34,064 nucleotides of DNA from Gammaproteobacteria bacterium. GTDB taxonomy: Bacteria; Pseudomonadota; Gammaproteobacteria; SZUA-152. The stretch spans positions 1-34,064 of the forward strand of contig JAKISS010000030.1 of the NCBI GenBank assembly GCA_021648485.1, in the 5' to 3' direction. A program made the translations under genes and the position numbers. This document shows positions 1 to 34,064 of the stretch, piece after piece (position 1 is the first letter of the stretch; every line of letters starts with the position of its first letter). The notes below the pieces were generated by a model. That model made no database searches. It was not told the DNA's origin and saw only the letters and a list, made by a program, of their open reading frames with translations.

Positions 1-108
1 ACTGCACAAGCAAGCTCTTTTGACTTGCCTCAGATACCCATTATTTACTCCGTGATCTATATCTTTCTTCTAACAAAATTAAACTCAGATGGTCATTTTT
101 TATGTTGT

Positions 109-228
109 GCTAACGTCGCAAATCACCGGCAGGCAAAAGTGGCGGTTGTTTTGTGTAAAATGGAGCGCAGCGGAATACACAAAACAAACGACGCTTTTGA
201 CTGTCCGAGTGAATTTGCCTTGTTAGCG
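109..228 (-). other. attC recombination site 1
   Basis: This is an integron attC site belonging to the 202-residue cassette gene at 233-841. On the minus strand it opens with CGCTAAC (228-222) and closes with GTTAGC (114-109). Between them is a long imperfect hairpin whose arms carry TTTTGTGT and ACACAAAA around an unpaired stretch containing aaaatggagc. The length of about 120 bp and the architecture fit attC sites. The site begins just past the gene stop. The end boxes deviate slightly from RYYYAAC/GTTRRRY. Confidence 0.8.
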
Positions 229-232
229 CAAT

Positions 233-841
233 TTACGCACAGTTCTTGATGATTGATCTCATTCTTTCTTTGGTATGTTTCCATAATTCAGAATTCCAAT
301 CGCTTTGTTTTAACTCATTTGTGTAATCTTCTAGGGACTTCTGTAGATTTTTCCCGAATTTGTTCGCATTTATTGTTTTGTTGGCTTCATTAAGCAGTGC
401 TGCATTGTTTTTTCGTGAAATTAACCAGCCACCTGATGTTTCACCTTGATGAAGAATTCCACAACGTATGTTCTTATAGAATTGACTTGGAATATCATTC
501 ACAGCGAATTGCTTAAAATGCTTATCTCTAGTGAAAAATTTTAAGAACGCCAACTCATTTCTGCTTTTAGGCCAGCCCCTATAAAACCCTTCAATGGTTT
601 CAATTAATAGGCAGTAATTGGCCATCATTGAAAATCCATTTTTATAATTTAATTTGTAGTCATCAGAATCAAATGTAAATGCTTTCAGATAGCGACGGAA
701 ATGCCTTTCATACAGGAAGTCTGCTATTTCTATTGTTTTTGCAGCATCACGCCACTTTTCATATTGCTCAACTGTAACATTCTTGGATTCATCACCAGGA
801 ACGTATAGCAAAATGTGTTTTTTCTGGTTCAAGGCAGACAT
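233..841 (-). CDS. Integron cassette protein with HEPN-like Rx4H motif
   Basis: A 202-residue protein encoded by an integron cassette: attC site 2 ends 10 bases upstream of its start and attC site 1 follows its stop. I do not recognise a named family with certainty. It is rich in aromatic and charged residues, with no signal peptide or membrane segment. The central part (residues 67-140) contains NGFSMMANYCLLIETIEGFY and then NIRCGILHQGE. The latter gives R126-x4-H131, the spacing of the catalytic motif of HEPN ribonucleases. HEPN proteins often act as toxins or abortive-infection RNases; assigning that role here is inference from one motif. The start ATG is preceded closely by AAAGGA. The very short leader is normal for cassettes, which usually rely on an external promoter. 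Confidence 0.72.
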   Translation of the reverse strand: MSALNQKKHILLYVPGDESKNVTVEQYEKWRDAAKTIEIADFLYERHFRRYLKAFTFDSDDYKLNYKNGFSMMANYCLLIETIEGFYRGWPKSRNELAFLKFFTRDKHFKQFAVNDIPSQFYKNIRCGILHQGETSGGWLISRKNNAALLNEANKTINANKFGKNLQKSLEDYTNELKQSDWNSELWKHTKERMRSIIKNCA

Positions 842-851
842 TTCCTTTAAG

Positions 852-967
852 CGCTAACGCTCAGCATCAGCGGCAGCCCAAAGCGGTGTTTTTTTGTGTA
901 AAATGGAGCTTGCGACATACACAAAAAAACACCGCTTTGGGCTGTCCGCTGGATGCAATTGTTAGCC
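852..967 (-). other. attC recombination site 2
   Basis: This attC site follows the cassette gene at 968-1822. On the minus strand it runs from GGCTAAC (967-961) to GTTAGCG (858-852). It folds into an almost perfect hairpin: GCGGTGTTTTTTTGTGT pairs with ACACAAAAAAACACCGC around an unpaired aaaatggagcttgcgacat. The unpaired segment is nearly the same as in attC site 1, so these two sites are of one type. Confidence 0.85.
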
Positions 968-1822
968 CTATTTATTCCAATAGTCTGTTGCCATTTGCGC
1001 AATTTTAACAAATAGCTCCCTACTCCCTTGAATAGCTTTTTTGTCGGTAGTAATTCTTAGACTCTTGCGTTTGTGGACGTAAGATATACTGTGCTCATCA
1101 AGTAGCTCTTTTGCTTCATCCATTAGATGAGATGCAACCCTAAAACCGAGCAATACTTTTCCTCCGCTTCGCTTATGAACCCAAAAATAGTTATTGTTGT
1201 GTGTAGTGATTGCAATATAGTGTTTCGTGTAATTTAGCGATGACTCGCCAATAACCTCCGACACTTCCTCTCGAAGTAAATTTGCTGTATCAATTACCCA
1301 TTGAGCCTTATTTTTCCAATACTTCTCATCGAATATTTCATTGCTGATTGATGAGCCATCGTCAATTTCTTCAAACGTATCCAGTACTTTAACGAAATTA
1401 AGCGACTTAACACCACCAACCTCGATCACATTGGTCTGAATGGCGATTATTGGTATGGAATGGCTTAAAAGCTGAATTACGTTAAAAAACCGGCGTGTAA
1501 TTGATTCAGCAACCAGAACAGCATAATGTTGCCTTTGCGGCCATTTCCGTTTCTCATTATCCCAATATTCAATTGTTCGAATGATGTGTGATTCATCTGT
1601 TTCACCCAGCATACATTCAACTTCATACATTGAATCATCTTCTGGATTTTTTAGTAAAATATCTAGCCTTCCGCCACTAGATTGCCTTCGTTCTTTATCA
1701 ATAGCATCAAGCTCACCTAACCCTAGACAGTTTGGATTATTATAGATTTGATCTTGTAACCAATATTCATCAAGCCCACACTCTCTTATCGTAAGAGTAT
1801 TCGCAATTGGCATGCTTTCCAT
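968..1822 (-). CDS. Integron cassette protein, PD-(D/E)XK nuclease-like
   Basis: A 284-residue protein lying between two attC sites. I chose the ATG at 1822 because AGGAG sits five bases upstream; a GTG at 1828 overlaps that ribosome binding site. The N-terminal half has GGRLDIL followed by YEVECMLGETDESH, giving D54, E67 and E69. That is the arrangement of acidic residues of a PD-(D/E)XK nuclease core, with a DESHIIRTIEYWD stretch after it; the usual lysine is not in its standard place. Residues 95-130 alternate hydrophobic strands (YAVLVAE, IPIIAIQ) typical of that fold. The C-terminal 80 residues (WVHKRSGGKVLLGFRVA onward) look like a separate small domain similar to DUF5655-type tails. 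DNA cleavage is inferred from the motif only. No membrane segments. The gene is AT-rich compared with the sdh genes, as expected of a transferred cassette. Confidence 0.72.
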   Translation of the reverse strand: MESMPIANTLTIRECGLDEYWLQDQIYNNPNCLGLGELDAIDKERRQSSGGRLDILLKNPEDDSMYEVECMLGETDESHIIRTIEYWDNEKRKWPQRQHYAVLVAESITRRFFNVIQLLSHSIPIIAIQTNVIEVGGVKSLNFVKVLDTFEEIDDGSSISNEIFDEKYWKNKAQWVIDTANLLREEVSEVIGESSLNYTKHYIAITTHNNNYFWVHKRSGGKVLLGFRVASHLMDEAKELLDEHSISYVHKRKSLRITTDKKAIQGSRELFVKIAQMATDYWNK

Positions 1823-1844
1823 TTTCACTCCTGACTTTTTATGG

Positions 1845-1956
1845 GGCTAACGTCAGCAATAACCGGCGTTTTGTAGCGGTGAGAGGCTTGTGCTAGGCTC
1901 TTTTAGCACAAACGAACACTGCGGAAAAACGTCCGAGTTAATTGCTTTTGTTAGGC
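1845..1956 (-). other. attC recombination site 3
   Basis: This site follows the zinc-ribbon/HEPN cassette gene and overlaps its last six codons. On the minus strand it runs from GCCTAAC (1956-1950) to GTTAGCC (1851-1845). The inner hairpin pairs TTGTGCTA with TAGCACAA. The stem sequence is unlike sites 1 and 2, so this cassette probably came from a different source. Confidence 0.82.
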
Positions 1957-2744
1957 CCGTTTTCACTCTGATTTATAATTTTATCTATATGCTCACTACT
2001 TACCGTTTCTAGCTCTAGCGTTGATCCGTTTCCGGATAAGCCGCATACGTTACACGCCCCCATGAAGCTTTCTTTAAAGCCTGGTGTTTTGTCTTTCTCG
2101 CGCTCTATTACACCTTTTAGGCAAAGTGGGCAACGAAGTTGGTATTGAGAAATATAGCCATGTTCTTCTATATCTGTGATTTCACACTCTTGCCAGAATA
2201 ATTTCCCATCTTTTAAAAGCTTATCTCTAACCTTCTCATCAGGAAAATCTGAAAGTCGCGGCGACTTGCAGCCGTTGGCAAAAGTTGCTTCTAAAAGCAT
2301 CATACTTTGTAGGCACACAGATCGGAATAGATCATCATCTGTTGTTACGAAATAGGGATCAATTTTCATTTTCTGCAGGAGGATCATAACTTTTTTATTC
2401 GCCTTTTCTAAATCTAGTTCGTGAGCATAGACGTTTCGGAGTCGGTTTATTGCCACAATATTGCTATAAAGATCTTCCTCTATAATTTCTTTATTATTTA
2501 GATGGTTAACTTTTTTATTAAAAGTCATCCGGTCAATTTTTTCTGCCCCAATACCATTTAGAATTTTATCGAGCCAGTATTCGACATAAAGGTGGAGTGT
2601 TATAACATGGCTTCTGAGTGGATTTGGGTCAAAAATTTCTTCCATCAAATTATCGTACACGCCATCCTCAGGGATCGCATATTTGGAACGCCTAGAATCA
2701 GCCAACATTGCGAACATAACTGGTTTATTGTCTTCCTCCATCAC
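1938..2744 (-). CDS. Integron cassette protein, HEPN-like domain plus zinc ribbon
   Basis: A 268-residue protein that is the first gene of the visible array. The start is GTG at 2744, with AGAGG eight bases upstream; an ATG follows directly. Residues 45-125 are helical and contain INRLRNVYAHEL, giving R103-x4-H108 in an RN-x3-H context that matches HEPN ribonuclease domains well. Residues 205-234 hold two CxxC pairs (C205/C208 and C231/C234), a zinc ribbon that may bind nucleic acid. The stop codon lies inside attC site 3, so the cassette recombination box encodes part of the C-terminus. HEPN proteins with extra nucleic-acid-binding modules are common in toxin-antitoxin and phage-defence loci. 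That role here is inference; no partner antitoxin is seen in the same cassette. Confidence 0.75.
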   Translation of the reverse strand: MMEEDNKPVMFAMLADSRRSKYAIPEDGVYDNLMEEIFDPNPLRSHVITLHLYVEYWLDKILNGIGAEKIDRMTFNKKVNHLNNKEIIEEDLYSNIVAINRLRNVYAHELDLEKANKKVMILLQKMKIDPYFVTTDDDLFRSVCLQSMMLLEATFANGCKSPRLSDFPDEKVRDKLLKDGKLFWQECEITDIEEHGYISQYQLRCPLCLKGVIEREKDKTPGFKESFMGACNVCGLSGNGSTLELETVSSEHIDKIINQSENGPNKSN

Positions 2745-2826
2745 AACGTTTTCCTCTTTGCCATATATTCGTTTCCAGAAGGAGCGTACGGATGCCCCGA
2801 CACATTAACACTGCCACGTTCGAGGG

Positions 2827-2833
2827 GCCTAAC
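2827..2833 (-). other. Upstream cassette junction core site
   Basis: On the minus strand this is GTTAGGC, the core crossover sequence expected at the upstream end of the first cassette. It could be the R' box of an attI site or of an attC site lost from upstream. No matching hairpin partner is visible at higher coordinates, which slightly favours attI or a remnant. Confidence 0.45.
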
Positions 2834-3226
2834 TTATTAGTATCAGGCACATTCGCCCGGTTACCCAGTGGTATTGAGCGAAGAATCAGGCAAGTTTACC
2901 TGATAACCACAGAAGACCGGTCAATTTTCCCTGATAGTAGATATTGAGGGGCTTTCAGGCATATCTGCCTGTTATTTTATCAAAACTCGATTTCCAGAAC
3001 GTTGCCCATTTCAACACAACATTCCGGCACTCTCATAAACAAGCCCTTCCCTCTCCCTCGCCTCCACAGCGTTACAAATTCCATGCGCATTTATACCACT
3101 CTTTTTCAAGAAACCCTCTCTCATTAGTATTTTGCACGTAAAACAGGTCTCTTTTTGTATATCGGGCATATAAAATGTACAAAAATCAGGCAAAAATAAA
3201 AAAGACTCTGACTCCTTTAATGCTTT
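2834..3226. repeat. Gene-free stretch with four related palindromes
   Basis: No convincing gene lies between the cassette array and the HTTM gene. Four imperfect palindromes occur at 2843-2864, 2886-2907, 2916-2937 and 2955-2976. They resemble TCAGGCAnnTnTGCCTGA (second copy: tcaggcaagtttacctga). Partial copies may occur at 3142, 3164 and 3186. They could be operators for a dimeric regulator, integrase-binding sequences beside an attI-like site, or decayed repeats. The minus-strand sequence just after the HTTM stop (GGAGTCAGAGTC followed by T-rich sequence, about 3190-3218) may serve as a weak terminator. Confidence 0.5.
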
Positions 3227-3916
3227 TCAGCCCACCATAATAAAGCGTGATTGAAACCAGAGTATGGATGGATAGGCGGCGATCCATATCCAGAAAAATC
3301 GATTCAAGCCAAACAGGCAGGCATTGGCAAAATGAAAGCTTGCGGCAATAATCAGTGCGATAATCAGGCTGATACGTGACAATAATAACAACGGAAAAAT
3401 CAATTCAAAAATCATCACTCCCCAGGCCATGACAAAAAGTATGCGGGATGATTTCGACCATTGTCGTAAAGATTCACTGACGGGATAGGTGGAAAACTGA
3501 AAAACATCACATAAGGCGCGACCACTTCGCCATTCCGGGTTTATTATTTTTACCCAGCCTGAAAAAAAATATGAAAAAACCAACTGTAAAGCGAGATAAC
3601 CAAAGGCCATTTCCTGCCAGCGTTGTGTGGGGGCGATATATACCAGACACAGGCAAAACAGGATTAATAAACTCATGCGGTCAGAGCCGCCATTGTAGGG
3701 GCCTTGAAAACGGTGCAGCATTGCCAGTCCTAATAAAAACAACAAGATCGCAACCCAGGTGGTTTGAAAACCGATCATCAGTAATATCGCTAAAACAAAA
3801 CGCGGTATAAACAGGTGTCGTTCGTTTGCAAAACGCGTGAAGTGTTCGATGCTTTGTTGGGCAAAGGCAAAGCCCAGTAAAATTTCGGTCAGCCGAACGG
3901 CATCATCGAAGTTCAC
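3227..3916 (-). CDS. HTTM (gamma-carboxylase-like) membrane protein
   Basis: A 229-residue polytopic membrane protein with about six hydrophobic segments. Signature stretches are YFFSGWVKIINPEWRSGRAL and FHFANACLFGLNRFFWIWIA. These are typical of the HTTM family, the membrane domain related to vitamin K-dependent gamma-glutamyl carboxylase. Bacterial HTTM proteins are poorly characterised, and the substrate cannot be read from sequence. The start overlaps the upstream gene by four bases (ATGA), so the two are translationally coupled. It is the last gene of the run that begins with sdhC, so it is probably co-transcribed with succinate dehydrogenase genes, at least in part. Confidence 0.75.
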   Translation of the reverse strand: MNFDDAVRLTEILLGFAFAQQSIEHFTRFANERHLFIPRFVLAILLMIGFQTTWVAILLFLLGLAMLHRFQGPYNGGSDRMSLLILFCLCLVYIAPTQRWQEMAFGYLALQLVFSYFFSGWVKIINPEWRSGRALCDVFQFSTYPVSESLRQWSKSSRILFVMAWGVMIFELIFPLLLLSRISLIIALIIAASFHFANACLFGLNRFFWIWIAAYPSILWFQSRFIMVG

Positions 3917-4368
3917 GTTTTTTCCTGTGCGGATAACGGTTGAATACGTGAATGAAAAACTATTTGTTGTTGGAGTCGGGAGTCTTGTCGCTGCACCAGT
4001 AGCAGCCGAAATTGTAAGTGTGTTGCATTTCCCGTTAAACCTGCATGATTGGCTTTGAGTTCGGCAATAATACGTTTCAGGATTTCATCTTCACTGTGTT
4101 GTGTTGGCTGTTGCAAAATGCGCTCTGCACAGCTAATCAAGAACAGCGATTCATTACGCTCCGGGTTCCAGAACATGCGTCCGAGCATTTGCAGAAATGA
4201 AAGGTGTGCCGGGCGTGGACGAAATTCACGCCATTCACTTTTTTCACCTGAAGAGACGGTTGCTGAATGCAATAGTGCGAATTGTAGTCGCGGTGAGGGG
4301 GCGATAACGTCGAAAAACCGCCAGGAAGGAATCACCGCAGGGAGGAGCAGTTTCAGGATATGGCGCAT
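3913..4368 (-). CDS. Conserved hypothetical protein, partner of HTTM protein
   Basis: A 151-residue protein that overlaps the following HTTM gene by four bases and starts 16 bases after ygfX. The N-terminus is hydrophobic (MRHILKLLLPAVIPSWRFFD) but short for a full membrane span. The rest is soluble and arginine-rich, with the ordered segment EWREFRPRPAHLSFLQMLGR and then RNESLFLISCAERI. I recall proteins of this kind beside HTTM genes in other gammaproteobacteria but know no function. The coupling suggests that it works with the HTTM protein. No catalytic motif is evident. Confidence 0.65.
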   Translation of the reverse strand: MRHILKLLLPAVIPSWRFFDVIAPSPRLQFALLHSATVSSGEKSEWREFRPRPAHLSFLQMLGRMFWNPERNESLFLISCAERILQQPTQHSEDEILKRIIAELKANHAGLTGNATHLQFRLLLVQRQDSRLQQQIVFHSRIQPLSAQEKT

Positions 4369-4384
4369 GGTCAGCGAACCATGT

Positions 4385-4843
4385 TTAACGACCCTTTACC
4401 GATTTTCCTGCTACTTTCAGGCGTACACGTAATTCCCGGAAGGTTTCTTTGTCCAGGGCATCCGGGGCCAGTGTAAATGTTAACAGGCTCCGTTGGTTCT
4501 CCCGCCGGAAATTCAATACTACCAGCCATGGGTGTACGTATGTGGATTCGTGCAGGCTGGCTTTTATCTGTGTACCATCGGCGGTTTCCAATACCCATTC
4601 GTCATCGGTTTGCCAGGTGAGTATCTGCACGCCGCCCTCCCCTATTCTGCCGGGCTGTTTGCGTATGGCAATGGTCAGGCTCACCAGCAGTACGACAGCA
4701 ATGCCGATTTTTGTCATCATGCTTAAATCCAGCGGAAACAGGACGGCGATGGCCCCGAGATGACCAGCGGTCAAGAGCCCGACAAGAATACGGGATGCTT
4801 CAGGTTGCAGCCTGAGCGGCTGCGCGAATTTTGTTGACGACAT
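4385..4843 (-). CDS. ygfX: YgfX-like inner membrane protein
   Basis: A 152-residue protein with two adjacent membrane segments (about residues 19-37 and 42-60) followed by a soluble beta-rich domain (ILTWQTDDEWVLETADG, then HPWLVVLNFR). This is the layout of E. coli YgfX (CptA). It overlaps the end of sdhE by 44 bases, the same gene pair as in E. coli. There YgfX has been described both as a partner of SdhE and as a toxin affecting cytoskeletal proteins. Linkage to the sdh operon here favours a role tied to SdhE and flavinylation, though the molecular activity is not evident. Sequence similarity is modest; the neighbourhood supplies much of the confidence. Confidence 0.78.
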   Translation of the reverse strand: MSSTKFAQPLRLQPEASRILVGLLTAGHLGAIAVLFPLDLSMMTKIGIAVVLLVSLTIAIRKQPGRIGEGGVQILTWQTDDEWVLETADGTQIKASLHESTYVHPWLVVLNFRRENQRSLLTFTLAPDALDKETFRELRVRLKVAGKSVKGR

Positions 4844-5057
4844 GGGCAGTATCCGGGTCTGAGGGCACGGTGCGGCCCATCAGGTATTCAAGTAACAGGT
4901 TATCGTGACAGGTTAACAAGTTTTCAAATTGATCGCGCTCATTTTTTGCCAGATCATCAAAACCATGCTGAAGAAAACTGTGCAACATGTCGTCCAGCTC
5001 CAGCATGCCTCGACGACATTGCCAATGAAGGCGGTTTTTGTCGGCGATGTTTGTCAC
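4800..5057 (-). CDS. sdhE: FAD assembly factor SdhE
   Basis: An 85-residue protein, the normal size for SdhE, which promotes covalent attachment of FAD to SdhA. It has the signature RGMLELD (RGxxE motif, residues 16-20), which in characterised homologues contacts the flavoprotein. The start is GTG at 5057, overlapping the sdhB stop as GTGA, which indicates translational coupling. Placement directly after sdhB, inside the sdh operon, differs from E. coli, where sdhE lies elsewhere, and supports the assignment. Its 3' end overlaps ygfX. Confidence 0.9.
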   Translation of the reverse strand: MTNIADKNRLHWQCRRGMLELDDMLHSFLQHGFDDLAKNERDQFENLLTCHDNLLLEYLMGRTVPSDPDTAHVVNKIRAAAQAAT

Positions 5058-5749
5058 ACCAGGTGTTTCAGCATCATTTTTTTGATGTTGCCGATGGCTT
5101 TTGTGGGGTTAAGCCCTTTGGGGCAGACATCCATGCAGTTCATGATACTGTGACAGCGGAACAAACGATACGCGCCTTCGAGTTCTTCGAGACGTTCAGC
5201 GGTGGCCTGGTCACGGCTGTCGGCCAAAAAGCGCCAGGATTGCAACAGAGCTGCCGGGCCGCGAAATTTGTCCGGGTTCCACCAGAATGAGGGGCAGGCG
5301 GTTGAGCAGGCTCCGCACAAAATACATTCGTATAAACCATCAAGCTGATCACGTTGTTCAGGGGTTTGCAGGTATTCCGTTTCCGGTTCGGGGTCATGCA
5401 CGGTAAGCCAGGGTTTGACGGAACGATACTGGTGATAAAACGGGCGCATATCGACCACGAGATCACGCACAATCGGCAGGCCCGGTAGCGGACGCACTTC
5501 GATGGGTTCTTTAAGTGAGTTCAGGGGGGTGATGCAGGCCAGTCCGTTGCGGCCGTTGATATTCATGGCATCGGAACCACATACACCTTCACCACAGGAG
5601 CGCCGGAAGCTCAGACTGTCATCTTCTTCTTTAATCTGAAACAGTGCATCCAGCAGCATGTCTCCCGCATTAATATCAGCCAGCGTGTATTCCTGCATGC
5701 GCGGTTTTTTATCGGTTTCGGGATTGTAACGGTGAATCAAAAATCGCAT
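5054..5749 (-). CDS. sdhB: Succinate dehydrogenase iron-sulfur subunit
   Basis: A 231-residue subunit that carries electrons from SdhA to the membrane anchor of complex II. The [2Fe-2S] ligands are C52, C57, D60 and C72, with the aspartate in the third position as in E. coli SdhB. The [4Fe-4S] ligands are C142, C145, C148 and C209. The [3Fe-4S] ligands are C152, C199 and C205. All expected ligands are present and the length is normal. Its ribosome binding site AAGGA lies about eight bases upstream. In an intact operon it would directly follow the sdhA stop; a 388-bp segment now separates the two genes, so coupling with sdhA may be weakened. Confidence 0.97.
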   Translation of the reverse strand: MRFLIHRYNPETDKKPRMQEYTLADINAGDMLLDALFQIKEEDDSLSFRRSCGEGVCGSDAMNINGRNGLACITPLNSLKEPIEVRPLPGLPIVRDLVVDMRPFYHQYRSVKPWLTVHDPEPETEYLQTPEQRDQLDGLYECILCGACSTACPSFWWNPDKFRGPAALLQSWRFLADSRDQATAERLEELEGAYRLFRCHSIMNCMDVCPKGLNPTKAIGNIKKMMLKHLV

Positions 5750-6045
5750 GGTAACGTTCCTTGGGAACTTTTCGTTATCGTGTTTTCGCTAAACTTGTTT
5801 CTGATTTGATAATTTTTTTCTGTTTTTTTATACACTAAAAACGATACACAGGATATCAACAATATACCAATATCAATCATTACCAACAGAGGTATTGGAC
5901 TCTCCCATTTATCCATATTAGTCGTTCGGTCAAAGTAGGGGGCACCATTTCCATAAGCTTCCATTATGGCAGTATAATTTATCCATCCGACAAAACAATA
6001 AGCGACAATGAAGACTGAAATTACCAGGGTTTTAAAAAAATGCAT
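5737..6045 (-). CDS. Small membrane protein in the sdhA-sdhB insertion
   Basis: A 102-residue frame between sdhA and sdhB that I do not recognise. It has two hydrophobic segments (about residues 5-22 and 52-71) separated by a polar loop with GNGAPYFDRTTNMDKWESP, then a lysine- and asparagine-rich tail. The DNA is visibly more AT-rich than the flanking sdh genes. The last codons run through the terminal inverted repeat of the insertion and over the sdhB ribosome binding site, ending 13 bases inside sdhB. The native stop was therefore probably lost, or the tail is fortuitous. It may be a passenger gene of a small mobile element. Translation is unproven. Confidence 0.45.
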   Translation of the reverse strand: MHFFKTLVISVFIVAYCFVGWINYTAIMEAYGNGAPYFDRTTNMDKWESPIPLLVMIDIGILLISCVSFLVYKKTEKNYQIRNKFSENTITKSSQGTLPCDF

Positions 6046-6150
6046 TTTAATTGTATGTGACTGAAAAATGCCAACAAGTGCTTTTTTAACCCGGAAAAAT
6101 CAAATATTTCAGGCTTAAAGTTTCCGCTCACAACTTAGCTAAAAGTTCCC
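5763..6150. mobile_element. 388-bp insertion with terminal inverted repeats
   Basis: GGGAACTTTT at 5763-5772 is the exact inverse of AAAAGTTCCC at 6141-6150. Read on the minus strand, sdhA ends TTTATTAA directly before the element and AAGGAACGTTACCATG (sdhB) follows it. Removing the element and one AA leaves a perfect compact junction, TTATTAAGGAACGTTACC then ATG. This looks like insertion of a small element with a 2-bp AA target duplication. No transposase is encoded, so movement would need help in trans. Each end also resembles the GGAACTT -35 element of extracytoplasmic sigma factors, an alternative meaning for the repeats. Confidence 0.6.
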
Positions 6151-7920
6151 TTAATAAACACGCGGCTTGGGTGGAAAAGAGTCCACTGTCATCGGTTTGG
6201 TGCGCACCGGTTTGTATTCGATATGCCCGTTTGCATGGTACAGGCTGTGTTTCATCCAGCGTTCGTCATCTCTCTCGGGGTAGTCCACGCGGGAATGCGC
6301 ACCGCGACTTTCTTCCCGCGCCAGCGCGCATTCAACGGTGGCAAGCCCCAGCCCCATCAGGTTTTCCAGTTCCAGTGCTTCGATGCGTGCGGTGTTAAAT
6401 ATTTTGCTTTGGTCTTTCAGGCGGGCATCTTTTACCCGTGCCACCAGTGTCCGTACTTTTTCAACACCTTCGGTTAAAACCTCTTTGCTGCGAAACACAC
6501 CACAATAATGTTCCATGGCTTTTTGCAATTCAGCGCGCAGACTATCCACTGATTCACCTTCTCCGGTTTTTTGCCACTGTCCGATACGTTGCATGGCTTC
6601 TTCAGCCATCGAATCATTAAATGGCCGGTGGTAGCGGTTTTCCTTAAGGTATTCGATCACATGATTACCGGCGGCACGGCCAAATACGACAATGTCTAAC
6701 AGTGAGTTGCCGCCCAGGCGATTCGCCCCGTGTACTGATACACAGGCACATTCACCCACGGCATACAGGCCGGGAATCGCTTCTTCGGCACTTTGTTCAA
6801 AGGGTATTACTACCTGCCCATAACGGTTGGTGGGAATCCCGCCCATGGTGTAATGCGCGGTGGGAAATACCGGAATGGCCGTGTCAATGGGGTCCACATG
6901 TGCAAAGGTCATGGCCATGTCACGAATGCCCGGCAGACGTTTTTTGATCACTTCCGGGCCCAGATGATCCAGTTTGAGCATCACATGGTCGGCATTGGGG
7001 CCGCAGCCCCGGCCTTCGCGCACTTCAATGGCAATGGCACGGCTCACCACATCACGGCTGGCCAGGTCTTTGGCGTGAGGTGCGTAGCGTTCCATAAAAC
7101 GCTCGCCGTTTTTGTTCACCAGATACCCGCCCTCGCCGCGCACGCCTTCGGTAATCAACATGCCTTTGCCTGCGATGCCGGTGGGATGAAATTGAAAAAA
7201 CTCCATGTCCTGCACCGGAATACCCGCACGCAAGGCCATGGCGATACCATCACCGGTATTGATGCGCGCATTGGTGTTGGTGCGAAACAACTGCCCCACA
7301 CCACCGGTGGCCAGTAATGTGGTTTTGGCCTCGATAATCAGTGGTTCGCCGGTTTCAATGCACAGCACCACCGCACCAAGGATGTAGCCGTCATCGTCTT
7401 TCAACAAATCAATGGCGAAATATTCATCAAAAAAATGGGTTTTGGCGCGAATATTCTGTTGATACAGGGCATGCAAAATGGCGTGACCGGTACGGTCGGC
7501 TGCTGCACAGGTGCGTGCGGCCTGTTCGCCGCCGAAATCCCGGCTTTGTCCACCAAAGGCCCGCTGATAAATTTTGCCATTGGCCAGGCGGGAAAACGGT
7601 ACTCCGGCGTGTTCCAGTTCCACCACCAGGTGCGATGCGGCACGGCACATGTATTCGATGGCATCCTGATCACCGAGATAATCACTGCCTTTGACGGTGT
7701 CATACATATGCCAGTGCCAGTTGTCCGGCATCACATTGCCCAGCGCTGCGTTCATGCCGCCCTGCGCCGCAACAGTGTGTGAGCGGGTGGGAAAAACCTT
7801 GGATACCACCGCCACATTGGCTTCGGCTTCCGACATTTGCAAGGCGGCACGCAGGCCACCCCCACCTGCACCAATCACCAGTGTGTCAAACTGACGCCGT
7901 TCAATATCCAATGCACTCAT
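6151..7920 (-). CDS. sdhA: Succinate dehydrogenase flavoprotein subunit
   Basis: Oxidises succinate to fumarate and passes electrons to SdhB. I place the start at the ATG at 7918-7920, which overlaps the sdhD stop as ATGA and gives 589 residues, like E. coli SdhA (588). The longer frame to 7956 adds 12 unlikely residues. The dinucleotide-binding motif is VIGAGGGGLRAA (about residues 15-26). The covalent FAD histidine is H48 in SHTVAAQGG. Substrate-site segments LITEGVRGEGGYL and HYTMGGIPTN are intact, and HGANRLGGNSLLD completes the FAD domain. The C-terminus (KHSLYHANGHIEYKPV) is normal. SdhE, which flavinylates this subunit, is encoded downstream. Confidence 0.97.
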   Translation of the reverse strand: MSALDIERRQFDTLVIGAGGGGLRAALQMSEAEANVAVVSKVFPTRSHTVAAQGGMNAALGNVMPDNWHWHMYDTVKGSDYLGDQDAIEYMCRAASHLVVELEHAGVPFSRLANGKIYQRAFGGQSRDFGGEQAARTCAAADRTGHAILHALYQQNIRAKTHFFDEYFAIDLLKDDDGYILGAVVLCIETGEPLIIEAKTTLLATGGVGQLFRTNTNARINTGDGIAMALRAGIPVQDMEFFQFHPTGIAGKGMLITEGVRGEGGYLVNKNGERFMERYAPHAKDLASRDVVSRAIAIEVREGRGCGPNADHVMLKLDHLGPEVIKKRLPGIRDMAMTFAHVDPIDTAIPVFPTAHYTMGGIPTNRYGQVVIPFEQSAEEAIPGLYAVGECACVSVHGANRLGGNSLLDIVVFGRAAGNHVIEYLKENRYHRPFNDSMAEEAMQRIGQWQKTGEGESVDSLRAELQKAMEHYCGVFRSKEVLTEGVEKVRTLVARVKDARLKDQSKIFNTARIEALELENLMGLGLATVECALAREESRGAHSRVDYPERDDERWMKHSLYHANGHIEYKPVRTKPMTVDSFPPKPRVY

Positions 7921-8264
7921 CCTGTTCCGGCCAATAACAATATACGCAGAGTCCACAACCCCATAATGCCCAGCCCCAGGGCAAATACGATTAACAACAC
8001 ATAGCGCGTCGAAGCGGATTTAACATAGTCGATCACCACATCCCGTCCGCCGATCCAGGCATGCATCAACAATGCAAAAACAAACAACAACAGCGCAATG
8101 TTCGCTGCCGGATGGGCCACCCAGGCACGCCATGATTCAAAGGTAATGGTCTGCCCGCCCCACACGAACGCGAACACTGCCAAAAAAACGACGATGTAAA
8201 GTGCGGTCAGCCGTTGCAGTAGCCAGGAACGCAGGCCGGAGGATGCCCGCCAGCTCACGACCAT
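7917..8264 (-). CDS. sdhD: Succinate dehydrogenase membrane anchor, SdhD
   Basis: A 115-residue anchor with three membrane spans. I chose the ATG at 8264, giving the same length as E. coli SdhD; the frame stays open to 8327 without a convincing longer start. The haem b ligand is H68 in LLMHAWIGGRDVV, and Y80 in DYV corresponds to the quinone-site tyrosine of E. coli. It overlaps sdhC by ten bases and sdhA by four, so the operon is tightly coupled. Confidence 0.93.
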   Translation of the reverse strand: MVVSWRASSGLRSWLLQRLTALYIVVFLAVFAFVWGGQTITFESWRAWVAHPAANIALLLFVFALLMHAWIGGRDVVIDYVKSASTRYVLLIVFALGLGIMGLWTLRILLLAGTG

Positions 8265-8647
8265 GCTCCGAAGATCACACCCGCAAACCACACCGTCAGA
8301 CTCAACGCACCGACATGCACCAGCCATGCGGTTTTTCGTGCGGCACCCCGCTCAATGGCCAGATCAAAGTCCAGCAGCATGAAACGAATGCCGGCCAGTA
8401 TATGGTGTGCCAGCGCCCAACCAAACAGCACTGCGAGGGTTTTAAGTGCGGGACTGGTGAGCAAACCGGCCACCTGTGAAAAACCCGCCTGATTGCTAAG
8501 GGATAAGTTGAGCAGATAAACCAGTCCGGGCAAGGCCAGAATCATCAGCACACCGCTAATGCGGTGAAAAATGGAAACCACCGCCATGACCGGCTGGCGT
8601 ATCCGGAGAAGGTTAAGAAAAACCGGTCTGTTGTCCGTCGCGCTCAT
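8255..8647 (-). CDS. sdhC: Succinate dehydrogenase cytochrome b556 subunit
   Basis: A 130-residue membrane subunit with three spans. SIFHRISGV carries S25 and R29, which match the quinone-binding S27 and R31 of E. coli SdhC. AHHILAGIRFMLLD carries the haem ligand H82 (E. coli H84). It is the first gene of the sdh operon. The 115-bp gap to the divergent ygfZ gene must hold promoters for both directions, but I see no clear consensus there. Confidence 0.95.
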   Translation of the reverse strand: MSATDNRPVFLNLLRIRQPVMAVVSIFHRISGVLMILALPGLVYLLNLSLSNQAGFSQVAGLLTSPALKTLAVLFGWALAHHILAGIRFMLLDFDLAIERGAARKTAWLVHVGALSLTVWFAGVIFGAWS

Positions 8648-8762
8648 TGATTATCTGTGCAGGTTGAAATTCTGTTTATTGTGTTTATTCAACATATTCA
8701 TAAATCGATATTACGAGCCGAATCATTATCCGCTATCATCAACCGAACGCTACACAAGGTCA

Positions 8763-9872
8763 ATGAGCAAACTTAAAAACATGATACACAATAACTGGCA
8801 GCAATTTCTGACGACGCAGGGTGCTCAGTGGGATGACACCGGAAATAGTGATACACACCACAATCAGGTACATTATTTCGGCGATGACCCTGGCAATGCC
8901 GCCGTGGAAAAACGCATGGCATTGGCGGGAAAACAAACCATTCTATGCGACCTCTCCCACTATGGTGTGATTCAGGCCGTTGGCCCGGAAAGCGAAAGCT
9001 TTTTACAAAACCAGTTTTGTAACGACGTACACAACGTCTCAACATTACACAGCCAACTGAATGCTTACTGCACTCCCAAAGGCCGTGTGCTCGCCTTCTT
9101 CCGTTTGTTTCAACGTGAAGAGGGTTATTACCTGCGATTGCCTCAGGAAATTCTCGAACCCGTACTCCGCCGTCTGCGCATGTATGTGATGATGACAAAA
9201 ACCACGTTAAGTGATGCCAGCGACACTCTGGCACGTATGGGCTGCGCAGGCCCACAAGCCGGTCAGCACCTTCGCGCATTGTTTGACGCCGTACCCGCCA
9301 CCACCGATGCGGTTACACACACTGCGGGCCTGACAATAATCTGCATTCAGGCCGATACCCGTTTTGAGATTTACGGTGATGAAACGGCAGTGCAACATCT
9401 CTGGCAGCAGCTGGCCGACAATACCACACCCGTGGGTGCCGGTGCCTGGGAGCTGCTCGATATTCATGCTGCCCTGCCTGATGTTTATGCGCAAACTCAG
9501 GAAGCTTTCGTGCCGCAAATGCTCAACCTGCAAGCCATTAATGCCCTGAGTTTCAAAAAAGGCTGTTATCCCGGACAGGAAATTGTCGCGCGCATGCATT
9601 ACCTGGGCAAACTCAAACGACGTATGTTTGTCGCACACACGGATGACAACTCACCAGTGCAAGCAGGAGACACCCTGTATTCCGAAGGCTCCGAATCAGC
9701 GCAGGGCGTTGGCAAAGTGGTGCGTGCCCAACACAACCCGGAGGGGGGGAGTGACTTGCTTGCTGTTATCGAAATCAGCAGCGCCGAAGAACGACCATTA
9801 CGCTTGCACGATACCCATGGCCCATTGTTAAAACTGCTGACCTTGCCCTACGTGATAGAGGAAGCACAATAA
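8763..9872 (+). CDS. ygfZ: tRNA-modifying/Fe-S assembly folate protein YgfZ
   Basis: A 369-residue member of the YgfZ/GcvT-like family, folate-dependent proteins that support maturation or repair of some iron-sulfur enzymes. The family signature KGCYPGQEIVAR is present with C268 (E. coli C228). I chose the ATG at 8763, preceded by AAGGT; an upstream frame back to 8571 overlaps sdhC antisense and is unlikely. The protein is somewhat longer than E. coli YgfZ (326 residues). It is divergent from sdhC. In many gammaproteobacteria ygfZ sits beside sdhE/ygfX, and that neighbourhood is retained here together with the Fe-S enzyme SdhB. Confidence 0.92.
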   Translation: MSKLKNMIHNNWQQFLTTQGAQWDDTGNSDTHHNQVHYFGDDPGNAAVEKRMALAGKQTILCDLSHYGVIQAVGPESESFLQNQFCNDVHNVSTLHSQLNAYCTPKGRVLAFFRLFQREEGYYLRLPQEILEPVLRRLRMYVMMTKTTLSDASDTLARMGCAGPQAGQHLRALFDAVPATTDAVTHTAGLTIICIQADTRFEIYGDETAVQHLWQQLADNTTPVGAGAWELLDIHAALPDVYAQTQEAFVPQMLNLQAINALSFKKGCYPGQEIVARMHYLGKLKRRMFVAHTDDNSPVQAGDTLYSEGSESAQGVGKVVRAQHNPEGGSDLLAVIEISSAEERPLRLHDTHGPLLKLLTLPYVIEEAQ

Positions 9873-9915
9873 ACAGTGCATGCACTCTGAAGAACACACC
9901 AAAGGATGCGGAAAA

Positions 9916-10749
9916 ATGGATGTCGTAAAGCTGATTACCGAAATTCTGACAGACCTGAAAGCAAACCGCCTCAAGCTACCTGCGCTACCGCAGGTAGCGT
10001 TAAAAATTAACAGCATCATCGATGGCCCGGATGCCACCGCCAAAAAAATCGCCCAGGTCATCAACACCGATACCGCACTCTCCGCACGTATGATCCAGGT
10101 CGCCAACAGCCCGATGTTTCGTGTCGGCTCTACGGCAGAAAATGTGCAAACCGCCGTGACCCGCATGGGTATGGGAACCGTACGCAACATTGTAACTTCG
10201 TTTTTGGTCAGCCAGCTTTTTTACACAAAACATGATGTACTCAAAAAACGTCTTATGCGGGTGTGGAATCACAGCGCCCATGTGGCCGCCATCAGTCATG
10301 TGCTCGCCAACCGGTTTAGCACATTAAAACCGGATGAAGCCATGCTTGCGGGACTGATACATGACATTGGAAAACTGCCACTGATCTTGAAAGCTGAAGA
10401 CCATGCAGCGCTGGCTAATGATTCCGCATGCATGGATACCCTGGATGAAAAACTGCATCCGGCACTGGGGAAAGTGATTGTGCAAACCTGGGGCTTTGCA
10501 CCCGACATGGTGACCGCCGTCGCCGAACATGAAAACCTTGCACGCGACTCAGAGAACATCGATCTCACCGACATCGTTACTGTCGCCAACCTGCTCAGCT
10601 ACGTCGGCAAACAGCGCCATAACGTCCAAACAAGCTGGGCCGAAATACCCGCCTTTACTAAACTCGATCTCGGCCCGGAAGACAGCATTGCCGCACTGGA
10701 GGAAGCGCGTGATGAAATTGCAGAAATTGTAAAATTATTGACCGCCTGA
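9916..10749 (+). CDS. HDOD domain signalling protein
   Basis: A 277-residue single-domain HDOD protein. The domain opens with LPALPQVALKINSIIDGPDA, followed by IAQVINTDTALSARMIQVANS, and includes AGLIHDIGKLPLIL, where one HD pair remains. HDOD proteins resemble HD phosphohydrolases but are mostly regulatory, linked to motility, c-di-GMP signalling and stress. Start choice: ATG at 9916 has AAAGGA about ten bases upstream; an in-frame ATG at 9880 lacks one. It follows ygfZ at a short distance in the same direction and may be co-transcribed. Confidence 0.85.
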   Translation: MDVVKLITEILTDLKANRLKLPALPQVALKINSIIDGPDATAKKIAQVINTDTALSARMIQVANSPMFRVGSTAENVQTAVTRMGMGTVRNIVTSFLVSQLFYTKHDVLKKRLMRVWNHSAHVAAISHVLANRFSTLKPDEAMLAGLIHDIGKLPLILKAEDHAALANDSACMDTLDEKLHPALGKVIVQTWGFAPDMVTAVAEHENLARDSENIDLTDIVTVANLLSYVGKQRHNVQTSWAEIPAFTKLDLGPEDSIAALEEARDEIAEIVKLLTA

Positions 10750-11222
10750 CAAATCACATGCCAGTCATGTGGAAATACAACACTTTCACTCTGCATGCTT
10801 TATAAAAACAGATTTCCTTAAAATGTGAAGTAAGGGCTAAATTGGCCCGTTAACATTTTTGACTGAGAATACCGTCATTCCGGCATGTTGTTAGCCGGAA
10901 TCCGGGGGGTTAAACCCTTAGGCAATCGTTCCAGCACATTGGGAACTTATAGTGTGATTGTGGTGGTACTGACAAGTGGCATGTTATAAACGCAGAGATC
11001 GCAAAGAGGCGCAAAGAGGCGGAGAAAAACACCAAAAATTTTGCACACTCTGCGTCTCTGCGACCTTTGTGGTTAAATACCCGGTGATTTTTAAAAACAG
11101 CCTGTTTTTTAGCGCTTAATTCACATTTTAAACATGGAGTGAAGATTACCACCCCGCTATATTCTGTTAAAACAGCCTCCCGGAAGCTGAGAATTGTTTT
11201 GAAGCATAAAAAAAATATAAAT
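10750..11222. repeat. Gene-free gap with dispersed repeats
   Basis: No gene is supported here. Two repeat-like pieces are visible. At 10877-10901, ATTCCGGC and GCCGGAAT form a perfect 8-bp stem within a CGTCATTCCGG...CCGGAATCC unit, of a kind widespread in proteobacterial intergenic DNA. At 10989-11077 a purine-rich arm (acgcagagatcgcaaagag) faces an inverted arm (ctctgcgtctctgcgacc); I recognise this as a common dispersed intergenic repeat. A minus-strand frame over this region is repeat-derived. The first hairpin could help terminate the HDOD transcript, but no T-run follows it. Confidence 0.5.
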
Positions 11223-12272
11223 ATGAACCCTATTGTTTTCAATAAAAACAAAAAGTCACCAGGTGTTTACCGCGTAATGTTGTGCCTGCTGACCTTATTA
11301 TCGCTATCACCTGTTACCTTTTCCGATGAGGTATCACCAAAAAGCACTGCCCCGCTATTACAACCTGACCTGCGCCATGAACCCATCCAGCCACTGAGGC
11401 CGACAGAGGGATTAAACCCGCACAAGCTCCGTCTGGGTGAGCGTCTGTTTCACGACCTCCGTCTAGGGCGCAACAACGACATGGCCTGTAGCAGTTGCCA
11501 CAACATCAAAGACAACGGTGCCGACCACCATGCCCGGGCTCCTGGCCGGGATGGCACTATCCTGGATGTTAATACCCTGACTGTCTTCAACAGCAGCCTC
11601 AATCATCGACAGTTCTGGGATGGCCGCGCCCGCAACCTGGAAGAACAGATTGATACTGTAGTGATCAATGCCAAAGAGTTTGCCACAACCTGGCCGACGA
11701 TCATTGGCAAACTGGAACAGGATACGGACTACGCCCGCACTTTCCCGGAAATCTATCCAGAGGGTATTACCGCCGACAACATTCGCAATGCCATTGCCAC
11801 CTTTATGCGCAGCCTGATAACCATCAACTCACCCTTTGATCGTTTTTTACGGGGTGATAGCAACGCCATTAGCCAAGAGGCAAAAGCAGGTTACCGCCTG
11901 TTCAAAACTTACGGCTGCGTCGCCTGTCATCAAGGCAGTAATGTGGGCGGCAATCTGTTTGTAAAACTCGGTGTATTCAAAGATTACTTTGCTGTGCGAG
12001 GCAATCCCACTCATGCAGACCTGGGGCGCTTTAATGTCACCGGCAAAGCGCGTGACCGTCATGTATTTCGTGTACCCAGCCTGCGGCTCGCCGCACTGAC
12101 GCCCCCCTATTTCCATGATGGCAGCGTCACCACACTGGCAGAAGCCGTGAGTATAATGGCCGAGCATCAACTGGGACGCACGATTCCGGGGCAGGATATT
12201 CTGCGTATCGTCACCTTTTTGGAAAGTCTTCCAGGTGAATATCGCGGACAGCCGCTGGGTCACAAACCATGA
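11223..12272 (+). CDS. Dihaem cytochrome c peroxidase (MauG/CcpA family)
   Basis: A 349-residue periplasmic protein. Residues 17-35 form a signal peptide (YRVMLCLLTLLSLSPVTFS). There are two CxxCH haem sites: CSSCH (C89-H93) and CVACH (C232-H236). FWDGRA, TFMRSL and YFHDGS are typical of bacterial cytochrome c peroxidases, which reduce hydrogen peroxide with electrons from c-type cytochromes. The start is uncertain: ATG 11223 gives a full signal peptide but lacks a ribosome binding site; GTG 11139 has GGAGTG nearby, and ATG 11277 is also possible. The stop overlaps the kinase start as ATGA, which suggests that the kinase senses conditions related to peroxidase function. The related MauG proteins modify other proteins, so substrate use is not certain. 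Confidence 0.9.
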   Translation: MNPIVFNKNKKSPGVYRVMLCLLTLLSLSPVTFSDEVSPKSTAPLLQPDLRHEPIQPLRPTEGLNPHKLRLGERLFHDLRLGRNNDMACSSCHNIKDNGADHHARAPGRDGTILDVNTLTVFNSSLNHRQFWDGRARNLEEQIDTVVINAKEFATTWPTIIGKLEQDTDYARTFPEIYPEGITADNIRNAIATFMRSLITINSPFDRFLRGDSNAISQEAKAGYRLFKTYGCVACHQGSNVGGNLFVKLGVFKDYFAVRGNPTHADLGRFNVTGKARDRHVFRVPSLRLAALTPPYFHDGSVTTLAEAVSIMAEHQLGRTIPGQDILRIVTFLESLPGEYRGQPLGHKP

Positions 12273-15200
12273 GTCGAAACTGGATCAAGTTTCTCGTGCT
12301 TGGCGTGGGAGCCCTGCTCCTCATGTCTTTCCTGTATATCAAGACCCAGGCCACTGACCTCGACAAACACAATCAGGTTGTCAGCCATGCCAACCAGTTC
12401 AAGCGAGTGGATGCCATTCTTAACCAGCACATCCTGGAAATACGCCAGGGGCTGCTGCCCTACTATGACTCCACGGTAAATAATATGCTCGAACTTGAAG
12501 AGCACCTGGATGCCACAGCTGTGATCGCAATGCAATTGTATCCCGTATTCCCGACCAGAATCGCACAACACTTGCAAGCGACCACCCAGGCGCTGGCACA
12601 AAAACGGGAGCTGCTTGAAAATTTCAAATCCAGCAATGCGGTACTGCGAAACTCATTACGCTATCTCCCCATTGCTATTACCCAATTCAATGCCCGGTTC
12701 CCTCCGGGCCCCCGTGTTGACAAACTGAAACAAACCCTGAACACCTTGTTACGCGATACGCTGGTCAGCAACCTCAACAGTGATGTGCCATTCAACCCGG
12801 CACTGATGACCCGTAGTACGGAACTGAAAACCATACTGGCCCGCCACGCTCCCGAGCGACAACAGGAGCTGGATGTACTGCTCGCCCATGTGCGCATTGT
12901 GCTCGACAATAAAAAACAAACCGACGAACAGGTACAGCTGCTACTCAACCTGCCCACAGCACAAAACATGGATGCGCTGCTCACCGCCTATGGTGTTGAA
13001 TACAACAAAATAATTCAGAATGCCGACACCTGGCGTCTGGCCTTGTATGGACTTTCTATCCTTTTGCTGGCTTATATCGCAGGCATTCTGTTTCAGCTCA
13101 ACCGAACTGCTGCCATCCTGCGCCAAACCGTAACCGACCTGAACTACCAGAAGTTCGCGCTGGACCAGCACGCCATTGTCAGTATCACCGATCAAAGTGG
13201 CATCATTACCTACGCCAACCAGAAATTCTGCGACATCAGCCAACGCGCCGCAACAGAACTCATTGGTCAGAATCATCGCATTGTAAAATCGGACTATCAC
13301 TCTCCCGCATTTTTCAGACAATTATGGGACACCATCGCCCAGGGCAACGTCTGGCGCGGACAAATACAAAACCAGGCCCGCGACGGCAGTCGCTACTGGA
13401 TGGACACCACCATCGTCCCATTTACGGATAACCGCAACAAACCCTATCAATACGTTGCCATTCGCACCGACATCAGCGCCAGCAAACAAACCGAACGATC
13501 CCTGCAACGCCTGAACCGTTCCCTGCAAGCTCTCAGCGCCTGCAATGAAAACCTGGTAAAAGCCACAGACGAAGCGACATTGCTGCACAGCATTTGCAAC
13601 GTTATCGTAAAAGATGCCGGTTACCATCTTGCCTGGGTGGGCTATGTCGGGAACGACAAGGAAAAAACAATCCATCCCATGGCACAAGCCGGTTTTGAAC
13701 AAAATGACCTCGATACCACCTGGTGCGATAACGTACAAGGGAAAGGACTCACAGGCACAATCATCCATAATGGCGAACCCCGCATTATTCGCAATATTAC
13801 CGAAGACCCGCAGCTTGCCTCCTGGCGTGATACCGCTGCGAAATACGGCTACCGTTCATCTATCGCGCTACCGCTCAAGGAAAAAAACCGGACTTTTGGC
13901 GCACTGAATATTTATGCCCGTGAAGCTGATGCCTTCGATGACGATGAAGTGAAATTTCTACAGGAGCTTGCCAGTAACCTCGCCTACGGCATCAACACAC
14001 TGCACTCACACGAAGAACGTGAGCTGTTACAAAAACAACTACAGCAAGCACAAAAAATGGAAGCCATTGGCCAGCTCTCCGGCGGCATTGCGCACGACTT
14101 CAACAACCAGCTCAGCGTCGTCATCGGCTACCTGGATTTTCTGCGTGAACATTTGAAAGATACAGGGCAGCCACAACAATGGGTGGAAATTGCCACCCGC
14201 TCCAGCCTGCGCTGCATTAACCTGACCCGGCAATTACTGGCCTTTTCCCGCCATCAGCCCAGAGAAAAAACCGTGGTCAATCTCAATACCACGATCAAAG
14301 AAATGGAAGCCATGATCGAACGCTCACTCACCCCCGAAGTGGACGTACAGTATTTTCTCAACGACACCCCATGGCTGACTGAAATCGACCCTAACGAATT
14401 CCAGGATGCCCTGCTGAATATGGTCATCAATGCACGCGATGCCATGCCGGAAGGCGGCAAACTGCTCATCGAAACCAGCAATAAATACCTGGATGACGAC
14501 TATGTTACCCTCAACCCCTGGCTTGAAGCAGGCGACTATGTCCAACTGATACTGAGCGACACCGGCACCGGTATGGACAAAGAAACCCTGGAACATGTTT
14601 TTGAACCCTTCTTCACCACCAAGCCCGAAAGTAAAGGTACCGGCCTGGGCATGTCCATGGTCTACGGCTTTGCCAAACGTTACTGTGGCCATATCAAACT
14701 CTATTCAGAACCCGGTGTCGGCACGACCATCCGCCTGTATCTGCCACGCACCCGTGCCCCCAAACCCGATGCCAGCAATCAGAACTCCCTCCCTGCACCA
14801 CTGTCCACCGGCAATGAATCCATCCTCATTGTTGACGACGAAATCGGCCTGCTGCAACTGGCTGACCAATATCTGCGTTCACTGGGCTATCGCACCCAGC
14901 TGGCCGGAAATGCTGCACAAGCGCTGGAAATACTGAAAACCGACGACAACATCGATCTATTATTCAGTGACGTGGTTATGCCGGGCGGCATGAACGGCTA
15001 CGAACTGGCACAACAAGCCTCTCAACTGGCACGCGCACATCACCGCCCCGAACCCAAAGTGCTACTGACTTCGGGCTTTACCTCCAAAACAATGGCACAC
15101 AATGGCCTCGCCCGATTCTCCGCCCATTTACTCAGCAAACCCTATCGCAAACACGATCTCGCTCAACGCATCCGGCTGATACTGGATGAAAAAGATGAAA

Positions 15201-15604
15201 ACGCTGCACAGCAGAGACCAATAAAACTTGCCGGTCGCAATATTCTGGTTGTTGATGATGATCAGGACATGCAAAAACTATTTCAATTCAATCTGCAAAA
15301 ACTGGGCTGCACCACTATCCTCGCAAGTAATGCAGACAAGGCTATCCACCTCTTCCAGGAATCACAGCACAACAAACAACCTATTGATATCGTGATCCTG
15401 GATCTCACCCTCCCCGGCAGCATCGGCGGCGTTGAAATTGCCAATAAGCTGAAAACCATAGACCCACACATCAAAATCATTGTTGCCAGCGGCCACACAG
15501 AAGGCCCGGAAATGACCCATTACAAAAATTATGGCTTTCAGGCAGCGCTGGAAAAAAATTCCAACCGGGAAAAAATACGTCAGACTCTGGAACGCGTACT
15601 GTAA
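12269..15604 (+). CDS. Membrane hybrid histidine kinase (DAHL-PAS-GAF-HisKA-REC-REC)
   Basis: An 1111-residue sensor kinase. A membrane span (residues 8-24) precedes a helical periplasmic region (about 30-255) that resembles the DAHL ligand-binding domain (LNQHILEIRQGLLPYYDS). A second span lies at 256-276. Then come PAS (about 293-405), GAF (about 430-580), HisKA with H609 in LSGGIAHDFNN, and HATPase (NMVINARDAMPEGG, then SDTGTGM and GTGLGMS). Two receiver domains follow, with phosphoacceptors D900 (LLFSDVVMPGG) and D1044 (ILDLTLPG). The second has EKN where KP usually follows the conserved lysine. No DNA-binding output or Hpt domain is attached, so a separate phosphotransfer or response partner is expected, and none is adjacent. 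Translationally coupled to the peroxidase gene. Confidence 0.9.
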   Translation: MSRNWIKFLVLGVGALLLMSFLYIKTQATDLDKHNQVVSHANQFKRVDAILNQHILEIRQGLLPYYDSTVNNMLELEEHLDATAVIAMQLYPVFPTRIAQHLQATTQALAQKRELLENFKSSNAVLRNSLRYLPIAITQFNARFPPGPRVDKLKQTLNTLLRDTLVSNLNSDVPFNPALMTRSTELKTILARHAPERQQELDVLLAHVRIVLDNKKQTDEQVQLLLNLPTAQNMDALLTAYGVEYNKIIQNADTWRLALYGLSILLLAYIAGILFQLNRTAAILRQTVTDLNYQKFALDQHAIVSITDQSGIITYANQKFCDISQRAATELIGQNHRIVKSDYHSPAFFRQLWDTIAQGNVWRGQIQNQARDGSRYWMDTTIVPFTDNRNKPYQYVAIRTDISASKQTERSLQRLNRSLQALSACNENLVKATDEATLLHSICNVIVKDAGYHLAWVGYVGNDKEKTIHPMAQAGFEQNDLDTTWCDNVQGKGLTGTIIHNGEPRIIRNITEDPQLASWRDTAAKYGYRSSIALPLKEKNRTFGALNIYAREADAFDDDEVKFLQELASNLAYGINTLHSHEERELLQKQLQQAQKMEAIGQLSGGIAHDFNNQLSVVIGYLDFLREHLKDTGQPQQWVEIATRSSLRCINLTRQLLAFSRHQPREKTVVNLNTTIKEMEAMIERSLTPEVDVQYFLNDTPWLTEIDPNEFQDALLNMVINARDAMPEGGKLLIETSNKYLDDDYVTLNPWLEAGDYVQLILSDTGTGMDKETLEHVFEPFFTTKPESKGTGLGMSMVYGFAKRYCGHIKLYSEPGVGTTIRLYLPRTRAPKPDASNQNSLPAPLSTGNESILIVDDEIGLLQLADQYLRSLGYRTQLAGNAAQALEILKTDDNIDLLFSDVVMPGGMNGYELAQQASQLARAHHRPEPKVLLTSGFTSKTMAHNGLARFSAHLLSKPYRKHDLAQRIRLILDEKDENAAQQRPIKLAGRNILVVDDDQDMQKLFQFNLQKLGCTTILASNADKAIHLFQESQHNKQPIDIVILDLTLPGSIGGVEIANKLKTIDPHIKIIVASGHTEGPEMTHYKNYGFQAALEKNSNREKIRQTLERVL

Positions 15605-15659
15605 ATACATACAAATGAATCAGGCGCTAAAAGCAATGACAATACAGTAAGGATTGATA

Positions 15660-15823
15660 TATACCCGTAGCCATTGATATTTAGGCGCTCATTGCACACC
15701 CTCTTCATTCCATGGCTGCGTTGAAATTCCTCACAATAGACCGACTATTACTCGTCATTTCGCCTTGCCATGAAATGAATATGACGCACACTGAACACCT
15801 CAATATCAATCGCTACGGGTATA
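15660..15823. repeat. 164-bp long palindromic element
   Basis: Tatacccgtagc at the left end mirrors gctacgggtata at the right. The mirror symmetry continues inward (attgatatt/aatatcaat, then ttcattccatggc/ccatgaaatgaat) to a centre near 15742 (aatag-accga-ctatt). The whole segment can fold into one long imperfect hairpin. It encodes nothing. It may be a MITE-like element or a structured intergenic repeat, and it could slow transcription after the kinase gene. A related end sequence (aacgctatgggtatatac) occurs at 20757-20774. Confidence 0.6.
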
Positions 15824-15844
15824 GCTGATCTCACAAAGACATAT

Positions 15845-16067
15845 TGTTTATTTGCACATCCAGTCAACACCAATACCGGTAACAAAATCAATTAGCCCAA
15901 ACAAATCCATAGGTATTACGGGCACCTTTCCCCAACCCTTGCTGACAGCTGCCAGATTTTTTAGCCGATCAGCATGCTTTGCGATATTCGCCGTCGCAGG
16001 AATACCGCCCGGGCAATGCGTATGGTTTCGTGGGTTGTGCGTTTACCAAACAGATTTTTTCAACTGA
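15845..16067 (-). pseudogene. Decayed third copy of LysM effector C-terminus
   Basis: On the minus strand this stretch matches the C-terminal part of the LysM effector at 17498-18472 in several blocks: the region before the end (TGTGT, then FGPIDFVTG) and the segment THETIRIARAGGIP...HADRLKSLAA. The hydrophobic core between the blocks is deleted, with ccccaaccc joined directly to ttgctgacag. There are also a 4-bp loss in the Gly-Gly-Ile-Pro region and a 1-bp gain near 15910. The result is not translatable. No partner membrane gene follows it. It is a remnant of an older tandem duplication. Confidence 0.8.
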
Positions 16068-16080
16068 GCCTATCTTTTTT
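16036..16080. repeat. Inter-module repeat, copy near third effector remnant
   Basis: This segment (gtttaccaaacagattttttcaac and onward) is closely matched at 17029-17073 (gtttaccaaacagaagttttcaac and onward). Both lie just after a partner membrane gene and just before the next effector fragment, so each duplicated module starts with the same sequence. The inner TGTTTGGTAAAC resembles the TTTGGAAAAAAC codons of the effector (FGKN), so it may be eroded coding sequence. Confidence 0.55.
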
Positions 16081-16115
16081 CGGGGTCACCCAATGTGAAT
16101 TTGTGCTCAAATTTA

Positions 16116-16502
16116 TTATTGTTTCCATAATTCAAAATGTATAAATCCAATCACGCCAAGTAATATCATCAACGCGATGAGGGGCATAAAAAAAACAAGA
16201 AAATATTTTGATGCTTTGCAATACCAAACCGGTGCCAGTTTATAGGCATTTTCGACTCCCCTTTTTTTCCCGCTGGCAGGAAAACCTAAAATTCGCATAA
16301 ACATCGTAGTTCTCATATAACCAAAGGGAAAACCGGTAAACATGGCAATTTCCCCTGGGCCAAAATAAGGTTCTTTAAAATAGGCTTTCAGCACTTTTTT
16401 TGGCATTAAAATATGCATAATAAAGATGAATATAATACTTAACATAACAGCGAGCATCACTATTATAAAAGTCTTACCAAGTATTTCATCAAATAAAGAC
16501 AT
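16116..16502 (-). CDS. Second copy of putative immunity membrane protein
   Basis: A 128-residue protein about 90% identical by eye to the one at 17109-17492. Two strong hydrophobic segments (about residues 10-32 and 100-120) flank a loop with FKEPYFGPGEIAMFTGFPFG and RGVENAYKLAPVWYCKASKY. It starts six bases after the truncated second effector copy, reproducing the spacing of the intact pair. Differences from the first copy are scattered over the N-terminal helix, the loop (AMF/ALF, ASGKK/GSGKR, EN/ET) and the C-terminus. By analogy with toxin-immunity loci it may be an immunity protein kept after its toxin copy was truncated. The function is inferred. Confidence 0.7.
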   Translation of the reverse strand: MSLFDEILGKTFIIVMLAVMLSIIFIFIMHILMPKKVLKAYFKEPYFGPGEIAMFTGFPFGYMRTTMFMRILGFPASGKKRGVENAYKLAPVWYCKASKYFLVFFMPLIALMILLGVIGFIHFELWKQ

Positions 16503-16507
16503 GTTAA

Positions 16508-16981
16508 CTATTTACATATCCTGTCGGTACCCGTACCGGTAACAAAATCAATTGGTCCAAACAAATCATAGGTATTACGTGCAAATTTCCCCAATCCCCA
16601 GCTTGCCCCTGCACTACTTACCGCCAGAAAAATTGCCGTTCCCCAGCCAACCGGATTGGAAACTAAAAACACGGTAACAGCAGCACCTAAACCAACCCCC
16701 GCTGTCGTACTGGTAATGGTTTCCACAAAAATATCATTCTTCTCTTCGATATCGGTCGTATTGGCTATTTGCAGACAGGCCGAGGTTAATCCAACCCCAA
16801 CCAGGGCAATACCAGCCCCCTTGCTGACGGCCGCCAGACTTTTTAGCCGGTCCGCATGCTTTGCAATATTCGCTGTCGCAGGAATACCGCCCGCCCGGGC
16901 GATACGTATGGTTTCGTGGGTTGTGTTTTTTCCAAACATCCATTTTTCAAAGGGGCCCACATTGGCTTTAAACATATCCAT
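16508..16981 (-). pseudogene. Truncated second copy of LysM effector (orphan C-terminal module)
   Basis: A 157-residue frame matching the C-terminal half of the full effector from DMFKANVGPFEKWMF to the end (TGTGTDRICK). The LysM domain and middle region are missing. At the 5' side, sequence resembling the codons for QHDMDN of the full copy is joined straight to DMFKAN at a shared TGGATA, which indicates an internal deletion. An in-frame stop lies farther upstream and no ribosome binding site is seen at the ATG. Substitutions concentrate in one hydrophobic stretch (STTAGVGLGAAVTVFLVSN against STTVGVLSGVAITAFLVSN). It may be dead, or an orphan toxin tip that can recombine with the full gene. 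Confidence 0.7.
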
Positions 16982-17028
16982 GTCATTTTGCAGTATCGAG
17001 TCGAGCGATAATATAGATACTTTTATGC

Positions 17029-17073
17029 GTCGTGTTTACCAAACAGAAGTTTTCAACGACCTCTATATTTTTT
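17029..17073. repeat. Inter-module repeat, copy before second effector module
   Basis: Partner of the repeat at 16036-16080. It sits between the first partner gene and the truncated second effector. It contains the minus-strand TGTTTGGTAAAC motif followed by an ACGACGC stretch that resembles the effector codons for Asn-Thr-Thr-His. It marks the duplication boundary. Confidence 0.55.
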
Positions 17074-17108
17074 CTTGAGTTGGTACTTGTTTGCGTCCAT
17101 GTTTATCC

Positions 17109-17492
17109 TTATTTCCACGCCTCAAAACGTATGAATACAATCACGCCAAGCAATATCATCAATGCGATGAGGGGCATAAAAAAAACAAGAAAATATTTTG
17201 ATGCTTTGCAATACCATACAGGTGCCAGTTTGTAGGCGGTTTCTACCCCTCTTCTTTTTCCACTGCCTGGAAAACCTAAAATGCGCATAAACATCGTAGT
17301 TCTCATATAACCAAAGGGAAAACCGGTAAACAGAGCAATTTCCCCTGGGCCAAAATAGGGTTCTTTAAAATAAGTTTTCAGTACTTTTTTTGGCATTAAA
17401 ATATGCATAATAAAGATGAATATAATACTTAACATAACAGCGAGCATCACTATTATAAAAGCTTTACCAAGCATTTCATCAAATAAAGACAT
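17109..17492 (-). CDS. Putative immunity membrane protein of LysM effector
   Basis: A 127-residue inner-membrane protein with two strong hydrophobic segments (about residues 10-32 and 100-119) and a conserved-looking central loop (YFKEPYFGPGEIALFTGF, YKLAPVWYCKASKYF). I know no named family for it. It starts six bases after the effector stop, on the same strand, and the pair was duplicated together. A small membrane protein immediately after a gene whose product ends in hydrophobic helices is the usual arrangement for immunity to a membrane-acting toxin. That role is inference from context. Confidence 0.7.
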   Translation of the reverse strand: MSLFDEMLGKAFIIVMLAVMLSIIFIFIMHILMPKKVLKTYFKEPYFGPGEIALFTGFPFGYMRTTMFMRILGFPGSGKRRGVETAYKLAPVWYCKASKYFLVFFMPLIALMILLGVIVFIRFEAWK

Positions 17493-17497
17493 GTTAA

Positions 17498-18472
17498 CTA
17501 TTTACATATCCTGTCGGTACCCGTACCCGTGACAAAGTCAATTGGCCCAAACAAATCATAGGTATTACGGGCACCTTTCCCCAACCCCCAACTTGCCCCT
17601 GCACTACTTACCGCCAGCACAATCGCCGTTCCCCAGCCAACCGGGTTGGAAACTAAAAACGCGGTAATAGCAACGCCTGAGAGAACTCCCACCGTCGTAC
17701 TGGTAATAGTCTCCACAAATATTTCATTTTTCTCTTTCGTGTCGGTTGTATTGGCTATTTGCAGACAGGCCGAGGTTAATCCAACCCCAACCAGGGCAAT
17801 ACCAGCCCCCTTGCTGACAGCCGCCAGACTTTTTAATCTGTCAGCATGTTTAGCGATATTGGCCGTCGCAGGAATACCGCCCGCCCGGGCAATGCGTATG
17901 GTTTCGTGGGTTGTGTTTTTTCCAAACATCCATTTTTCAAAGGGGCCCACATTGGCTTTAAACATATCCAATGCACGTTTTCGCCGGTAATCATATTGTG
18001 ATTTTGTGATCTCGCCCGATTTATACTTTGCATATTCATCGCTCACTTCATTGAGCAGATTAACATTGCCGGGGCTCAGCAAATTACCTGCCGCTCCGGC
18101 AGCAATGCCGCCGGGAATGGTCAGGTAATTGGCATTGTGCTCAAGCCAGGCAAGCGCCCAAAAATTATCCATGTCATGTTGTGATACTGATTCGGTGATA
18201 AATTTTCCCTGATCGCCCTGAACCGTTTCTTTGACTTTGGCTATTTGTGCGTCTGTTTGGGGTTTGGGTGGTAGTACGCCCAGACGCAACATGCTACCTG
18301 CCCGGATGCGATCAGGGTTTTGAATCTGAGGATTAAGCGCCAAAAGAAATTTTACCGTTTCAGCATAGCGGGTATCTTTTGGAACGACCCCAAACATACT
18401 ATGGATAATGCCGGAAAAGGTGTCGCCATTTTTTATTTTGTATTCGTAATACAGGTTTTCTGAATTGCTCAC
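17498..18472 (-). CDS. LysM-domain protein with hydrophobic C-terminal region, putative effector
   Basis: A 324-residue protein. I chose GTG at 18472 because AAAGGAG lies eight bases upstream; a GTG at 18481 overlaps that site. Residues 10-66 form a LysM-like module (YKIKNGDTFSGIIHSMFG, LNPQIQNPDRIRAGSMLRLG), which would bind peptidoglycan or act as a secretion adaptor. The middle (about 95-170) is polar with one glycine-rich patch (IPGGIAAGAAGN). The C-terminal part has hydrophobic helices at about 222-238 and 260-300 (VGWGTAIVLAVSSAGASWGL), ending TGTGTDRICK. No signal peptide. LysM followed by a membrane-inserting region and a small membrane partner suggests a secreted pore-forming toxin, for example of a type VI system, but no secretion genes are nearby. 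The function is inference. Confidence 0.72.
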   Translation of the reverse strand: MSNSENLYYEYKIKNGDTFSGIIHSMFGVVPKDTRYAETVKFLLALNPQIQNPDRIRAGSMLRLGVLPPKPQTDAQIAKVKETVQGDQGKFITESVSQHDMDNFWALAWLEHNANYLTIPGGIAAGAAGNLLSPGNVNLLNEVSDEYAKYKSGEITKSQYDYRRKRALDMFKANVGPFEKWMFGKNTTHETIRIARAGGIPATANIAKHADRLKSLAAVSKGAGIALVGVGLTSACLQIANTTDTKEKNEIFVETITSTTVGVLSGVAITAFLVSNPVGWGTAIVLAVSSAGASWGLGKGARNTYDLFGPIDFVTGTGTDRICK

Positions 18473-18570
18473 AACGGTCACTCCTTTGTCATTATTTCAA
18501 TTTCGGGCGCGTAATTTTTCGTACTATCACGCCTTTTCTGATTCCTCGATGCCAGACTTTTATACTACAT

Positions 18571-19788
18571 TCAACGATAATTCAACCCCATGACAGCACG
18601 CACTTCTTCCAGCGTATCCCGCGCTACATCCCGTGCCGCTTCAGTACCTTCGGCGATAATATTGCGCACCAGTTTAGGGTCTTCAATAAAGTCTTTGGCC
18701 CGTTCACGGATCGGTGCCAGCTCCTTGAGCACGGCATCAATTATCGGTTGTTTGCAGTCCAGACAACCGATACTCGCAGAGCGACAGCCTTCCTGTACCC
18801 ATTTACGGGTATCATCGTCGGAATAAACCTCATGCAACGGCCACACCGGGCATTTTCCGGGATCACCGGGGTCAGTCAAGCGCACTCGCGCCGGGTCTGT
18901 GGGCATGGTGCGCAGGGATTTTTCCACCACTTCGGGTTCTTCGCGGAGGGGGATGGTATTACCGTAAGATTTGGACATTTTTTGCCCATCCAGTCCCGGC
19001 ATTTTCGAGGCCTGGGTCAACAGTGCCTGAGGCTCCGGCAGGATAATTTTGCCGCCGCCTTCGAGAAAACCAAACAGGCGTTCGCGATCCCCAAGCGTGA
19101 TGTTGCTCTGGGATTCCAGCAGAGCTTGCGCCGTTGCCAATGCCGCATGATCACCTTTTTCCTGAAACTTACGCCTCAACTCATTGTAAAGCTTAGCATT
19201 TTTCTTTCCCATTTTTTTGATAGCGGCCTCGGCCTTTGCTTCAAAATCACGCTCACGACCGTAAAGATGATTGAAGCGACGCGCCACTTCCCGGGTCAGT
19301 TCCACATGCGCTACCTGATCTTCACCCACGGGTACCTGTCCAGCCTTGTAAATCAGGATGTCTGCACTTTGCAGCAGCGGATAGCCCAGGAAACCGTAAG
19401 TTGCCAGATCTTTTTCTTTCAGCGCTTCTTGCTGGTCCTTATAGGTCGGTACCCGCTCCAGCCAGGAAATCGGCGTCATCATGGACAACAGCAGATGCAA
19501 CTCGGCATGCTCCGGCACCTGAGACTGAATAAACAGCTTGGCGGAACCGGGGTTCACTCCTGCTGCCAGCCAGTCGATCACCATCTCCCACACACTGTCA
19601 CCAATGATCGAAGGATCTTCGTAATGCGTCGTCAACGCATGCCAGTCGGCCACAAAAAAGAAACACTCGTACTCATGTTGCAGGCGCACCCAGTTTTGCA
19701 ACACGCCGTGATAGTGACCAAGATGCAGCTTCCCCGTAGACCGCATGCCTGATAAAACCCGCTGATACTGACCTGGAACCGAACTCAA
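18571..19788 (-). CDS. trpS: Tryptophanyl-tRNA synthetase, probable Fe-S form
   Basis: Charges tRNA-Trp. I place the start at the TTG at 19788, with AGGAG six bases upstream; the longer frame would read that ribosome binding site as protein (FREEKI). This gives 405 residues, about 70 more than E. coli TrpS. The extra part includes a charged insert at about 181-245. The class I motifs are LHLGHY (residues 21-26) and KMSKS (270-274). C313, C335, C342 and C345 form C-x21-C-x6-C-x2-C. This is almost the C-x22-C-x6-C-x2-C motif that binds a [4Fe-4S] cluster in Thermotoga maritima TrpS. The gene follows a site-2 protease gene, a common gammaproteobacterial neighbourhood. Confidence 0.95.
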   Translation of the reverse strand: MSSVPGQYQRVLSGMRSTGKLHLGHYHGVLQNWVRLQHEYECFFFVADWHALTTHYEDPSIIGDSVWEMVIDWLAAGVNPGSAKLFIQSQVPEHAELHLLLSMMTPISWLERVPTYKDQQEALKEKDLATYGFLGYPLLQSADILIYKAGQVPVGEDQVAHVELTREVARRFNHLYGRERDFEAKAEAAIKKMGKKNAKLYNELRRKFQEKGDHAALATAQALLESQSNITLGDRERLFGFLEGGGKIILPEPQALLTQASKMPGLDGQKMSKSYGNTIPLREEPEVVEKSLRTMPTDPARVRLTDPGDPGKCPVWPLHEVYSDDDTRKWVQEGCRSASIGCLDCKQPIIDAVLKELAPIRERAKDFIEDPKLVRNIIAEGTEAARDVARDTLEEVRAVMGLNYR

Positions 19789-19987
19789 AATTTTCTCCTC
19801 TCTAAACAAATGGTACATGTGAATATTCCACCCGTTAAAACCGGTGGATTCGAATTATGGGTAAAAAAACGGGTCGAGGGTTCAGGAATCAACTTCGGTG
19901 CAGATCACCTCTCTCCCTGGCCGCCTCCCCCAGGGAGAGACGGCGTAAAACGTCGTCCCGACGCAGACCGAAATCCAGGCGAGCTTG

Positions 19988-20674
19988 CTACCCCACACCC
20001 GCCAGACCAAACAGCAGGCCTTCAAACAGCCGCATCGGCGGCCCCAGAATGGTGCCCAGCATACCTGTTGCCAGCAGACCCACCAGAATAAACAAACCAT
20101 AGGGCTCGATGCGCCCCAGCTGCCACGCCCACGGCCCCGGCAACAGGCCAGCCAGCACCCGACCACCATCCAGCGGCGGAATGGGCAATAAATTGAGCAG
20201 CATGAGAATAGCATTGATGGCAATACCGGCACCGCCCATGTAGATCAGCGGCCAGGCCAGCGATGGCATACTGGTGGCAACCATAAAACCCAGCTTCATG
20301 ATTAACGCCCACAGGATGGCCATCAGTAAATTGGACAATGGCCCGGCAATCGCCACCAGTGCCATATCGCGCCTGGGGTTCTTCAGGTTTTCCCAGGTGA
20401 CGGGCACCGGCTTGGCCCAGCCGAAAATAAAGCCCCCCATCAACATCAGCACAATCGGCACGACCACCGTACCAATGGGATCAATGTGTTTAATAGGATT
20501 GAGCGTCAGCCGTCCCAGTATCATCGCCGTGGGATCACCCAGCTTTTTCGCTACCCAGCCGTGTGCCACTTCGTGTACGGTAATGGCAAATAGTACCGGT
20601 AATGCCCATACCGCCACGCGCTGTACTGTGGTTAATTCATCCATTTGAGGGATTATATCCGGTTTGAGGAGCAT
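19988..20674 (-). CDS. M50 family site-2-type zinc metalloprotease
   Basis: A 228-residue intramembrane protease homologue with about five to six membrane spans. The zinc-binding HEVAH motif is at residues 34-38, and the second metal-binding motif LLPIPPLDGG has D169. This compact form lacks PDZ domains and belongs to the small M50 group often found upstream of trpS and the scpAB genes. The substrates are unknown. The start ATG has GCAGG upstream. About 200 bases separate its stop from the trpS start, and I see nothing coding in between. Confidence 0.88.
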   Translation of the reverse strand: MLLKPDIIPQMDELTTVQRVAVWALPVLFAITVHEVAHGWVAKKLGDPTAMILGRLTLNPIKHIDPIGTVVVPIVLMLMGGFIFGWAKPVPVTWENLKNPRRDMALVAIAGPLSNLLMAILWALIMKLGFMVATSMPSLAWPLIYMGGAGIAINAILMLLNLLPIPPLDGGRVLAGLLPGPWAWQLGRIEPYGLFILVGLLATGMLGTILGPPMRLFEGLLFGLAGVG

Positions 20675-20682
20675 CGTGCCTG

Positions 20683-20742
20683 CTATTCGCGGTATTTAAA
20701 CTGCTGGATCATCAAATAGTTGTTTTGCTGTTCGTCATCCAT
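20683..20742 (-). CDS. Possible 19-residue small ORF upstream of M50 protease
   Basis: ATG at 20742 is preceded by TTAAGGAAC. The frame encodes MDDEQQNNYLMIQQFKYRE and stops nine bases before the protease start. The close ribosome binding site and tight spacing to the next gene are the only support. It could be a leader peptide, a remnant of a gene end, or chance. Confidence 0.2.
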   Translation of the reverse strand: MDDEQQNNYLMIQQFKYRE

Positions 20743-20803
20743 GTTCCTTAATCTCAAACGCTATGGGTATATACTGTGCATTATCCTGAAATAACGGCCA
20801 TCT

Positions 20804-20820
20804 AAAAACCGGGGGTTTTT
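20804..20820. terminator. Possible short hairpin aaaaacc-ggg-ggttttt
   Basis: A 7-bp stem with a GGG loop lies between the divergent M50 protease and DUF3622 genes. The A- and T-runs make it look like a bidirectional terminator, but it lies upstream of both genes, so attenuation or coincidence are equally possible. Confidence 0.25.
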
Positions 20821-20846
20821 AACCTCTCGTTACGGACATAACATAA

Positions 20847-21185
20847 ATGACAACAAACAAAAAATACGATTATCGGGCAGTACAGGGAAAAACACACTGG
20901 ATAGCCGAAATCACTCGACGGGCCACTTCCAAAAAAACCGTGGTCTCCAAAAGCCAGGATGGTTTTGCCACTGAGGCTGATGCTAAAGCATGGGGTGAAA
21001 AAGAATTGGCATCTTTTTTGGAAAACCTGACCAAACGGAACAAACGTGACTTTGAACAACATTTAAAGAACAAAAAAGACAAGGCGTTACGTGAAAAAGC
21101 GTATCAACAAAAGAAGAAAGACTTGGAGTCATCTGGATCAGACAATGCGGAAACAAAAACCGCTGACCTGGAAAACCCAGATTAA
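20847..21185 (+). CDS. DUF3622 family protein
   Basis: A 112-residue soluble, highly charged protein. Residues 5-70 (KYDYRAVQGKTHWIAEITRR, SKSQDGFATEADAKAWGEKEL) match the DUF3622 pattern. A lysine-rich coiled-coil-like tail and an acidic end follow. The function of the family is unknown. It is followed after 41 bases by the VF530 gene in the same direction, so the two may form a small operon. Confidence 0.75.
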   Translation: MTTNKKYDYRAVQGKTHWIAEITRRATSKKTVVSKSQDGFATEADAKAWGEKELASFLENLTKRNKRDFEQHLKNKKDKALREKAYQQKKKDLESSGSDNAETKTADLENPD

Positions 21186-21226
21186 CCCTGTATTATTCTG
21201 CAACCTGGACCCCGACCGTCGCCTGA

Positions 21227-21484
21227 ATGACAAAAAAAATGAACGAGCACCAAGCCAAAAATCCACTGCATGGCCTGACATTGGAAACCCTCATGAATAG
21301 TCTGGTGAAACACTATGGCTGGGAGGAGTTGGGAAAGAAAATCGATATACGCTGTTTCAACAGCGACCCTTCGGTAAAATCCAGCCTTAAATTTCTACGC
21401 AAAACACCCTGGGCAAGAAAAAAAGTTGAAGACTTGTACATTGCCACACAAGGCAGTGTGTGGACAAAACAGGATAACGAATAA
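21227..21484 (+). CDS. VF530 family (DUF2132) DNA-binding-like protein
   Basis: An 85-residue protein with [20 protein letters not shown], then [20 protein letters not shown] and [11 protein letters not shown]. This is characteristic of the VF530 family, a small helical fold reported as possibly DNA-binding. It is near full length for the family. The ATG at 21227 or at 21239 could start it; neither has a good ribosome binding site. It ends eight bases before the end of the convergent pentapeptide-repeat gene. Confidence 0.85.
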
Positions 21485-21492
21485 TACTTCAC

Positions 21493-22458
21493 CTATTTGG
21501 TATTACATGCGCCCACCGAGCCGATGGCACAAACACTGCCATCAAGCCAAATCGCATGGTCAAGTCTGGCACCTTCCAGTTTTCTTGTGTTCAAGGTTGC
21601 ACCACTCAGGTCAGCATTGCTCAAGTCACTTTCACGTAAATCGGCATTGGTGAGATCGGCTCCCTGCAAAATAGCATAGGAAAGATTCGCGCTGTTCAGA
21701 CTCGCCCCGGCCAAATCAGCGTTGCGCATATTGGCCCCCAGCATAATGGCCTGGGCCAGCTCTGCACCAGACAGATTCGCCCCCACCAGATTGGCATAGG
21801 CAATATCCGCACCGCCTAAATAAGCGCCTCGTAAATCCGCGCCACCCATGTTGGTATTACGCAGGTGCGCCCCGCGCAAGTCAGCAGTGACCAGTTTTAC
21901 GCCTTCCATCAGACAATTGTTCCAGTTCACCCAGGGCTGCGGTCGCGCATTGCAATCCGCACTTTCCTGATCCTGCCAGGGTTGAAAATACCATGCGGCA
22001 CTGATGATGCTGACTAAAAACAGTGTTGCCAATACACCGCGGAGAAAATAGTGGTGTTTACGCTGTGCTGCGGCCTCGGCAATGGCTGTTTTGATTTCAC
22101 GATGACGCAACATTGCGGCTTCTTCATCCTGACGACGACCATTATCTCTACTGCGTCGCTCCGGCATAGCGCTACCTGCCTCCGACTCATCACGACGATC
22201 ACGAGCAGTGCGTTCATCCTCACGCATGCGGGCAATCATCAGTTTTTCGTGGGCCTTGGGATCACTAAGGTCAGCTTTTAATTCATCGGGGATCAATACG
22301 GGTACATCCAATACTTTTTGCCAGTTAAGCTGATCCGTGCTCAACTCGTCGGTATCATGAATGCGACCCAACAGGATAAAACGGGATATTTGTGGCGCGG
22401 GAAACGGGCCACGAACCTGCTTGCCCCTGCGGGTGTACCAACGCTGCTTGCTCTGCAT
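21493..22458 (-). CDS. Membrane-anchored pentapeptide-repeat protein with GYF-like N-terminus
   Basis: A 321-residue protein. Residues 6-50 (RWYTRRGKQVRGPFPAPQIS, then LSTDQLNWQKV) resemble a GYF_2-type or similar bacterial sensor-like domain. Residues 60-135 are charged and probably coiled coil. One membrane span lies at about 138-157. From residue 183 to about 300 there are some 23 pentapeptide units of the A(D/N)LxG type, which form a right-handed beta helix. With the N-terminus in the cytoplasm, the helix would lie in the periplasm. Two cysteines near the end (C310, C318) could form a disulfide there. The function is unknown. Confidence 0.8.
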   Translation of the reverse strand: MQSKQRWYTRRGKQVRGPFPAPQISRFILLGRIHDTDELSTDQLNWQKVLDVPVLIPDELKADLSDPKAHEKLMIARMREDERTARDRRDESEAGSAMPERRSRDNGRRQDEEAAMLRHREIKTAIAEAAAQRKHHYFLRGVLATLFLVSIISAAWYFQPWQDQESADCNARPQPWVNWNNCLMEGVKLVTADLRGAHLRNTNMGGADLRGAYLGGADIAYANLVGANLSGAELAQAIMLGANMRNADLAGASLNSANLSYAILQGADLTNADLRESDLSNADLSGATLNTRKLEGARLDHAIWLDGSVCAIGSVGACNTK

Positions 22459-22607
22459 TCAGTTCCCCTGATGGTTGTCCGATATGGATGAAAGTATGAC
22501 GATGCTGACGCTGACAGTTTACAACCTGCAATCCCTCTAAAGGTCGGCAGATTTCATGGTTTTTTTAGCTTATTTTTCCCGATGTTAATAAAAATGGTCG
22601 CTGACTC

Positions 22608-24095
22608 ATGAATATCACCGGCATCCAAAACCCGATCAATACCGATTTACTGGCCAAGGCGCCGCAAGCTATCGTGGATGCCTGGAAGGTGGGTCAACTG
22701 GTTAATGCCACGGTTGCTTCCAGCCAAAAGAATGGTCAGACAACGATCAATATCAATGGTGCTTTGTTGCTTGCACAGACCCGGTTTCCACTCCAGCCCG
22801 GACAACCCTTGCAATTAGAGGTATCCAGCCTTTCTGTATCGACAGTATTAAAAGTCATTACCAATACGGACACCCGACCCGTCACTATCAGCCTGCAACC
22901 TCAGGGTAATCTGCCGGGTCAATTGCAAACAGGCCAACAACTTAACGCCCTTTTAACCCGGACAACAGATGTTAATCAGACGCGCGCCATGCTGGAACTG
23001 GCTGGTCATCGTGCTAACGTACAACTTTCACAACCTTTACCGGCATCCATAGGCCAACACATCAAACTGGAAGTGGTAACCCCCGGTGCCATTGCATCAT
23101 TAAAAATATTGACAACGCCGCTTGCTGCACTGCCAGCCACATCAATGAACAATACACATATTGCACAAGCACTGCGTACCATCCTGCCCCAACAGGCTCC
23201 GTTACCTCTCCTGCTCAACAATCTGGCGTTAATTGTTAAAAACCATACAACAAACTTATCTCCCGGCATTATTCCACCAACAACTCAGCGAATCGCGCCA
23301 TTACCTCAACCCTTGATCGAGCTGGTACGCGCAGTGGTAGACCGACTACCTGATAATGGAAACGTCAGCAGCGGCGATGGATTAAAGCAGGCTATCGCTC
23401 AGTCCGGGTTATTTATGGAGGCCCGACTGGCGCAAATACTGCAACAACCGACATCAGGAACAACAACACCTCCTATTGATTTTAAGGGCGGCTTGTTAAG
23501 CCTGTTGCTGACGTTACTTAATTTCAGCAAAAACATGTCACCGACAAACACGGTACCAACCCAGACCATGCCTCATACACAAACCGGTATGCAGACCACG
23601 TTGAATCAGCAAATGAACCTGCAACAGATATTAGCCGAATTATTACGGAACGTAGGCAGCGGGCTGGCACGTTTACAACTCAGTCAACTGGTATCCAGCG
23701 CGACAGAGGAAGAAGGTAAACGCGCCTGGATAATGGAGATACCGGTACGCAGTGGTGAGCATATTGATCTGATTCAGATGCGCATTGAAAAAGAAAAAAA
23801 TCAACGCTCACCGAAAAAGCCTGCATTGTGGACGGTAACCCTGGCACTGGAACTCCGTGAATTAGGTCCGATACAGGCACGCGTCACTCTCGCAGACAAA
23901 ATAGTCAGCACCCGTTTCTGGGCCGAACATATATCCACTGCAGAATTGATCAATCAGCATCTCAGTATTTTAGAAAACCGATACCAGGAGGTCGGGCTCA
24001 CAGTGGGTGCGCTGAAGGCCCATCATGGTACAGCACCGGACCCCGTATCACCCGATGAAAATCTGCCACATACTTTACTGGATGAAAAAGTATGA
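22608..24095 (+). CDS. FliK-like flagellar hook-length control family protein
   Basis: A 495-residue protein. The N-terminal two thirds are rich in Gln, Thr, Asn and Pro with beta-like repeats (INGALLLAQTRFPLQPGQPL, VQLSQPLPASIGQHIKLEVV). The C-terminal part (about 345-470: LARLQLSQLVSSATEEEGKR, WIMEIPVRSGEHIDLIQMRI, VTLALELRELGPIQARVTL) matches the Flg_hook domain of FliK. It is followed by an FlhB C-terminal-like protein with a four-base overlap. In FlhB-FliK pairs such domains switch export specificity. This pair lies at the end of the chemotaxis cluster rather than in the main hook operon, so it is probably a paralogue of the true fliK. No clear sigma-28 promoter is seen upstream. Confidence 0.82.
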   Translation: MNITGIQNPINTDLLAKAPQAIVDAWKVGQLVNATVASSQKNGQTTININGALLLAQTRFPLQPGQPLQLEVSSLSVSTVLKVITNTDTRPVTISLQPQGNLPGQLQTGQQLNALLTRTTDVNQTRAMLELAGHRANVQLSQPLPASIGQHIKLEVVTPGAIASLKILTTPLAALPATSMNNTHIAQALRTILPQQAPLPLLLNNLALIVKNHTTNLSPGIIPPTTQRIAPLPQPLIELVRAVVDRLPDNGNVSSGDGLKQAIAQSGLFMEARLAQILQQPTSGTTTPPIDFKGGLLSLLLTLLNFSKNMSPTNTVPTQTMPHTQTGMQTTLNQQMNLQQILAELLRNVGSGLARLQLSQLVSSATEEEGKRAWIMEIPVRSGEHIDLIQMRIEKEKNQRSPKKPALWTVTLALELRELGPIQARVTLADKIVSTRFWAEHISTAELINQHLSILENRYQEVGLTVGALKAHHGTAPDPVSPDENLPHTLLDEKV

Positions 24096-24391
24096 AAAAC
24101 CAAAAACCCACCACCGCCGTGGCATTACATTATGATGGCAAAAAAGCACCCCGCATCACGGCGCAGGGTACCGGTGAAATGGCGGAACAAATTATTGCTT
24201 TAGCCAAAGAACACGGCATTCCTTTGCAGGAAAATGTCGCACTGGTTTCACTGTTATCAAAACTGGATTTGGGTGATGAGATACCGCAAGCACTTTACAT
24301 GGCTGTCGCAGAAATTATTGCTTTTGCCTATATTTTGAATGGTAAAACCCCCGAGGGATTTGAGCCGCCACCTGCACAGACCGAACTGTAG
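24092..24391 (+). CDS. FlhB C-terminal domain-like export switch protein
   Basis: A 99-residue soluble protein like the cytoplasmic domain of FlhB/EscU without its membrane part. Segments are TTAVALHYDGKKAPRITAQG, MAEQIIALAKEHGIPLQENV and LGDEIPQALYMAVAEIIAFA. The autocleavage NPTH motif of true FlhB is absent; LHYDGK is found instead. It overlaps the FliK-like gene by ATGA. In related genomes, stand-alone FlhB-domain proteins can partly stand in for cleaved FlhB; that function here is inference. Confidence 0.88.
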   Translation: MKNQKPTTAVALHYDGKKAPRITAQGTGEMAEQIIALAKEHGIPLQENVALVSLLSKLDLGDEIPQALYMAVAEIIAFAYILNGKTPEGFEPPPAQTEL

Positions 24392-24406
24392 CGTAAATGA
24401 CATTAG

Positions 24407-24799
24407 TTACGATGCCTTTTTAATCCGCTGCGCCAGCGCTACCAGTTCTGCCTCGCCGCGTGCGATACCACAATCGGCAATCACTTCTTCCAGTTCGGCA
24501 CCTTTATTCATCATCTTGCTGGCTTGTCGATAACTTTGTGTTGCGGGTTCTTTCATTTCCAATTGATCCTGACGTCGTGTCAACAAATGTGCGCGTTGTT
24601 CCAGATGCGCGAGATGCTCACCCAGATTAACCGCACTGGAACACATCGCGCTGACATCAGCCTGCAAGGCATACAAACTGTTTTGTTGTTCGTTTATCTG
24701 TAACTGTAATTGCGTGTTTTTGAAATAGGCAAAGACCAATGCCACCAAACCAACAACCAACGCCACACTGGCGATAACTTCAAATGATAATGCAATCAT
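24407..24799 (-). CDS. DUF2802 membrane-anchored coiled-coil protein
   Basis: A 130-residue protein with an N-terminal membrane span (residues 8-26), a coiled coil (about 30-80) and a C-terminal helix pair (GAELEEVIADCGIARGEAEL) like that of DUF2802 proteins. Such genes are regularly found after cheW in polar flagellar/chemotaxis clusters, which matches its place here. The function is unknown; a role in array or motor organisation would fit the context. Confidence 0.8.
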   Translation of the reverse strand: MIALSFEVIASVALVVGLVALVFAYFKNTQLQLQINEQQNSLYALQADVSAMCSSAVNLGEHLAHLEQRAHLLTRRQDQLEMKEPATQSYRQASKMMNKGAELEEVIADCGIARGEAELVALAQRIKKAS

Positions 24800-24856
24800 A
24801 CTTGTTACCCCTCGCGTATTTTTCGCATTGTATGTTGAAACCGTAAAGCAAGTGGT

Positions 24857-25342
24857 TCAAAACATCATATCCGACCACTCTTCATCACTGAGCAGTTTGT
24901 TAAGGTCCACCAGAATCAATAATTCACCATCATGACTGGCCACACCCTGAATAAATTTTGCACTTTCTTCTGTACCTACATTGGGTGCGGTTTCAATTTC
25001 CGAGGGCTGCAAATCCACTACCTCTGCCACGCTGTCCACCAAAATACCAACTACCTGTTCTTCAGATTCGATAATCACCACTCGTGAAGAATCATCCGTT
25101 TCCACCGATGTCAGACCAAAACGGCTGCGTGTATCAATCACCGTCACCACATTGCCCCGCAAGTTAATGATACCCAGTACATAACTGGGCGCACCGGGCA
25201 CGGGTGCAATCTCGGTAATGCGTAATACCTCCTGCACCTGCATGACGTTAATACCGTATTTTTCATTTTCCAGACGGAAAGTGACCCACCGCAACGCTTC
25301 TTCTACCACCTTTTTTCTGGAACTGCTCGCTGTTGCGCTCAT
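24857..25342 (-). CDS. cheW: Chemotaxis coupling protein CheW
   Basis: A 161-residue single-domain CheW that links chemoreceptors to CheA. Typical stretches are RWVTFRLENEKYGINVMQVQ, EIAPVPGAPSYVLGIINLRG and VVTVIDTRSRFG, with VVGILVDSVAEVVDL near the end. It lies after the parP-like gene, as in Vibrio and Pseudomonas clusters. Confidence 0.95.
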   Translation of the reverse strand: MSATASSSRKKVVEEALRWVTFRLENEKYGINVMQVQEVLRITEIAPVPGAPSYVLGIINLRGNVVTVIDTRSRFGLTSVETDDSSRVVIIESEEQVVGILVDSVAEVVDLQPSEIETAPNVGTEESAKFIQGVASHDGELLILVDLNKLLSDEEWSDMMF

Positions 25343-25467
25343 TGATATTCACCTTTAACGTATGAGTTATTTAATTTCCATTCCTAAGTGTCATTTATTG
25401 GTCACTTGCGGCGTGATACGTAAATAAATGCATGATTCGTACCATACCACCCGCGATCAGGCAGCAT

Positions 25468-26196
25468 TTAAGCTTCAGTCAAACCTGCCCGTAACTGTGT
25501 ACAAAGCAGATCCATTTCCAGCAAAGCGCACATTTTCTCGATTACCGTACCTGCCAGCCATGGCCGTTTGCTTTGTGTGCTGCGCCACCGCACATCATCT
25601 GCTTCCAGACTCAACACCTGGGAAATACTGTCTGCCGCCAGACCAAATTTTCCGCCTTCCAACAGAATGATAAACTTCATCCGTTCTACGGCAGGTTGCA
25701 TCACCAAATCACTTTCACTGGGCATGATGATTTGCGCCACATCCACCACTTGTACATTTTGTCCGCGATTAGGCAACAGACCAATGACCCAGGGCGCATA
25801 CCCTGGCAATTCCGTAATTTCTTCTGTTAACTCAACAATGCCATTTAATTTTTCCAGAGGTGCGGCCAGTGTGACTCCGGCAACCTGAAAGCTGAGACAC
25901 TGAAATCTGTTTTGTGCCCAATCCGGTGTTGCAATACAGGTTTGTTTTTGTGGTACATCGGCGAGTGATGCCGACTCAATATCCACAGGTTCGGGCTCAG
26001 CAGCCAGTGCCGTCGCTTTTTCCAATACTCTTTCGAGCGTTGTATTTTCAGTGGCATAATGTTCCTGTTTATCATCATCCACCACAGAAAATATGGTTTC
26101 ATCCAGCAAAGCATCCAGATACAGGCCCAAAGCTTGTTGTGGCTCCGCCAGGGTATGTAATTCATGGGGTTTCTTATGCACGGATTTAAGCAACAC
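25468..26196 (-). CDS. parP: ParP-like protein with C-terminal CheW domain
   Basis: A 242-residue protein. The first 90 residues are variable and acidic. From about residue 95 there is a CheW-like domain (FQCLSFQVAGVTLAAPLEKL, LPGYAPWVIGLLPNRGQNVQ, VVDVAQIIM). This matches ParP, which tethers chemotaxis arrays to the cell pole and interacts with ParC and CheA. The GTG at 26196 overlaps the end of the ParA-type gene by eleven bases; a later start is possible. The ParC-ParP-CheW order supports the call. Confidence 0.85.
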   Translation of the reverse strand: MLLKSVHKKPHELHTLAEPQQALGLYLDALLDETIFSVVDDDKQEHYATENTTLERVLEKATALAAEPEPVDIESASLADVPQKQTCIATPDWAQNRFQCLSFQVAGVTLAAPLEKLNGIVELTEEITELPGYAPWVIGLLPNRGQNVQVVDVAQIIMPSESDLVMQPAVERMKFIILLEGGKFGLAADSISQVLSLEADDVRWRSTQSKRPWLAGTVIEKMCALLEMDLLCTQLRAGLTEA

Positions 26197-26992
26197 CGGC
26201 CGCTACCGATGAATGCCCCTGAGCCGCAGGCGTCAGCAAATCATTAAGCAGATCTTCATAGGCCAATGAGCCACGATCTCTGGGTGACCGAATGGGTAAA
26301 GGCACCCCGGTACGACTGGCTTCCCGGAATTCGGTGTCAATGGGAATCACTGAACGCCATAAACAGGAAACATACCGGTCCTGCAAATGCCGTAAAGTGC
26401 TGACAGAAGCGCGGGTACGACGATCAAACATGGTGGGTAAAATAGTGTATTCCGGTACACGATGTTTAGCGCGTCCAATCATCTTCAAGGTTTGTACCAT
26501 ACGCTCCAGGCCTTTCACGGCAAGAAACTCGGTTTGTACGGGAATCACCAGATGTTCACAGGCGGCCAGTGCATTGATCATCAACACACCCAGCAATGGC
26601 GGGCAATCAATGAGGGCAAAATCATATTCTGCCGACAACAAATCCAACGCATGTTTGACCACCAGCCCCATACCATCAGAGGCACTGAGTTGACGATCCA
26701 GCGTGGCCAAAGCCGTGGATGCGGGTAACAGTGAAAGATTATCGAAACGTGTTTTTTGAATAAGTTGCTGTGGTGGCACAGTCAGTTTTGACTGTTTGAT
26801 CTGGAATAAGCGATACAAACTGGCATCGGTTTGATCCGGATCCAGACCAAAATAAGAAGACATGGAACCATGCGGATCCATGTCCAGCAACAATGTACGA
26901 TAACCTCGCCGGGCCAGAAGACCGCCCAGGCTGACCACGGTAGTGGTTTTACCCACACCTCCTTTTTGATTTGCGACGGACCAGACTTTCAA
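26186..26992 (-). CDS. parC: ParC-type ParA-family ATPase for chemotaxis array positioning
   Basis: A 268-residue ParA/MinD-like ATPase with a deviant Walker A motif KGGVGKTT at residues 10-17, DMDPHGSMSSYFGLDPDQ, and DFALIDCPP as Walker B. In Vibrio the equivalent ParC places chemotaxis proteins at the flagellated pole. The name refers to that protein, not to topoisomerase IV. It lies between motD and parP, which supports the array-positioning role over plasmid or chromosome partition. Confidence 0.88.
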   Translation of the reverse strand: MKVWSVANQKGGVGKTTTVVSLGGLLARRGYRTLLLDMDPHGSMSSYFGLDPDQTDASLYRLFQIKQSKLTVPPQQLIQKTRFDNLSLLPASTALATLDRQLSASDGMGLVVKHALDLLSAEYDFALIDCPPLLGVLMINALAACEHLVIPVQTEFLAVKGLERMVQTLKMIGRAKHRVPEYTILPTMFDRRTRASVSTLRHLQDRYVSCLWRSVIPIDTEFREASRTGVPLPIRSPRDRGSLAYEDLLNDLLTPAAQGHSSVAAGVA

Positions 26993-27013
26993 TGCAGAAT
27001 CCCTCGAAGTCGA

Positions 27014-27922
27014 TTATTGACGTGCAGGAGGAAGAATATGAATGGGTGCCGGGCCTTTTGCAGGTATATTTGCGGAAACACCGGATTGCGCATTTTTAAT
27101 TTTTCGTTTGGCCGCAATGGTTTTTTCCAGCTGCTCGGAACGGCTGGTTCTGCGTGCAATGGCATCCGATAGCACAATGATTTTTACACGTCGGTTCGCT
27201 TGCCGTCCTTTTGCCGTAACATTGTCAGCAATCGGTTTGAATTCACCATAACCCACAGCAGACAACCGCGAGGGCTTAACGCCCGCACGGGAAAACAAAT
27301 GCACCACATTGGCTGCACGAGCTGCTGACAGCTCCCAGTTAGACTGAAAATTCTCCGTCGCAATAGGTATATTATCCGTAAAACCTTCGACCTGTATCTG
27401 ATTATTAAAATCACTTAACACTTTTGCAACATCATGTAATACCGGGCGGGCTTTTGCCTGTAATGATGCCTTGCCACTACTAAACAAAATACTGGATTTT
27501 ATTTCTATTTCTATCCATAAATCATTTTTTTTCACCTTCACCAGTTTGTTATCGATTAACGGTGCCAGATCTTTTGAAATACGGGCAGCAATCTTACGCA
27601 GGTTTATTTTATCTTCTCTACTCGCTTCAACACCACCATAGGCTGACAAATTTTTAATATTGACAGAATCAGCTGACGATATAGCTACACGCGACACAAT
27701 AGGCGGTTTTAACGGATTGTTCAGTTTGATCGGCAACCCGGCTTCTGATGGATTAAAGGCAGAAGAAATGGAATCGGATAATACGCGATATTTACCTTCA
27801 TTCACCGATGAAATTGAATACATCACCACGAAAAATGCAAATAACAGCGTAATAAAATCCGCATAGGAAACCAGCCAGCGTTCGTGATTGACATGTTCTT
27901 CCGGTTTTTTTTTGCGTGCCAT
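27014..27922 (-). CDS. motD: Flagellar stator protein MotD (MotB family)
   Basis: A 302-residue stator subunit counted from the ATG at 27922; a GTG start at 27931 is possible. The single span near residues 15-38 contains the proton- or ion-carrying D22 in SYADFITLLFAFFVVMYS. The OmpA-like peptidoglycan-binding domain covers about 130-250 (VEGFTDNIPI, WELSAARAANVV, GYGEFKPIADN, NRRVKIIVL). It pairs with MotC just upstream. The basic tail after residue 255 is proline- and lysine-rich. Confidence 0.93.
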   Translation of the reverse strand: MARKKKPEEHVNHERWLVSYADFITLLFAFFVVMYSISSVNEGKYRVLSDSISSAFNPSEAGLPIKLNNPLKPPIVSRVAISSADSVNIKNLSAYGGVEASREDKINLRKIAARISKDLAPLIDNKLVKVKKNDLWIEIEIKSSILFSSGKASLQAKARPVLHDVAKVLSDFNNQIQVEGFTDNIPIATENFQSNWELSAARAANVVHLFSRAGVKPSRLSAVGYGEFKPIADNVTAKGRQANRRVKIIVLSDAIARRTSRSEQLEKTIAAKRKIKNAQSGVSANIPAKGPAPIHILPPARQ

Positions 27923-27943
27923 AACAACCACATTACAGGCGGG

Positions 27944-28684
27944 TTAACCTGTGAAGCCTCTTAACTTTGTTTCAATATTACGAGGGTTTTCACCTTCGGC
28001 AATGGAAATCACACCTTCGACAATCATTTCATAAAGCTGGGATTGTGCATGCACCTGTGCCTTTAATTTTCCGGCCATCGGCAAAAACAACAGGTTCGCC
28101 AAACCCACACCATAAATAGTGGCCACAAATGCTGTGGCAATCCCCGAACCCAGTTTTGATGGATCAGCCAGATTTTGCATAACATGGATCAAACCCATCA
28201 CCGCACCAATAATGCCAATGGTGGGACTGTATCCGCCCATATTTTCAAACACCTTGGCCGCCTCATTGCCATAGTATTCCTTAGCATCCAGTTCAACTTC
28301 CATCACCCGGCGAATCACTTCAGGTTCACTGCCATCCACCAGCAACTGTAAACCTTTTTGTGCAAAAGGATTACTTTCATTTTCTGCAATATCCTCCAGT
28401 CCCAAAAGTCCTTCTTTACGGGCAATATTGCTCCATTCCATAATCTTTTCGATGGCTTCTTCACTTTTCAGTTTAGGTGGAAATATAATCCAGAAAACCA
28501 TTTTGAGTGACATCATGAATACCCGCAGAGGCGATTGCAGCATCACGGCACCTACCGTGCCACCCAATACGATCAGACAGGCGGGGCCATTAATCAGCGA
28601 ACCAACATGACCACCTTCCAGATATTGGCCGCCCAGTATAGCTCCGAAACCAATGATCAAACCCAGGATGCTGAGAATATCCAC
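27944..28684 (-). CDS. motC: Flagellar stator protein MotC (MotA family)
   Basis: A 246-residue MotA/PomA-type protein with four membrane spans. The N-terminus MDILSILGLIIGFGAILGGQ and the segment GGYSPTIGIIGAVMGLIHVM, with the conserved proline, are characteristic. The cytoplasmic loop has the basic and acidic stretch AIEKIMEWSNIARKEG used to contact FliG. It starts one base after cheB and precedes motD, forming a stator pair within the chemotaxis operon. Ion specificity is not decided from the sequence. Confidence 0.93.
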   Translation of the reverse strand: MDILSILGLIIGFGAILGGQYLEGGHVGSLINGPACLIVLGGTVGAVMLQSPLRVFMMSLKMVFWIIFPPKLKSEEAIEKIMEWSNIARKEGLLGLEDIAENESNPFAQKGLQLLVDGSEPEVIRRVMEVELDAKEYYGNEAAKVFENMGGYSPTIGIIGAVMGLIHVMQNLADPSKLGSGIATAFVATIYGVGLANLLFLPMAGKLKAQVHAQSQLYEMIVEGVISIAEGENPRNIETKLRGFTG

Positions 28685-28685
28685 A

Positions 28686-29789
28686 TTACACCTTTTCTGC
28701 TAACGCTCTGCCAACATCATCTAACGGCAAAATCTGATCCACAATACCGGCATCCACTACAGCCGCAGGCATTCCGTAGACCACACAGGATGCTTCATCC
28801 TGTGCCCATACCGGTGAGCCTCCCTGCTTGATCAGTTTTGCACCTTCCCTGCCATCTGCACCCATGCCCGTTAATACAACGGCCAACAATTTCCCAGGAT
28901 ACAATTTCGCAATGGAAGTAAAGGTAATGTCCACACAGGGTTTATAATTTTGGCCCGGCTCACTATCCGTAATGCGCACAATATCCCGCCCTGCTCTTTT
29001 TTCAATAATCATTTGTTGTCCCCCCGGTGCCAACAAGGCTAACCCCGCCTCCAGAAAATCGCCGTCCTGCGCTTCACGCACGTTAATGGCACAGGTGGAA
29101 TTCAGTCGTTGAGCAAAAGCATGGGTAAAGCTGGCAGGCATGTGCTGAATCAAAATAATAGGTACTGGAAAAGCTTCCGGTAATTGTTTCAATACATTTT
29201 GCAAGGCAACCGGCCCACCCGTGGAAGTACCAATAGCCACCAGTTTTGTCAGACCTTTTTTCAGCACGCTATTTATTGATGTGTGAACGGAGGGTACATT
29301 TGAGGATATAGCGGCAGCACCACTTGCAGGTGCATCAGAACGAGTTGACGAAAACACCGGACGCGGGACAACTACCGGACGAGATGGACTGCGTCGTGCC
29401 CCAACAGCCCGTACCCGTTCACATAACAGTTTTTTAGCTTCTTCACGGTCATTCGAAATATCTTCAAACCGCTTCGGTAAAAAATCGACGGCACCGGCAT
29501 CCAATGCATCCAATGTTGCACGCGCACCGTCTGTGGTCAGCGAAGAAAACATCAGAATTGCGGTTGGATGACTCGCCATGATTTTTCGGGTTGCGGTAAT
29601 ACCGTCCATTACCGGCATTTCCACATCCATGGTAATCACATCCGGCTTTAGGCGTGATGCTTTACTGACTGCTTCTACACCGTTTTCAGCACTGTCAATT
29701 ACTTTTATCTGTGGATCGGCTTCCAGTATTTCCGTCACACGGCGGCGGAAAAATCGTGAATCATCCACCACTAATACACGGACAGCCAT
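28686..29789 (-). CDS. cheB: Chemotaxis methylesterase CheB
   Basis: A 367-residue protein with a receiver domain (phosphoacceptor D55 in VITMDVEMPVMDG) and a C-terminal methylesterase/deamidase that removes methyl groups from receptors. The catalytic triad motifs are IGTSTGGPVA (Ser), LIQHMPASF (His) and VLTGMGADGREG (Asp). The linker between the domains (about 130-170) is Ser/Pro/Arg-rich. No cheR is seen in this window. Confidence 0.95.
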   Translation of the reverse strand: MAVRVLVVDDSRFFRRRVTEILEADPQIKVIDSAENGVEAVSKASRLKPDVITMDVEMPVMDGITATRKIMASHPTAILMFSSLTTDGARATLDALDAGAVDFLPKRFEDISNDREEAKKLLCERVRAVGARRSPSRPVVVPRPVFSSTRSDAPASGAAAISSNVPSVHTSINSVLKKGLTKLVAIGTSTGGPVALQNVLKQLPEAFPVPIILIQHMPASFTHAFAQRLNSTCAINVREAQDGDFLEAGLALLAPGGQQMIIEKRAGRDIVRITDSEPGQNYKPCVDITFTSIAKLYPGKLLAVVLTGMGADGREGAKLIKQGGSPVWAQDEASCVVYGMPAAVVDAGIVDQILPLDDVGRALAEKV

Positions 29790-29859
29790 TAATTATTTCT
29801 CCACATTTTATATTGTTTCTTCCAGTGCAGGATGAGGTAACATCACTTTTTACCGGCCA

Positions 29860-31926
29860 TTACTTTTTACCGGTATAGGTATGCATCAAACCGGGAAGAT
29901 CCAAAATCAATGAAATTTTTCCATCACCGGTAATGGTCGCTCCGGCAAGCCCTTTCATCCCATGCAATAATGCACCTAGTGGTTTGATCACAACCTCTTC
30001 CTGACCAATTAATTTATCAACCACAAATCCCACACGTTGCGCACCGACACTCACCACCACCACATGCCCCTCTTTGGGCAGTTCATCGTATGTCGCACCG
30101 GCAACCAGCCAGCGGCGCAAATAAAACAAAGGCAATGCTTTGTCACGTACCATTACTACCAACTGACCATCCACTGTGTTGGTACGGGTCAAATCAAGAT
30201 GAAATATTTCATTGACACTGGCCAGTGGCAGGGCAAATATCTGCGTATCAAGTTTCACCATTAATGTCGGCATAATAGCCAGCGTCAATGGCACCTGAAT
30301 GCGAATAATACTACCGCGCCCCTCTTCCGAATCAATTTCTGCCGTACCATTCAGTTGTTCAATGCGTGTCTTGACGACATCCATGCCCACGCCACGTCCC
30401 GACACATCAGAAATTTCCTGTTTGGTGGAAAACCCCGGTGCAAATATCAGGTTAAAACATTCTCTATCTTCAAGACGTGCTGCTGTTTCAGCATCCATCA
30501 TGCCTTTTTTTACAGCAGCATTACGCAAATTATCAGGATTCATCCCTTTGCCATCATCCTGAATCAGCAACAGGATATGATCACCTTCCTGTTCTGCTGT
30601 TAATATCACTGTACCTGCACGCGGCTTTCCAGCGGCTTCGCGTTGCTCCGGTGTTTCAATACCATGATCAACGGCATTACGCACCAAATGAACCAACGGG
30701 TCTGCCAAAGCTTCAACAAGATTTTTATCAAGATCAGTATCTTCACCCTGCATTTCAAGAGTGACTTCTTTTTTGAGTGTACGGGCAAGGTCACGTACTA
30801 CACGAGGAAAACGCCCAAACACTTTTTTAATGGGCTGCATACGTGTTTTCATAATCGCGGATTGCAGATCAGCGGTCACCACATCAAGATTGGAAACCAC
30901 TTTTGCCATTTCATCGTCATGGATAGCCAGCCCCAGTGTCGCCACACGATTGCGCACCAAAACCAGTTCACCCACCATATTCATGATATCGTCAAGGCGT
31001 TTGGTATCCACTCGAACGGTGGTCTCTGCCTGTTGCGCGGGAGCTTCTTTAACGGCTGTGGGAGCTTTGACTTTTTTAGTTTCGATTTTTTTGATAGCCT
31101 CGGCAGTCGGTTTTTTCTGTTCCGGTATTTTTTCGACGGCGTTGTTTTCCGCTTTTCCACTAGCCGGAGACTGATCGGTAGCGGGTGTGCCTGCACCCTG
31201 CAATTGATCTAATAATGCTTCAAACTCATCATCAGTAATGATATCTGACGAATCATTTTTCTTTAAATTTCCTGTTGTGTTACTGGAGTCTTTGGCAGTC
31301 GTTGTACCAATCGGTTTATCTGATGACACAACAGCATGTTTTCCCTCACCATGCAATTGATCCAGCAATGCCTCAAACTCATCTTCGGAGATTTCTTCCG
31401 CGTTACTGGCAGGTTTATTCTGTATTTTTTTCGCATTTTGTGCTGCATCAATAATGGCTTCAAATTCTGCATCGGCATCTTCATCAGATACCGTTTCTGT
31501 CATTTCTGGTATAGCCTCTGTCGCAGGCTCAGCCGTATTGTTCAAAAGCAGACCTTCTAACTGTTCCAATAACTCGGGGGCTGCGGGGGTTGGCTCCTGG
31601 CCAGTACGAATTTCGTCAAACTGTTCATTAACCACATCCACGACGGGCAGAATGACATCCATTAAATCTGCATCAACATCTCTTTCCCCATTACGCAGGG
31701 CATTAAATACATCTTCGGCACGATGACAAATATCAACCAGTGCGGTGAGACTCAAAAAACTTGCCCCCCCCTTTATGGTATGGAACCCGCGAAAGACAGC
31801 ATTGAGTAATTCCGAATCTTTCGGGCGTTGCTCAAGGTCAACCAACTGCTCGTTCAACAGTTCAAGTATTTCACCGGCCTCAACCAGGAAATCCTGCAAT
31901 AATTCTTGATCTTCATCCATTGACAT
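29860..31926 (-). CDS. cheA: Chemotaxis histidine kinase CheA
   Basis: A 688-residue kinase. The P1 Hpt domain has H49 in FRGFHTIKGGASF. Instead of a clear P2 domain there is a long acidic linker (about 110-300) with three copies of an (E/D)FEALLDQL-like motif, at 151-161 (ADAEFEAIID), 181-191 and 232-242 (DEFEALLDQL). P3 dimerisation begins at about 304 (RVDTKRLDDIMNMVGELVLV). P4 has HLVRNAVDHGIE, DDGKGM and GRGVGMDVV. The P5 CheW-like domain forms the C-terminus. The motifs in the linker may replace P2 as docking sites. A 17-base near-duplication spans the stop codon and the bases after it. Confidence 0.96.
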   Translation of the reverse strand: MSMDEDQELLQDFLVEAGEILELLNEQLVDLEQRPKDSELLNAVFRGFHTIKGGASFLSLTALVDICHRAEDVFNALRNGERDVDADLMDVILPVVDVVNEQFDEIRTGQEPTPAAPELLEQLEGLLLNNTAEPATEAIPEMTETVSDEDADAEFEAIIDAAQNAKKIQNKPASNAEEISEDEFEALLDQLHGEGKHAVVSSDKPIGTTTAKDSSNTTGNLKKNDSSDIITDDEFEALLDQLQGAGTPATDQSPASGKAENNAVEKIPEQKKPTAEAIKKIETKKVKAPTAVKEAPAQQAETTVRVDTKRLDDIMNMVGELVLVRNRVATLGLAIHDDEMAKVVSNLDVVTADLQSAIMKTRMQPIKKVFGRFPRVVRDLARTLKKEVTLEMQGEDTDLDKNLVEALADPLVHLVRNAVDHGIETPEQREAAGKPRAGTVILTAEQEGDHILLLIQDDGKGMNPDNLRNAAVKKGMMDAETAARLEDRECFNLIFAPGFSTKQEISDVSGRGVGMDVVKTRIEQLNGTAEIDSEEGRGSIIRIQVPLTLAIMPTLMVKLDTQIFALPLASVNEIFHLDLTRTNTVDGQLVVMVRDKALPLFYLRRWLVAGATYDELPKEGHVVVVSVGAQRVGFVVDKLIGQEEVVIKPLGALLHGMKGLAGATITGDGKISLILDLPGLMHTYTGKK

Positions 31927-31956
31927 AATAGGGTTTCAACTTTTCTGTTTGCACAA

Positions 31957-32721
31957 TCAAAAACCAAGACTCGATAACAAATCATCGACTTCGTCCTGAC
32001 CGCTCACTGCTGTTTTGGAAGCAGCCCCTGGCACTTGCGGGCCTTCTGCTTCAACACCTGACTTTTCAGTTTTTTCTTTTTTCTCGTATGGATTAACCAG
32101 TCTTTCACCCGTCAAACGCACCAGGTCCACCAGGTTTCCTTCAACTTCTTCTACCAGCTCAATAACACGGGTAATAATCTGCCCGGTTAAATCCTGAAAA
32201 TCCTGGGCCATCATGATTTCATTCAACCCGGCACGAATATCATCTGTCTCTTTTTCCGCTTCCACAAAAAATGTTTCCAGACTGGTACTTAATTCTCGAA
32301 ATTGCTCGACAGACATTTCACGTTTTTTAAAATTCTGCCAGGATTTACCCAGCTCATCGATACGGCCGGAGAGTGAATCGCATTTTGGCAGCGTATTTTC
32401 CACTGCTGTTAACGATCGATCAGCTGAGTTTTGTGTCAGAGTAATGACATGGCGAAGGCGTGTACGTGCATCAGGAATCGCATCTTCCGCCAGTTCATCA
32501 ATACGTGTTTCCTGACAGAAAGTGTCCATGGCATCGTGTAGCTGCCGGGCCATTTTCCCAACTTCGTTGTATAACCCGCCTTCGCGCGCCAGGGAAATAT
32601 ACTCAAGCATACTTTTAATCTGTTCTTCATCACCCTCTTTTATGGCGCGTACCATTTCTTCTGCATGCGCGAGAATGCTGCCTTCTTCCTCCACAATATT
32701 TTCCTGTGCGTTGCCGGCCAT
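31957..32721 (-). CDS. cheZ: CheY-P phosphatase CheZ
   Basis: A 254-residue helical protein that dephosphorylates CheY-P. The active-site segment is AQDFQDLTGQ with D177 and Q181, equivalent to D143 and Q147 of E. coli CheZ. The C-terminal CheY-binding peptide QDEVDDLLSSLGF is intact after a Lys/Glu/Pro-rich linker. It is longer than E. coli CheZ (214 residues), mostly in the linker and N-terminus. It starts two bases after cheY. Confidence 0.95.
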   Translation of the reverse strand: MAGNAQENIVEEEGSILAHAEEMVRAIKEGDEEQIKSMLEYISLAREGGLYNEVGKMARQLHDAMDTFCQETRIDELAEDAIPDARTRLRHVITLTQNSADRSLTAVENTLPKCDSLSGRIDELGKSWQNFKKREMSVEQFRELSTSLETFFVEAEKETDDIRAGLNEIMMAQDFQDLTGQIITRVIELVEEVEGNLVDLVRLTGERLVNPYEKKEKTEKSGVEAEGPQVPGAASKTAVSGQDEVDDLLSSLGF

Positions 32722-32723
32722 GA

Positions 32724-33116
32724 TCAGCTCCCTGCTTCAATGCGTTCAAAGATTTTGTCGATTTTTTCTTTCAGCGTTTGCGCCGTAAAAGGTTTGACAA
32801 TATAACCATTGACACCGGCTTCAGCCGCTTCCACGATTTGTTCACGCTTTTGTTCCGCAGTAACCATTAACACTGGCAGGCTAGACAAATTTTCATCTGC
32901 TCGCACTGCCTTGAGCAGGTCGATACCCTGCATACCGGGCATATTCCAGTCTGTCACCAAAAAATCAAAACCACCGCCCTGGAGCACGGGCAATGCGGTA
33001 AGACCATCATCTGCTTCCTGTGTATTGGTGTATCCCAGGTCACGCAGCAGGTTTTTAATAATCCGTCGCATTGTAGAGAAGTCATCCACAATGAGAATTT
33101 TCATATCTTTATTCAA
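32724..33116 (-). CDS. cheY: Chemotaxis response regulator CheY
   Basis: A 130-residue single receiver domain that binds the flagellar switch when phosphorylated. The acidic pair is D11/D12, the phosphoacceptor is D56 (VTDWNMPGM), the switch threonine is T86 and the conserved lysine is K108 (IVKPF). The start is TTG at 33116, with GGAGG five bases upstream; the later ATG at 33104 has only a poor site. It lies between fliA and cheZ. Confidence 0.95.
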
Positions 33117-33168
33117 AACATCCTCCGCTTACCTTTTCGTTCAACAAACATTAAAAATAACAATTCCG

Positions 33169-33924
33169 TTAGTCAGCGCTGGTCCAGTGCGTCATACGTG
33201 ACTGCAAACGAATCACTGCCTGGCTGTGAATCTGACATACCCGTGATTCACTCACACCCAGAATTGAGCCAATTTCACGCAGGTTCAATTCTTCGTCGTA
33301 ATACAAGGTCATCACCAGGCGTTCACGTTCCGGCAAACCGGCAATGGCATCTGCCAGGCTGCTTTTAAAGTCTGCCGACTGAAGCCCTTCCAGCGGACCT
33401 TTTACTTTCTGTGTCAGCGTTTCGGCACCACCATGTGATTCCACGTCCAGCTCTTCATAACTGAAAACGCGATGGCCGCTGGCTTCCTGCAACAGACGGT
33501 GATAATCCTCCAGCGACACATCAAGTTCCTTCGCTATTTCCTGATCACGCGCATCACGTCCTGTGGCATTTTCAATATTCCGTACCACTTCGGCCACCAT
33601 TCTGGCCTTGCGATGTACTGAGCGTGGTGCCCAGTCATTTTTACGAATTTCGTCCAGCATAGCTCCGCGAATTCGTATACGTGCATAGGTCTGAAAACTG
33701 GCACCTTGCGTAGCATCATAATTCTTCAATGCCTCCAGCAAGCCAATCATGCCGGCCTGAATGAGGTCATCCTGCTGCACACTGGGTGGCAGACGAGACA
33801 TCAAATGATAGGCAATGCGCTTTACCAACGGCGCGTATTGTTTGACCTGTGAATCAAAATCATCATTTTGATTAAGAGGCAGGTTATAGGCTTCCGCCTC
33901 GGCATACATGACCGCTCCACTCAT
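33169..33924 (-). CDS. fliA: Flagellar sigma factor FliA (sigma-28)
   Basis: A 251-residue sigma factor for late flagellar and chemotaxis genes. I chose the ATG at 33924, with AGGAG seven bases upstream and an overlap with the fleN stop; the longer frame to 34014 is the fleN region read in another frame. Regions 1.2-2 include YAPLVKRIAYHLMSRLPPSV, DLIQAGMIGLLEALKNYD and SFQTYARIRIRGAMLDEIRK. Region 4 includes LPERERLVMTLYYDEELNLR and GVSESRVCQIHSQAVIRL. Confidence 0.96.
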   Translation of the reverse strand: MSGAVMYAEAEAYNLPLNQNDDFDSQVKQYAPLVKRIAYHLMSRLPPSVQQDDLIQAGMIGLLEALKNYDATQGASFQTYARIRIRGAMLDEIRKNDWAPRSVHRKARMVAEVVRNIENATGRDARDQEIAKELDVSLEDYHRLLQEASGHRVFSYEELDVESHGGAETLTQKVKGPLEGLQSADFKSSLADAIAGLPERERLVMTLYYDEELNLREIGSILGVSESRVCQIHSQAVIRLQSRMTHWTSAD

Positions 33925-34064
33925 ATCGACGCTCCTGTTTCTTGCTGACTGGCCATAATTAGCCGTTCCACGAAAAATTCCAATTGGCCGCCAGCATTTG
34001 CCGGTACTGGCCAACTATCGGCTTTGCTGGCGAGCTTCTTGAATGCCAATGCCGATTTACTACG
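33921..34064 (-). CDS. fleN: FleN/FlhG C-terminus (partial, runs off window)
   Basis: The last 47 codons of a gene whose start lies beyond the window. The frame reads ALAFKKLASKADSWPVPANA and then GGQLEFFVERLIMASQQETG before TGA, which overlaps the fliA ATG as ATGA. The FFVERLI ending and the position directly before fliA match FleN (FlhG), the MinD-like ATPase that limits flagellar number in polarly flagellated gammaproteobacteria. Confidence 0.85.
   Translation of the reverse strand, partial: RSKSALAFKKLASKADSWPVPANAGGQLEFFVERLIMASQQETGASI

Follow-up and report, generated by a model that had tools for sequence, protein, structure and literature searches.

Organization of the cassette array

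The window, that is, the whole stretch of 34,064 nucleotides analyzed here, contains a cassette array with a G+C content of 39%, compared with 49% elsewhere in the window, and all features of the array described below lie on the minus strand. The cassette under study extends over 982 bp from one G/TT crossover to the next (1851 to 2832), is bounded by the cores GTTAGGC (2833-2827) and GTTAGCC (1851-1845), and holds one ORF only. This ORF (1938 to 2744) ends with TAA at 1940-1938 and encodes 268 amino acids counted from a GTG codon or 267 from the ATG one codon later (2741-2739), the latter being the likelier start. Its attC occupies 1845 to 1956 (112 nt), the bottom strand of which folds (DNA dG −26.2), with R′′ GCCTAAC and R′ GTTAGCC, and on the other side lies an attI-like head (2827 to 2999) that ends in the core GTTAGGC and is a dispersed repeat. 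The attC, the attI-like head, and the one-ORF unit between integron cores bear out the mobile cassette proposed in an initial annotation of this DNA.

The attC sites of the window were detected with a looser pattern, a stricter first pattern having found none. An arm-pairing score tried for attC separated poorly (score 9 in 3 of 24 downstream, 0 of 20 upstream, and 0 of 120 shuffled sequences) and was rejected. A covariance model of attC, R1, was built from seven sites of the source genome and run on 60 loci, comprising 33 loci of the dispersed repeat (L082 and L112 representing one copy), 18 loci from HEPN relatives, and 9 others, the last of which gave no attC at E ≤ 0.5.

Two further cassettes follow in the window, and in both the ORF ends just ahead of its attC. 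The second (968 to 1828; attC, 852 to 967) encodes a DUF5655/NucS-like protein with matches below cut-offs, perhaps a nuclease, relatives of which occur on 14 plasmid records. The third (233 to 841; attC, 108 to 228) encodes a protein with the stretch IRCGILHQGET, in which the R-x4-H (IRCGILH) is conserved in three plasmid relatives (L036-L038), and from its sequence it could possibly be a second HEPN-like protein of the same array.

Sequence evidence for a HEPN domain

The cassette protein carries RNVYAH (R103-N104-x3-H108, encoded at 2421 to 2438), a predicted catalytic motif, and four cysteines forming two CxxC pairs (C205, C208, C231, and C234), as the initial annotation had described them. 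The significance of these patterns was assessed by shuffling the protein 100,000 times. RN-x3-H appeared in 1,766 of the shuffles, CxxC-x8-40-CxxC in 156, and the two together in 1. The looser Rx4-6H alone was found in 52,839, and thus this motif by itself cannot define a HEPN protein.

Pfam DUF4145 (PF13643) matched residues 70-116 with an E value of 4e-4, and the protein failed membership of this family because the score of 20.8 bits falls below the gathering score of 23.1. A Pfam E6 match (E 0.049) and the PADLOC matches PDC-M16A and Aga (E about 0.006) were far too weak and were discarded, and none of the PADLOC defence models rose above noise. Close homologues were detected neither in plasmids and phages by tblastn, nor in viral contigs by single-protein or alignment scans, nor among relatives of the order. 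Scanning genome contigs with the cassette protein yielded one distant relative, in Rhodobacteraceae HLUCCO18 (identical to L008), and single-protein searches of whole genomes gave, besides the protein itself, weak matches only, in 2 of 368, 1 of 397, and 1 of 23 genomes. Two candidates were dropped, L003 because, on inspection by eye, it runs across MreB/MreC-type genes and L009 because stops interrupt it. The weak matches led to small single-domain proteins (L002, L008, which is identical with L010, and L013-L015), and a profile of these together with the cassette protein, A4, matched 16 genomes, counting the source genome, out of 398 from the phylum.

An independent profile was built without the cassette protein from 14 of 17 relatives, omitting L039, a member of A4 already, as well as the incomplete L044 and L054. 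The cassette protein scored 46.1 bits against this profile and kept 19.9 bits with RNVYAH masked, while the best of 20,000 shuffles reached 8.3 bits. R103, N104, and H108 are each present in 14/14 of these relatives, an acidic residue stands at the position of E55 in 14/14, and H51 is found in 11/14. Conservation of R103 and H108 was the check that the initial annotation had proposed, and it turned out positive; the 14 relatives were gathered with profiles that included the cassette protein, so the motif occurs in all of them partly because the profile rewards it.

In profile searches of the PDB, HepS of the Salmonella Gifsy-1 prophage (PDB 9oij and 9oik) ranked first both with A4, which includes the cassette protein (E 1.3e-6, followed by Csm6 at 1.4e-3), and with A7, which does not (E 1.1e-7). 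A direct single-sequence comparison of the cassette protein with HepS gave nothing, and the relationship was seen by family profile only. HepS is likewise a HEPN bundle, a single protein of about 212 amino acids whose H105 belongs to the motif aligned to RN-x3-H108; an HepS-H105A protein has been deposited, and the title of 9oik names the lambda J tail tip as the partner to which HepS is bound. The two differ in that HepS is a prophage gene whereas ours is a cassette gene, and the match spans the HEPN part only, with no ribbon seen in the aligned part of HepS. Our literature search found no paper describing HepS.

Predicted structure of the HEPN domain

Residues 1-170 were modeled with AlphaFold (AF2) from seven sequences, namely the cassette protein, L010 from genome contigs, and L057-L061 from viral contigs. 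The model had a pLDDT of 66.7 and a pTM of 0.61, with blocks of 75-91 over residues 41-120, and R103-x4-H108 was placed at the end of helix 90-108, which fits the HEPN position (end of helix 3 or beginning of the following loop). VIA-align returned Z scores of 12.7 for the mannitol repressor MtlR (3brj), 12.2 for 6kcr, and 11.6 for HepS (9oij), with deviations of 2.7-3.2 Å over 125-130 residues. Ranks 6-25 were mostly HEPN toxins, Csm6, Cas13b, and other HEPN-clan folds, the HEPN toxins having Z scores of 7-9 and the first clearly unrelated fold 5.7. The HEPN matches to this medium-confidence model stand clearly above background, yet they remain inside the range, Z scores below about 13, which VIA-align warns may be unremarkable among helical bundles. 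Foldseek listed YggD, MtlR, and HepS first, all at E values above 0.001 (best, 0.062), and hence gave no PDB match at E ≤ 0.001.

The predicted fold of residues 1-170 is therefore, with medium confidence, the helical bundle of HEPN type that the initial annotation had expected, and its HEPN-like assignment is backed by the independent profile, the PDB sequence profiles, and the fold. We conclude that the protein very probably has a HEPN fold, with the domain at about residues 27-158 (2271 to 2666).

Since MtlR, the best fold match, is named as a mannitol repressor, RNase activity does not follow from the fold. Instead, the protein could be a noncatalytic regulator of MtlR type that uses its HEPN fold, with help from the ribbon, to bind another protein or a nucleic acid, and the top fold matches, MtlR itself and the MtlR-HPr complex (6kcr), fit such a role. 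Against it, the cassette protein retains R103, N104, H108, and the acidic residue, whereas the motif is kept in only about 60% of MtlR-type proteins according to the table of Anantharaman et al. 2013 (PMC3710099). MtlR differs further in that no ribbon was seen in it, and the cassette protein has no match to the MtlR family PF05068. We consider the regulator reading unlikely, and the cassette protein is probably an active, metal-independent RNase.

The putative C-terminal ribbon

The cysteine pairs form a zinc-ribbon-like stretch, CPLC-x22-CNVC (2043 to 2132), a sequence pattern consistent with a zinc ribbon. The two CxxC knuckles of the zinc ribbon named in the initial annotation are present, and no Pfam zinc family reached its cut-off for the C-terminal stretch. 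A model of the whole protein from its single sequence was unusable (pLDDT 34.4), which leaves the ribbon without a model. CxxC is absent from 17/17 HEPN relatives. Zinc-ribbon fusions of DUF4145 are tabulated in PMC3710099.

The stop codon within attC

As the initial annotation had stated, the stop lies inside attC; TAA at 1940-1938 begins 16 nt into the 112-nt site (nucleotides 17-19), and the last residues of the protein, PNKSN, are encoded by attC. On this ground it had been suggested that rearranging the cassettes could alter the end of the protein. In recombination the GTTRRRY core is cut after its first base (PMC8876359), which places the crossover of this cassette between 1851 and 1850, 87 nt downstream of the stop codon. 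The portion of attC that codes for the tail thus travels with the gene, insertion and excision leave the tail unchanged, and tail variation is ruled out for normal integrase action. Stops inside attC also recur in unrelated cassettes, being present in a KAP NTPase cassette and the first C102 cassette of the same genome as well as in the HEPN relatives L014, L041, and L046. A variable tail produced by rearrangement is accordingly extremely improbable, and the stop inside attC is ordinary and incidental.

An attI-like repeat ahead of the cassettes

The repeat at 2827-2999 has matches in 13 of the 24 genomes from the order, as many as 11 of them in a single genome, and one copy in the source genome is alike to that of the window up to about 3195. 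Thirty distinct copies were aligned, three further matches being dropped for lack of the 3′ end. All ten positions from −14 to −5 are conserved in 29-30 of 30 copies, conservation remains at 26-29 of 30 through GTTA and then falls to 17/30; in the core, GTT is present in 25/30, the strict GTTRRRY in 10/30, and a pyrimidine at base 7 in 24/30. The copies occupy distinct places in the source genome and its relatives, each with a different gene behind it, and, among copies whose flanking sequence extends far enough, most have an ORF beginning ~10-60 nt after the repeat. With R1, an attC at E < 1e-4 was found downstream on the same strand in 11 of 33 repeat loci, or in 10 of 32 when the window, whose attC is part of R1, is excluded.

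Further copies include those at L070, L071, L069, L101, L112, L116, and L130, and at the first six of these a decayed, divergent integrase lies on the upstream side. One of the six belongs to the source genome (contig C69), and the gene that follows it (L082:239-784) may encode a secreted amidase effector resembling Tae4. In genome G749 an open integrase frame (C39:7934-8887) is located 144 nt from a repeat copy. No integrase remnant was detected at E ≤ 1e-3 in window positions 2700-3400, and no integrase gene is present on the window's contig, so that the array is not a complete integron with an integrase beside attI. The source genome has two integrase genes, on contigs C12 and C102, and neither has a copy of the repeat core beside it.

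The integrase remnants upstream of copies point to relic integrons instead of a dispersed mobile element, and the latter identity was dropped. The simplest reading is that the repeat is the surviving attI region of many integrons in which the integrase has decayed or been lost. A literature search on dispersed attI or attG and CALIN, in which subscription journals were thinly covered, gave no entry whose listing describes such copies. A bolder reading holds that these form a distributed integron, in which conserved attI-like platforms at many chromosomal sites, their own integrase decayed or gone, are still filled in trans with single defence-type genes by integrases elsewhere in the genome, the cassette studied here, first in line at one such platform, then being a self-contained phage sensor and killer with the ribbon as its sensor; we regard this as quite unlikely.

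HEPN proteins as recurrent cassette cargo

R1 detected an attC at E < 1e-3 in three loci of HEPN relatives (L014, L041, and L042), and weaker sites, attC-like by eye, were present in L046 (E 0.0034) and L056 (E 0.031). Thus 5 of 18 HEPN-relative loci, two of them weak by score, adjoin attC, indicating that HEPN proteins of this group recur as cassette cargo in several genomes. The sites of L042 and L056 resemble Vibrio repeats.

Such cargo has precedents. Anantharaman et al. 2013 (PMC3710099) describe an integron HEPN family, the "Integron cassette HEPN" family (PDB 3jrt), whose members, like our protein, are carried on integron cassettes. 3jrt is absent from both the sequence and the fold matches of our protein, an absence that weighs neither way. 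The HEPN-ribbon cassette gene is a new example of an already known kind.

In the C12 array of the same genome, a 315-amino-acid protein has a HEPN-like motif (RN-x2-LH) followed by a C-terminal ribbon (CPSC/CIAC), as in the cassette protein; motif and cysteines are conserved in 6/6 aligned members, and relatives occur on 44 plasmid records. It was rejected as a homologue because it showed no significant profile similarity. It also differs in being part of a two-gene unit (L020:4127-5757), with a TauD/TfdA-like gene as partner, whereas our cassette is single-gene. A TauD/TfdA gene precedes the HEPN-like/ribbon gene in 4 of 5 plasmid loci examined, and the plasmid pairs adjoin AbiV/AbiH, endonuclease/UvrD, or BrnT/BrnA genes; we regard the pair as a candidate defence unit. 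The first cassette of the C12 array, L020:1878-4040, encodes a PifA-like KAP NTPase (PADLOC, 1.7e-79) with its stop within attC. The C102 array contains BrnT/BrnA-like and HicA/HicB-like genes read by eye, and in the BrnT/BrnA-like pair at L019:3274-3814 (also by eye) the last ~14 residues of the second protein are encoded by attC, through most of the site.

Proposed function and implications

We tentatively favor, with a slight lean toward its being correct, a single-gene cassette serving defence or abortive infection, the product of which would be a HEPN ribonuclease that belongs to the MtlR/HepS-like group and bears a zinc ribbon at its C-terminus. Under this proposal the protein would rest inactive in the uninfected, unstressed cell. 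HEPN proteins usually act as dimers. Upon infection or stress, the presumed trigger, R103 and H108 would cut RNA without a metal; RNA cutting would stop translation, and the population would be protected. The ribbon, with its putative zinc, may grip RNA or sense the trigger. As the cassette holds one ORF, there is no partner gene.

A solo HEPN gene in an integron, the PifA-like and toxin-antitoxin-like genes on other arrays, and a structural relative whose PDB title (9oik) has it attached to a phage tail tip together point to phage defence, and whether the gene serves phage defence or abortive infection we hold to be evenly poised. About 10% of V. cholerae integron cassettes were anti-phage, according to PMC12409362. 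The protein could alternatively be a stress or dormancy toxin of toxin-antitoxin type, a HEPN RNase that slows growth under stress or stabilizes the array and is restrained by an antitoxin elsewhere or by its own ribbon. This was proposed for integron HEPN proteins by Anantharaman et al. 2013 (PMC3710099) and agrees with the toxin-antitoxin-like genes of the C102 array; however, HEPN-MNT toxin-antitoxin systems have an adjacent nucleotidyltransferase antitoxin gene, whereas the one-ORF cassette has no partner and Pfam identified no nucleotidyltransferase in the neighboring cassettes. We consider a dormancy toxin rather unlikely.

The cassette adds a HEPN-plus-ribbon architecture to integron cargo, which fits the recent view of integrons as stocking phage-defence genes, and links the HEPN proteins of integrons with the HepS/MtlR fold group, which has a solved phage-sensing member. 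The scattered attI-like platforms would matter more than the cassette, as a testbed for integrases acting in trans on relic platforms, and they may show how integrase-less arrays arise.
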